From contig NW_001865047.1 of assembly GCF_000002865.3 (NCBI RefSeq), positions 587,139 through 651,138 of the forward strand: DNA of 64,000 nucleotides. Reading direction: 5' to 3'. Made by a program: the position numbers and the translations under genes. The notes under the pieces were generated by a model, which was not told where the DNA came from, ran no database searches, and saw only the letters and a list, made by a program, of their open reading frames with translations. Positions 1 to 64,000 of the stretch are shown in pieces (positions within the stretch are counted from its first letter, which is position 1; each line of letters opens with the position of its first letter). This DNA is from Monosiga brevicollis MX1 (lineage: Eukaryota; Opisthokonta; Choanoflagellata; Craspedida; Salpingoecidae).

Positions 1-2249
1 TATGATATGGAAGACTACCAGTTGCAGGCCAGCCTTGGTGTTTTTGGGGATCTTGAGTACGCGGTCCTGGTGCGGGATCGTGAAACGGGGCGTGCCCGTG
101 GCACTGGCTTTGTCAAGTTCAAAAACAAAGCCGATGCTGACAGCTGTCTGCAACGCATGGAAGACACCACACTGGTTGGTTGTGCCACTGCTGCTCGTTT
201 CCCATCTGACCCTGCAATGGGCTGGAGACCTTCCTGACCTTGCGCCATGGATCAATCTCCTTGATAGCCGCCCTTTGAGGTCTCAGGCCGTCCCATTTCC
301 GTCTCCCTTGCCCTCTCACGCAATCAGGTCAGAGTTGCAATGTGTGGTTTGAGCGCTGGGCTCCCAACTTGTGCCCAGCCCCCTCCGAGCTTGTTCGTCT
401 CTTTCTTCAAGTCTGTTGGCCGAGCAACGATCCAGCATGCTCAAAACACCTGACCTTGGGGTTCACAGGCCACCGAGGTGTCTACCGAGCGCCGCGAGCA
501 AGCTAACAAGGCAGACAAGCGAAACCTGTACCTGTCACGCGAAGGTAGATTTCTCACACAATCAAGAGCTAGCAAAGAGGGGTCACTGCCGTTGGCAGCA
601 CATGGTATGGCTCACTGACTGCTGCGCAACTAAACTTGTTAGGCTTTATTCCTACGGACACGCAGGCCTGGGTTGACATGTCAAGCGATGACCAGCGCAA
701 GCGTCGCAACCTAGAAATTGAGAACAAGGCCAAGATGAAGAACCCCAACATGTTTGTGTCCAAGGTATGCTGGTGCACCTGGTGCACGGCTCAGTCGCGG
801 CCCGTCTCCCTGGCCAGGATCTCAAGCCCTTGCTCTGCTTGTGTAGACACGCTTGTCGGTGCACAATTTGCCCAAGATGCTCAAAGACGCGCAGCTTAAG
901 GCCATCTTCCGCGGGGCGGGTGAGGGTGCCATCAAGCAAGTCAAGGTGGTGCGCGACCGTGCCCGCGTGGATCGCGAGGGCAATCCTCGCTCCCTGGGTT
1001 ACGGTTTCGTGGAATTCAAGGATCATGAGGTCAGTTCTCATGATTTTTTTTCCTACCCCACAAGCCAACAGCAATGCCGTGCCTGACGAGTCAAGTCGTG
1101 GCCTTTCCCCTCACTTGTTTTTTTTTTTTTTTTTTTTTTTTTTTTTCCCTTGCAGTCGGCGGTGCAAGCGCTGCGCACTATCAACAACAACCCGACCACC
1201 TTCACTGCGGAAAAACGGTATGGCAATCCTTTTGCCTTTGCTTGAACTGACCCCCCCATCGTTGTGTTATCGTTCTTTCTTGATCTGGATCGACAATCCA
1301 CCAATCTCATCGCCACTTGCTTCTCTTTAGCCCCATTGTCATGTTTGCTTGGGATAAGGTGCAAATTTTGAAGCAGCGTGAGGCGCGACAAAAACGCTTG
1401 GAGGTATGTGGCGTCTCTTTGCTCTCGTGAATTGGTGCATTCACCGCTTTGGAGGCCCAGTCTCGCAGCTTTGGTCTTCCCTCTCCCCGCGTATTTTCCT
1501 GATTCTTTTTCTGATCTTGTGCTTTGGTGCTTGTTTGCGTGTGTGCCCCTCTGTATTGTAGACCAAAAAGAAGCAGTTTGCGACGGCGGCGGATCGAGCC
1601 AAGGGCTTGGTGAGCCAGTTTGCCGCCGCCACCGGTGCGACTGTGCCAGCTGATGGTGGTGAAGCTGAGAACCAGGGTAAGCGCCAGCGCTCGCGTGGTG
1701 CCAAGCGAGCCAAGCGAGGTGATGGCGAAGGCAACGAGGAGAAGCCAGCCAAGACCGCCGCGCGGTCAGACCGGCCACGCAAGGGCCAGGCCGCTGGTGC
1801 TGCCTCCAAGGCGCCACAAGGCAACAAAGGTCCTCGCGCACCGTCTCGGGACCGCCCCGCCGCACCGGCGCAAAAGGCTGGTGCCGGTCGCGCTGGCAAG
1901 CGCCCGGACCGCAACACGCGCCGTGGGCGTGACACGGAGCTGGACCACTTGGCTCAACTTCCCAAGTCGGCACGCACCCCGAGCTCGAACAAGCGTTCGG
2001 CCAAGCGACCTTCCAAGGTACGTCAGTCTTGTGGACAGAGAGGCCTCTCGCCCATGCCTAGACCTAGACCTGAAACGAGGTCATACGCTGGCATGTCGAC
2101 CTTTGCGCATCGCATTCTCACGCCGCTGCGAAATATAGGAGGCCCAGCAAGAGGCCAAGTTTGAGGCCATGGTGAAGAAATACAAATCCAACCTGTCGGG
2201 CTCAACACAAAAGCTGGCGAACAGCAAGTGGTATGATGTCTCTGCATAG
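1..2249 (+). CDS. RBM28: RBM28/NOP4-like nucleolar RNA-binding protein, 3' part
   Basis: The gene runs off the left edge. It is a homologue of yeast Nop4 / human RBM28, a nucleolar multi-RRM protein of ribosome biogenesis. Proposed exons: 1-178, 287-327, 469-544, 643-764, 847-1029, 1156-1217, 1331-1403, 1562-2017, 2139-2249; all junctions keep frame with GT-AG borders. The end of one RRM (RNP1-like GTGFVKF) is followed by the family's linker (KRNLYLSREG, then FVSKTRLSVHNLP) and a full last RRM with RNP1-like GYGFVEF. The tail is Lys/Arg/Ala-rich and basic, as in the family, and ends in KWYDVSA-stop. The stretch from FVSKTRL to the RRM is very close to the family's RRM4 region. The intron at 1030-1155 carries a run of about 26 T just before its acceptor. 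The N-terminal RRMs lie outside the window. Confidence 0.9.
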
Positions 2250-2534
2250 GGACGACTGGCACATGTGCGTTTATTCTGCTTGCCCAGTCAAGGGTGAATG
2301 CCAGCAGGGGCGGCCTACCTAATTGGAAGTTTGGAACCTCGGGCTCCCTATACAAAAAATCGATACAGTCATGCCGAAGCGCGCTACCACCTGAAACGTC
2401 TGACAACGATGCTCGAACATCTGAAGGAACAGCTGTTATGGCCAAATTTCCTTTGGAAGATGCTCCACCAAATCTGAATCAAACAGCCGTCATTTTTACA
2501 CTGGTAACGATACAAACTTTTAAAACTTCCCTCC

Positions 2535-2565
<31 letters not shown>

Positions 2566-3005
2566 CATGTGGCGGTCGGCCGGGCGTGTGCTGGCTGCCG
2601 TTTTGGAGGTGATGGAGCGGGGATGGGGATGGAAGCGGGGGATGGTGGTGTCGTGAAGCCATGCATTTGGACGTCTGCTCAATCGGGTTGGAGATGGGGT
2701 GTTTGGGGTGAATGGAAACAGGGGGCTCGAGACAAAGGTTGCTTAGTAGTGAGAGAGAGAGAAGATAGTGTGGCCCATGTGCAGGGCCGTTCGATCTGGA
2801 CGAACTGGCGCGCAAGCGCAAGCGCCCTGGTTGCTGTTTTGGCCAGTGTTGCTGTTTCTGCTCCAGTTGCGATGGTTATTGTTGTGAATGTTGTTTCGAG
2901 TCTTATCTGCCCGAGCCTGCGTTCCAGGCTGAGCTGACCCTTTCCGTGTGCATCCCGCTTGTGCAGACGCAGCCTTCCTTCTTGCGGATCACAAAACCGG
3001 ACACA
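2250..3005. other. intergenic region with (GT)n tract
   Basis: No supported gene. The stretch holds the 3' flank of the RBM28-like gene and the promoter region of the ATP synthase delta gene. A (GT)n microsatellite at about 2539-2565 reads GT on the sense strand of the downstream gene. Confidence 0.6.
2539..2565 (+). repeat. (GT)n microsatellite
   Basis: Uninterrupted GT dinucleotide run. Open frames through it on both strands (VCVCV or HTHTH) are artefacts of the repeat. Confidence 0.95.
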
Positions 3006-3893
3006 ATGGCTCTCCGACACGCTGCCCGCACCACTGCCCGCCTCGCGCGCCCCATGCTGCGTACCTACGCTGACGCTGCTCCCGCCGAGGCCGTGAGCTT
3101 CACCTTCACCTCTGCCTCGGGCGTAAGTCTTTGGATCATCATCGTCAGCTGCTCTCCGGGAATTTGGGAAGCCGCTTGCAGCAGGGGCACCACGAAATCC
3201 TGCCAAGAGTGCTTGCTTCTGCATACACAAGGCTGCGAGTCGCCTGGCTCGTGGCTTCAGGTTTCCGAGCCATGTGTTTGTGATCGCTTCTCATTCCGCT
3301 TGTCATCATGGCGCGCACCCATAGACCTTCTACGATCAGTCCCCCGTGCAGCAGGTCAACGTCCCTGCGCTGGACGGCGAGTTTGGCATCCTGGCTAGCC
3401 ACGTTCCCGTGGTTGCTGCCCTGAAGCCCGGTGTGATCTCCGTGGTTGATGGCGGTAGCACGGCCAGCTTCTTTGTTAGCAGCGGTGTCGTTACCGTCAA
3501 CGCTGACTCGTCGGCCCAGGTTGTTGCTGAGGAGGTTGCTCGTCTGGAGGACCTTGACATCACGGTGCGTTGAAACAGAGCGTACCGTTCCCTTTCGGCG
3601 GGCGCCGGGCGCATTTTTCTTTGGCGTTAGACCCCCTTTGGTGTCATTTTTCCAGCCTTTCCCCACTGAAGCTCTCAGACGGGGCAATAGAATCAGGATC
3701 AAGTCGCCATGGTTTTGACACGGCAAATTGTTCATGCGCACCCTGATTTTGGCTCTCGTGTTGGGTTTAGGCTGCTCGCCGTGGTCTGGACGAGTACAAC
3801 AGCAAGCTCGCTTCGGCCGCCGACGATCTGTCGCGTGCCGAGGCTGAGATTGGCGTCGAGGTCTACTCGGCCATGGTCAAGGCCCTTGAGTAA
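3006..3893 (+). CDS. ATP5F1D: Mitochondrial ATP synthase F1 subunit delta
   Basis: Central-stalk delta subunit of mitochondrial F1Fo ATP synthase (the bacterial epsilon equivalent). Three exons: 3006-3122, 3325-3564, 3771-3893. The start ATG opens an Arg/Ala-rich, acid-free N-terminus typical of a matrix-targeting peptide (MALRHAARTTARLARPMLRT). Exon 2 carries the beta-sandwich with the family signature VNVPALDGEFGILASHVP, and exon 3 the C-terminal helical hairpin (AARRGLDEYNSKLASAADDL). The length of about 159 residues is normal for the family. It sits tail-to-tail with the PIG-U gene. Both introns have clean GT-AG borders, and the stop TAA follows VKALE. Confidence 0.94.
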
Positions 3894-4401
3894 ACTCAGC
3901 GTCCTTTCTGCGCGAGACTGACCCGGCCGAGCCTCGTCTCTCCAATCCCCTCTCACCCCTTGCTCTTCTACTGTCTTCCTCTATATCATGGCTTCCTTTC
4001 CCACCTCTTCCTGCCGTGCCGTGCATGCTGGAGTCATAGGCTTGTTGTGCGTTTGTTTTGCGTGAACTTGACGAGCCTTGCTCCTTTTGCTGCCTGCTAA
4101 TGTTGCCCCTCGGGCGAGAGGCATGTTTTCTGGTGAAAGGGGTCGTTGTCTGCACCTGTGGTGGTTTCTCCCAGCCCGGTGTTTCCTTGGACGATGTGCG
4201 GCACGCTGTGACACACATCCCTCCATTCGTTTTCCCTTTGCTTCTTTTTTTCCCATTTTTTTTGGTCCCCTTTTTAAGCACGAAAAAACCCCCGCACAAT
4301 TCAGCTGTCCGAATTGTTACGCGAATAGTCTTATGCCGTGACTCCTGCCATGGACAGTTTGGAGGAGCAATCTGTGATGCTCGACTCAGGGGGACAGTCA
4401 A
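3894..4401. other. convergent intergenic region
   Basis: Lies between the 3' ends of the ATP synthase delta gene (+) and the PIG-U gene (-). It is pyrimidine-rich with short T runs. I see no gene or structured element here. Confidence 0.5.
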
Positions 4402-6947
4402 TTACTCGCGCTTGGTCTTGGTCTGTATGGGAGAGATGTTTTGGTAGGCCATCTCGAGATAGCCGGTCGCTGCTTCTGTTGAGGTCAGCAGTTGTTGCCG
4501 CCGTAAATGTGCGTAGCACACGTCGCTCACAAACAAGGTCTGACAAAGAAGCCGACATGGTGAGATGAGCTGACTGGGATGGGCGAAGGAAGGCATGTAG
4601 ATGTGGCTCGTGGCACAGCGACATACCAAGGACGCATTCAAAACGACGGTGGCAAAGTAATAAAAGTTGGGGTTGGCAGCACCCACGTACACCCAGGCAT
4701 ACCAGATGACGGGACTACGGCATGACGAGCAGCGTCATGAGAGAGCACAGCGTGCGCGCCTTTGCCCGGCCCACGAGCATACACACACAAACAAATGGGT
4801 CGTTCACTCGGGTTGCGCCATACCAGAGCACGGCACCGATGAGAATGCCGATACAGGAAGCATGAATGTAACGCATCACTATTGGCACAGAAGGGAGGCG
4901 ATCAGTAGCAGTGAGACTTTGCTCGTGGTTGGCATGGTGCTGAGTCATGAGTGCGTCAAGAATCACGGCTGCGTCGTGTGCATTACCATAAAGATGGCCT
5001 GTGGGCAAACAAGCCAAGACTAGGACTAGCACGACGTCCGGAAACGAAGGGTAGGGACGAAACACTGTAATCATGCCGTAGAGTGCGCTCATCAGGATCG
5101 GAGGCAGCACTCTACCGCACAGGCATAACAACCAGTGTGAGCCTTGCTGCACAGTTTCCACCTCCCCCACACACGACACCACGCCCATCCGGCAGCGCAA
5201 GGCGGTGGGAGGATATGGCATGATGATCATCACACGACGATCATCTGACACACCTGAGCTGCAATACCAGACCAGGTGTCAACGTCAGCAGAATGGTAGG
5301 TCCCAGCGCCAGGAAGAACGCACTGCACGCGGCGTTTGGACCAGGTGAGATGGTATTCCGCCCCGAGCTCATACTCGACGCGGACCATGCAACCAATCTC
5401 TGGGTTGGACGGACCGGTAGTGCGAGAACATTTGTGTGAAGAAATACCAAAACACTCCAATGTTGGGTTGCTGGTCCTCCACGAGCATGCTGGTAGATAA
5501 CACACGACAAGAAAGAGAATTAAAGCACGGTAGGTGCAGCCATAGACCCCGTAATTTACCCAGGCTTGAGCCTACCGCGCGCCCACTGTACGGGCCAGGA
5601 AGTGAATCGAGCCTCCTAGAAGCTGGGCCTGGCCCGCGAGGAGGCCCCCAAAGGCCACGATGGTGAGCACGGCGGCACGCCACGCATGATGACGATGGCC
5701 CGTAGCAGCGGCGCACCATACGCCGATCGCTGGCTATGATGGTCATGGGCGATTTGGGAAAGGAATGCGAGAGCAGACAAAGAGGGGTGGAGGGGGCGAA
5801 ATGAGCCGAGCACGACCAAGACAATTGCAAACAGTGGTATGACAAGTCAAGGGTCCTGGCCAGCGTCAAACATGGCTGTGAGCGTGGACATGGGGAACGG
5901 TTGACAGTACTGCTCGATACTCTTACAATTAGCAAACAGAGAAAAGGGTTCTGGTTGATGGCAAGCGCGAGGGCCAGGCTGCTCAGCAGCACTTGGCCTA
6001 TGACAAAAGGACATGTTTTGAGCGGAATGTGGATCTGTCAGAAAGCATTTCAATCGCGTGTACGCTGGAGGAGGCCGGCTCATACCATGAGCGGCACGCT
6101 CGATGGCTAGGAGAAGGAAGAAGTGCTCAATGACCACTGTGCCGTGGTGGAGGAGAGCCACAATGCTGTATGGGTTGAGCAGGTATAGTCCTGCAACCAG
6201 TAGGCTCCAGACGGTGTTCGGTGCCTGGCTGACCAGCCAGATGGGCGTGGCCTTGATCGCACTCAACGCATTGTCATCCAGCTGTGCACCACCGACTGCT
6301 TTTGCTTGCTGTAGCAGCTGTGTGTGCGTGTGTACGTGTAGCGGCGTGAGGCGTGGGGCGAGAAGGCTTGAGATACGATAATGATACGTTGCGTCTTTGT
6401 CGTACCTCGAGACGACGCACCAGGGGTACGAGCCGATACAACAGTACTGCTGCCGCGATGTGCAAGAGCTGGAGGCCCGGTCATGCATACGTGTGTGCGG
6501 GTGTCAGGCTACTGCAGCAACCCTGTGGCTCTGATTCGGGTCGAGCAGCTTACCCAGATAAAGGACGCGACGTGGGTGTGTAGGCTGGCGTACAGCGCAA
6601 TGACCAGCGGTGACTGCTTGCCACGGACGGGCATCATGTGAGAACGCACGGTCCTGTGGGTAGTGGTGGCCCGACGGGGCGCACGTACCTCGTGTACGAG
6701 ACTGGAGCTGTACGGATCACCATTGGTCTGCCACAGGTAGACGGCTTCGTGTACTGTGCTCGCACCTGGATGAGTCCCACTGCTTGCTCCAAAGTCCCGA
6801 TCCTCCATTCTCTTCCATCCCCTACCTCCCCCTGCCCCCTTTCTCTTGCCTCCCTATCCCACCACCCCGCGCCGTCTGCACTCACCTCGCTCCCCGGCCG
6901 TGAACGGGGTCATGGCCTCGACCGCCCCGAGCACCATTCCGCCGGTC
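4402..6947 (-). CDS. PIGU: GPI transamidase subunit PIG-U
   Basis: Multi-pass ER membrane subunit of the GPI transamidase that attaches GPI anchors to proteins. Read on the minus strand, blocks follow the family order: VEAMTPFT, then VHEAVYLWQTNGDPYSSSLV near 6690-6760; SPLVIALYASL (6554-6613); LLHIAAAVLLYRLVPLV near 6410-6475; GLYLLNPYSIVALL near 6180; LLSSLALALAINQNPF near 5930-6000; PNIGVFWYFFTQMFSHY near 5430-5480; ALYGMITVFRPYPSFPDV near 5050-5100; MYVGAANPNFYYFATVVLNA near 4630-4692; and C-terminal LFVSDVCYAHLRRQQLLT. These match human PIG-U motifs such as PNIGLFWYFF and FLRREYYLT. Many short introns are present. The start at 6947 is the first plausible ATG, but the first membrane helix of animal PIG-U is not seen, so a further 5' exon may exist. 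Confidence 0.86.
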
Positions 6948-7006
6948 AGTCAGTCTCAGCGATGATGCTTGTTGTAATTGAAGATGTGTTGTTGAAATTG
7001 TGTTTC

Positions 7007-7016
<10 letters not shown>

Positions 7017-7047
<31 letters not shown>

Positions 7048-7048
7048 T

Positions 7049-7099
<51 letters not shown>
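7017..7099 (+). repeat. (GT)n followed by (CT)n microsatellite
   Basis: A GT run at 7017-7046 passes directly into a CT-rich run to about 7099, upstream of the PIG-U gene. It carries no coding signal; the long open frame across it is repeat-derived. Confidence 0.95.
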
Positions 7100-7556
7100 C
7101 GTTTCCTTCTTATGAATCTTGGCTACGCTCTCCTCGAACCGCGACGGGTCAAGCAATACGGGCGAGTGCGCATGCTTTCCTGTCTGTGAGAACAAACGAG
7201 CAACGACGATACTGCCGTGATGGTAGGTATTCGACATGCAATCTTGATCGGGTTGACTTGACAGGCTGTGCTTCCATCTCAGGTTCGTTTCGCCCTACAG
7301 GCCATCGACCTTTTTGGTTGGTGAATTGTCGGATGGATACACGTGAGTCGCCATGCACCCGCACTTACGGTGTCAACGACGACGTGCAGCCTCGAAAAGC
7401 ACAGCGATACCTTGAGCAAAGGCTCATCGGAATCATCGAGTAAACGACGGCCGTATGTACCGATCAGAAATTCGAGCAAAATTACACGAAAAAAAAGAAA
7501 AAAACACGACACGAAAACGCTGACAAATGTGAATAAGGAAGAAGAATCGAATGTCA
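7100..7556. other. non-coding region upstream of the tRNA cluster
   Basis: No gene supported. The sequence becomes A/T-richer toward 7480-7556, just before the TATA box of the first permuted tRNA gene. Short open frames on both strands match no family I know. Confidence 0.5.
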
Positions 7557-7564
7557 TTTATATA
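7557..7564 (+). promoter_or_regulatory. TATA box of permuted tRNA-Thr copy 1
   Basis: TTTATATA whose last base lies 32 bases before the first mature tRNA base (7596). The same octamer is at the same distance in the other two copies, while bases between differ, so position and sequence both look conserved. Confidence 0.75.
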
Positions 7565-7595
7565 CAGATTTATGCTCTGCACTGTCAGCACAGTT

Positions 7596-7702
7596 AACCA
7601 AAGGTCACGAGTTCAATTCTCGTAGGTGCCTCATAACCACTGCTTGGAACCCTTCAACCGGTTCTCGGCGCCTTAGCTCAGTGGTAGAGCGTTGGTCTAG
7701 TA
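7596..7702 (+). tRNA. Circularly permuted tRNA-Thr(AGT), copy 1
   Basis: The 3' half comes first (7596-7631) and the 5' half second (7667-7702), separated by a 35-base spacer. Joining base 7702 (position 37) to 7596 (position 38) gives a full cloverleaf: acceptor 7667-7673 with 7624-7630 (one G-T pair), D stem 7676-7679 with 7687-7690, anticodon stem 7692-7696 with 7597-7601, loop CTAGTAA with anticodon AGT at 7699-7701, variable loop AGGTC, T stem 7607-7611 with 7619-7623 around TTCAATT, discriminator T at 7631. No CCA is encoded. The A box (TAGCTCAGTGG) lies downstream of the B-box-like GAGTTCAATTC, the reverse of normal genes. The break is at the canonical nuclear intron site. The sequence agrees with animal tRNA-Thr(AGT) (GGCGCC start, TCTAGTAA loop). 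Confidence 0.92.
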
Positions 7703-7709
7703 AGCTTTC

Positions 7710-7714
7710 TTTTT
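7710..7714 (+). terminator. Pol III terminator of copy 1
   Basis: A T5 run begins seven bases after the end of the 5' half, giving a very short trailer. The same spacing and run occur in copies 2 and 3. Confidence 0.75.
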
Positions 7715-8454
7715 GCCATATTTTTGCTTTTGTACATGTGACATGTCGATTTGTTTCGCGAGACCACTCCGTCCGCTTTTTCTACATGTCGAGCTTTTCT
7801 GTCTGAACGGGGCATCGATCGTTGCATGGATCCTGGTGGTCGGCCCACGCGGAGGCCGTTGTCTTGGGCTCTCACATTGAGAGCAAATACCCCATTCTCG
7901 CAAAGTCAAAGTTTGGGGGGGGTCTGATCGTCCCCCTTTGGACCTTGTGCTTAGGTCTCATTTTCTTCTGACGGTTCATATGGAAGGTTATCCAGCCGGT
8001 GTGTATAGCTGATCCGAAGCAAGTGGATTATCGTAGAGAAACAGCTGTGAGGCGAGCCCAGGTCTGAGCATTCAAGATGCTTTGATTCAGACTCTCCTCA
8101 CGCTCTGGGCAGCGTAGCGTCTGTCCGCCCGTCGAAATGTCAAGTCAACCTGTTTGGTTGTACTCTGTCAAGCCAGGCTCGGCGCTTGTAGGCGCCGAGC
8201 CTGGCAACGGAAGGGGAGGCAAGGTACACGCGCCTATTCAGGGCGTCAGCACCCGGCCGACTCCTATCCGAAACCCACCTTCCACTTGCATCACTTGATC
8301 GCTATTTTTTTTTTTCCCCGTGTTTTCTTCTTGCGGTTAATCAACGTGAAGCTACCCCTACTCTTTGTGTTTGGTGCTTAACGGGTCAATAAAAAGTTTA
8401 CGCGCGCAACAGAGCGAGGAAAAGTGCAGTCGCCAGAAAAAGCAAAGATATGGC
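7715..8454. other. spacer between tRNA copies 1 and 2
   Basis: No gene recognised. The stretch contains a perfect hairpin (listed separately). The motif TCTGAGCATTCA near 8066 recurs near 8876; its meaning is unclear. Confidence 0.5.
8172..8205. repeat. perfect 14-bp inverted repeat (hairpin)
   Basis: Arms 8172-8185 and 8192-8205 are exact reverse complements (GCCAGGCTCGGCGC) around the loop TTGTAG. The hairpin is GC-rich, very stable on paper, and lies between two tRNA copies. No T run follows it, so it does not look like a Pol III terminator. Function unknown. Confidence 0.85.
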
Positions 8455-8459
8455 AAAAA
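8455..8459 (-). terminator. Pol III terminator of copy 2
   Basis: T5 on the minus strand, seven bases after the 5' half, as in copy 1. Confidence 0.75.
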
Positions 8460-8466
8460 GAAAGCT

Positions 8467-8573
8467 TACTAGACCAACGCTCTACCACTGAGCTAAGGCG
8501 CCGAGAACCGGTTGAAGGGTTCCAAGCAGTGGTTATGAGGCACCTACGAGAATTGAACTCGTGACCTTTGGTT
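8467..8573 (-). tRNA. Circularly permuted tRNA-Thr(AGT), copy 2
   Basis: Minus-strand copy, identical to copy 1 over the whole 107 bases: 3' half at 8573-8538, spacer 8537-8503, 5' half at 8502-8467. Anticodon AGT is read from 8470 to 8468. The leader next to the 3' half (GTCAGCACAGTT) and the trailer (AGCTTTCTTTTTGCC) also match copy 1. The order is again 3' half first on the transcribed strand. Confidence 0.92.
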
Positions 8574-8604
8574 AACTGTGCTGACAGTGCAAGGCATAAT
8601 ATTG

Positions 8605-8612
8605 TATATAAA
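8605..8612 (-). promoter_or_regulatory. TATA box of permuted tRNA-Thr copy 2
   Basis: TTTATATA on the minus strand, 32 bases upstream of the first tRNA base (8573). Confidence 0.75.
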
Positions 8613-9416
8613 GCCAAGTATTTATAAAGCGACGACAATGTCATACAAATATCATCACCTTTGCCGTTATGCTTTCGTAACCAAGTTTGGAGCCCTCGTG
8701 TGCGCGCGCTGCGCAAACAGCATCGGGTCGCGGCTCGCCGACAGCAGACCTTGCGCTTGATGCCCTTTTCTGATCGAGGAGGAAGAGACGCTATATATGT
8801 AAGAGTATGTACGATCTCATCCCAGCAGCTGTTCTGACGTGGACGGCTTGCCTCGATGGGGTGGATAGACCAGATCTGAGCATTCAGTGAAATTGAATCC
8901 TTCAGCCTGGAAAGGCCAAATCCCCTGGAATACGGGCGACGGTGTGTTCGTCTGGGATGTGCCAACCGATCGGCACTACATCTGTGGTCCTGAGCCCCTG
9001 CCGCAACAATTGATTGGGTGCTTCCTCAGATTTGCCACCTCGGTGTCGGATCTGGGGTGCATGGGTGTTGGTTGACAAGCCGTGGGATCGGTGCAGGGCG
9101 CTGGCAAGCGGGAGCAGGCTTCTCCGCTCGTCGGATACGACGGCGTTTGATTGAGGTCGTCCCATCCAGCATCTCTTGTATTGATCTTGGCTGTCAACTG
9201 CTGCAATGCCGATGCTATACTTCTATGTAATTCGTCCACGTCACGACGGTTCCTACCCTTTTGCTGCCGTTGGTCACAAACCGTCCTTTTTGCAGTGCTT
9301 GGTGTTGCGTGCACGCCACATCCGCTCGTCCATGATCGCAGAGCAGCAAAGGCACAAGTCCCGCCAAGAAGACATTTGAAAAAGAATGTCTGCTTTGGAG
9401 GTGCAAAAAATGAGGC
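8613..9416. other. spacer between tRNA copies 2 and 3
   Basis: No supported gene. Open frames are short, with no family resemblance. A second TATA-like AT-rich stretch (TTTATAAA near 8629) lies further upstream of copy 2. Confidence 0.45.
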
Positions 9417-9421
9417 AAAAA
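9417..9421 (-). terminator. Pol III terminator of copy 3
   Basis: T5 on the minus strand, seven bases after the 5' half. It would stop Pol III before any distant 3' half could be reached. Confidence 0.75.
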
Positions 9422-9428
9422 GAAAGCT

Positions 9429-9535
9429 TACTAGACCAACGCTCTACCACTGAGCTAAGGCGCCGAGAACCGGTTGAAGGGTTCCAAGCAGTGGTTATGA
9501 GGCACCTACGAGAATTGAACTCGTGACCTTTGGTT
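9429..9535 (-). tRNA. Circularly permuted tRNA-Thr(AGT), copy 3
   Basis: Third copy on the minus strand: 3' half 9535-9500, spacer 9499-9465, 5' half 9464-9429, identical to copies 1 and 2 across halves and spacer. Upstream sequence diverges from copies 1 and 2 just outside the conserved GTCAGCACAGTT leader, then agrees again at the TATA region. This pattern argues that leader and TATA box are kept for function. Confidence 0.92.
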
Positions 9536-9566
9536 AACTGTGCTGACCTTGTATCGCATAATATTG

Positions 9567-9574
9567 TATATAAA
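9567..9574 (-). promoter_or_regulatory. TATA box of permuted tRNA-Thr copy 3
   Basis: TTTATATA on the minus strand, 32 bases upstream of the first tRNA base (9535), the same spacing as in the other two copies. Confidence 0.75.
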
Positions 9575-10243
9575 GACTTTATCAAGGCGATGAACGAAGC
9601 AACACGTGCAGCAACCGTGTTTTATCTCAACGGGTGAGGGGTTGTCAGCACTTTTATTTTTCTAATTTTCCCAGTTTTTTGACTTTTTTTTTCTCTCTCT
9701 CAACTCTGTGAGAGGAGAGAGAGGAAGAGGAACTGGCAGCGCGTACGTCGCTTTTGCTCTCTCTCTCTCTCTCGTGTGGTGGTTGGTGCAGGGTTGGACT
9801 CAGTGGCTTGAGTTGGACTGAATGCATTTATGTTCAGGGGGGGGGAGGAATTAGGGGCAGGGGTCTGGGTGGGTTGAGAGACTGGCGTTCGCTTGGCTGT
9901 TGAGGCGTGTGCTGGGTGGGTCGGCCACGCGCTCGTTTGGGACGTCATGCTGGTCACTCACTCTGTCGTTACTTTTTGCATGCCTGTCGCCAGATAGACG
10001 GATGAGGAAGAGGTGAAGGAAGCGGAGGAGTTGGTGCACCATTTCACTAGGGTCACCTTTGTGGCCTGGAGGACAGGACAGGACAGGACAGGATAGGACA
10101 AGACGGGTATGGGTGCTGCTTGACTGCTTGGCTGTCCCAATGCTCCAGTGCATTTGCTTGCTCCCAGGTGGGTCTTGAGCAATCTCTCACTGGCCTGTCT
10201 CAATCCTACCACCTCGCCAGCTAGAAGCGGCTCACTTGCAGCC
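9575..10243. other. intergenic region upstream of the ELYS gene
   Basis: Contains CT/GA-rich simple sequence (about 9690-9775) and an imperfect pentanucleotide repeat GGACA near 10071-10090. No gene is supported. It presumably contains the ELYS promoter. Confidence 0.5.
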
Positions 10244-13200
10244 ATGGCCGTGCAAAGAAAGCCCTTTTTTGTGCTGGAGATGTCAGGCCGCAACACGAGT
10301 AGCGGTCCGATTCTCGGCGCACGGGAAAAAGACCATGTACGCAATCACCTGGATCTGATCAATCCCCGAGGTCTTCCCGGCGCCCACTCCCAGCTAACAG
10401 CCGACGGCCACTTTGGCTGGTCCTTCTTTCGGAGCAAGCTCATTGCCTTTGACGCTTACAATGATGAGCGCTTGTCATCTTTTGACTTTGAGGGTGCGGG
10501 CCAAGCGCCCCTCGTGCGCGCAGCCGTGCCCCTCGGGGACCTCGCTTCGGCTCCACTCCTGGTCATGCTCGACGCCGGTGCCATGACCCTACTCGTGCCT
10601 GTCAACATCCACACGGGTCTCTGTGCCCCAGCTCTTTGTGTGCCGCACAAGATTACATCCACACGTCTGCTCTGGGCGCCAACAGGGCCTCGGCGCACCC
10701 ACGCGCACAGCCCACTCCTCAGCCCCAGCTTGCAGAATTTTGCCACGGCCTTAGCCCTGGGAACCACCGATGGTGAAATCATTCTTTTGAATGTTCCCCA
10801 AGCCAATTACACCCATCCCTGGACCATGGGCGACGAGCCTCGCAACCTGGTGCACCTGAACAACAGCCAAGGCCCCCTACAAGTTGATTTCAGTGCAACA
10901 CCCGTTGCTTTGACCCTGCAAGGTGGGATTCAGTCTTGTCAACCTGGGCGCGCACTCTTATGACCCACCTCTTCCGATGGGATGAGCTGAAGCTGGCCGG
11001 CTATCGCCTCATTTCTTTTTTTTTTTTCGGGGTTTGATAGGCCATCACCACAGCTCGGTTGTTGCCCTTCACTTCGCCCCTGTTCAGGGCTTGTTGACGG
11101 CCAGTTTTCGCGAACACGGGTTTGCCCTCTTCTCTCTCTTTAAGAGCATCCCAGATTGCATGTGCGTATTCTTCTTCCCACCTTTTTTTTTCCCGAGTAT
11201 TAGACATCACTGCTCGACGGTGGGAGCTGTCCTCTGCCCTGGCTCTCGCTCACCGCCCGCGTGCTTGCCATCTCGGCGCATTCCGTTGCACTTGCATGTC
11301 ATAGCCATCATGAGGTGGCCATTGGCGCTCACGCAGCCTTTCTCTCCCACGTGGCTCTTCTCGCGGCCACTTCCGACTCCAACATTATCCTCTACCTCTT
11401 TGCCACTACTCAGCCGTACGTACACAACTCATCGCAATGGGCATGCATGGCACGATACAGTGTCTCCTCTAGCACCCGTGCGGAGACCCACAATCGCTCA
11501 CCAGAAACTCGACCTCAATTCCACTTTGTGCGTCTTTGGCTGCTTCATAGGCGCTCGCAGGAGCAGCCACCCTCGCTGATGATCATGCAGGTGCAGATGA
11601 CGGCCCCCAAGAATGTCCGCGTGGATGAGCCGGTACGTCCTCGGCTGAAGCAGCTGTCGGCATTCACTGCACCAACCACAGTGGTGGTCATCCGTTCACC
11701 ATTGGCTTGGGTCCGGGCGTCATCGTGTGGCCTACTTTAGGCGGCGCTGACCACGGTGGAGGGCGTTGCTCTCCGCTTTGACAATACCCTGGGTGGGCCC
11801 TCTCCGGGTCACAACTACAATCGTGGCCATGTCTTGGCGCTTGAATGCATAGGTATGCTCGAGCCCCACTCCTGTCAGAATCCCTCACGGGCCCACGGCA
11901 TCATCTTCCTGAGCATCAAGGCTCAACGACTCACGTTCTCCACGTGTATGTGCACAACCGCACCACATTGGCGCGCATCGTATTTGTAGAGGATCATGCC
12001 CGGGACATCTCGCTTGTCAACGTCGTGTGGAATAGCGTGTACGTAGTGAAGGATGATTTTTCTCAACGCCCTTTTTTTTTCAGAGGATAGGGCTTTCACG
12101 ACCTCAATTTCAACACGCATTCAATACACTCACGGCCTGTGGCGCCTCAGGAGCCCGACGGGCAGCACCACAACTCTGGCTCTGCTGTTTGATGTGGACC
12201 GTTGGACCAGCTTCAACTACCCACCGGCCTTTCCCACGGCCTCTGAACTCAAGCTGCAGTATTTCTTTGCCACATATGAGCTTGCAGAAGAGACTCAGGA
12301 GGGTGCCACCACGGGTGCCGTCTCGGCAACTTTTGATCTCCAAGTCGCTCAGCCTTATGTATCGGGCCTGTTGGCCGGTGCCACCAGCAACGTACGTGTG
12401 ATTTGTCCTGTCCTAGGTGCCTTGATCACTCTGAGGCCATGTGTTCTTTGTTCAGCTCACTCTTTTCTTGTGCTTGATGCCAACATCACCCATCTGCTTC
12501 TACTGCGCCAGCATCTTCTCAGCCATGACTGGCGTGCCAATATGACTCTGGACATCCATCTGGGCTACGCCTCCCACACCCCTACAGCGGTGGTGGCCTG
12601 TCTTGCTGCTCAAGTTGACGTTCGTGATGCGTTGTTCCCCTGCCACAGCCAGCCGCAAGCCGCATGCTTGCGGGTTGGCAAAACACTGACTTGTTCCACA
12701 CATGCTATTGCAGGCCTTGGAAGAGCTGTCGTTGGGCGGTGCCAACGTCTTCCTCGAACCCGAAGCTGCGTTTCATGCTTGTCATTTTGCTGACCTCATT
12801 CATGTCGAGACGACGCTGGGAACGGGCGCCATGCAACGGTGCGTTGATAATCAATAGCTATGCAACCTGGTGCTCAGCTTTTTACGGAACATTGCAATGC
12901 TCATCGCTCTGCCGCTCTGCATTTTTCTCGGTGGCCGGCTTAGGCTTTTACTGGATGTCGCCCTTTTCAACGGAATGGCGGGGCTCATCTCCGACCTCAT
13001 TCGAACCTTGGCCTCGCGTCAAGGACAGATCGCTAACTTGTCCGGGCTCAGCCTGCGTTCTGTTCTCGACTGGCTCAAGGCGGCACATCAACGGTGAGCG
13101 GCTCATGCTCAAATAAGCGCAAGCACAGAAGCATGAGCAGGCGCCAAAATTGAAGGCAGGGAGGACCAAGCAGCAGGCACTCCAAGAAAGCGGCAGCTGG

Positions 13201-16200
13201 TGTGCCTCAACCATCACTCACTGTTTGTGGCTGGCTTTCATCATCAGGGCTCGAGAATTCAAGTTGGTCCTTCACCGCTTTATTGCGGAGGGCCGTGCTT
13301 TCGGCTTGCGTGAGGCCGGTCCTGCGCTGTCCCAGTTCGAAACGCTTCGGGCCGTGGCCAATGTCTTTCTCTCAGATGCCGTGGTCCAGGCGAGCAGCAG
13401 TCAAAGCATTCTAATTGTCGAGCGACAGCTGCGCCAGCTCAACGCAGAAGCCCTGGTATCGATGCGCCCCTCTGCATTGTGCTGCTCATGTCTCCAGGGC
13501 TGCCCGTTCTGCACAGACTGACTGTTGCCCCACCCATGTGCAGCAATGCCAACTTAGCCTCTGGATTATGGCCCACCATCTTCTCGGCACAGAAGAGCAA
13601 TCCTGGATCACAACGGTATGGCCCTACCAGTGTTGCAAAGACGGACAAAGCAAGTCCGCCGGCGCTCATTTATTTTTGTCATCTCTCCTTGCGTTGGGAC
13701 ATTGTTGCTTGCAGAGTGTATCTCGTCCCATGCTGGCCAGCCTCTGTCAGATTCACGGCGTGTCGGACGAAGATGTGCCACACGATGCCGCCTCACTCTT
13801 CAAGGCACCAATTGTCATGTCTCGAGCCGCTTTTGAGCACATTGCGTTGTATGCCCTCCTCCTGAGCCAGCCCAAGTTGGCCAAGAGCTTTGCTACCCTT
13901 GTGCTTGGGGACCGTCCCCCCCCCCCCCCCCCCCGCCGTTCGTGCGCGCGCACAGAGCACTCTGCCTGCACTGACCAAGCTGCCAGCTTTGACGGTCGAG
14001 CAACACGAGACCATCTTGCGCGTGGGCATGAGCGTTGGTACGTGCCGCTTGCGTTTTGCACTCATTTTCGATTTTCGTCGGCACCAAAGCCTTGGCTGGT
14101 GTGGTCGCTTGCCTCGATGCCCTGCCTCATCCTTCTCTTGTGTACCCTGACAGGCGCCAAAGAATGGACTTGTCGCTATTGGCAGGCGCACCGCGTGGAT
14201 ATTTTGCAGCACTGTGCTGCGGGCCTCACCGTCCAGGTTCTGGTCGACAACAAGCTTTCCAATTTTTGTTTCACAGTCCTTCGCAACAACTACCACGATG
14301 ACGAGCGCGCGTGGCTGCACTTTTTTCAAGGTTTGAGCTTTTGCTTCTTGTGTTCATCGTTGTTGGTGAAGGCGGGCAGGATTCCATTGCCAATCCATTT
14401 TGCTTGACGTACAACCGCACTTTGGCATTGTGTTCGTCGCTGTTTCTAATGACCGGACGGCGGCATTTTTGTTGCACACTCGCTTTTCATGTATAGCCTG
14501 TTTGGAGGCCAAGCAAATCTCCTCAGTTCTTCAGTTGCCTTTGAACCAGCTCGAGAGCGAAGGCTTGGTCAAAACGTTGGCGCGGTCACAGGAAGCCCGA
14601 CACCGGGTAGGTGGAATGCCCCGGGCTTTATTCGTCTCACAATTCCCCTTTTTGCACCCTTTTGTGCAATTCTCCCAGCGTGCTATCACGCCTCACTCAT
14701 GAGCTCGGATGACAATGGTAGGCTGCTTTGTTCGTTTATCTCTTGCAGCGCGGTCGCTTCGCCGAGGCACGCGAGGTGGATGCAGAGGTGAGATTCGAAG
14801 AGGCTTCGCGGGCAGGGCAGGGCAAGGAGAGCATGGATCGGCGGGGCTGTTATGGCTCGACACGACCAAGCTCACTGGGTCTGTCTTCGCAGCTGCGTCG
14901 AGTACACCCTGAAGGTGCCGCCGAACGGCAGGCTATGATCAACAATTACTTGTCGACATTGCCGCCGTCCCAACGACATTTGGCACTGCACACCCGTACC
15001 TCCTTGTTGAGCAAGACACCCAGCACGCCGCTCAACCGCTTGAATCAGAAGAGTCCAGGAGCGTCACCGGCTTTGACTACAAATGCCATCTTGCGGAACC
15101 AGGGCGTGGCCACGCCCACACGCACCTCGCTCTTGGAGACAGTTGTCGCGAAGATTGAGGGCACTCCATCAGCGTCGCCAACTGTGACAAAGCCCGCCCG
15201 CCCGTTCGAGGGCCCACCCGTGACCCCTAGCCGTCAAGGCGCTGCAACGCCGCGTCGCTACTCCCTCTTGGGAGGGCGACGTGAAGGTCTCTCGACCATC
15301 ATCAATGCCAGTGTGGCTGAGCTGCGTGGCCAAGCTGACCAAACGGGTCTTGAGTAAGATTTGGCGTGAGCGTAGTTTTGGGAACAGCGGGGTGACAGCG
15401 TGCGCATACGTGTTCATGTGTCTATGGCTGCTGATGTCTGTTTCATGTCTTGTAGGGTCAGTGTTTTGCGACCATTTGACGACGAGACAGAGGCTGTCCC
15501 TTCGCCGCTGCCTGCTGTGGTCAGCAGTCCAGTTCGCCTACTGGCCCACACGCCGACCCGTTCCAATCTTCGCAAGCAGTCGGGTGGACCGGTGAGGCAT
15601 CACTTCCTGCTTTTGTATGGAAGTATGTGAGCATGGCAGGCCTGCCTCACCACTTTGCCCTGCCGCCCCTGCTTCCATAGTCGCAGCACTTGGGGGAGCA
15701 CATCACATTTAGTCCACAACAGGAGACTCGACTTTTTGATCTGCCAGAATCCGCATCACCCGTGCCCACAACTTCCAGCCCCAGTCTGCCTGCCAACATG
15801 GGTAATGAATCAATGGACATGAGTGGAGACGGCGACGATGATGAAGATGACAGCGATATCATCATCAACCTGCCCACGGATCAAGTCATTGCATCGACAC
15901 CGATGCGTCTTCGTCAAGAGCCCTTGTCGCCGTCCATGTCGCCCGGGTCACCTGTGGCGGCTGGGGCACCTCCGGCCTTCTCTTTGGGCAGCCCTGATCC
16001 GGCACCATCCCCCAAGCCCGAGGTCAAACATGATTTACCAAGTTCACCGCAACCCAGGACATCACCCCTCAATGGGGATGCGTCACCAGTGGTCTCCTCG
16101 ACCAACGCACAGCCTCAATCTGCATATCAGGTTCCAATGGATGAAAGTGATGTGGGAGCTGTTCCAGAAGCCGAGACTTCCGACATTGAGGGCACGAAAT

Positions 16201-17431
16201 CCGAGGTCGTAGAACCCGAGGATCTCGGAACTGGGGAGCCTGAGACTCAATCCTCGGAGGCCGAGGTCTTGGAAACTGAGGCACCAGAGACCGAGGCACC
16301 AGAGACCGAGGCACCAGAGACCGAGGCACTAGAGACCGAGGCCTTGGAAACAGGGCCCCCGGAGACAGAGGCCCAGGGTACCGAGGCCATGGAGACCGAG
16401 GCCATGGTGAGTGAGAGTGATGTTCCACCTCCAGCGGCTTTGTCCGAACACGGCACGACATCGGGTGTGGTCATGGATGAAACAGAGGACCAGGCTGTGG
16501 AAGCGCCTGCCACGCCCGCGCAAGGCAATGCTTCACCACCAAAGGCTGAGACGCCAGCTGTGGCGTTGGAAAACTTGCCGCGTGCCCAACGGTTGGCCAT
16601 GCAAGCAAAACAAGCAGGTCTGCAGGATCTATTGCTTGGCGTGCGTGGTCAGAACACGGCTCTCAAAACACCTCCCCGTCAGATGGCGAGCTCCACTACG
16701 GCTGCTCGCGAGGAGGAGGCGGGACCAAAGTCTGCTGATCGGGTGTTGACGAGTACAACCACAATCTTGCGTCATAAGCGCATGGTGCGATCCCCCGGAG
16801 GCCCCAACCGACCTGCTACTTCGAGTCCGCTTGTAGCGGGTAGCCCATCCGCGTCGGTCAGCCAAGCAGGCCAGCAAGCAGTGACCATGCCTTCACCACG
16901 CAAAGTGCGCATTCAGCCAGCACCAGAGGCTGCACAATCCCCACTGCGGCCCAAGATTGTGGTGACAAACAGTCCAAAAGCGGCTCAAGACGCCGCGGGT
17001 GAGGCGACGTCAAGTCATACTCGATCGAGTTTGCGCCACTCCACACCCGCCAAGTCGTTGGCCGCACAAGCCACCACAACACCAGTGCACCGGGGCACTC
17101 GTGGCTCCACCACCTCGCAGCCCACCACCCCCTCTAGTCGTCTACGCCCTCGCCGCAAGGTTCGTTAGTTGGAGACAATTTCTTCAGTCAGCCAACTGTC
17201 CGCGCTCACTCTGATTCTGTCCTGTGGGACATAGGCGGCCATCAAGGCCGAGGAAGCCATTCACGAGATGACCCCCGGGCGCAAGACCACGACGTCAGCT
17301 TCTGCAACGAGTGCAAACACACCGTACGTCTTTGCATTGCGCGTCAATCGTTTGGGTAGGCCGGTCAGTTGCTCACCTTGCTGTGTCGGGTCAACGACAG
17401 GCGTCGGAGTGCCAAGAAAACCAAACGTTAA
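10244..17431 (+). CDS. AHCTF1: ELYS-type nucleoporin
   Basis: Homologue of ELYS/AHCTF1, the nucleoporin that recruits the Nup107-160 complex to chromatin after mitosis. The start ATG is in strong context (GCAGCCATGGCC). The N-terminal half reads as a beta-propeller, with the ELYS-like LLFDVDRWTSF near 12185-12220 (animal LFDINRW) followed by an alpha-solenoid (LSLRSVLDWLKAAHQ near 13040-13090). RVHPEGAAERQAMINNYLST near 14900-14960 matches the end of the ELYS helical domain (RDPRLRERSLARNSILDQY in human). The C-terminal third (large exon to about 17161) is disordered, Pro/Ser/Thr-rich, with an acidic pentapeptide repeat. Early exons: 10244-10922, 11041-11165, 11204-11415, 11551-11632; the last exons end at 17323 and 17431. 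The tail is basic (RRSAKKTKR-stop). The exon map in the middle is not fully resolved. An intron at about 13915 contains a long C run. Confidence 0.82.
16255..16405 (+). repeat. in-frame 15-bp repeat coding for ETEAP-type pentapeptides
   Basis: Tandem 15-base units in the large ELYS exon encode about nine copies of (A/P)ETEA-like pentapeptides. The first copies are identical at DNA level and later ones vary. The segment is acidic, disordered and probably length-variable. Confidence 0.85.
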
Positions 17432-17812
17432 TACAGATTGATGGGACTCAGTTGCGGATGACAGCTTGAAAACGTGCAGTCGCGTTGGCTCGAGTCGGCG
17501 GATTGTGGAGATGAAATTCAAACTTTTTATTGTTTTCCAACCTCATCGACGAGAGAGTGCGAAAAGATGAAGAGGAGCAGGAGGAGATGAGAGCGAGGCA
17601 AGAGGGACGGGAGACGAGAGCCAGCCTGTCCCAGAGCGTTAGAACAACAAAAAAACAAGCTCAATTCACAGAGCACCAATAGCACACAAAGAGCTTCAGC
17701 TCCAACATTCGTCTCGCAGCCGCGAGCGTCACCTCACTTCCCTGTACATGTACTCGAATTTTTCGCTTTTTCAGTTTTAAAATCCAATCTTTTGTTCGAA
17801 AAAATCTTTTTG

Positions 17813-17857
<45 letters not shown>

Positions 17858-17906
17858 AGTTGACCGTTTGACCGTTACGTTCTGAGAGTGAGTGAGTGAG
17901 TGAGCC
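17432..17906. other. intergenic region with (GT)n tract
   Basis: 3' flank of ELYS and 5' flank of the GCP3 gene. A GT run at 17816-17856 lies 50 bases before the GCP3 start codon and reads GT on its sense strand. A short GAGT repeat at 17883-17904 abuts the ATG. Confidence 0.7.
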
Positions 17907-20900
17907 ATGGCGGCGTCCGTGGCGGTTGCGGGGACGAAGGCTGAGCACCAGCGTGCGTTGGAGAACATTCGTGCGTTGGTGGATGCACAGCTCCCACATC
18001 ACGGTAAGCCAGCCGGGCGCACATGCGAGGTGGTATTGGCCACGATGGCCACGACTGCCTTTGTTGGTCTGTCCAGCAGGTTGGATGGTAACCTCAGACG
18101 ACTCATCTGGAATCGAGGATAGATGAGCGTGGGAAGCTGCGTCAGCTCAAGCTGGCCATTCGCCTGTTGAGCAGTCGCATTGAGTCGGCACTGCCCACGG
18201 ATCTGGGGGACCTCAACACCTTGCTGCAGCGCCGTGGTAAGTGAACGGTTCTTCTTCGACATCTTTGCCTTGAGCGAGTCGTGAGCCCGGCACAGAGTCA
18301 GCAAACATGCCTAAACCCCCCCCCCCCCCCCCCCGCGCGCCCTTTAGTGTCTCATGAGGAGTTGATTCAAGAGCTTTGTCTCACATCATAGCACCCGTGC
18401 TCATATGCAGACGGCTTTGCAAGAGCCCGGTGCAGCCTTGGCCCTGCTATATGCGCTGAGCGGCTCGGGTAGTGTGACCGAAAAAACGGTGAGCCCCGCT
18501 TCTAGCGCCCTGGGGTCAACACGCATCATTGTGCCTCCGATGCTGACCTGCCCAATCACCTTGCTGGTCCGTGGGCAGACAAATGACGCTTTCCAGCATA
18601 TGTCCTTGTCTGTCGAGGCCCCTACGGCATCTGTGATTCCGGCCAAACAGGCCGTTCATGCTCTTACCAAGCCGCAGCACGACGCCAAAACGCATGCCGC
18701 GTAAGCAGACGTGCCGTTGCTCCTCGGCTTTGCTTTGCCATTTCGTGTGGGCCCGATCTTACGCCGCAGGTTCATGCCCATGTGCAGGAAAGATGCAGGC
18801 CGCGTGCAGTTGCTGCAAGAATTGGCACGCCACGACAACTGTGCGTATGATCTGCCTGTTGCTTCTCAGATAAAAGCCTTTCAATGCGGCACTCTGCTCT
18901 TTCTCATTTGTCTCATCAACCTTGACTCTATTGCTAGATCGTTATGAGATCAACCAGGGCCACCTGCTCAAAGACGTTCTGCTTGCTTGCCACGGCAATG
19001 CTGGCAAATACATCATCTACGACTCGCGTATCGAGGCCTTCCGAGTAAGTTGATGTGTCAGAGGTCACGGCAGGCGGTACAAGGTTGCGAAAGCCCTTCA
19101 CGCCGTCTCACTCCGGTTGATTCAAACGGCAAGGTGGCGCCAGATGTAGGAGTACCTGCCCCGACACGTCAGCTGGTCAGCAAATTGGCCGAGCTCGGCT
19201 GGCTGTTCAACCAAGTTCGCCTTTACATCGAGACATGCCGCGGCGATCTCAGCTACGGTGCTGTTGGCCAGGTGGGTTGATTGATGGCACCACTAGTACA
19301 CGGGCGCGGGCGGATGCGTCGTGAAGACCAAGTTGTTATTTTTTTCTGTCGTCAAGCCACTTCATCATCTTGGAACACCATTCGCGTCTGTTGTTTGCAC
19401 TTTTAGGCATTTTGCAGTGCTTTGCATGATCAGCTCGCAGACTATTACCGCTTGATTGCAGTTCTCGAGGGTCAGGTGAGTCAATGAAGCGTCAAGCTCT
19501 TTTTGGCAATGCCAATGAATTGTGTCCCTCACTTCTGTTTTTTTTTTTTTTTTAAATTTTGGTATCAACGTTAGCTCGAGCTCAACGCAGACGGACGACT
19601 CAATGATGAACAATTGCAACTGACGCTGCGTCGCTTGGTGGTCTGGACGGCCGAGCCTTTCTTTCGCCTCAAGCATCTGGTCTCACTCATTGACGTCGCG
19701 TCAGGCCTCAAGGGCGGCCAGTTGTTGTCCATGATGTACAAATACGGCCATCATGGTGACGCACACGTACAACAGCTTGTCAACCACGTCATGGTGGCCT
19801 CGCTGCAACCTCTCTACGACATGCTGCATGATTGGGTTTTCTTTGGCAATCTCAACGATCAGCATGGGTACGTATGCTGACGACGCGTGCTTGTTTTGTC
19901 TTGATCAGTCTTCTCAAGCTTTTACTTTGCCTCGGGTATGTATGATAGGGAATTTTTCGTCACAGCCAACCGCGCAGCCGTCGAGGCGCAACACGTAAGT
20001 AGAGACGCCTTCCACAATTACAGAAGCGCTTGACGTCTCATTCCATCTACCTGTTGTTTGGACCGCATTGCATTCACTTTGCGCTCATGTCGCAGGTGTG
20101 GACGCATCGTTTTGGATTGAGGTCAAGCATGCTGCCTTCCTTCTTCCCGCGAGCGCTGGCTGAAACGGTGCTATCGGTGCGTGGAACGGTGATTGTCAAT
20201 ACTTTGACTGAACAACACCGTCGTCTTATGTGTTGGATGATCTCACGACCGTTTGCTTTTTGTCTAAAATATGGCCAGGTGGGCAAGACGATCGAGTTTA
20301 TTCGGTCCGTGTGTGGGGTCCGCAATTTTCATCTCGATGCTCTGGCACGAGCCCGCCCAATCCGCAGTCTTCCCAGCTCTGAAGGTTAGGCCTCGTGGCC
20401 CTCCATACTCGTCCGTGCTGCACTGAGGTTGCTGTCGTAGTCTTCATCGCGTTTGAGTCGGTGCCTACTGACCGTTGTGCCGTCACAGGTTTCGATGGAC
20501 GATCAACAGCCGCGTTGGCAGATATCGTGCGCGAGGCTGAGCACCAGGCATCAGCTGCGTAAGATTACACTGCCTCCTCGTGTATCAGATGTCTTTTTTG
20601 TTGTTGTTTTCATTTGGTTGGCTAGGCGGAGGGCAGTGGGTAGCCTGGCTGGCTGGCTGGCAAGGCGGCAGACTTTGAGAATAGGAATGCGTTTCGAAAG
20701 CTCACTCTGGTCTGGTTGAAACGCATAGACTGATGGACTTGTTGGTGGATCAGCAACAGCTTGGCACACATCTGCGCCTGATGCGTATGACCCTGCTTTT
20801 GGGCCAGGGTGACTTTGTGCGCAATCTCATGGACGAGCTCAGGTACGCATGCATGTGTGTAATTTTTGTACTGGTAACAGCCTGGCGCTATCGACGCTGT

Positions 20901-22553
20901 GCGCTATGAACCCATGGTCATGGCACTCATCCTTCTCTGTATTCTATTGTGCTTGGCGGGCGAGCAGTGACGAGCTGGAACGACCAGCTGGGCAGCTATT
21001 TTTGCACAATCTCCTGGGCGTGCTGGATGGTGTCATCCGCTCCACCAATTGGGGCGAAGCCTCGGCCGAGGCCCTGGAGCGTCTCGATGTCAAGCTGATG
21101 GAGGTAACGATGCAAGCGCAGGGCCGAGCAAGCAAACCGACTCGACTTGGCGGCCACTTGTGTTATCACTTGCACAGACTGACTTTGGCTCCCCCACACT
21201 TGCCATGCCATCCACTTTTAGATCTCCCCAGGCGACTGCGGCTGGGATGTGTTCACGCTGGCCTACCACGTGGACGGCCCTCTCAGTGTCATCTTTACGC
21301 CCGATGCCATGCTCAAATACTTGACGAGTAAGTCTGTCTCGGCTGAGGTGGCTCCAGCAGCAAGGCATACCCATGGGACCCCATTTTTGATTTCAATCTC
21401 AATGATGTTGAATCTGGTTGCAGTGTTCCAATTCTTGTGGCGAGGCAAGCGCATTGAGTTCAATCTGGCGTCACTGTGGAATGAGCAAATGAGCTTGGCT
21501 CGTTTGGTGCAGGGCCTGACTGGTGCGTGCAAAGGCATGATACATCGTCGCTACGGGTGTAGGTGCAACCCGGGAGGACCTGACCGGCACGGGTGTGCAT
21601 CCGATAGGTCTGGATCCTTTACTACATGACAGTCGGATGGTAGCGGCGGAGATGGGACATTTTGTCAAAGAGGTGCAGTACTACCTGCTCTTTGAGGTGC
21701 TCGAGAGCAACTGGCATGATCTGCAGGAGCGCCTGGCCCACGCGTCGGGTTTGGACGACATTATTGAAGCACACGGGGGATTTTTGAACATGACGATGCA
21801 GCGCATGTTCCTCACTCCCGAGCAAAAGGTTCGACTTTGGGCAATGAGGACTGCATCGATGATAGCCGCCCTGTTCTCGTTTACAAACTCAATTTTGGAT
21901 GCTCTGCCGAATAGGATGTATTGTCCCAGCTGCGGTCAGTATTTGATCTGGTGGTAGAGTTCAAGTTGCGTCAGGAACAACTGCATCAGCGGCTGCTGGA
22001 CGAGCTTGATCGCCAGCGGCGCATCCGTCTCCAGGAGGGCGTTCGCACGGCGCGAGGTGACTGGGCACAGGACGCGCGAACGACCACCGTGCAGCAGCGC
22101 GAGGAAGAAGCTTTTCACGCCAGCATCCAAGAGTTGCACGGCCACGTGTCTGTGATTGCTCAATCGCTTGAGGTAGGCGTACAAATGTTTACCTAGCTGC
22201 CGGGCTTCCTGTTTGTGCTTCCTAGCCAGATATGGCTAACGTGGATGTTTGCGGGTCAACTCATGTGATGAGTGCAATCTCACGGCTTGGTTCCTTGATG
22301 TCTGCTTGCAGCGCATGATTGGCAAGTTTTTGATCATGCTGCACAGCATTGAAGATCCGACGCTGCGCTCTCTCGCCGTGCGCATTGACTTTAACGGCAC
22401 CTATGTCAAGTGCGTATTTCTCAAGAGAAGGATGTCCATTGGTGAGTGGGCATGTGTTCTGGCTCGACGCTTTCTCACATGAAATGGGTGATTCGTAGGC
22501 GCATTCCAGAGTATGCCGAGCTGATGGAGCCGATGCGTCGCCGCCGCAAATAG
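17907..22553 (+). CDS. TUBGCP3: Gamma-tubulin complex protein 3
   Basis: Subunit of the gamma-tubulin complex that nucleates microtubules at centrosomes or basal bodies. Start ATG at 17907 (MAASVAVAG), first exons 17907-18003 and 18123-18236. GCP signatures in order: KYIIYDSRIEAFR near 19003-19045; QLVSKLAELGWLFNQVRLYI near 19170-19230; DVASGLKGGQLLSMMYKYGH near 19690-19750; LYDMLHDWVFFGNLND near 19815-19860; MTLLLGQGDFVRNLMDEL near 20790-20840; SPGDCGWDVFTLAYHVDGPL near 21225-21290; FQFLWRGKRIEFNL near 21425; a GRIP2-type bundle with EVQYYLLFEVLESNWHDLQ near 21670-21725; and near the end LAVRIDFNGTYV. These match human GCP3 (GDTGWDVFSLDYHVDGPI, YYITFEVLECSWDEL). Stop TAG follows MRRRRK. About 20 short introns; one at 18237-18345 has a run of about 17 C. 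Confidence 0.92.
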
Positions 22554-23791
22554 ATGATGGTATATGCCATGCACGGCTCAACGGCCTTGATAAATTTTCA
22601 TTTTGAGGGTGCATGTGCGTGGGCGCGTGTTTGTGTGTCTTTGTGCAAGTGAACGAGCATGCCCCGCATGTTGTCATCGTTGTTGAGAGTCGCCCTCTCA
22701 ACTGGCTTGGATGCTTTTTTTTAAACATGTTAATCGCCAAGTGGCCTTTTGATCGTTGAACCCGAAGAAATCCACATGAATCACAGAAGAGGGCAAGAGA
22801 AGTTGTGAGGGAGAGACACAGAGAGAGGCAGAGTGAGGGAAACAGAGAGAGAGAGAGAGACAGACAGAGAGTTTGAGAGAGACAGAAAAGAGAGTTAGAG
22901 GCATAAAAACGAAACGATGTGTCGTAAGAATTAGCCAATAGTGGTGATGGCTTGCCGATGCATTTTCGTTCTCTCTCTCTCTGTCTGTCTCTCTTTCGTG
23001 TGTGTGTGACAGGCGCAAGAGGAGGATGCGGGGTCGGAGGTCTTGCTTTCTCGTGTGTGGGAAGAGGGGACGAGTGGTTCGTTCGCGAAGGATCAAGTGT
23101 GAGGATGGGTTGCAGCTGTTGGTCGCGCTGTGCTCGAAAGGATGGATACATGGCTCAACGTTGCTTTGGTTGGACGACATCTCGCCAGCGGCTGTTTTAT
23201 TTTCCCCCGTTGTCCCCGCCATCGCTGGTTCCGCGTCATCGTCGCAAGCCTTTGCACGACCGGCCTGGTGCAGTCGAGATCTGATTTTTTACCGTGCCAG
23301 CGCATCTGGCGACTTGTTTCTTGTTCGCTCATCCATCACCGGCGACCGTTTCTTGCTCACGGCCTCGACCACGGCGCAGCTCTTTGTGTGACTCAGCCCT
23401 CGTCGTGGCTGCATCCCGTCATCACAGCCCATCCCGTGTCGAGAGAAGGCCTCCACGCTTGCTCCATCACACCGTCGCTCTCCGCCCTCTGGCGCCGTGC
23501 ATACATCACAGCCCTTGACCTTTTGCGTGTACTCCACGACGCCACTCAGCCTACTTGCGACCAAGGCTAGTCCATCCCGGTGCACCAGGGCCCAAGTATA
23601 CCCACGGCACCATACTCCTCCCAACTGAGAAAGTCTTGGGCCGCTTTCTGGGATTTTCTTATGCTGCGTCCGGCCTCGAGACAGCAGATTCGGAATCTCA
23701 AGGAAAACAAACGTAGAACTGGCCGCGAGTGCATGCTCGCGCTGCTGCTTTTGAGTTGCCTTGGTGTCGACGCGACCATTGCTCTGCCGCC
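22554..23791. other. intergenic region with GA/CT simple sequence
   Basis: Purine-rich tracts (GAGA and CAGA runs at about 22800-22890) and CT-rich runs near 22970-22995. Two overlapping open frames of 130-146 codons at 23002-23570 have no recognisable domain and no splice logic; I treat them as chance. The promoter of the next gene is presumably here. Confidence 0.5.
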
Positions 23792-25347
23792 ATGGCTCCG
23801 TCTTTGGAGCTTGCTGTGCTGCTGTGCAGCACCTGGCTCGCACTCGGGGCAGCCCAAAGCGCGGCAACGTGTCGCGGTGGTAATCTCAGCAACAGCGCGT
23901 GCCAAGATTGTCGCTTCATTCCTGCCAACTGGCCTTGTACCAATTCCGAGTGGGGGGATGGTCTCTGTACCGATGCCTGTGCCCCCGAGCTTGACATTGA
24001 TTGTTACCAGCTGGTGGAGCCAACTCTCGAGTGTGCCAACTCGGATTCAGCCAACGCCCTGCGCCAAGTGGACACGGCCTCCCAAGTCTTGTTTTGGTTT
24101 TTCATCTCAGTTTTCATCTTTGTTTGTAAGTTTTTTCCAAGCGGGTGCCGCATCCTACGCCCTTCCCCCTACTCTTTCCTTCATTTGTGCAAGGCTAGCT
24201 GTGTGAAGCAATCTGACCGCTGTGGTCATGTGTGGGTGGTCGGTCAACCATGGCTTCCCCTTGCAGTCTTGTTCTGCTTGCGAACCATAGTGGTCACGCC
24301 AGGCGCGCGTCAAGCCTGCCGCAGTGCCTGCGGTGACATTTGCGCGCAGTTGTGCTGCTTCTCTCCAAGGTAAACAGCAAGTCGATCCAACTGGTCTACC
24401 TTCTGGCCTGCTCTCAATTCGTTATTCCGGTTCTGATGCACCTTCATTAATTCTTCTCGATGAGGGAACCAAGCCTCGGGGATGTTTTTTTTTGGTCGCC
24501 AGTATCCCTAACAATCGGCATGCATGCATGGCAGGCACGGAGGTGATGAAGCGGGACAGGAAGGCAATAATGAAAAGTGGGTTTTTCTTTGAAACTGTGC
24601 GTTGCAGATGGGGATGAGCAACGCGCTCAATGTTGGCTTTTCCCCATGTGCCTGTGTAGTGCCTTGCCACGATATGCCGATGTAGGACCGCCTCCGGATG
24701 ATTTGACGGCCCGTGAGGCCGTGGAGCAGGGCACAGAGTTGCACCATGTTGAGACGCGCGGAGAGGCTGATAAAATGCTCGAGCCTGCGCCCAGCTATGA
24801 AAACGTCATGAAGCCGGGCTCGCATCTACGCATTGACCTGAGCTCTTTGCAAGGCACCGGCGCGCCTCCACCAACTCCAGCTACAATCGGTCTGCCATCA
24901 CCCATGCGGCCGGGCGTCTTACCCACCGAGCTACGGTCACCCCATTCGCCACGCAATCCTCCGCCCCTGCTGTTGCAGTCGAGCTACTATCCCGACTTGG
25001 GTGTGATTGCCGAAGCCACCAACCCGGACCACGAGACGAGTCAAGCAAGCCGCCACGACTCGAACAGGGCAATGTCACCAGGTCGCGCTACTGTCGGCCC
25101 AGTGGGCGAGGGTGAGGTGGTACCAGAGCTCTCGGCGCCAGCCTCCGAGCCAAACCCACCTGCGCCGCAGCATCTGTCTGCAAACTCGCTGCATCGCAGC
25201 GTCGACGTGATTGACGTCGATGAGGTACAACGCAATGTCAGTCCGTTTTCTTCGCGCCGCAGCAGCGCCAGCCACATCACTGGTGTTGATGCGGGGAGCC
25301 GACGGCCGAGCGAATCTGTGTTTGTCTACGACGCTGAATTGCAGTAG
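23792..25347 (+). CDS. single-pass membrane protein, Cys-rich ectodomain, unknown function
   Basis: I do not recognise a family. Exons 23792-24125, 24267-24369, 24660-25347; frame is kept at both junctions. ATG is in strong context (GCCGCCATGG). A signal peptide (MAPSLELAVLLCSTWLALGA) is followed by a short ectodomain with eight or so cysteines; its core WGDGLCTDACAPELDIDC resembles a Lin-12/Notch repeat (DG-x-C-x3-C ... D-x-D-C), a weak match. A membrane helix (VLFWFFISVFIF, continued in exon 2) is followed by a cytoplasmic Cys cluster (CRSACGDICAQLCCF), a likely palmitoylation site, and a roughly 230-residue Pro/Ser-rich tail with APSYENVM and acidic patches. A receptor or adhesion-like role is possible but unproven. 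Confidence 0.68.
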
Positions 25348-25569
25348 CCACCTGGGCGAACGCTTGCCCCCTCATTTGTCTCTTTTCTTTCGCAACACGT
25401 TTGCCGTTTGAATGCGCACTTTTGCAGCAACACGGACAAGCGCTGCCTTGATTACGCCCCTTCAAGGGGCTGGAAACTTCCCACCTGAGATGCGAGACCC
25501 AGATGCATGTGAACATGCTATTGTTATGATTTTATTCTCGCTGCCCCTCGCCTCTCCACTTGTACTTTT

Positions 25570-25600
<31 letters not shown>

Positions 25601-26595
25601 GGAAAAAAAAGNNNNNNNNNNNNNNNNNNNNNNNNNNNNNNNNNNNNNNNNNNNNNNNNNNTGGGGGGAGGGAGGGGGCGAGGCGGTGGTATTTTTAGGC
25701 TCGGCTCTCTGCATAGAGGCAGCCCTGCCACGCAAGCAGGGCACGGCACGGCCGCCAAGGCCATGTCAAGTAAATGACGGTTTTTTGTTTTGTTGTCCAT
25801 CTTCCATAACTGCCTACCTGAATAACCCAGACTGTGACTGGGATCTGGGGTCGGGCGCAAGTGGGTCATCACGTTGACCACTGAGGTGTTGATTTGGCCC
25901 CTCAAATCGCCCTTCTTTCCCCCCAGTGTCTTTAAATCGATACCTTTTCCCACACAACTACACCAACAGCATCAATTTGAGTCGAGCAAAGGCCGAGGCG
26001 CAAGCCAGAGTACGATGGCAATTGGTGGGGAGCGGCAGAGCGCGAGCGACAGAGCAGAGAGATCAACTCTCTCCCATAGGGCCAAAAGAACAACTCAAAA
26101 CATACCACATGTGATCATACAGCAAACATAAGCATATGTATATCAAGCGTCATAATTTCAGAGTTTTGTGGTTTTCGTGGTCAGTCCGACATTTTGATGC
26201 GCCAATCTGTGTGAAAACGAACGACATGCTACTCAGTCTGTGTCTCTCTCTGCCTCTGTCTGTCACTCCTCTCTGACTCTCTTTATCTGGTTGTAATCTC
26301 TGTGTTTTTGGTCTCATCAACAGTGTCTGTCTCTGGATTTTCAAGTCAATCCGACTCCATCTCTGGCTCTGTTGTCTTGCTGCTTGTGGTTTGTTTTCTC
26401 TCTCACACATGTTCGCAGTCAAAACAAATTTTTTCTTTTTTTTATGAGCGAACGCAACAGCGGGAGGAAGTCGGTGTTGGAGCTGGAGCTGATGGTGCTG
26501 GGCAGATTCCGGGCTTTGTGGATTCCGGGGTGTTGGAGAGGGTGGGTTTCAGGGGGATAGAGGAGGAGTGTTTGGAGATCGAATTGCGAGGGGCC
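25348..26595. other. intergenic region with assembly gap
   Basis: No gene supported. Holds a T/G homopolymer stretch, the 50-base gap and CT-rich simple sequence around 26240-26400 before the NACHT-LRR gene. Frames that run through the gap are artefacts. Confidence 0.6.
25612..25661. other. assembly gap (50 N)
   Basis: Fifty N directly flanked by a run of T, a run of about 24 G and a run of A on the left and a G-rich stretch on the right. Sequencing failure at a homopolymer is the simple explanation. Confidence 0.98.
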
Positions 26596-29500
26596 ATGGA
26601 GCGCCGTAATAGTGCGCACTTGTTGGCGGCGCGGTTTGAGGATGCAAAGCCCATCGAGTCCGCTGGGTTGGGGGATGGGACAGAATCGCTTGCCCCCCTC
26701 GCAAACCTCGTGGTCGGAAAGCTGCCAGCCGATCTGCGCCGGCTTAAGAAACAAGTGGCACAGAAGCGCGAGCTGCGTGTCTACCTCAGCTATGCCGGGC
26801 CCGCAGCCACCACTGCCCTGCGCTCGCTTCGCGAGCAGCACGGCGCCTCGCTGACTGCCCGAGCCCATGCGCGGGGGATCACCTTGCTTTTCGAAGATCT
26901 GATGGCGTTGGATGCCAGCGCTGCTGCCGGATCTGATACCATGACCTGGGAGCTGCGCTGCCGCCTCAGCCAGCAAAGCCATGTTCTTTTGACAGTCTAC
27001 CCCGAGCCCGCTGAACTGGGCCCCATCCTGCCCGACCAGGATCCCATCTCGCTCGGTCTCACCAGCGCGCTAGCCGAAGCTGTTGCAGCCACCTGTGGGG
27101 GCCAATCTGCCTTGGTGGTCGATGGTCAGGCTTTTGGCCATGGCGTGGTCCGTGCGGGCACCAAGCTGCACCTGCGTTATGCCGCCCCCGCCCCCGCCGC
27201 CCTTTTGGAAGACATTGACAACCTGAGCGCCGTCCCCTGCTGTGCGACCACCATCCCGCGCCCAGCCGAGCCCACCGCTCTCGTGGCCGCGCTGCACAAG
27301 GGCCTTGAACAGATGCTGGACGAGCTTTTGCCTCCCACCTTTGATAAAATCAGCATCAATTCGGCTCCATCACGCCTGCATCGGACAAGCCTGTTCGATC
27401 GCCACTTTGTCACCGGCTCTCAGTTTAACGAAAATCTCTCCGCAGCCCTGACCGCAGAAAGACCTTTGGTCGTTGTCACCGGTCCGCGTGCCATGGGCAA
27501 GAGCTCTGCTTTAGCCAACTGGGCTACTCAGGTATTATCCTCCCGTCGCTCGGCCCTATCAGCACTCATGGTCACTGCGCCCCGAAGACTCATCACACGT
27601 CATCATACCTCGTGGCCTATTTGTTTGATGGGCGGGCCAGGTCACAGCCAAGGCCGAATCGAGTACGCGTGTACTCTGGCATAGTTTTGGAACTACACCA
27701 GGCAATAATCGTCTCGATATTGCCTTCCAACAGCTCATGCTACAGCTGGCCCCGGCGTCGGCCAACGTTCCCGGCCTCCCTAACGCAAGTCAAGCCCTGC
27801 AAGTGTTGATCCGGTCCCTCGACCTCTATGCCCAAGGCCCGGGCAGTGAACAGTCCATTGCCATCGTCCTCGACAACCTTGATCAGGTATCTGTACAACA
27901 CGAACCGCTCAAACCCTCACGATGAATAGAGCTCTATACGTTTACTTTGAAACCTTATGTTTACAGTTGGGGAAAAAAAAAAAAAAAAGGCAAAGAACGC
28001 ACGCGCGGGCTGGCCGTCTCACCTCCTTGGATGGACTTGCGCTTGCTAGGCGGCTGAATCTGGTCCAGAGGATTGGCTGCTTGATTTGCCGGTCTCACTT
28101 TTGAATTGGCTGCCTACGACTTTGCCCAGCAACGTGACCTTTATTGTATCCTGTGCCACCGATTCCCCCGTGCACCTGGCCGCCATCCAACGCCCACACG
28201 CGGTAGTTCTTGAATGCTCAACCCTTGATCCGCGTATGCTCGAGGCCTTTGCCCAGGCTGTCAGCAAAAATGCTAGCGAAGTCCATGCCGAATGGACTCA
28301 AAGTATTGTCAGTCCTGCAACCGTGGTTCATACGCTGGCCTCTGAGAACCGCCAAGTACCCGAAACCATTGTGGGACGCCTCACTCTGAATACCGCTTGG
28401 TCTTGCCTATCGCAGTTGGAAAAGCTTGCAGACCCGACCCATATCGGCATGCTGGCCGTTGCAGCCCAAATGACCATGGCACCCGCATTGCTGTGGCGAG
28501 CCGAGGTAAGTCAATGTCGGCCAAATCTGGCTCAAATATTGGTTTCTAGCTCTGCCCGCAACACTCATTAGCCATCACTCTGACCCTGCCGCCTTGAACA
28601 TTTTTGGTGCGTCTGATCAGGCACTGACTGAACACCTTCCTGCTTGTACGAATCTTGGCGAGAGCTATGCTTTGGCACTGGCCTTGGCCGATGGGTTTTG
28701 GAAGGTCAGTGGCCATGCCGCAAGACGCTTGGCTGACCTCAACTCTGCGGTTGTTCATCATGGTTGTACCTGCACATCCATGGCCACTCCCGGCTTTAGA
28801 CAAGAACCACATCAAGCGTTCCTCCTTTGGCTCACGTGCTGGTAGCCATCGACCAAGCCAACGCGGGTCTGGGTGATGATGAACTCATGCAATTGTTGCA
28901 ATCGGACGGCGTAGCGGTAAGCTCTTGCAAGTGGCTGACATGTTCACCACAACCGTCGGCAACAGCGGCTAACCCCTTTTGCTGATGTCGACGTCAATCA
29001 CCATCAGGCCGAAGCTGAATCCATTCTTCGTCTGGCCCTCCACCCTTTGACGCAGCGCATCTGCGGCCGCTACATGCTCGCCCGTCGCGAGTTGCGCGTG
29101 GTTAGAATAATTTGTTGCCTCGGCCCTGGGCATATCACCATGTGTTTGTTGGCCACTAGCCTGTGAAGCTCATCATAACTTCCGTACGCGTCTTCTCTTC
29201 TTTGACACTCTGCCACCTGTCAACAGCTTCTGAACTTGCTCGTGTCCTCGGAGATTCGCTCGCAATATGCTCAAAGACTGGCAGCTCTCTGGATCAAGAC
29301 TTGGCAAGAAGCCGACGATGCCTCGCGTGACGCCGCCACCACACGGTACATGACACGGCCAAAACCATCTCTGCGTGCTGTACAGCCACCTCACTGCAAA
29401 ACACAATGCAAACGTTTGCATGGCCACCCTCCTCATGTTTTCGGATGCACTGCTGTTGCAGGCTACAAGAAGAACAACCATTGGAGACGTTGCTGGAGCT

Positions 29501-30921
29501 AGGGAATTGGACCGCTGCACAGAATCTTCTCAAGAACAAGCAATATGTTGAGGGGGTTCTTCCGGGCCAAGAACTGAGGTAGGGACCTCCTGGCTAGGCT
29601 GTCTACGGTCACTGCCTACGAATCGTGTCGCTTGCAAACCTAAAGCTTCTTTTTGAATGCAGCCTAGAACACCTCCGCCTGACAGAGGAGAGCTATGAGG
29701 AGGTGGCCTCACTTCTTCGAGTTGCAAATCTTGTCTGGAGTCTCAAGTTGGTGTCAGCCTGCATTTCATGGCCTGGCCGTTAACAAGTATGCTTCTTCTA
29801 AGCTTTTGGAAACTCACCTCCAACCTGCTGGCCATTTGTCCGTCTTGTTAGTCTGGGTGATAACACGCTGAATGCTGCCGCCGTGGCCGGAATGCTGGCC
29901 GAGCTGCCGCCGCAGATTCGCATCTTAGGGTTTGTATCATGCTCGGTGTTTTCGATGCTCGGATACCAGTCGCCTCGTGCTCTTTGGCGTGCCTTCACCT
30001 GAAAGGAGTTATCTGTCTTGTCATAGCTTGAGCAACTGTGGGCTTGGGGACGAGGGATTAGAGACTTTGTGTGCCACGCTGAAGGGCCGTACCACCAAAC
30101 TCACCGAGCTAAAGTGAGCTCGCTCTTAGCCAATGGCGTTGTGGTTGGTCTTGAAACTCGGTCCTGCCCGTACTCATTTTCTTTATCCCTCGGTGCAGCC
30201 TGCGGTCCAATGAGTTGACGGAGGCAGGAGCCCATCACCTTGCCGAGTTGCTGGCCACCCAGCCTCAGCTGGAGACTCTCAAGTATGTTTGTTGTCATTT
30301 GTACCATGGACGTTTGGCCTTGGCCCATTTGCTCATGTGTGCGCTCGGTCTCACCTCTGACACGATGCGCCAATGTTTTGGACTGATTTCATTTTCTAGC
30401 CTGGACAACAACGACTTGGGTTCCGATGGGGCGCAAATTCTGGCTAAAGCACTCGCAGACCACGCCAACATGCGCGTGCTGAACCTCATGTACAATGGTA
30501 TCGGAGATTCGGGAGCCCAGAGCTTTGCTGAGCTCAACAAGTCCAACAATGGACTCAAGATTCTGTACGTGTGTGGCATGTGTCAAACAGAGGGTTGAAC
30601 GATCTTTGTGCATGAGGGAACGTGTAGATTTTTGTCTTTGCCTCGCACAGGACAAGGCAAGTGGTTAAGAAAGGGGAGGGGGGGGGGGGCTGAAAAACAA
30701 ATAGACGCTTTGCAGTCTCTCAGCAAAGAACACGGAAATAGGCACGGGTGCCAAACATGTACAAAAGTGGGATTGCTTCCATTTGAGAAGCCTCTAACAT
30801 GTCCTTGCGTCTTGATGTGCTTTTCATGGTATTGCTTCTTTGCGACTTTTTTTTTATTGCCTGTAGGCTCAAAGGGAATGATGATATTTCCGATGGCGTC
30901 TTGACGCTGTTTCAATCTTGA
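26596..30921 (+). CDS. NLR-like protein: Rossmann-like domain, NACHT ATPase, leucine-rich repeats
   Basis: First in-frame ATG is at 26596 (GGGGCCATGG). Residues about 60-200 hold a Rossmann-like domain (ELRVYLSYAGPAATTALRSL; ELRCRLSQQSHVLLTVYPEP) resembling DUF4062 or TIR-like N-terminal domains. Walker A GPRAMGKSS is at residue 296 and Walker B IAIVLDNLDQ near 390; VLWHSFGTTPGNNRLD between them matches the YHFVGSTPxSTD motif of TEP1/NPHP3-type NACHT proteins, and NWLPTTLPSNVTFIVS follows. A helical region leads to ribonuclease-inhibitor-type LRRs (LRSNELTEAGAHHLAELLA; LDNNDLGSDGAQILAKALA). LRR exons: 29852-29929, 30027-30113, 30199-30282, 30400-30564, 30867-30921, all joined in phase 2. Earlier exons include 26596-27531, a second ending at 27886, 28050-28505, 28621-28704 and 28800-28916. 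The middle exons (29000-29850) are less certain. The 3' end lies 22 bases from the convergent kinase gene. Confidence 0.85.
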
Positions 30922-30943
30922 AGTGAATGAGCCTTACGATAAC

Positions 30944-33218
30944 CTATTGAGCGAGCCAATCGAGTTTTGAATGAGGATGCTCATAAAAGTTTGCCAGCAC
31001 CTCCTCGGGGAGACACGCGAGGCCTGTTTAATTGCGTCAGGGGAGCACCGAGAAGTGCTGGGTCTTGAACCAGACACCACGGCAATACGTACGCGGCCAT
31101 AGTCTGACAGATTTGATCGACAAACTTTTCTGCCAGGCCTTCCTGTGCCTCCTATTCCAAACATTTGATGAAAGCATGGGCAAACCGCAGGCCAAAAAAA
31201 GGGGCGCGTGAATGTTTTAGTGGCGCTGGCATTGGCTGTGCATTGGACGGGAAGCGTTTACAAACCTCAGCCAACTTGAAAGCCTGCACCAGCTCGTTGA
31301 AACTGGCATCATGGAAGGGGGCATCACTGCTTTGGATGGTGGATTTGACATGATCCAGAGCTGGCATAATGACGCCCTCCAGTGGCGCTTTCTTCTCCTG
31401 GCCGCCGGCACCCTTTTTGAGTCCCGAGGACACGATGGGGCCCTTGACGGTATCAAAAGCCCAGCTGGGTGCCTCTGCCGCGGGCATGGGCCTAAGTAGA
31501 CAAGGCGTCACATGCATAAGTTGGTTGGAGCCGGAGGCAAGAGTGCCAGGCCAGCATGCGAGGGGGCAAGCAGTGCTGGCACGTACGCTTCATCGTCACT
31601 TGAGTCATCGCTAGAATCATCATCGTTGCCAGCAGCCTTCTTTTCCCTCCACTTGCGATAGCGAGTGATCCAATCAACCAGGGCGCTGGTCTTTTTGGCT
31701 TTGGTAATAAACTTGTGCTTAAGGAGATCCGAAACGGTGGGGCGGTCTGCGGGTTCCTTTTGCAGGCAGCTGGCAATCATGTCCTTGAAAGGTTTGGTAA
31801 AGTTACCCTCCAAGGACGGAGGCGGGTTCTTGGGGATGAGGAAGAGCACGCGCATGGGGTGGAGCTCTGAGTTTGGCGGCTCGCCCTTGGCCAGCTCAAT
31901 GGCGGTGATGCCAAAGGACCACACGTCCGCCTGCGCGAAAAAGGTGAGGGAGTGAGCAGAGGTGAGAGAAAAAGGGGGCGGGCCACACCCGGTTGGGCCT
32001 CCCAGCTGATGGGCGGCGTGCAAGGGAAACAGCCAAAGCCGGGGCGTCGCACCGAAATGCCGTAAGGGGTTTGCTTGATGACCTCGGGGGCCATCCAAAA
32101 GGGAGTGCCGACAAACGTGGAGCGCTTTGTCATGGTGTCCGAGATCTGGCCGGCGACACCAAAGTCAGCCAGCTTGACGTCACCGTTTTCTGCCAGGAGA
32201 ACGTTGGCAGCCTTGATATCGCGATGAATCTTGCCCGACTCGTGCAGGTATTCAAGGCCCTTGAGCACTTCGCGAAGGATGATGGCAATGGCGTTTTCAT
32301 CAAAAGGTCCAGGCTTCATGAGGTCCAAGGCAGAGCCGCCACCAAGGAACTCTTGAATGATCCAGAGTGTGGGGCCCTTGAGGTAGGACCCATAGTATCG
32401 CGTCACATAGGGGCTGTCACACTGCAAAGAGGGCACACGCACACACACACATATACACACGGGCATGATTTATATCGGTCAGAGAAGGTGGATTAAAACG
32501 AAATTGGGAAGCTTCGGCTAATGGGCAAGGCCAACGCCGACTATCGATGCCAAAGGGGGCCTGAGAAATGCGGCATACCGTAGCAAGGACGGTCATTTCC
32601 TGCTGGATATCTTCAATCTCATCCTCGGCATTCTCAAGATCGATGAGCTTGATGGCAACAACATCCTTGGTTCGGTTGTCAATGCTACCATGAAAATGTG
32701 GGACGGGATGGAACAGAATGCGCGGACCCAAAACATAAGAGTGACCCTGGGATGGAAAACGGAGGGGAAGCTGGCAACTGGCGGTGCATCAGCAGGATGC
32801 CGTGAAAAAGGCGTACCCCTTGAAGACCTCGCCGAAAGAACCTTTACCGACGCGCTCCAACTTTTGAAAGAGCTGCTCAGGGTCCGACACACCCGCCTGC
32901 AAGTTGCACAGCAGGCAGAAGACAAGCGTGAGGAAGCGGCGAAAAAAGAGGAAAGAGGAGCATGTCTCCAAATGCATGCGCCATGGAGTCAACAAGACGG
33001 AGCAGACAAGGCGCGGGACAACAGTCTTGATCCAAAGTGAAGATGATCATTGCCCAACAGCGACTGCACAGTGAAAGCACATTCCTCCCTTCCTTCAGGC
33101 CCGTGCATGGTCCCACTCCATTGTAGCCACAACATTAGCACTGCCAATGCTTTGGGCAGGGCCAACTCTGACAGAGTCAAACCAGAGAACCAAAGGCCAG
33201 CTCAACCGGGAGCGCCAT
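30944..33218 (-). CDS. STK24: GCKIII (MST3/MST4/STK25-type) Ste20 kinase
   Basis: Ser/Thr kinase of the germinal-centre kinase III group, which in animals binds CCM3/PDCD10 in STRIPAK complexes. Minus-strand exons: 32817-32896, about 32580-32684, 32053-32421, 31587-31930, 31262-31491, 30944-31023. Kinase motifs are intact: [76 protein letters not shown] and [16 protein letters not shown] are nearly identical to human MST3/4. The C-terminal part has an acidic Ser/Asp stretch, then [12 protein letters not shown], resembling the family's C-terminal dimer helix. I chose donor GTTT/GTAAAC and the last exon ending KLDWLAQ-stop. The start at 33218 ([12 protein letters not shown]) joined to [13 protein letters not shown] is an inference. 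Confidence 0.88.
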
Positions 33219-33493
33219 GACGACCGGAAAGGTCAGCCCGCCCAAGCATCAAGTGCTCGCTCTGCCCCTGACCAGCAGAGCCCTGCCAACCTCTGGTATG
33301 CAGCCACACACACACACCAAAACCCACACACAAACGAAGAGAGAGACAAGACATTGTGCAGTCAGGACCATCATCCTGCTGGAGACATACCAGCGCCATG
33401 TTTGAAGGTTGAATCGACGTTGGGTCCGGTCCGGTCCGGTCCGGTCTGGATCTGGAGTCGGCGGAGACAGCGACACACACACAGAGCGCGCGC

Positions 33494-33537
<44 letters not shown>

Positions 33538-34186
33538 AGCGAGACCGTCAGAAGAGAGAAGAGAGAGAGAGAGAGTCAGGAATCAAAACAGTTGGTAAGA
33601 GGTGTGGTTGGATGTGGTGGTACTGGAAAGAGGTATGATCAGGCAAGGGAGCAATATAGAGGTTAGAAAGGTTGAAGGAGTTTTGATAACGGGCAAACAA
33701 AGGTACAAGAAGAGATGGAGCGGGAAATAAGAGATGTCCGGAGATTCGACTGGATGACCGGGCGGAGACAGAGACAGTACCCACCTAACGTCGCTTTAAA
33801 AGTGGGCGGAGGGCGCATTTTATTACCAACTGTCTGTCTGACAACTGACAAGACTCGTTGTTCACAATAGCAGTTGTACACCACTATACCCACTTCTGTG
33901 GCCCGCAAATTGCTAAAATAGCTATCGTTTTGGATATGAAAATACACTGTGACTCCATACAAGTATTTTGTGCGGGAAATTTTGATTTGACGTTTTCTGA
34001 TTATTTACTTGCCGCACACACGCCCCACGCGCCCTCTGTGTCTGTTGGTCAGCCGCGACTGGCCAGCGCCGCTGATGCTTGGTGTCAGCGCAACGTAGCC
34101 CCCTCTCGTCGCCTGTCTACTCTGAAGTGAGCCTGTTTTTTCCTCTCTTTGAACAAGACGGAAAACGGCCCAACCCACGAAGCAGG
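33219..34186. other. divergent promoter region with CA, GA and GGTCC repeats
   Basis: Between the kinase gene (-) and MPS1 (+). Contains CA-rich sequence at 33301-33332, a five-base GGTCC repeat at 33424-33446, and a GA run at about 33495-33572. No gene supported. Confidence 0.65.
33495..33572. repeat. (GA)n tract
   Basis: Nearly pure GA run to about 33532, then interrupted GA to 33572, within the divergent promoter region. Confidence 0.95.
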
Positions 34187-37100
34187 ATGGAGTCGCGCGC
34201 GGCGACCATGCGCGCCCTCCAGGCCACCATTGAGGCGACCCTGGAGTCGTTCGAGGTACGATATTCTGCCAAAAACGATCAGGCTGCCATTCCCAACCTG
34301 GTGTGTATCTCATGCACAATCCTGCCCTTGCGCACCCACAGCAAGACACCCCTGCACCCTCCGCCGAGGCGTCCCAACCCGAGCTCCCTCGACCAGCCTG
34401 CACACCTGCCACAGCGACTGTAAGCAATGCGCCCCACCCCACCCCCTGCTTGGCGAGGCACTTGGTCTCTGATGATGGTCCCCCAAAGCCTCTCAGCGAG
34501 CGAGGTACAAGATGGGAGCCGTTTGCGGTCACGCTTCTGATGCTTTGGCTCATGACACGTTGGTTGATTTGGTAGCGCCCGGCGCGACCTCGCGCAGGTC
34601 TAGGCAGTGCACTTCGAATCAAGTCGGCGTCTCAGCGCATGACAGAACTGCAAACGGACGGCAATCCCCTTGAGGGCTGGTGGTCTTTCTTGAACCTTCA
34701 GCTCGACAGTCTCAAGGGCCCCTGCCAACATCTTCTGCGTTTCTACAAGACAGGAATTGAACGCATCGATCAAGAGCGCTACCGCGACCAAGAACTCTAC
34801 GTTCAACTCTGGCTCGAATATGCGCGCCTGGCCATGGCCTGCGGTGACGCTGAAGAGGCTGGCTTCACTTTCCAGCAAATGCAGCAAGATAGCATTGGTC
34901 GTGGCTTCCGGCATTTTCACACCATTTGGGCAGAATTTGAAGAAAGCCAAGGTTTGTGTGCCAAATTCCGCCCTACCCCACCCCCGTGCGCCTTGCCCCC
35001 TGAACGCGCGCCATTTGATAAACTCGTGCTGTGCTTTCCGTATCAACGCCGTATGACAGGCCATACGGGCCGGTCGCTCGAAATTCTGCGCAAGGGGCGC
35101 ACCGCTCGAAAACCCTCCAGCGAAATTGTGGCCCGCGAATCCCGATTCAAATGCTTGCTGGAGACCCCAACCTCCTGCATTCGTTGCGGAGGGCGCTCCA
35201 AACGCTACAACAACGACCAATCCACCGGTGAGGACCCACAACTGCTTGACTTTGTCACCTCCCCAGTTTGAGATCAGAGCGAGCCAGCATCTGACCTTGT
35301 AGCGCTTTCTCATGGGGTTCCCTGCTGCACCGCAGACCCCACACCCATGAAGCGGCCCGCCCCTACCCGGCAAGCCACTCGCCGCCAAGCAGCCAGCCGT
35401 GCTGCTGCATTTGGTGCGTTTGTGACAGTTGCCCGTTTCGACTCCCGCGACTCTGCAGTTGGGACGTCATCCTTACTCACGTGGCCGTATTCTGCATCTG
35501 CCTTGCACTCCTGTATTATCACACGTAGGTCCACCCCAGCGGGTCCCGCTCAGCACCTCCATTGTGGAGGAGGAAGACGACGACGAGGATAAAGCCAACG
35601 CCAAAGAACAAGCTCGCCCACACAACCACAGTCGCAGCTCGAAAGAAAGCGAAGCCCTTATGAACGATGACCTGGGACTACCCAGCGTGGATCCCGTGAA
35701 AGCGCGACTGGCTCAGGCCTTGAGCGCCAACACCTCGGCGGCAAACCTGTCCAGCGACAGCAATCTACCTCACCTCACCACCTCAAGTCTCGGTAGCAAT
35801 GGCAGTCGCCTCAGCATCTCGTCCGTAGGCAGTGCTGATGACGCCACCAACAATGGTTCTGGTAGTGACAACAGCTTTTCTGACATCCAGCCCGGTCGGC
35901 ATGCGCGGGACCCAGAACGTCGCACCGGAGCCAATCGCCCCTCGGGCTTGCAACACTGCGATGCCCCCGTGGACAGGCCACACTCTTCCCCACGGGCCCC
36001 GCTGGAAGCACCCATGCCCGCGCCGGCACCTCACAGCGCTGCTGCCGGCGCGCCCAAACGTCAGCATGCTACGCTGACGGTTCGACCCGATGTTGACGAA
36101 GACCCACTCCCACCACCGCTACCCATGGCATCCACTTCCAAACAAGCCACCGCTGTTTCAAGCCCGGGGAAGGGGCAGGCGCACGGGCCCACAACCGCTG
36201 CCCCTGGACCAACGGGTGACACAGTCAAGTTCTCGCTCAAGTCGCGAGTTCATGAGGTGCAAGCTCGCGATGAACTGCCCATCGCCACCCCCATGGGCGT
36301 GCCACGGCCCAAGTCTCGCCACCAAACCGCGCTTCCTGCCCCATCCACTGTTGAAGCCGCCCCGCCCGTGGCGCGTCGCATGGCCTCTGCCGCCGCCACG
36401 CCCTCAGCGGCGCCCGCGTCCATGCGTCATCAACCCGTCTCCGATGAGTTTGTGCGCAACATGGAAACCGTATCGGTGGCTCAGCGCCCATACATTAAGT
36501 TGGAGCAACTTGGTAAAGGTGGCTCCTCGCGCGTCTATCGCGTACTCGATGCTGAGCACGCCATGCTGGCGCTCAAGGAGGTCGATTTGCGCGACGTGGA
36601 CGCGGCCACCGTGGCCAGCTTCAAGAATGAGATTCACTTGCTCGAGCGACTGCAGGGTGAGCCCAACATTATCTGCCTCGTCGATTGGGAGCACGACGAG
36701 GTGGCCAAGGTGCTGCGCATCGTGATGGAGTGTGGAGACGTTGACCTCGCGAGGATGCTGCAGACGCAACGCGCTGCACGGGCCTCGAGCCGTGGCGCAG
36801 AGTTGCCCGTGATCGACGAAAATCACATTCGCCTGTATTTTCAACAAATGCTCGAGGCCGTGGGGGCTGTGCACAGGCAACAGATTGTGCATAGCGATCT
36901 TAAGCCGGCCAACTTCCTCTGCGTCAAAGGCGCACTCAAGCTGATTGACTTTGGTATTGCCACAGGCATTCAGGAGGACCATACCAGCGTGATGCGTGAT
37001 GCGCAGATTGGCACGGTCAACTACATGTCCCCCGAGGCCATTGCTGGGACCATGGGCGATGGCGCTTGTCTCAAGGTTGGTCCAGCCAGCGACGTCTGGT

Positions 37101-37732
37101 CCCTCGGGTGCATTCTTTACCTGATGGTCTATGGCAAGACGCCGTTTCAGCACATGCCAGTGCTGCAAAAGCTGCAGCGCATTCCCGACGCCAAGCACGC
37201 GATTGAGTTTGAGCCCCTGGCCAACCGAGACCTCTTGGCCGCGCTGCAAGCCTGTTTACAGCGCAACCCTAAGAAGCGACCAACGATCGAACAATTGCTG
37301 GCCCATCCGTTTTTGCATCCTGGCACCGCCGCTGGACCGGCGCTGCAAACGCCGCGCCGTGATAGGAGCCACAGCCGTCTGGGTGGGGCCGTGCCCTACG
37401 CGGAGTTGGACGGTGAATCCACAGCCACCGTGACCCAAGCGCAACTCATGCAGCTCCTCAGCCAGGTGCGCCAGCTGGACGTGCAATGTTCCCCTGGGCG
37501 CTTGTCGCGTCGTATTTTCCGCCAGCTCCAGCAAGGCGTCACGATGGAGTCACTCAATGTGGCAGCAACCCCGGCACGGCCGCGAGCTGGACCGACAGGA
37601 GCCGCACCCCTGCGCACCCCGTTGGGCAAGCTCGATGGAAACAGCATGCGACCCAACACGGGCATGAAGCGTGGCAAGGTCAAGCTTCAGACCGCCTCGC
37701 CCCTCGTTCTCGGTGCCATGCCGGCCTTTTAG
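34187..37732 (+). CDS. TTK: MPS1/TTK spindle-checkpoint kinase
   Basis: Dual-specificity kinase that starts spindle assembly checkpoint signalling at kinetochores. Exons: 34187-34255, 34342-34419, 34636-34951, 35060-35227, 35336-35413, 35529-37732; all phases agree. The TPR domain is visible: NPLEGWWSFLNLQLDSL, YARLAMACGDAEEAGFTFQQ, FHTIWAEFEESQG, matching human TTK (NPEDWLSLL, FVHISFAQFELSQG). A long Ser/Pro-rich linker follows. Kinase motifs: LGKGGSSRVYRVL (human IGSGGSSKVFQVL), ALKEVD, IVHSDLKPANFL, LIDFGIA, QIGTVNYMSPEAI, DVWSLGCILYLMVYGKTPFQ, PTIEQLLAHPFLH. HSDLKPANF and GTVNYM are diagnostic of MPS1. A basic tail (NTGMKRGKVKL) ends the protein of about 970 residues. Nothing broken is seen. 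Confidence 0.95.
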
Positions 37733-38370
37733 GTGCCTACACTACCACCCTGGGACAGTCGGGGCTGCGAGAGCAGACCAAAACACGACCCATAGAGAAA
37801 GATTACGCCTTGTGCTTGCATCTTGAGCCAACTAATCGATTCACGTACCGCTACCCAAACTGTGTACCAACACCACGACACAGCGACCCAACTGCAGCAA
37901 TGACCCCACGATCCTCGTGTGCTCCACCGTTCCCCATCCCACCTTCTCTTCTTCTCGCGCCCTCGCTCTCTCGACTTTACACACCCTGGCTCTCGCTCTC
38001 TACCTCTCTCGCTCTCTCTCTCTCTCTCTAAACAACAACAACAAAAATAACGAAAACACCATCATGCACACAACTCTATATTAACCTGCAAAAAGGTCTA
38101 CCATCGACCAAGTTTATTTATTATTAAATTTGATTCTAATCTTCATAAAGTCCGATAACTCCAACATCAACTGATCGTCAACAAAAACATGTGTTTTGAT
38201 TCGCGGTTAAGAATTCTTCAAATGAGCGTTTATGTACCTATTCAAGAAGATATCGTCGATCTGAATACATTAACTGTGTTAGTTAATGCAGCAAGTAAAT
38301 GAGTTTGTGATGCTTTTCCAATGTCATTTGCACAAGGGCCAAATTGTTTTTGATTGGATCCATTGACGAT
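37733..38370. other. intergenic region, AT-rich distal half
   Basis: 3' flank of MPS1 with CT-rich repeats (37945-38030), then an AT-rich stretch at about 38030-38350 contrasting with the GC-rich surroundings. No gene recognised. Confidence 0.55.
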
Positions 38371-41300
38371 ATGGCAGCCACTGGCAGAGTGCGGATCGGT
38401 GCCTGGGCTGTTGCCCTGGCCCTCCTGGCGATTTCTCATGCAGTGCAGGCGACCACATACAACTACGATGTCGTCGTCTACGAAAGTACTCCAGGCGGTA
38501 TCATGGCCGCGGTGGCTGGTGCGTTCCGCGCCGCACTCTGGCAGCGATCGGAGCTGGAACAGCAGGATCGCCTGCAGGCTCACCCAACGCTCACGTTGCG
38601 CTTCACCCTGATCTCTCATCCTGCATGGCTTTCTTTTCATGCGTGTGCGCCTCGATAGCGGGCCGGCGCAACATGACGGTGGCTGTGGTGGCCGCCTGGC
38701 CCTTTATCGGTGGAATGTGTGCGGGCGGTCTCGGCAAGACGGACACCGGTACGATGGACCGACCGCGATGCGACGCTTCACCGGTTTCCCGTGACCCTTG
38801 AACGTTGTGCTCATTGTCAACACCCTGCCTTGATCACTGGAATCTTGCAATGGTGCAGGCAACACCGATGTTATCGGCGGTTATGCACACGAGTTTTTCG
38901 CCCGCAACGGCAAGGTCTACGGCGAGGGTGGGCCCGAGTACACCCTGGAGCCTCACGTGGCCCGTGACATCTTCATGGAGATGATGCAAGAGGCCAACGT
39001 GGACTTGTTCCGCAACCAGACCGTGCGTTGACCGTTCCCCACGGTTTGCGGCATCCCTGTTTGTTTTGTTTTTATTTATTTTTTTCCTTTGTATGATGCC
39101 TTTGTGTTTCTCAGAAGTGTGATCCCATCTCTGTGCGGTTAGGTGGACACGGCTGAGACGGATGGCACCAAGATCACGTCCTTCACCACCTTGATGGGCG
39201 ACACTTTCAACGCCAAGGTCTTTGTCGACGCTAGCTATGAAGGCGATCTGCTCGCCCGTGCCGGTGCCTCCTACTTTGTCGGCCGCGTGAGTTGAACTGT
39301 CGCCGGACAGCGCCAGGACCGGCGTCGTCCTCAGCCAAATTTGACGCGCTTGCTTGAAACATTCCAATTTGAGGTCGCGTCTTGCCTTGCCTCATCGCTG
39401 GGCTTGTGTGCCACGCACTGTGCGCAGGAAGGCCGTGCTCGTTACAACGAATCATTGGGTGGTAATTATCCCTTTGATGCCAATCACGAATTTGAGGTAC
39501 AAGCCACCCACCTTGTCGATCTGCGCGCCTGTGTTGGATCGTTGAGGAGAGCAAAAGTGGCCCACTCCACTGACGGTTCCACATTCGCCAATTGCAAACC
39601 AGACGCGCGTGGATCCTTACGACGAGAACGGCAATCTTATCGCTTGGGTGTCCACCGATGGGCCCGGTACGATCATATCCCAGGCCGTGCTTGTGCCACT
39701 GCGCTCCAGTGTGCTCCAGTGAAGCATGTGCTGCCCGTGAAGTGGTCCTTCAGATGATCTCATTTTTTGTGTGCTCCTTGATGACTGGATTCTAGGCATC
39801 CCCTACGCTGAGGACAAGCATGTTCAGTCCTACAACTTCCGCCTTTGCGTGACCAAGAACACGAGCAACCTTGTTCCCTTTACCGAACCGGAGGGCTATG
39901 ACCCAAAGACCTGGGAACTGGCACGCCGGTCAGTACTACTGCTGTCATTCCTTTTTCATTTCTTGCCCTCGCGTTGTTCGTCTTGATCAACCCTGCTCGC
40001 CTCATGCCTTGGGCCCATGTTGGCATGTGGGGAAAATCTCAGTTTTTACAATGGGTCGAAGCCATCGATTCCCAGCTGCAATACTGGCAAGGTTAGGTGG
40101 CGCCCCAAACCACGCACTGGCACGCCCCTGACCTTTGCCCATTTTGTTGCGTACTCTGTGGACGCTTCTGTTCACGGACCTTGATGCATTTTGGCGTGGT
40201 GCAATTTCACAGGTGCCCAACGACAAGTATGACATGAATGTAAGTAGAGGCACATTGCAAGATCCACTTGTGGCCTCATCGGTACCGCCGAACATATTCA
40301 TCGTCTGACTTTACTTTTTGCACGCTTCTCCGACGCCAGAACTGTGGACCGGTGTCCACCGACTTGATTGGTGGCGCCGACGAGTACCCCGAGGCAAACT
40401 ACAGCACACGGTTCGTAAAGACAATGGGGTGGTTTCTGCGCTTGATCCAAGGGTTTACCATACTGACTTTGTTCTATCTCAACCGGGGCTTTTGAAATCT
40501 ACCTGGGCGCCATAGTATGCAAATCTGGAAAAGGCACAAGGACTACATGCAAGGGCTCTTCTGGTTCCTTTCCACGGATGAGAGCCTGCCAGAAGATTCA
40601 CGCAAAGCCATGCAACAGTGGGGCTACTGCAAGGATGAGTTTGTGGAAACGGGCCACTGGCCCTGGCAGCTATATGTGCGCGAGGCGCGTCGCCTCATTG
40701 GCGACGAGGTCTTCACCCAAAACACAGTCATGGACAATACGGGCAGTGGCCTTGGCAGCCTCTCTATCGGCATGGGCAGCTGTCAGTACCATGATTGTTG
40801 ATGTACTCGCTTGCTTGCTCTGTCTCGTACGTCCCCACCCCGCGTGCTGCGCATTCTCTTATTCGTTGATGCTGTTCTCACACCTTATTCCACAGACAAC
40901 TTTGATACACATAACGCCGTCCGGTACGATCACGGCACCAAACTGGCTTTCACGGCCAGAAATTGGGACAGGTACCTCACCCGTGTGTTGTGTGCGAGTA
41001 GCTACGTTTGTGACGACCCGGCTGTCTGCACCAAGTTTCAGATCCCTTACGTGTTCAACGAAGGCGACGTGGAAACTCACCCTGGTTCGACTTTTGCTTG
41101 TGCCCGCCGCAAAAGCTTCTCCTTTCAATGTTTGCTGTTCGTGCGCTCACAAAACCTTGGTGACCTTCGGTTGTAGGGCATGAGTACCAGATCCCGGTCT
41201 CAGTGATCTTGCCAAAGAAAGCCGAGCTGACCAATCTTCTTGTCCCCGTTTGCGTTTCAGCATCACACGTTGTCAGTTTGGCGTGCTCTGACGTGGTCTC

Positions 41301-41985
41301 AAGGCCATGCTCTCGCATACTGTGGCCCCCATGCTCATGTGCTCGGATCCGTGTAGGGCTATGCTACGCTTCGCCTGGAGCCGCAGTACATGATCATGGG
41401 ACATGCTGCTGGTGTCATTGCCACGCACGCTGTGCAAGCCGGTGTGGCGGTTCATGATGTTAACATGACGAACGTGGCAGCGGAGCTGGACCGGGATGGT
41501 GCCATCCGCTCCAATCTTCCGCCCACGCCCACGCCCACACCCGCCAAGTAAGGCCTGCCCGGGCTTAAACTTCAAGCTAATCGCGCAGCGGCATGTTTCC
41601 GCAGCCCGTGCATGCTCACGTGTTCCTTGTGCGGCAACCCTGAACAGCTGTACCTATGTGGAAGGCTATGACTACGACCATAAACCGTATTCCTACCCAG
41701 CCAGCTCCCAGCAGGAGTGCTGTGACATCTGCGCCGGCTTTGATGTAAGTGAAGAACCTGTGTTTTATCATCAAGACGTCAGACGTGCTTGCGAGAGCAC
41801 TGGCAGGCCAACGCCATGTTGACATCTTTGTTTTTTTTTGGCCGATACTCTACCCGCACCCGCAGGACTGTGCTTTTGCCATCTGGCGCCATAGTGGCTC
41901 TCCCGCCAATACATGCTGGCCGGGCACTAGCTATGACAACAAGGTGGCCACCGACGGTGTGTCCGTATGTCAAATCTCAAAGTAG
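38371..41985 (+). CDS. secreted FAD-dependent oxidoreductase with C-terminal Cys-rich apple-like domain
   Basis: Start ATG at 38371 opens a signal peptide ([20 protein letters not shown]), then [20 protein letters not shown], a nucleotide-binding strand-loop, and after the first intron [17 protein letters not shown], typical of the FAD_oxidored family (bacterial GGMMTGGLGATD). [60 protein letters not shown] and [20 protein letters not shown] continue the family order. The first exons are 38371-38518 and 38659-38749. After a Pro/Thr linker (PPTPTPTPA) comes a separate domain (41640-41985) with [23 protein letters not shown] and [10 protein letters not shown], which resembles PAN/apple-type modules. 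The FAD part is mostly known from bacteria and fungi; the substrate is unknown. Stop TAG at 41983. Confidence 0.8.
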
Positions 41986-42172
41986 ACGCAACGCTCTTGG
42001 GACTGTAGCATGTGCGAGTGACTTTAGTCCACGCACCAACTGCCTCTTGTGGCACCAGAATGCTTTTTGTTTTGTTTCCTTGCAGGCTACTAGAGCCTTT
42101 GAATCGACGCTAAAACCAACTCGATCACGCTGTGACTTGGCAATGAATTTGTCAAAATATACACACGGATGC

Positions 42173-42176
<4 letters not shown>

Positions 42177-42203
<27 letters not shown>
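42177..42203. repeat. (CA)n microsatellite in convergent intergenic region
   Basis: CA run within the roughly 350-base stretch between the oxidoreductase (+) and the S1/P1 nuclease (-). The rest of 41986-42339 shows no gene. Confidence 0.9.
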
Positions 42204-42339
42204 GACCATTGCTGCGATGCTGTTGGTACAAGGATGCTTTGCATGTTCAAGGGGGTGCATCGAGCTTCAGGTGTGCGTCAATGACGAGTTGTCATGTGGG
42301 TCTGGAAGCTCCCTGCGTGATTGTCTGCTCTGGTTGGGT

Positions 42340-44125
42340 TCAACCCAACAGGCGATTTAGAACAGCAGCCAGGCGAACGCCACCCTGCGCAATTCGGAGG
42401 TCTACAACTGGTGCCGTGGCATTGTAGTAGTCAGTGCCCAGGTCTGGGTTGACTAACACCCCTGCGCGGCGCGGGAACGCACACACACACAACGCCAAAA
42501 TGATGAGTTGGATCTGTTCAAGTCCTGCAACTTCCAGCCATGCAGAAAAGGGCAGCGGCAGCAGGCGTACGTTCAGTGGCACAGGCCGACTGTGGGCCCG
42601 GGGTACACTCATATGCGACTGCACAGGCGTAAGCTATGCCTTCCTTGGCAAAAGCTGAAGTACAGTCGGTGCTTGTGCCATCGTTGCACTGTATCGAGAG
42701 GCCAACATTGAGGCCGAGGGGTGAGCACGTGAGTGCGCTGCCATAGATGGAGAACGAGGTTGTGCTGCACTGCATCTTGAACATACCGATCCCCAGATCT
42801 GCGCATCTTGTGCCCATTGACCATCTTGGTGCACGCGCGCCTGTGATTTTTTTTGGTTTTTTGTTGATGAGAAAGCGTCGGGATGAGCTTGCAGACAAAA
42901 GCACCATTGAGCTTTAGCAGGCTTGATTCACGCACCGCAAGATCTTTGGCCCACAGACCCGAGTCGTTGTGGTAGCGCTCGAGCAGCATGTCACGGATAA
43001 TAAAAAAATCCCAGACCGCCTGACAACCGCGGGTGCGGATGATGAGCGTGATGCCCAGTGAATTTTCGGTGACAAGAGCGAGGAGGAATAGTGATGGTGT
43101 CACAGTGCAAGGTTAACGAACATGTAGATTCTCAGGTTCTCCGAAAAAGGTCACATTGACCAAATTGCCGCCCTGATAGAGGGCCGGCCATGGCATGATG
43201 GGGCAAGCGTCAGTGGAACGCGAGGGTTCGGGAGGGACGCGAAGATGCAGGAAAGGGCCTACCTCGTCGCTGGTAAAGCTGACGTGCAAAGGCTGATGGA
43301 TATCTCCAAGAAAGTGAATGACAAACTTGAGGGCCTCTTGAGTGGTCTCGTCCTGCAGGCGACCTTGGGCCACGGCTGTGAATCGGTAAACAAGCCGCAG
43401 CTGAAGTGAGCGGAGGAGGGCGGCAATGGCATCAAAGAGACGGGATGAAGACCCACCCAGCTCAAGTTGACGGGTGTAGTTGACAATGGCACCGGCAACG
43501 CAAAAGTCAGGGCGTCCATCGTTTTGGCAATCTCGCGAGTAGTCAAAGCTGCACACTCGATCTGGGGTGTCAATGAAGTGCTGGGCCAGGAACCGAAAGG
43601 CGCGTTGAGAAACGTGAGTGAGGGACCGGGATGACGGTGCCCTTGAGGGAAGGAGGAAGCTGGAGGATCATGTGTCGAGATGCTGGCTCACCAAGGGTGC
43701 AGACCAGGCCCAGGCTGAGGTGCTGCGCACATCGTCGGCCCAAGTCGAGACGCTGACCATGGAGGCGTTGTCGAGAATCTGGGCTACCTGGCTCAGCGCA
43801 CATCAAGGACACGTACACGGTTCACCGGAGAGGGAGGAAGGAGTAAGACGGGCGTGAAGGCAAGCATGAACGGGCGGTTCTGCTGGCAGAGATGATTGGA
43901 TATACCGTCGTTGCAGCCTTTTCCGTCAGCAAGGTTTCAGCGATAGCGGCCGTGGTTTGATGGCCAATGGGTCCCCAGGCTTGAGCTCCGCCTAGCCCAA
44001 GGGAAGAAGGCATCAGTAGGTGCATGCCATGATCAAGGGACAGCAGCCGGTGCGAGCAGCAACCGCGTGGCCTTTCTGATCGTACCGGCCGTGAAGAGCA
44101 GAAGCCAGACCCATGTCGGAGCCAT
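42340..44125 (-). CDS. S1/P1-family zinc nuclease
   Basis: Secreted or lysosomal single-strand nuclease/3'-nucleotidase with a tri-zinc site. First exon 44086-44125 encodes MAPTWVWLLLFTAG; the second starts at 43991 and completes the signal peptide, cleaved before Trp (AQA/WGPIGH). Mature Trp1 is itself a zinc ligand in P1 nuclease. Other ligands are visible: His in WGPIGH, Asp in STWADD, His in QHFIDTPDRVCSF, His/Asp/His in FVIHFLGDIHQPLHVSF, and His and Asp in GGNLVNVTFFG...NLH/AVWDFF. The C-terminus (DYYNATAPVVDLRIAQGGVRLAAVLNRLL-like, stop at 42340) fits the family's last helix. A Cys-rich insert lies between the WD and C-terminal blocks (about 42640-42800). Animals generally lack this family; plants, fungi and protists have it. 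Confidence 0.88.
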
Positions 44126-44226
44126 CGTTGCGCGCCAAGCCAACATGGCAGTGGGGCCTGTCCGCAAACTGGCAGTTGTTGTAGCCGATGACACCACAAT
44201 CAGACCCCGCACCCTTTAGCACCCGA

Positions 44227-44279
<53 letters not shown>

Positions 44280-44910
44280 CCCAAGCCCCGTGCTTGACTG
44301 CCCTCCCCCAGCTGCCATACAAGGACACTCACACACACACACTGAAACGGTGTGCGTCGATGTCGTAATACTAGAAAACCAACTAAAACTGCCTGGTGGA
44401 TGCTTAACCAAACGAACCTTAAGGCATAAACCACAACGTAATTGTACGGAAAGCTACCACAAGCTGCATGGGCTGTTGGGGCAGAAGTGGTGGTCGTGCT
44501 TGATGCTTGAGCTGGGGAAAAAGGGTTAGGGTGACTGGTCACGGTGCCACTCGTGCCGGTGGGGCCACTCGGTCGTGCCATCATTGTGTTTTGATGGAGC
44601 GGTGTGATTGATGAGGGGGTCAGGGAGATGGTGATGGCATGTCGGGTTGGTTGAGACCCTCCCATGCATCTGAAGAGAAGAAGATTGAGGTTTGCAATAG
44701 CAATTGAAGCAGGGCAGGCATTCACTCGGAACCAGACTCAAACTCGCACACAGAATCTACCAAAGGCTTTCACCTGGTTTATTTATCTAGGCTTTTTTTT
44801 TCTTTTCTTTTCTTTTGGGGGGGTCAGTCCCCAGCAAGTAGAGCTAGACAGCATCAGCAAAAAGTGGCGAGCAGTGATGAACGAACAAAGACGTGCCCGA
44901 GTCATCCTGA
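44126..44910. other. intergenic region with (CA)n tracts
   Basis: Upstream of the nuclease gene and downstream of the GST gene, both on the minus strand. A CA run at about 44228-44276 reads GT on the nuclease sense strand, about 100 bases upstream of its start. No gene supported. Confidence 0.65.
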
Positions 44911-45564
44911 TCACTCCGACTCAAAGGCATGGGCACGTTGGCAGGCAGGGCGGGCTGAACAACGCGCCACATAGTCGGTCAGAACAGTGGAAGGCTCCTT
45001 GAGAACGCCAAATTGGATCATAAAGGAGATGCCCGTGCCGACCAGGACATCGGCAGATGTGAACTGCTCACCCAAGAGCCAAGGACCCTGCTGCAAAGCC
45101 TGCTCAAGGGTGGTGATCATTTGATCAAAGCTGCCGTGACCGTGGCTCGAAGGGTGTGGCTCCATGCCCGCGATCCGCTCCGTCATGGCGGGCTCGAGCA
45201 CGGAATTGGTGAACAAGGTCCACTGCAAATACTGGCCACGGCGCGGATCGGAGGGAGCCACGGCCAAGCCGGCCTCGGGAAAGGCGTCTGCCAGATACAA
45301 GCACATGGCACCCGAGTCCCACAGCTTGATGGGACCGTGCCGCAGCGCCGGCACCTTGCCCATGGGTGAGGCCTCCCGAAAGGCTCGGTCGTTGCGGCTC
45401 TGACTGGTCTCGTCGCGGATGTCAATCTTAATGCGCTCATACGGCTGGCCCAGCTCCTCCAGCATCCAGGCCATGCGCACGGCGCGCGTCTTTGGGCACC
45501 AGTACAGCTTGATGCCATCTGATTGGCCACTGGAGGCAGTCTCGACCTCGACCGTCTTTTCCAT
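44911..45564 (-). CDS. glutathione S-transferase, bacterial-type, intronless
   Basis: Single uninterrupted frame of 217 codons starting MEKTVEVETASS. The N-terminal thioredoxin fold has LYWCPKTRAVRMAWMLEELG, the motif of bacterial GSTs where Ser or Cys sits near the catalytic position. SPMGKVPALRHG holds the cis-Pro, then LWDSGAMCLYLADAFPEAGL; the helical C-terminal domain has GPWLLGEQFTSADVLVGT, with the N-capping box and hydrophobic staple of GSTs. It conjugates or reduces with glutathione in the cytosol; the substrate is not predictable. Lack of introns among intron-rich neighbours and the bacterial-like motif suggest gene transfer from bacteria, but retrocopying or intron loss is also possible. 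Confidence 0.9.
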   Translation of the reverse strand: MEKTVEVETASSGQSDGIKLYWCPKTRAVRMAWMLEELGQPYERIKIDIRDETSQSRNDRAFREASPMGKVPALRHGPIKLWDSGAMCLYLADAFPEAGLAVAPSDPRRGQYLQWTLFTNSVLEPAMTERIAGMEPHPSSHGHGSFDQMITTLEQALQQGPWLLGEQFTSADVLVGTGISFMIQFGVLKEPSTVLTDYVARCSARPACQRAHAFESE

Positions 45565-45682
45565 TTTTTCCGGTTTGTATGGATCTAATTGACAAAGAAT
45601 CAGGCAGGCAGCGACTTCAACCAGACGGCAAGGCAGCCTGTGCTTGGATGACCTCGAGACCAAGAAGAGAAAAATGCCAGAA

Positions 45683-45684
<2 letters not shown>

Positions 45685-45735
<51 letters not shown>
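45685..45735. repeat. (CA)n microsatellite
   Basis: Fifty-one bases of CA about 120 bases upstream of the GST start; reads GT on the GST sense strand. Confidence 0.97.
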
Positions 45736-45737
<2 letters not shown>

Positions 45738-46001
45738 GGCGATGGACGGTTTCAAACCGTTGTGATTCGGAGGTGGTCTGCCAAACAGCTCTATTGTTGT
45801 TACTCTCTACTCTCTCTCGGTGGGTTGGTTGTTGTTTTTCAGTGTTGTCGTTGGTTGTTGTTTTTCAGTGGTGTTTGTTCCTTTTGTTCCTTTTGTTTCC
45901 TGTTGTTACATGTGGTAGTTGTGCTTTTCCTTTGTGTCTTTGCTCTTTATTTCTCTCTTTCTCTCGACTCGCTCTATCCTACTCTCCAATTCATCTCTCT
46001 C

Positions 46002-46118
46002 TCTACTCTCTCTACTCTCTCTACTCTCTCTACTCTCTCTACTCTCTCTACTCTCTCTACTCTCTCTACTCTCTCTACTCTCTCTTACTCTCTCTACTCT
46101 CTCTACTCTCTCTTACTC
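46002..46118 (+). repeat. 9-bp minisatellite (CTACTCTCT)n
   Basis: About thirteen copies of a 9-base unit with two variants containing an extra T. All frames stay open, giving a spurious LYS tripeptide repeat. Confidence 0.95.
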
Positions 46119-46892
46119 TTGCCATTTTCGAGGGAGAGGCTGGGTTCGGAAAAGGGATTGCCTCGGCTCAAAGACCAAATTCCAAACTAAATGCAAGCAT
46201 GCCCCGCTCAAGTTCGATCCGGTCCGCGTCCAAGGATGATCAAGGCACCCCAGATGCGACGTTATCCGATGTGCCAGTTCCATGAAAGCTCTGCCAAAAT
46301 GAGAGTGAGGCACTGTAATCACAGCACTTCTTCAAGTTGTTGTTGTTTTGTTAATGTTCTCAACGATAATAGTTGAAGCACCTTTCTGTGTTAATGTTGT
46401 TAAAGCATTTGTAGAGGTAGATAAAGTTGTTGCACTTGATGCTGGTCTAGTGTAATGTTTTAGTTACGCATACGTACCTACTTTATGTTGCACTTGGCTT
46501 AGTAATTGCTGCTGCTGATTCGCGTAACTGTTGTTCACAACGCTTTTCTGATCGTCTGACTGTGTGTGTAAGTAACGGCATCCGGGGTCAGTGAGCCAGT
46601 GAGTCAGTGGGTCAGTGACTGAGAGGGCGTCGGTGACCTGGTCCTCGACTGGGGGCAACGTCCCCTGCTTGAACGTCTTTCGCCCCGTGCCGCCGTTGTG
46701 ATGGGGTGCTCGTGCATTTTGATCGTACTCCATTGGTGGAGCGCTTTGTTGTTGTGTTGACTTGTTGTGTCGTGCTGCCGTGTCCCCCTCGCCTCGCCTG
46801 CCTGTGAACATGAGCCAGCGCCGAACGGGCTCACCTTTGCTTGCTCTCTTTCTGCCGCATGTGCAGCGCAGAGAATATATCGCACCGCTGCC

Positions 46893-48358
46893 ATGGATGT
46901 CAATGTGGATCAAAGTCTCGGTACGAGTCTTCTGCTTCTGCCTAAACCCCGTGATACTGCAAGCCTCACCTCCGCCCCCCTCTTGGCTTTTGCACCCAAA
47001 CCTCAAGATGCGCTGGCCAAGAGCATGAAAAAAGCCCCGGCAGCGACGAAAGCCAACAAGGGCAAGGGCAAGGGCAAGGCCGCTGCTACGACCCCGCGCG
47101 GCCAGCAACGCAAGCAACAACAAAAGGTGCTGATGATGTACCGGCTACCCCATGATGGCCGCTCGCGCCGTTACACTCGACCATTCCGGTGCATCTCAAC
47201 TCCGCCATCCCTGTACAGGGGGCCAAGGCAGCGGAGAGCGCTACTGCCAAGCGCAAGGCCGCCACCAAGGACCAACAGCAAGCCTCACGCAAGAACCAAC
47301 GCCAAGCCGCCGCCAACGCCAAGCGCGGACTCCCGGTCAGTTGGTTGACACGGTCAACGATGCCAGTGCCGAGATGCATTTGGGCCTTCTTTGCCCCTGC
47401 ACCCGATGAGACCCTCAACGTTTTGTTTCTTTCCCGTCCTTTTTGCTTCGTTGTGCCTTACCCGCGTTCCTGCCTTCCCCCTTTTCTCCTCCCAGGCGGC
47501 GACCCCATCACAGGCCGGCGGACAAAAGAAAGCCAAGAAGGGGGGCAACAAGCCCGTGAAAGCACAACAGTCTCAGCAACAGCAAAAGCAGAAGCAGGGC
47601 AAGGGCATCAAGGGTAAGACCGTGGTTGCCACCAACGGGCCCAAGACCAAGAAGCTCAAAGTCAGCATCAAGAACGATGCCGCCAAAAAGGCGCGGGCCA
47701 AACAACCCGCCATCAAGAGCAACCCCAACAAGGTCAAGCAGATGGTGAGTGTCCCAGCGGTTTGCTTGTGCCCAATGTTTGTCTTGATTGCGTTTTTCTC
47801 CTACTTTCTCTTTCTTTGCTTCTTTTTTTCCTTGCTGCAGAGCTGCACCTGCTCTTCTACGCCCCTTCATTCTGATACACTTTGTGTTGCCGTTGTGCGA
47901 TTTGGCTCTCAATAGAAGCGCTCCGTAGAGCGCATCGTCCAGGCCGGAGGCCGCATGCCCGCCGTGGCCGTAAGTTTTTGCTGTTGTTGAAAAGCAAGGA
48001 CAAAAGTAGCCAGGAGGTCTGGGAGGGTTCAACTGTCTTAATCAAACCGGTTTCGATTTGACTCGCGTCAATACCCCGCCTAGCCCCCTGTCTGACCTTG
48101 CTTTCACTTGCGCTTTCATCTGCCATAGACCAAGCAAACGATGCACCAACGCTTTGCTCGCATCGTATGTCAAACGTGCCACCTTTGCATCGTTTTGCGG
48201 GCCTGCCTTCTCGCCGAGCATCACTTCCTGCGCTGTGTCCTGTTGCGTGCCCTTATGATCTCTTAGGTGACAGCCAAGTAAAAGCATGTGCGAGACAAGC
48301 TTTTTTTCTATTTCCAAGGTGCCCCTCGCAGGTGTCCCGGTTGGTATTGTGGTGTTGA
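46893..48358 (+). CDS. basic mRNA-export adaptor, UIF/FYTTD1-like
   Basis: Exons: 46893-46920, 47008-47126, 47219-47335, 47496-47744, 47916-47969, 48129-48164, then probably 48332-48358. The first splice gives MDVNVDQSLDALAKSMKKA, a close match to the UAP56-binding motif of ALYREF and UIF (human MDMSLDDIIK). The body is a Lys/Ala/Gln-rich, basic, low-complexity nuclear-type sequence. The penultimate exon gives TMHQRFARI, like the conserved MTLNERFGIL of UIF and MSLNERF of CHTOP. A role in loading UAP56/DDX39 onto mRNPs is inferred from these two short motifs in the right order. The 3' end is uncertain: the last short exon is a guess, and an unspliced alternative also ends soon. A possible AATAAA signal lies near 48491. 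Confidence 0.6.
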
Positions 48359-48904
48359 GTAACATCAAGGGTGACTTCCGCCTGGAGGCGCTTTGCCATC
48401 AAGTCCAAGCTTGAACCATATGCAATTGTTCAAGGTGAAGCGCCGTGACCCTGCCCGCTGTGGTGGCTCTCACTCCAAACGCCCCACGACCAATAAAAGC
48501 GAGATTGCTAGGCTGATTTTTGGTTACTTTCAATTCTTGAAGGCGTGCATGGAGACTCGGGTATATTCAACAATTGATTTTGTGCCGTCAAACATCAAAA
48601 TCGGGGCCTGCGATATCTCAAGCCAGCGGCCATGTGATGCCGCCTACTATACCACACTCGGCGACGAGGGAACCCCATCGAGTCAGGCCCGGTATGATCG
48701 CATTTGCACAGCGGGAGAAAGCCTTGGGATGCCTTTCCAAGAAGAATGCGCAGGGGCCGGGTGGCCTCGGGTGGCCGCACCAAAGGAGCAATCAATCTGC
48801 CCAGGCGATCCAACTTCCTTGCGAGAGTGTGCTTGTCTGCATGCGCGTGCAAAGGCAAAAAGGAAAGATGCAAAGTCTTGTCTGTCCGAGACGTGTGTCC
48901 GAGT
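48359..48904. other. convergent intergenic region
   Basis: Between the UIF-like gene (+) and the thioredoxin-fold gene (-). A 171-codon open frame at 48393-48908 has no recognisable domain and probably covers 3' UTR sequence. No gene supported. Confidence 0.45.
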
Positions 48905-49462
48905 TTAGATGGAAACATGAAGCAAAAAGTAATAAAGGCCACCCAGAAGAAGGGCAATGACACACACGAGGAGGAAGAGCTGGTTCAGGTTGACAATGTG
49001 ATGCTTCCAGGGAAACTTTTCGGGAAAGCGGAGCAACATGCCGTCGCCTTCCTTGGTGAAGAGTTGACCGTTGGAATCAAAGAGAAGGATGCGCGGTGGC
49101 GCAAAAGCATAAAAGTTGCGCGAGATGGCCAAGGGAATGGAGGGGTTGTAGGGAACGCGGGGGCAAGGGTAAATCTTGACGTGCTCGTTGTAGTCGTCGA
49201 GCGTCTCGTCGCCAGAGACAAAGATGAGCTCAAAGCGGGCATTCTGGCTCTTCAGAAGGTTGTAGTGCTCGATGATTTTGTCCCGAATCTCAAGGCTTCG
49301 CATGTCAGTCCACCCCATCCACAGAATGCCGACGACCTCGTTGGTGTCGAAAATGGTCTGGACATCCAGGCGCTGGTTGTTGGCGTCATAAACACCATCA
49401 AAGAAAATGGTTTGCTCTAGGCGCTCCACCTGATTTTCAGGTGCGCCGCGTGCTTTTGCCAT
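48905..49462 (-). CDS. tail-anchored thioredoxin-fold protein lacking the CxxC motif
   Basis: Single-exon frame of 185 codons from ATG at 49462 (an in-frame ATG ten codons earlier is possible). The fold follows nucleoredoxin-like proteins: VVGILWMGWTDMRSLEIRDK corresponds to the strand and active-site helix, RFELIFVSGDETLDDYNEHV to the next strand (family FEIVFVSSDRDEESF), and FAPPRILLFDSNGQLFT to the cis-Pro strand and hairpin. The usual WCxxC is replaced by GWTDMRS, so no redox cysteine is present. A C-terminal hydrophobic helix (LNQLFLLVCVIALLLGGLYY) with a few residues after it predicts a tail anchor. Likely a non-catalytic membrane-bound binding protein; the partner is unknown. Confidence 0.75.
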   Translation of the reverse strand: MAKARGAPENQVERLEQTIFFDGVYDANNQRLDVQTIFDTNEVVGILWMGWTDMRSLEIRDKIIEHYNLLKSQNARFELIFVSGDETLDDYNEHVKIYPCPRVPYNPSIPLAISRNFYAFAPPRILLFDSNGQLFTKEGDGMLLRFPEKFPWKHHIVNLNQLFLLVCVIALLLGGLYYFLLHVSI

Positions 49463-50036
49463 GCTGTGGGTGCTGCGATGTGACGCACGCACGGCGTAAC
49501 GCGGATCTCAGCGGGTGGAAAAAGTCGAAAGTGGTCCAGGACACAAAACCTACGATGTGCAACAAAGACGCAGCCAGCAGCCCTGCCTGTGAGACCCTGT
49601 TACAGTCCATACTCCAGCACAAAAAGAAAAAAAAGGGGACCAAACGCAAAAGGACCTTGCGGCCCGTTCGGCGCTCAAGTCCCCACGTGTCTCCCGCCCC
49701 TCGCTAGTCGTACCACAGATCTCTCACTTACCCCACATGCGCGACCAACTAAAATATAACCCCACCCCAACTGCACGGCCCCCAGTGTACCCAAGATCAC
49801 CGTATGGGCGAACCGACAGGTGGCCAAATGAACCAGTGGACAGGTGTCGCTTGGGACCTGCTCACTCGGTCCCTCGGTCAGCCGATTCGGTCCAACGCGA
49901 CGCACCCTCCGCCTCTCTCTCTCTCTCTCTCTCAAATCTCTCTCTCTCTCTCAAATCTCTCTCTTTAAAGAAAAGTATTTTACATTTCTGTTACAAAATT
50001 TCCAAGAGAGGTTTTTGAATTTTTGAGAGAGAGAGA

Positions 50037-50130
<94 letters not shown>

Positions 50131-50350
50131 AGCGGGAAATGGCAGCGAGAAGCAGTGTGGTGAAGGGGGAGGGGGGGAGGGGGGGGTTATGGGGTGGTGA
50201 AGAATATGGCATATGGCAGGGGATTCAGCATTGAAGGCGTCGGAGGAGAGAGGGAAAAGCTGGCGAGGGTAGTCTCGGAGACCGTGCCGCAGCTCATGCG
50301 ATATGCTGGTGCTTATATGGCAGGTGAGATCGGCAGGCAAGAGCAGCTTC
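49463..50350. other. divergent promoter region with CT and long GT tracts
   Basis: Between the thioredoxin-fold gene (-) and the coiled-coil gene (+). Holds CT runs at 49914-49970, a GA run near 50027, the long GT tract, and a G-rich stretch 50166-50190. No gene. Confidence 0.65.
50041..50129 (+). repeat. (GT)n microsatellite, 89 bases
   Basis: The longest pure dinucleotide tract of the window, about 220 bases before the coiled-coil gene start and in the GT sense orientation. Confidence 0.98.
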
Positions 50351-52185
50351 ATGGCGACCATGGCGGATGAAGCCGACGAGGTCGCTCGGCTGCAGGCATA
50401 CGCCAAGCGAATTGAGGAGCTCGAAGCGGAAGTGCGACTCATTGTCCAGGAGAACGACGAGCTGCTGAATGAGAACGAGGAGCAGGTGTGTGTCAGCTAC
50501 CTGCATCGTGCCAAGACAACAGCTGGCCCTGATTTCTATGCGTGCAACGGGTGTTGCCCATTCCTGGCCTTTTAGACGGCCAGCAATCAGGAATTGCAGC
50601 GCGATTGTTCCGAGCTCGAACGTCAGCTTGAGTCTGCCAATCATGAGCGGGATCGTCTTGACGACGCCGTAGGTGCTCGCACTTGGCCCCAATCCCGTGC
50701 TCGCCCCTGGCATCCCCCTGACCCAGAGGAACATTGCCGTGCTCGGTAGCTGGCTCGGGCACAAAACGACGTGGCAGCGCTCCAACGGTAGATCTCGACC
50801 ATCTTTCGATGTCTGCTTTGCATCAACAGTCGATCCCTCCGCTGCGTCTGACATGCGGTCGTGTGCAGGGAAGTGCGCGAGTTGCGAAGCAAGGTTCAAA
50901 TTACCGATCGCGGCCAGGTGGATGCCCATGAGTTGGAGCACCTCCGCAGTGAGAACAGCCGATTGCAGCGCCAGCTCCTCGAGCTCCGTGCCCAGCGCGA
51001 GGCTGTACGTGTTCGCCCGTGCTCCAGCCAGGCATGCATTGCGCCTGATTATGGTCACTGTTGGCTCATGGTCACCTGTACATGCTGCGGCCCCTTGGCA
51101 TTATAGAGCGCGAGCGTCGGTCGCAACACCAGCACACAGGTACTCGCAGTGGTGTCTGCGTCACGTTGGTTGCACTTGCTGACCTGCACCGTTTGTATAG
51201 GATGATCCTGTTTTGCACCGCACCACGGCACAATATGAGCGCATCCTAGCCGACCTCAATCGCCAGCATGAGGTACGAGCGACGCCGCCAGCTTGCATCC
51301 TGGGTGAACTCGAACCGCTGGCGTCTTGCGTTCTCATCGCTACCCTCGCGTGGGTCTGGCCCGTGCGTAGGAGGAAGTGGAGGTGGTTCATCGTGAACTG
51401 GCGCGGGAGCGCCAGAAAATGGCACGCCAGCACGAGCAGCTGGAAGCCGCCAACTCGGGTGTCAGCGAAGCCAAGGCCCTCCTCCAAGACCTGCGGCGAC
51501 GCTTGGATGTGGCTTCGCGTGCCAAGCGCGATCTCGAGAGTCGCAACATGACATTGGAAGAACAGCTCGATGAGGCTCGCGCGCAGAATCAGGCCTACAG
51601 TGCTCATCTCAAACAAGTCCTCGAGGTGTGTCCATGTTTGTGAACTTGGTACCGGTGCCCTGCTGCCCCCGCTTGTGTGACTTGTGTCTGATTTGTGGAC
51701 TCACCGCGTTCCTTTGCGAGAAGGTGGCTGACAAGCGGCAGCAACAACTCTTGGATCTTGGTCGCGTCGCCGAGCAAAGCCGCCGACAACGCAACGAAGC
51801 TCTGCAAGAGGCTAGCCGTCGGGACGAGGAACTTCAAATCCTCGCCGAGCAAATGCGGCGCCAGCAAGCCGATGTATGACGCTTGGCCCTCAGCCTATGC
51901 TTCTTGTCCGTGTCTGCACTGGTTTGCCCATCTCATGTTGCTCATGCCCCGCCTTGTATCGGCTAATCACGTGCGCAGACTCGTGAACAGCTTCTGAATG
52001 CAGTGGAGCTCGTCAAACTTCAGGGTCTGAATGTAGACAGGTCAGGCACCACCGCTCAACAATCGCGCGGCTGTGATTCTACTCTGCCATCTTTCTCTCA
52101 CAGCGCATGGAGCCCTCGTGCTCCACCCATCGTTCACCAGGCACCACCATCAACTGGACGAGACCATTTCGCGTATGACAGATAA
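50351..52185 (+). CDS. coiled-coil protein of unknown function
   Basis: Starts MATMADEADEVARLQAYAKR; nearly the whole protein has heptad coiled-coil character (RIEELEAEVRLIVQENDELL; NQELQRDCSELERQLESANH; ELEHLRSENSRLQRQLLELR; EEVEVVHRELARERQKMARQ; KVADKRQQQLLDLGRVAEQS; RRDEELQILAEQMRRQQAD). Blocks are separated by short GT-AG introns. I cannot name the family; centrosomal or basal-body scaffold proteins look like this, but so do many others. Exons in the 50680-51250 stretch are uncertain. The end at 52185 follows phase from NVD/S; a shifted frame ending at 52207 (LDETISRMTDKIHVLDG) is more coiled-coil-like and would need a different junction. Confidence 0.7.
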
Positions 52186-52490
52186 AATTCACGTCCTCGA
52201 TGGATAATGTCGTTGACGTTTAATTTGCGTTGATAGCGGTCCCTTTGGCCACTGCGGTGGCCGGCCGTGTAAATTGAATAAAAGATGTAATAATTCAGTC
52301 AAAAGGCTCAAAGGGTTCACCTATGCGGCGGGGCCGACGTTGTCATTCACACAAACTCGCCGTCTAGGTGTGAGCATTGAGAGTCGGAAGGGATCATCAC
52401 GACAAATGACCGAAAAATAGCAATAAATTCGGATAAAATATCGAAAATTATTCGAAAAGTCAGGGGAAGGGGGGGGGGGGGACGTGTGTA
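52186..52490. other. convergent intergenic region
   Basis: Between the coiled-coil gene (+) and WARS2 (-). AT-richer, with AATAAA-like motifs near 52276 (+) and a G run at 52467-52481. No gene. Confidence 0.5.
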
Positions 52491-54429
52491 CTAAGAGAAC
52501 ACCTGGAGACCAAGTGCCTTTTCGAAACGCTGGACCGTGGCATCGGCCGTGGCAGCGGCGCGAACTCGGCCGCGATCCAAGACGGCTTCCAGCTCGGCCG
52601 GGTGCGAACGCCAATACTCTAACCGCTCCTGCAATAGTGCGAGCCCAAACCACACGGCATGAGCTTCCTCCCAAGGCAGGAGGCTGGCCGGAAAGGCTGG
52701 CAAGCCAAACACGCACGCCACACGGGGTACGAAACGTACGCGAACGGGACGCAGACCCTCTATCACGACATCGGTGACCTCCTGTTTCAGAGCGGCCATG
52801 TCCAGATGTGCCAGTTCGCTGGCCACCTCCTCGGGGCTACGGTCGGACAGCGCGGCATGTATGGCCACCAAGTTGCTCACACCGGGCCGCTCCTGCAACG
52901 CACAAGATGCGAGGGACGAGCGAGTCGGATTGAGCTGGGGTAGCACACCCGAAAGAGTGCAAAGAAGCCACAAGGTCGGAAAGCCAACCCTGCTCACCTG
53001 GAAATCGAAGGAGACACCCGGCAAGCTATCCGTTACAGCACGCCGCAACTTGTCACGAATGGTATCCGGGTCGTCTGCAAGTTGACAAACACAACCACAG
53101 AAGGATCAGTGACCTGACGTACAAGCTGGCAAGGCTCGAGCGCAAGACACACACGCACCATGTAATTCGATACGGCTGTGCACCGAGCGGTCAGACTTGC
53201 TCATCTTTGCCGTAGGATTTCGTAGGCTTCGGATGCGTGCGGCAGGCGCTAGAGGGCGGCGTGGACGAAAAAGCAAAAGAGGGAGAGAAAGAGAGAGAAA
53301 ATGAGGCACATGTCGAGAATAGGGTTGGAGAACGGCACCCCCCACACAGCACCAGGGAACCACCACCAATACGTGCAGGTCATACTCAGCAATGGCTGGG
53401 GCAGGACGAAGAGCTGGCTATCGTAGCGGTTGTTCATGCTGCCGGCGATGGTTCGCGTCAGCTCGAGGTGTTGCAGTTGATCCTCACCCACAGGGACATG
53501 CGTAGTGCTATCGTGGGGGCCAAGAGGACCGGATGAGAGCAGCACACACGGAAAAGCGGCAAGGGCGCTGGAATACGGGTAGGTAGCTGGCGCACTTGTA
53601 AAGAAGCACGTCGGCAGCCATGAGCACGGGATAGGCATAGAGGCCAAGGCTAGGGGTCTTTTGCTGGGAGGCTTTTGACTAGAACAGCACCATGAAATGG
53701 TGAGGGACACGAGAGCAAGCCCGGCATCCTAGCCAGCGCAGGAGGTTGGGCCGCACCTTCCACTGGGTCATGCGGTTGAGCTCTCCGGAAGGCGTGTGAC
53801 AGGCCAGCAACCAGGCCATTCGTGTGTGGGCAGCCACCTAAGGGATGGGATGAAGGTCATGTGCTTTTTATACGGCCACCACGTGCCCCCCCTCCATCCG
53901 AGATGCCGCGGCCAGTCCACGTGCGCACCTGGGACTGCTGAAAAAAGACACAGCGTTCCGGATCAATGCCCACGGCAAGAACGGCGGCCAAGGTATCGCG
54001 AATATTGCTGCGCAGCTGCTGCGGCTCTTGAGGGACTGTCAAGGAGTGGAGGTCTGCTCATGATCGCCCCCGCGTACGCATGTGCGTCATCAGTCAGTGC
54101 AAGGACATAATCGGTGTGTAAGGTCGGCACAGGTTGGTCGATGAGACAGCTGGGCCAGCAGCGCGAGAACACGAACCCATGACGCTAAAATAGAATTGCG
54201 CGTCCTTCACCGCGTTTGGACTGGCTGGATCCTGCACCTGAGCCCAGTTGCGGAGGGCGCCGAGGTAATTGCCCAAGTGGGGAATCCCCGTGGCCTGAAT
54301 GCCAGACATGACAATGGTCGGCTCGGGCTTGCTCATAGCCTCTTGCAAACCCCCAGCTTGCACCAGCGTCCATCTCAACCCTCGCCCCTGCTGACAGCGC
54401 CCAACCGCCTGCCCTCCCCGAACCGCCAT
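52491..54429 (-). CDS. WARS2: mitochondrial tryptophanyl-tRNA synthetase
   Basis: Class I aminoacyl-tRNA synthetase charging mitochondrial tRNA-Trp. From ATG at 54429, about 30 residues without acids and rich in Arg/Gly precede MSKPEPT, fitting a matrix-targeting extension. TIVMSGIQATGIPHLGNYLG holds the HIGH-type motif (bacterial-type SGxQPTGxxHLGNYLG). Then DYVLALTDDA; LRSNIRDTLAAVLAVGIDPE; FFQQSQV; AYPVLMAADVLLYKCASYLP; VPVGEDQLQHLELTRTIA; KMSKS motif TAKMSKSD near 53200; DDPDTIRDKLRRAVTD; ERPGVSNLVAIHAAL and a C-terminal helical domain ending at 52491. Order and motifs follow bacterial/mitochondrial TrpRS. Short introns split it into about ten exons; no missing motif is seen. Confidence 0.92.
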
Positions 54430-54665
54430 CTGCCGCCATCCCCCCACAACCATGATGCTGCTTCTCACACACACACACGCATACACACACTCTCTTTCAA
54501 GAAGATGAAGAAGAAGATGCGCGAGAGCAGAGAGAGAGAGCAGAGAGAGAGAGCAGAGAGAGAGAGCAGAGAGAGAGAGAAAAAGAGAGAGAAAGAGAGA
54601 GAAAGAGATGGTCGGTTTGAGAAAGAGAGAAATAAAGAGCAGAAAAGCACAACTACCACATGTAT

Positions 54666-54725
<60 letters not shown>

Positions 54726-54936
54726 AGACAGAGAAACAGAGAGAGAACACACACACACTTTGAAAGAGAGCGCAATACACACACACACGCATGCATACAA
54801 AGATAGAGAGGGAAGTTGATCAAACTGCTCTTTCAAGAAAAACAGCAGCGAGAGGTGTGTGTGTGTGGACGATGGCGGCGGGGGCGGAGGCCATGGGGGG
54901 TGCAGAAGGAGTGCTTGGTACTTCAACTGATCAATA

Positions 54937-54984
<48 letters not shown>

Positions 54985-54994
54985 GGGGCACAGG
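54430..54994. other. divergent promoter with CA, GA and GT tracts
   Basis: Between WARS2 (-) and SPRYD7 (+): CA at 54468-54490, GA at 54520-54735 including a pure run at 54670-54720, and GT at 54943-54982 ending 13 bases before the SPRYD7 ATG. On the sense strand of each gene the nearest tract reads GT. Confidence 0.8.
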
Positions 54995-56413
54995 ATGGAC
55001 CTTTTGTGTTGCTGCCGCAAGCGCGGCCCGCCGGCTGGTCATACGTTCCGCTTTGTGAACAAGGAGGCGGTGGGTTCATGCGGTCGCTCGTCATGCCTCT
55101 CTCCGTCTCTCCGTCTCTCTGTCTGTCTCTCCCTTGCGCACGGGATTGCAAAGTGGGCGATCGAACGACAGGGTCTTCTGTCGAGAGATGGGCTTGATCT
55201 GACCCCGCCCCTCATCTCGAAGCGTCGCGCGTTTGACGGTGCGCTCACTCTTGTCGCTGGCCGGGTTTGCAGGTGGCACTGGACCATGACTTTATCGGCG
55301 AGGTTGGTGGCACGAGTGATGATGGGAAATGGGCACTGACCGATCCGCCAATCCGACTAGCCGACAAGCCGGCAGAGACCGATTTGACTCGAGCTCACGA
55401 CCATCGCAGTCGCTGAGCAAGCACCGCTGACTCTCTTACTCCTTCTACTGACGCATGCCTGCGTGCGTGTTTGTGTGTGCGTGTGTGCGTGTGTTATTCG
55501 CAGGAAGCCGTTGTGGTGAAGAACGGCACGCGGTTATGTGGTCTGTTGCTGGGATTTCATTTGCGCATGCCCCGTCCCGTCGTTCCAATGGGTAGATGTT
55601 TGATGGAAAACCATCTCTTGCTGACTTGCCTTTGCGTCCGCACCCTTGCAGGTTGTGGTGCCGCGTTGGCCAACGTGCCACTGATGCAGAACAAAAGCTA
55701 CTGGGAGGTCAAAATTCAGACAACTGGCCAGTGGGCACTGGGGGTGGGCACGCGGAGCCTCAATCTCAACATACTCCCGCTTGGCAAGGACGAACACACT
55801 TGGGTACGGCTTGAAATTGGATTGTCATTGGCTGCAAGTGCCAGCGTGCAGTGCCAACGCACAGTGCCAACGCGCAGTGCCAACGCGCAGTGCCAACGCG
55901 CAGTGCCGGCACTCCACTGATCAGGCAGTCGGCCAACATGGCGACCGGTAGTGTTTCAATCTTCTTACCCGTCGTCTTGGGGGAATGACTGTATGGGGCT
56001 GCCATCTAGGTACTGCGACAGGATGGCGGTATTTACCACAAGGATCAGGAAATTGGCCGAATGCGTAGTGACGTGCGCGAAGGAGACGTCATTGTAAGTG
56101 AATGTCGATGCACCAGGGACGGGCACCTGGGGTTTTGCGCCATCACGCCGTTCAGCTCGACATTGGGCCAATGTCTTACGCCGCTGATCTGCTACACTCT
56201 CTTGGCCTACAGAGCGTCAGTTACGACCACATTGCTTTGCGCTTCTACATCAACGGGGCGCCGCAGGACGTGGAAGTCCATGGTATCCGTGGCAGCGTGT
56301 ACCCGGTCCTGGCGGTGGATGATGGTGCCATCCTTGACATTGAGTTTCGTAATTTTGTCTCGACACCGCCGGCCGGCTTTGATTACATTATTCTTGAGCA
56401 AAGCATCTTCTAG
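54995..56413 (+). CDS. SPRYD7: SPRY domain-containing protein 7
   Basis: Exons: 54995-55069, 55273-55302, 55504-55540, 55652-55803, 56010-56093, 56213-56413; all phases fit. MDLLCCCRKRG is a Cys-rich N-terminus like human SPRYD7 (LCCLRCC), a possible lipidation site. EAVVVKNGTRLCG, LANVPLMQNKSYWEVKIQTT, ALGVGTRSLNLNILPLGKDE, VLRQDGGIYHKDQEIGRM, SYDHIALRFYINGAP, GIRGSVYPVLAVDDGAILDI and C-terminal ILEQSIF match the human protein almost block by block (IQSTGIWGIGVATQKVNLNQ; FEQQIF). The molecular role is not well known; the SPRY fold binds proteins. Length of about 192 residues is normal for the family. Confidence 0.95.
55849..55907 (+). repeat. 13-bp minisatellite in SPRYD7 intron
   Basis: About four and a half tandem copies of CAGTGCCAACGCG inside the intron 55804-56009. 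Confidence 0.93.
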
Positions 56414-56694
56414 TCTCGCGCCAGCGGAGACATGCGGCTCTCCCGTTCCTGTGGTACCACGACTCGGGATGATCGTGCTGCGCACCACATGTCTGTCGTC
56501 TTTATATCCTCCCCGTGCAGCAGGCGCGCGCTCACTAAAAGGGTTGTGGCCGGCTCGTGCCGGTGCTTGGAACAACCTCGCGACGACTCGTATTCACTAG
56601 GATTTGTGTAAATTAGCAATTGATAGAGGTCTCACATGGCACTCAGAAGCCCAAGGTTAACTGATAGGACCAATCTTGTTGCTACAGTTGCACA
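56414..56694. other. convergent intergenic region
   Basis: Short stretch between SPRYD7 (+) and the FAM185A-like gene (-); nothing recognised. Confidence 0.5.
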
Positions 56695-58487
56695 TCACGC
56701 CCCACGACGTTTTCCCCACATGGCGCTGATGTACGATTGAATGCCAAGGGTCACTTCGGGAGCGTGGACCGGCACCTCGACCTCGCCCGCGTTGACTTTC
56801 ACTGTGGGCGGAAGTTAGACAGGTGTCAGCCAGCCGTCGAGCCGATGCGAGCCGGAAAAGACGATGCTTACCGTTGAGCTCGGTTGCGTCAGGGTTAGCT
56901 GGTTGTGGTTCAGAAGGAGGCAAGGCACCAAACTCGTCGGTCAGATGCAAGTTGGAGGTGGCTGGTACGCGCAGCGTGGCGCTGAGATCAGGGGAGAGCC
57001 GCAGTTGGACTTTGCCTATCGTGCCACCATAAATTGTGTGTGATGAAGCATTGCAGAATTCCAGATGCGTCCGAGGCACGGGGCAAGCATAGCGACCCGG
57101 GAAATTTTGGGACACACCCTGGTGGTTGACAAAGCGCGCGGCATCCACACGGAGTAGGTAGGCATCAACGTCGCCAGCTTCCAATTCCACATCGGCATGG
57201 CCATCAACGGTACCGAGAAAGACAGAGGCCGTGGACCCGTGGATAAAGCAGTTGCCGTGACAGTCTCCGACGTGGACGGCGTTGTTCCCACCCAGCTCCA
57301 TACGCACGGTGCCGTAGAGAGCCTCCACTTTGCAGTTGCCGGCATGCAAACGCAGCGTGCTCTAACACTCGGTTGTGGTTGACACAAATCAGGGTCTGGC
57401 GCAAAAAGGAGGTTACACCCTTTGCATGGGGATATCAATTGGGACCTGTTGAGGGTCGGGACTGACCTCGAGCGCCATGAGCCGCTTGAGAGTGAGGTTA
57501 CCCGACTGGAGGGTGACATCAATGTCTCCCTGCAGGACGGAGCTAGTCACGTCTCCCGAATCGGAGGTGATGGCATAGGAGGGTGCCTTCACGCCAGCCA
57601 AGTGGCACGAGCCTGCGGGGCCAGGCAGTTCCAGTCATGATACCGAGAGAGTGAGGAGAAAAACCGCCTCTTCAGCGCTGCCTGGCCGTCAAGACCGGCG
57701 GAGCTAGTGGGCACGGGTGAAGGCTCGCCACGGCAAGATGTATGTCTCATACCGGCAACGGTGCGCACGGCAATTCTCCCTCCTTCGAGGCCATGAAGCT
57801 CGACCCCGGCAGAGCCTTCAGTCTGAACGTCAATGTCTGCGAATATGATTGAAGCCAGTTTGTAAAGCAGAAGAGTTGCGAGATTGTCAGTGCCACGGTA
57901 GCCCTGCACCTGCCTGCGCTGGACCGGTGGGCGTACTGCAGGAAAAGGGGAGCCAGACGTGGAGGCCCAGGCTGGCGTCGGCTTGACCAAACTCGGAAGG
58001 AATGGTGATGCACACGCGGTCATTCGCAGTTTCAACGGTTGCTTGCATTTCTGGCGCATCGTCTGTCAGCTCAAAGTTGTCGCGGGGCTGCCTGTGCCGG
58101 GATGTGGGTCAGCGAGCCAGACTCGACGTGGTCATCAAAAAGGAGGGCTCTGGGGACATGGAGGCGCCACGTACTGGCTCAACATGAGGCCCAATTGATC
58201 ACGTTCATCGAGATGGGCCGTGTCCATGGCCAAGGGGTTGAGGCCTCGGACCACAACGGGAAGGGCTGAGCGAATCTCCACCTATGAGAGGTGATTGCCA
58301 TGAGTTGAGGGCCAACTTGGGCGACCGCGGTTACAAAGTCCATTGGAGCAGTACTCACAGTGTCAAATTGGGAGAGGGCGACAATTTGTGATGCCCAGCG
58401 GCGCGGCAAGCGGGTCCTCACGGCCCGACACCTCTGCAGCCCCGCCAAAGCAGCCCGACCCATGCCGAGTGTGCCCCACCCAGCCAT
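56695..58487 (-). CDS. FAM185A-like DUF4097 beta-repeat protein, probably mitochondrial
   Basis: First exon 58359-58487: MAGWGTLGMGRAALAGLQRC, Arg/Ala/Leu-rich and acid-free, a likely mitochondrial presequence; next exon VEIRSALPVVVRGLNPLAMD. The body repeats short beta-strand units typical of DUF4097/adhesin-like solenoids: DIDVQTEGSAGVELHGLEGG; ITSDSGDVTSSVLQGDIDVT; LGGNNAVHVGDCHGNCFIHG; GTVDGHADVELEAGDVDAYL; GTIGKVQLRLSPDLSATLRV. Human FAM185A has the same pattern (GNIDIHASDKS; GDIALGSVHGN). The last exon reads VKVNAGEVEVPVHAPEVTLG and ends KRRGA-stop at 56695. Function is unknown in animals too. Assignment rests on fold pattern, the VCITIPSEFG-type segments and the presequence, not on long identical blocks. 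Confidence 0.7.
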
Positions 58488-58555
58488 GTCGTATCTATCC
58501 AATATAATCTCCAACGCCCAGCACCAACCCAACTACTGAACCCCTCTCTCTCAAC

Positions 58556-58592
58556 ACGCCACTACGCCACTACGCCACTACGCCACTACGCC
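58556..58592. repeat. 8-bp tandem repeat (ACTACGCC)n
   Basis: Four exact copies at 58561-58592 plus a partial unit on the left, about 70 bases upstream of the FAM185A-like start. Confidence 0.95.
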
Positions 58593-58654
58593 AATACCCG
58601 CACCACCCACTGCACCCAGGCTCCTCAAGAAAAATTTAACGGGCTGCAACTTTA

Positions 58655-58698
<44 letters not shown>

Positions 58699-58776
58699 AG
58701 AGAGAGAGGGAATGATGTGTGCTGACAATTGTAAGAGATAGTGTGATAAATGACACACTACGGCTTTTTGAGCCCC

Positions 58777-58807
<31 letters not shown>

Positions 58808-58830
58808 AGAAAAAAAAAAAAAAAAAAGGA

Positions 58831-59325
58831 NNNNNNNNNNNNNNNNNNNNNNNNNNNNNNNNNNNNNNNNNNNNNNNNNNNNNNNNNNNNNNNNNNNNNN
58901 NNNNNNNNNNNNNNNNNNNNNNNNNNNNNNNNNNNNNNNNNNNNNNNNNNNNNNNNNNNNNNNNNNNNNNNNNNNNNNNNNNNNNNNNNNNNNNNNNNNN
59001 NNNNNNNNNNNNNNNNNNNNNNNNNNNNNNNNNNNNNNNNNNNNNNNNNNNNNNNNNNNNNNNNNNNNNNNNNNNNNNNNNNNNNNNNNNNNNNNNNNNN
59101 NNNNNNNNNNNNNNNNNNNNNNNNNNNNNNNNNNNNNNNNNNNNNNNNNNNNNNNNNNNNNNNNNNNNNNNNNNNNNNNNNNNNNNNNNNNNNNNNNNNN
59201 NNNNNNNNNNNNNNNNNNNNNNNNNNNNNNNNNNNNNNNNNNNNNNNNNNNNNNNNNNNNNNNNNNNNNNNNNNNNNNNNNNNNNNNNNNNNNNNNNNNN
59301 NNNNNNNNNNNNNNNNNNNNNNNNN
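58831..59325. other. assembly gap (495 N)
   Basis: Run of N directly after a CA run and an A run; part of the Kir promoter or 5' UTR may be missing. Confidence 0.98.
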
Positions 59326-59544
59326 AGAAGGAGTGGTACTGGCAGTGTCGGTGACGGCCGTCAGGTTAAAAGCTTGTGATGAACACCAGCATCAAACTTG
59401 GACTCCAAGCTGGGGCTTAAGATTGAGGCGTGGTCAGAGGGCATCGGTGCTTGTGGGGCGTGATTGTATGCTCCGTGTGCATGACAGTTGCGGTTTTCTT
59501 GATCTTCAGACCGTGCCTCAGCTGTACCTTGATAAGCGTTCACA

Positions 59545-61318
59545 ATGCGACACGGGCGTAGCACGGATCGCTTTCCGGTCCGCCCCGGCCTGATCAGCAA
59601 GCACGGCCGTTTGCGCGTGCGAGAACGCCGCACCGGCCTCAAAACTTGGCGCAACAACCTGCGGGATCTCTTCAACTGGCTTCTCTCCCGGTCTACGCTG
59701 TTCCTGCTACTTCTCTTTGTGAGTGCCTACGTCCTTTCGTACCTTCTTTTTGGCTGCTTTTGGTATGCCATCCACAAGAACAACGCGCGCTGCATCAACG
59801 ACGTGGAGGGCTTTGCCACCGCCTTTCTCTTCTCCATCGAGACCCAGTCAACGATTGGCTACGGTACCAAGCATGTTGCCGGCCACTGCAATGGTGGCAT
59901 CATCATGCTTCTCATTCAAAACATCTGGGGCAATCTCCTCGATGCTTGCCTGGTGGGGCTTATCTTTGCTCGTCTCACCCGCCCCAACAAGCGCCGCTTC
60001 ACCCTCCGGTGCAGGTGCGTCTGCACCTCTCAAATTGGTTCTTCCACCCCCTTCCATGTTTCCATGTCTTTCTCAGTCCCTTTTGCAAACGCCTTCACTC
60101 GCTTGCTTCCGTCACATGCGCAGCTCAGTAGCTGTAATTCGCTACGTTAATGATCAGCGTTGTCTATCGATTCGTGTGGGCGACATGCTACAGCAACACT
60201 CCCCTCTTATTGGCTGTTCTTGCCGCCTCTACCTGGTGGAAGACGTGACTACCGTCGAGGGCGAGCTACTGCCGTATAACACCGTCGCGCTGACGCTCGA
60301 TCACGTCCGTACTCTTATTCCAACAATACACCATGTCGTCTTCGTGGCTGATTCTTGCTCATCACCCCATCCTCGGCGCGTGTGCAGGGGGCAGGCTCTT
60401 CGTCCGAGCAACCGTTCTTGGCCATCCCTCAAGAGGTGCGGCATATCATCGATGAAAATAGTCCTCTCAACAACGTGGCCTGTCAGAATGACCTCGAGGA
60501 GCGGCGAGCCGAGCTGATCTTCGTGCTGGAGGGCACCATCTCGGTGCGTCCACCGGCCCGCCTTCTGCCTGTGCTGGATGTTTCGCACCGTTTGCTTGCA
60601 TAAAGACCCCAACACGAGTACACCAGGTCTCGCAGTAAAGTCAACTCATGCATGGGTGACCGGCTTGAATGGCAGGATCTGGGCCTCACGCTTGAGCTTC
60701 GTACAAGCTATCTACCGGGCGAAATCTTCTTTAATCATCGGTATCCAATTGGTCCAGCGCTCCTTACAGGGGTGACTCTCAACAACACATGCGATGGCTG
60801 ACCTTGCCCTTGTGCCAACCCATCAGGTTCGAGCGCATGCTCACGCGCACCTCTGGCGGGCATTGCGCTGTGGATTGGAGCCGCTTTGATATTATTGATG
60901 AGATTATGCCCGACGGCTCTGTCCAGGAGCGCCGTGACATTACGTCGCCGGTGCTCTTGACTCGTATCAATGCACAAAACTACAATACGGTCAACTCTCA
61001 GTCGGGCCTTGTCCATCAAATCGTTCGGCAACTTCGCCCAGATCCGAACTCTGAGGTCAGAAATGCCAGGCTGTTTGCGTGTCTGTTCGTTTCTCGGTCG
61101 CCATGGCTTGAAAATTTGTACCCGAGGAAAGCCGCGACCACTTTCTTCTGTGCGTTTCATCTTACTTGTCTGGTGCCTCTTATGGTCTCCACCAGTCGAA
61201 CGTCACATCGCCGTGGCATTCTCTAGACGCGGATCATTCGCGAACTACCAACCGGACGCGCATGTCCATTGTTCCTGGAAGTGAGAATGATATTTTCGCC
61301 CAAACTTCCAACGTATAG
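59545..61318 (+). CDS. inward-rectifier potassium channel (Kir)
   Basis: Plasma-membrane K+ channel of the Kir family. Exon 1 (59545-60014): basic N-terminus with the slide helix (LKTWRNNLRDLFNWLL), M1 (STLFLLLLFVSAYVLSYLLF), pore helix and filter FLFSIETQSTIGYGTKHV (GYG at residues 105-107), M2 with Asp 133 in NLLDACLVGLIFARL, then RPNKRR, the PIP2-site region. Asp 133 aligns with the Kir2 rectification Asp172 (IIDAF). The cytoplasmic domain follows: SSVAVIRYVNDQRCLSIRVG, CRLYLVEDVTTVEGELLPYN, VRHIIDENSPLNNV, RRAELIFVLEGTIS, LELRTSYLPGEIFFNHRFER, CAVDWSRFDIIDEIMP. The last exon 61196-61318 is in phase and ends FAQTSNV-stop, giving a class I PDZ ligand. The filter region is normal. The promoter side abuts the assembly gap. 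Confidence 0.92.
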
Positions 61319-62322
61319 CCTTGCGTTGTGTGCTACATCCCTGCCAAGCAGCCCATGGCCTATGCTGCTGTCCTCTCCTTGCACTCGTCCATGGGGCTTG
61401 CCGACCTGACAACACCCCTATAGATCTTGTCTCGTTGTGCACACTCTCTGAATTTCGACGAATACCGTTTATCATCCGCCACTGATCCACATCCTTCTGA
61501 ACGGTTCCAGCCTGCGTATCTTATGGTTGCGCGCAGACGCTCACAAGCCCATCCATCAAGTGGTTTTGTAAGGTTCTTACAGATAAACCCAACTCAATAT
61601 CAAAGTGGTCATAAACTTCAAATCAGTTTTGACGTTTGCACTGAGAAGAAGAGTTCATAATGCAGTTTGACAGATCATGTTGGCCAGCTCGTCGTCATGA
61701 GGGGCGTTGAGTCGGTTGGCCAACAGCCTCGGAATGCTGCCCAGCTGCCACGGCTGGCGGAGCGGCATAACACGAATACGTACAGTTTTACATTTTTGGG
61801 CTTTTGGAACAAAAGCTTTTGCTCATGTGACCGTTATGGTTTTTTTTTTTTCAAAAACAACAAAAAGTTCTTTGCATTTTCCTTCTTTTCCTTCTTCTTC
61901 CTCTTCTGCTTCTGCCTCTTCTCCCCTCTTCGGCATTGGCATCGGTGATCTGATCGACGCGTCTTGCCTGTGTGGTTGTGCTTGCTACGCGTCACTCCCG
62001 CTCGGGGCCTTGCGGCAAAGCCGGAACGTTTGCTTGAGAGCATCGCTGCCACTTTTTTTTGTATGTTGTGAGTGCCGCTGACCTCGCCTCACAGTCGACA
62101 GCGTGCGCTGGGGCAGACTCGCAATGGTCTCCCAGAACTGCTAGCCAGAGATGAGTCGTTTGGCGCAGAGGGGTTAGGGGGTTAGGGGGGTAGAGCAATG
62201 GGTGCTGACTGGTTGCCGTTTTGAAACGCGCGACATCACATCGACGTTGTTAGATGATTTTGTATTTGGAGGGGGCTCATGAGATTGTGGTGGACACTGT
62301 CTGATAGAGAGACACCGTTACC
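61319..62322. other. intergenic region
   Basis: 3' flank of Kir and 5' flank of the ankyrin gene. Contains T-rich runs (61840-61920) and a short telomere-like GGGTTAGGGGGTTAGG stretch at about 62171-62193. No gene supported. Confidence 0.55.
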
Positions 62323-64000
62323 ATGAGTGATGGAAAGCGGCTGTACCAGGCGTGTGGTTCATCAGATTCCCGAGAGGCGCTGCAGCTGTTGGCCAGTTGG
62401 GACCACCAACGTATTCGAGCTGCTGCCAAATACATAGATAAGGTACGTATGCTGGTTCGGTATGACATTGTATGACTCTGGTTACACTTTGAATATATCA
62501 CTGATATGGTGACATATGGTATAAAATAGGACGTCAAGTCATACTACCACAGCGCATCATGTTATACACCACTGCACAGGGCCTGCTCTGAAGGTCGTGT
62601 CAAGTTGGTGGAGATGCTGTTGAAGCACGGTGCTGATGCTGAAGCCAAGAGCAACGTCAGTACAGGACCTCCTTCTTCCCTCCCTCCCTTCTGGCTGCTG
62701 CTCCTGCTCCCGCTGCTCGTCGCCTTTGCCCTGTCCCTCTCTTCCTCTACATACCCTGGGCCCCCGTGCGCGTCCGCTGCCTCTTGCTCTTTTTCTTCTT
62801 TCCCACTATCCCTCTCCTTTTCCCGTTTTGCGCCTGCCCTTTGTGGGTGATCCGTTGGCCCCGCTCTGTTCCCCGCTGTATCTTCCGCCTGCCGTCCTCG
62901 CCCTTCCTTTTCTGATGCTGTGACTTCAATCCAGACACCATCCCATCCCTGGTGGCTTCTGCCTCGCCTTTGTTGTGAGGAAGAAATGCATATCGCCCAA
63001 CTCAACCCTGGCGTCGCTGCTCACCTCGCGCGCTCCGATCTCTTGACTGTGGCCATGTTCCCAGAATGGCAAAACGCCCCTCGATCTAGGAACTGAACAC
63101 GGACATGGCGACAAGCTGGAGCCCGTGTTTGCTGCCCGTGAGGCTTGCATCTGGCTGCCGCCGCTGCCCAACGCCACGCCCACCCATGAGGTGAGCCCCT
63201 CTTTCCCCTTGTTTTCCCCAAACAGGCATCCCACTCGCAACCTCATCCCTCATCCAACTGAATCACCAATGACTAATCTTCCACACAAATCACCATTAGA
63301 CCACGGCCTCTGTTGTGGTGGCGGTCGACACCTGGCTCAAGCCGCTCCTGCCCAAGCGCACCACCACCCATCGTCTCCCCCATCTCGATGCTTTTGTCAC
63401 GGGGGCTGTCTCGCACCTCCCCAACCGCGACGCGCTTGCCAACATGAAGAATATCATTGATGGAGCACCATTGGTCTTTTTATCCGTGGACTGGGCTGCC
63501 TTCAAGGTGACCACCACCCAGGCACTTGGTGCGCTCGACCAAGCACTGCAGGCACCCGAAGCGTTAAACAGCCGCTTGAGCCAGCTAGACCCAAACTCCG
63601 ACAATCTAGAATCGGTGCTTAAAGAGCTGCATCAGCTCATAGAGCAGTTTGACCTGCAGCCGGCTCTTCTCGAGCTACAAACTGCACTGGCAGCATGCCC
63701 CGCACCGCCGACTGCACCAGCGTCCTCACCAGAAACACCGCCGACCGACTTGGCAGCCGCCCTGGACAAGGTTATCGCCCTGAGCGACGGCGGACCCGAG
63801 CTGCAAGAATTGCTCACCACCTCCAACAACAACCTCAAGGGGTTGATTCTGGCATTTATCGATGCTCTGGGCGCCGTGGCAAAAGCAGGAACAAGCGACA
63901 CGATTCATCGTGTAGACACGCTGCGACAAATTGCGCACTGTCAACACGTTGACGCAGCGCCTCCAGCCGAAGCATTGCCCGAGGCCTGGGAGCAGCTGTG
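62323..64000 (+). CDS. ankyrin-repeat protein, N-terminal part
   Basis: Starts at ATG 62323 (MSDGKRLYQACGSSDSREAL) and runs off the right edge. Two to three ankyrin repeats are seen: YTPLHRACSEGRVKLVEMLL followed by KHGADAEAKSN, then after an intron NGKTPLDLGTEHGHGDKLEP. Exon ends are near 62442, 62655 and 63189, with clean GT borders. From about 63299 a long exon without repeats is helical and Leu/Ala-rich (LKELHQLIEQFDLQPALLEL; LAAALDKVIALSDGGPELQE); I do not recognise it. The N-terminal ankyrin block with a following helical domain suggests a scaffold or a signalling protein whose catalytic part may lie beyond the window. Confidence 0.8.

Follow-up and report, generated by a model that had tools for sequence, protein, structure and literature searches.

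Permuted tRNA genes are placed by reviews in Cyanidioschyzon merolae, four prasinophytes, the Bigelowiella nucleomorph, and Thermofilum (PMC3978253, PMC4033280), which matches the algal, nucleomorph, and archaeal occurrence given in a preliminary description of the DNA analyzed here. A 2025 paper describes permuted tRNA genes in Auxenochlorella as well (PMC12636532), and the route by which permuted tRNA genes mature through a circular intermediate has been described (PMC3978253). The preliminary description knew of no report in holozoans, and none was found for choanoflagellates, holozoans, or other opisthokonts among the open-access PMC literature matches listed. Choanoflagellates are the sister group of animals, and the DNA analyzed here is a 64,000-nt stretch (the window) of the choanoflagellate Monosiga brevicollis MX1. 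A 768-aa ORF in the window matched an M. brevicollis MX1 protein with 100% identity across 95% of the ORF. The long ORF at 35426–37732, with a TTK/MPS1-type kinase domain, is identical to M. brevicollis MONBRDRAFT_25473.

Structure of the permuted tRNA-Thr(AGT) units

Five permuted tRNA-Thr(AGT) units were found in the assembly searched, which comprised 39,470,161 bases in 57 contigs (the published version has 218 scaffolds and 41.6 Mb; PMC6188563). Three were located in the window (7596–7702 (+), 8467–8573 (−), and 9429–9535 (−)) and share one sequence over 107 nt; the other two were located at 669.8 kb of contig C48 and 417.7 kb of contig C45. On the transcribed strand, a 36-nt 3' half (positions 38–73) is followed by a 35-nt spacer and a 36-nt 5' half (positions 1–37), and the 3' half was upstream of the 5' half in 5/5 units. 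The order with the 3' half first and the 35-base spacer, both claimed earlier for the three window copies, were confirmed at these coordinates and strands, the spacer length being exact in all three. The features of the window units are as follows.

7557–7564, + strand: TATA box of unit 1 (TTTATATA), 39 nt ahead of the 3' half
7584–7595, + strand: leader of unit 1 (GTCAGCACAGTT), invariant in 5/5 copies; G(−3) can pair with C32
7596–7631, + strand: 3' half (38–73) of unit 1, tRNA-Thr(AGT), read directly and found by the covariance model
7632–7666, + strand: intervening sequence of unit 1, 35 nt, from T73 to G1, without a T-run
7667–7702, + strand: 5' half (1–37) of unit 1, with the anticodon AGT at 7699–7701, read directly and found by the covariance model
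7710–7714, + strand: Pol III-type terminator (T5) of unit 1
8605–8612, − strand: TATA box of unit 2 (TTTATATA)
8538–8573, − strand: 3' half of unit 2, read directly and found by the covariance model
8503–8537, − strand: intervening sequence of unit 2
8467–8502, − strand: 5' half of unit 2, read directly and found by the covariance model
8455–8459, − strand: terminator (T5) of unit 2
9567–9574, − strand: TATA box of unit 3 (TTTATATA)
9500–9535, − strand: 3' half of unit 3, read directly and found by the covariance model
9465–9499, − strand: intervening sequence of unit 3
9429–9464, − strand: 5' half of unit 3, read directly and found by the covariance model
9417–9421, − strand: terminator (T5) of unit 3

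Joining the halves at 37/38 produced a 72-nt tRNA-Thr(AGT), and the AGT cloverleaf that had been claimed to result from joining was called from the 72-mer by ARAGORN with all four stems paired, including one G-T pair. The preliminary description had also put the break exactly at 37/38. A full tRNA does result from this junction; as A occupies positions 37 and 38 and also begins the trailer, a break one base later is equally possible and yields the same product. The 35-nt spacer is within the 1–74 nt range of type II permuted genes (PMC3978253) and contains neither TTTT nor TATA; TTTT was absent from the whole 107-nt unit. The spacer (7632–7666 and its equivalents) is invariant in 5/5 copies, and a GAACC/GGTTC hairpin is possible.

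A permuted covariance model was constructed by recasting 15 ordinary tRNAs of the same genome in permuted order with N spacers and aligning them; Thr(AGT) was not among the 15, and two of them were Thr(TGT) and Thr(CGT). The model identified exactly three units in the window, each with 75.9 bits and an E value of 1.6e-24, and no non-standard pairs were marked in their alignments. No normal-order tRNA was detected in the window by ARAGORN or Rfam, and the window contained no contiguous anticodon arm, even allowing 3 mismatches. The control set (60 of 98 loci, 145,439 bases, three loci with permuted units) gave 196 matches, of which most were weak hits (<32 bits) on ordinary tRNAs. Ordinary tRNAs arranged head to tail scored up to 65.8 bits (an Ala pair) and 59.1 bits (an Arg pair), since their inner halves stand in permuted order, and the permuted-model score was rejected as sole proof on account of these high tandem scores. 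The permutation is established by the content of each unit, as the similarity search with the joined tRNA retrieved a single 3' half and a single 5' half at every unit and no outer halves. An exact-pattern scan of viral contigs found no permuted order. Judged on the defining features that can be tested in a sequence, the junction motif apart, the unit is a type II permuted tRNA gene.

Copy number, flanking signals, and alternative explanations

The preliminary description had called for a genome-wide search for a conventional tRNA-Thr(AGT). A DNA similarity search with the joined tRNA, run on the 57 contigs (39.5 Mb), retrieved the two permuted copies outside the window and no ordinary tRNA-Thr(AGT). 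The ordinary nuclear Thr genes found were one TGT and two CGT genes, with 92–94% identity to the joined tRNA. The five permuted copies are probably the sole source of tRNA-Thr(AGT) in M. brevicollis; an ordinary copy could possibly lie on a small scaffold outside the 57 contigs.

The five units lie at five separate positions, spread over two contigs and both strands, and are invariant over 107/107 nt and the 12-nt leader. In the 48 nt further upstream (−60 to −13, compared without gaps), the other four units matched unit 1 at just 22 to 31 positions. The window copies are contained in a repeat of approximately 170 bp with 94–97% identity, present in both orientations (7557–7731, 8438–8613, and 9406–9575). 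As approximately 170 bp is shared at this identity, the sameness of the copies would come partly from recent duplication or conversion, and as the repeat runs from promoter to terminator, the copies would have been spread or homogenized as whole transcription units.

We consider it unlikely that the permuted copies are dead relics of tandem duplication and that an ordinary Thr(AGT) gene outside the 57 contigs supplies the cell. The decayed stems and lost signals of pseudogenes were not seen: the stem bases are all kept, and paired, the 107 nt are unchanged in five units despite their diverged upstream flanks, and the TATA box and T-run are kept in all five. Although the shared repeat means that the window copies may be recent duplicates, and approximately 2 Mb of the published assembly lies outside the 57 contigs, the published tRNAscan-SE run over 218 scaffolds still had Thr as an exception (PMC6188563). 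Codon usage also argues against dead copies: of the 41 Thr codons in the single window ORF that was counted, read from stop to stop, 25 are ACC or ACT.

The TATA box was found at exactly −39 from the 3' half in 5/5 units (TTTATATA in four and TTTATATG in the C45 unit), and the T-run begins 6 or 8 nt past the 5' half in 5/5 units. Among ordinary nuclear tRNA genes, a match of at least 6/8 to TTTATATA, a consensus picked after inspection of these sequences, was present within 60 nt upstream in 43 of 49 genes, and the same criterion applied to a control stretch further upstream was satisfied in 4 of 49. The matches were located between −34 and −59 in 39 of the 43 genes, with −39 as the commonest position (6 genes); the remaining four, at −8, −12, or −27, are unlikely TATA boxes. 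TTTT was present within 40 nt downstream in 43/49 genes. The 49 genes represent 32 loci, and among them are two Ser(GCT) genes whose ends ARAGORN misplaced; seven mitochondrial loci, Gly, Pro, Asp, and disrupted Lys genes were excluded. As a TATA box and a T-run of the ordinary type flank the permuted units, these carry the promoter and terminator sequences of an ordinary gene with the halves swapped between them.

The A and B boxes are in reversed order in the permuted units, and the upstream TATA box could be the reason transcription tolerates this, as argued for C. merolae, where the upstream TATA is held to offset the reversed boxes (PMC3978253). Exon-by-exon searches, run without a working eukaryotic control, found no match to the TFIIIC B-block (PF04182) or Tau95 (PF09734). 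Four tRNA-Phe(GAA) genes (C35:536169, 552611, 553023, and 553464) are flanked by nearly the same sequence, which includes upstream a hairpin-like series of TTAACC or TTAGCC, TTCG, and GGTTAA, and, unlike most other tRNA genes here, possess neither a TATA box at the usual place nor a T-run.

The same signals bear on the very improbable reading of a split tRNA, in which the halves are separate RNAs joined in trans and their closeness is incidental. Split halves would use the same endonuclease and ligase, and neighboring halves could act in trans in principle, but instead of separate loci with their own promoters and terminators, we found halves spaced exactly 35 nt apart in 5/5 units, with a single TATA box before the 3' half, a single T-run after the 5' half, and no T-run in the spacer. 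An assembly artefact or the remnants of an ordinary tandem tRNA array is the least credible explanation. A head-to-tail pair does have the same inner order, and the Ala and Arg pairs reach 59–66 bits with the permuted model, but five units with differing flanks are present on two contigs and both strands, outer halves are absent at every unit, and the window is without a normal-order tRNA.

With a probability of roughly 0.87, we predict from the sequence that the units are functional type II (37/38) permuted nuclear tRNA-Thr(AGT) genes, present in five copies and matured via a circular precursor.

Processing machinery and proposed route

The splicing endonuclease domain (PF01974) was found at two loci. 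Two joined exons of the first matched Sen34 chains in the PDB (E value of 3.4e-23), and the second, judged by eye, reads like part of Sen2. RtcB was matched in five exon pieces (best E value of 5.5e-34). Sen54 (PF12928) gave no match in an exon-by-exon search run without a working eukaryotic control.

The leader ends in GUU ahead of A38, and G(−3) can pair with C32; we take C32:G(−3) to correspond to the positions of the anticodon–intron pair of ordinary pre-tRNAs. This pair of ordinary pre-tRNAs is named in the literature (PMC4090602, PMC3978253). A bulge-helix-bulge can be drawn with a bulge of U−2, U−1, and A38, the pairs C32:G−3 and U33:A−4, and an outer AGC:GCU helix. The energy gained from pairing of leader and trailer was as good or better in 500 of 1000 shuffled leaders, and the bulge-helix-bulge was rejected as proof because shuffled leaders equal it. 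Covariation is uninformative for the leader pairing, as the five leaders do not vary.

All RNA steps in M. brevicollis (transcription, circle formation, and maturation) we infer from algal precedent. With the TATA box as its guide, RNA polymerase III would generate one linear transcript comprising the leader, the 3' half, the 35-nt intervening sequence, the 5' half, and the trailer up to the T-run. The halves would fold into a tRNA that has its open ends in the anticodon loop and the intervening sequence closing its acceptor end. Cleavage at 37/38 by Sen2/Sen34, the tRNA splicing endonuclease, would then remove the leader and trailer, and RtcB would ligate the ends into a circular RNA, from which RNase P and tRNase Z would excise the intervening sequence, followed by CCA addition.

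Other apparently disrupted tRNA genes and comparison with known systems

A search with the genome's own tRNA-Lys(TTT), whose matches spanned just positions 8 to 59, identified five tRNA-Lys(CTT) loci (C32:252105, 252661, 250961, and 251382, and C53:857469 (−)). At these loci, the 5' part is intact up to position 59 and is followed by a 15–16-nt insert (59/60), C60 and the 3' strand of the T stem, a second insert of 12–35 nt (65/66), the 3' acceptor strand, T73, and a T-run. When both inserts were removed from one of the five, the resulting tRNA-Lys(CTT) was accepted by ARAGORN. The exons are invariant in the five loci except for an A66/G66 change, which keeps a G-T pair, and the inserts vary in sequence and length. 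No ordinary Lys(CTT) gene was found in the 57 contigs. Two tRNA-Ser(GCT) genes (C48:212370–213263) are each interrupted once in the T loop, at 59/60, by an insert of 59 nt in one and 60 nt in the other. ARAGORN takes both for ordinary Ser genes and misplaces their ends; once joined, the exons give a complete fold. From their sequences, the Lys(CTT) and Ser(GCT) inserts look like introns at ectopic places in the T arm; ectopic tRNA introns have been described for C. merolae as well as for a nucleomorph and for archaea (PMC4090602).

Further permuted tRNAs were sought by DNA similarity. Yeast-like and fly-like queries retrieved Pro (four) and Gly (eight) matches only, plant-like queries retrieved none, and tRNA queries from the genome itself gave 47 matches, none of them a half as judged by coordinates. 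By DNA similarity and an Rfam tRNA family search of the genome in which 63 of 760 candidates were scored, Val, His, Cys, Tyr, initiator Met, Ala(AGC), Gln(CTG), Glu(CTC), Leu(AAG), and other tRNAs were not located.

Southworth and colleagues applied tRNAscan-SE to M. brevicollis (218 scaffolds), Salpingoeca rosetta, and Capsaspora, and described a match between codons and tRNAs that has two exceptions, Lys in M. brevicollis and Thr in both M. brevicollis and S. rosetta (PMC6188563). Permuted Thr(AGT) genes would produce such a Thr exception, and in the same survey, S. rosetta appears to be without a tRNA-Thr(AGT) gene (PMC6188563). The five putative Lys(CUU) pseudogenes given for M. brevicollis (PMC6188563) are most likely the five twice-interrupted Lys(CTT) genes, as the number and the anticodon agree; one normal Lys gene per codon is also given there, which counts against a simple explanation for Lys. 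We see about even odds for a wider reading, in which tRNA-Thr(AGT) would have been permuted since the ancestor of Monosiga and Salpingoeca, the T-arm introns of Lys(CTT) (59/60 and 65/66) and Ser(GCT) (59/60) would be removed by an endonuclease no longer tied to the 37/38 ruler, the missing Thr(AGT) of S. rosetta and the Lys(CUU) pseudogenes would be functional disrupted genes, and the choanoflagellate repertoire would be of an archaeal or red-algal style.

A five-copy and apparently sole-source set would widen the range of permuted tRNA genes to opisthokonts, and the presence of such genes in a choanoflagellate points to repeated origins, or else to hidden retention. Essential tRNA genes may thus be missed or mislabeled by standard scanners; disrupted genes would account for the mismatch of codons with tRNA genes that has been published for choanoflagellates. 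M. brevicollis would offer a non-photosynthetic organism for the study of circular tRNA precursors.

Among the known systems, the split tRNAs of Nanoarchaeum equitans and Crenarchaeota likewise have halves joined by splicing enzymes, but these halves are at separate loci, as opposed to the one unit of M. brevicollis (PMC4033280, PMC4090602). Thermofilum pendens (Chan 2011, via PMC3978253) shares the order of the halves, the single source of an anticodon, and an AT-rich upstream promoter, and differs in that its junction lies at 59/60, its spacers measure 7 and 1 nt, and CCA is encoded (PMC3978253). In the prasinophytes and the Bigelowiella nucleomorph (Maruyama 2010, via PMC3978253), the junctions are at 37/38 with one exception, as here, and the spacers are 5–64 nt. 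Green algae and B. natans are described as having almost no atypical introns (PMC3978253), unlike M. brevicollis. Auxenochlorella has likewise reversed halves (PMC12636532); the prasinophytes, the nucleomorph, and Auxenochlorella represent algal lineages, unlike M. brevicollis.

C. merolae (Soma 2007, via PMC3978253) also has the 3' half first, with the type II 37/38 junction among its types, and it has a permuted Thr(AGT) gene at 37/38, with a spacer of 24 nt compared to 35 nt here (PMC3978253). The differences are the opisthokont host and the five identical copies, as the C. merolae table has two genes for Gly(CCC) only (PMC3978253). One permuted isoacceptor has been found in M. brevicollis so far, unlike in C. 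merolae, and the circle here is one that we infer. Both organisms have an upstream TATA box, a downstream T-run, and other tRNA genes with T-arm introns, apparent ones in M. brevicollis (PMC3978253).
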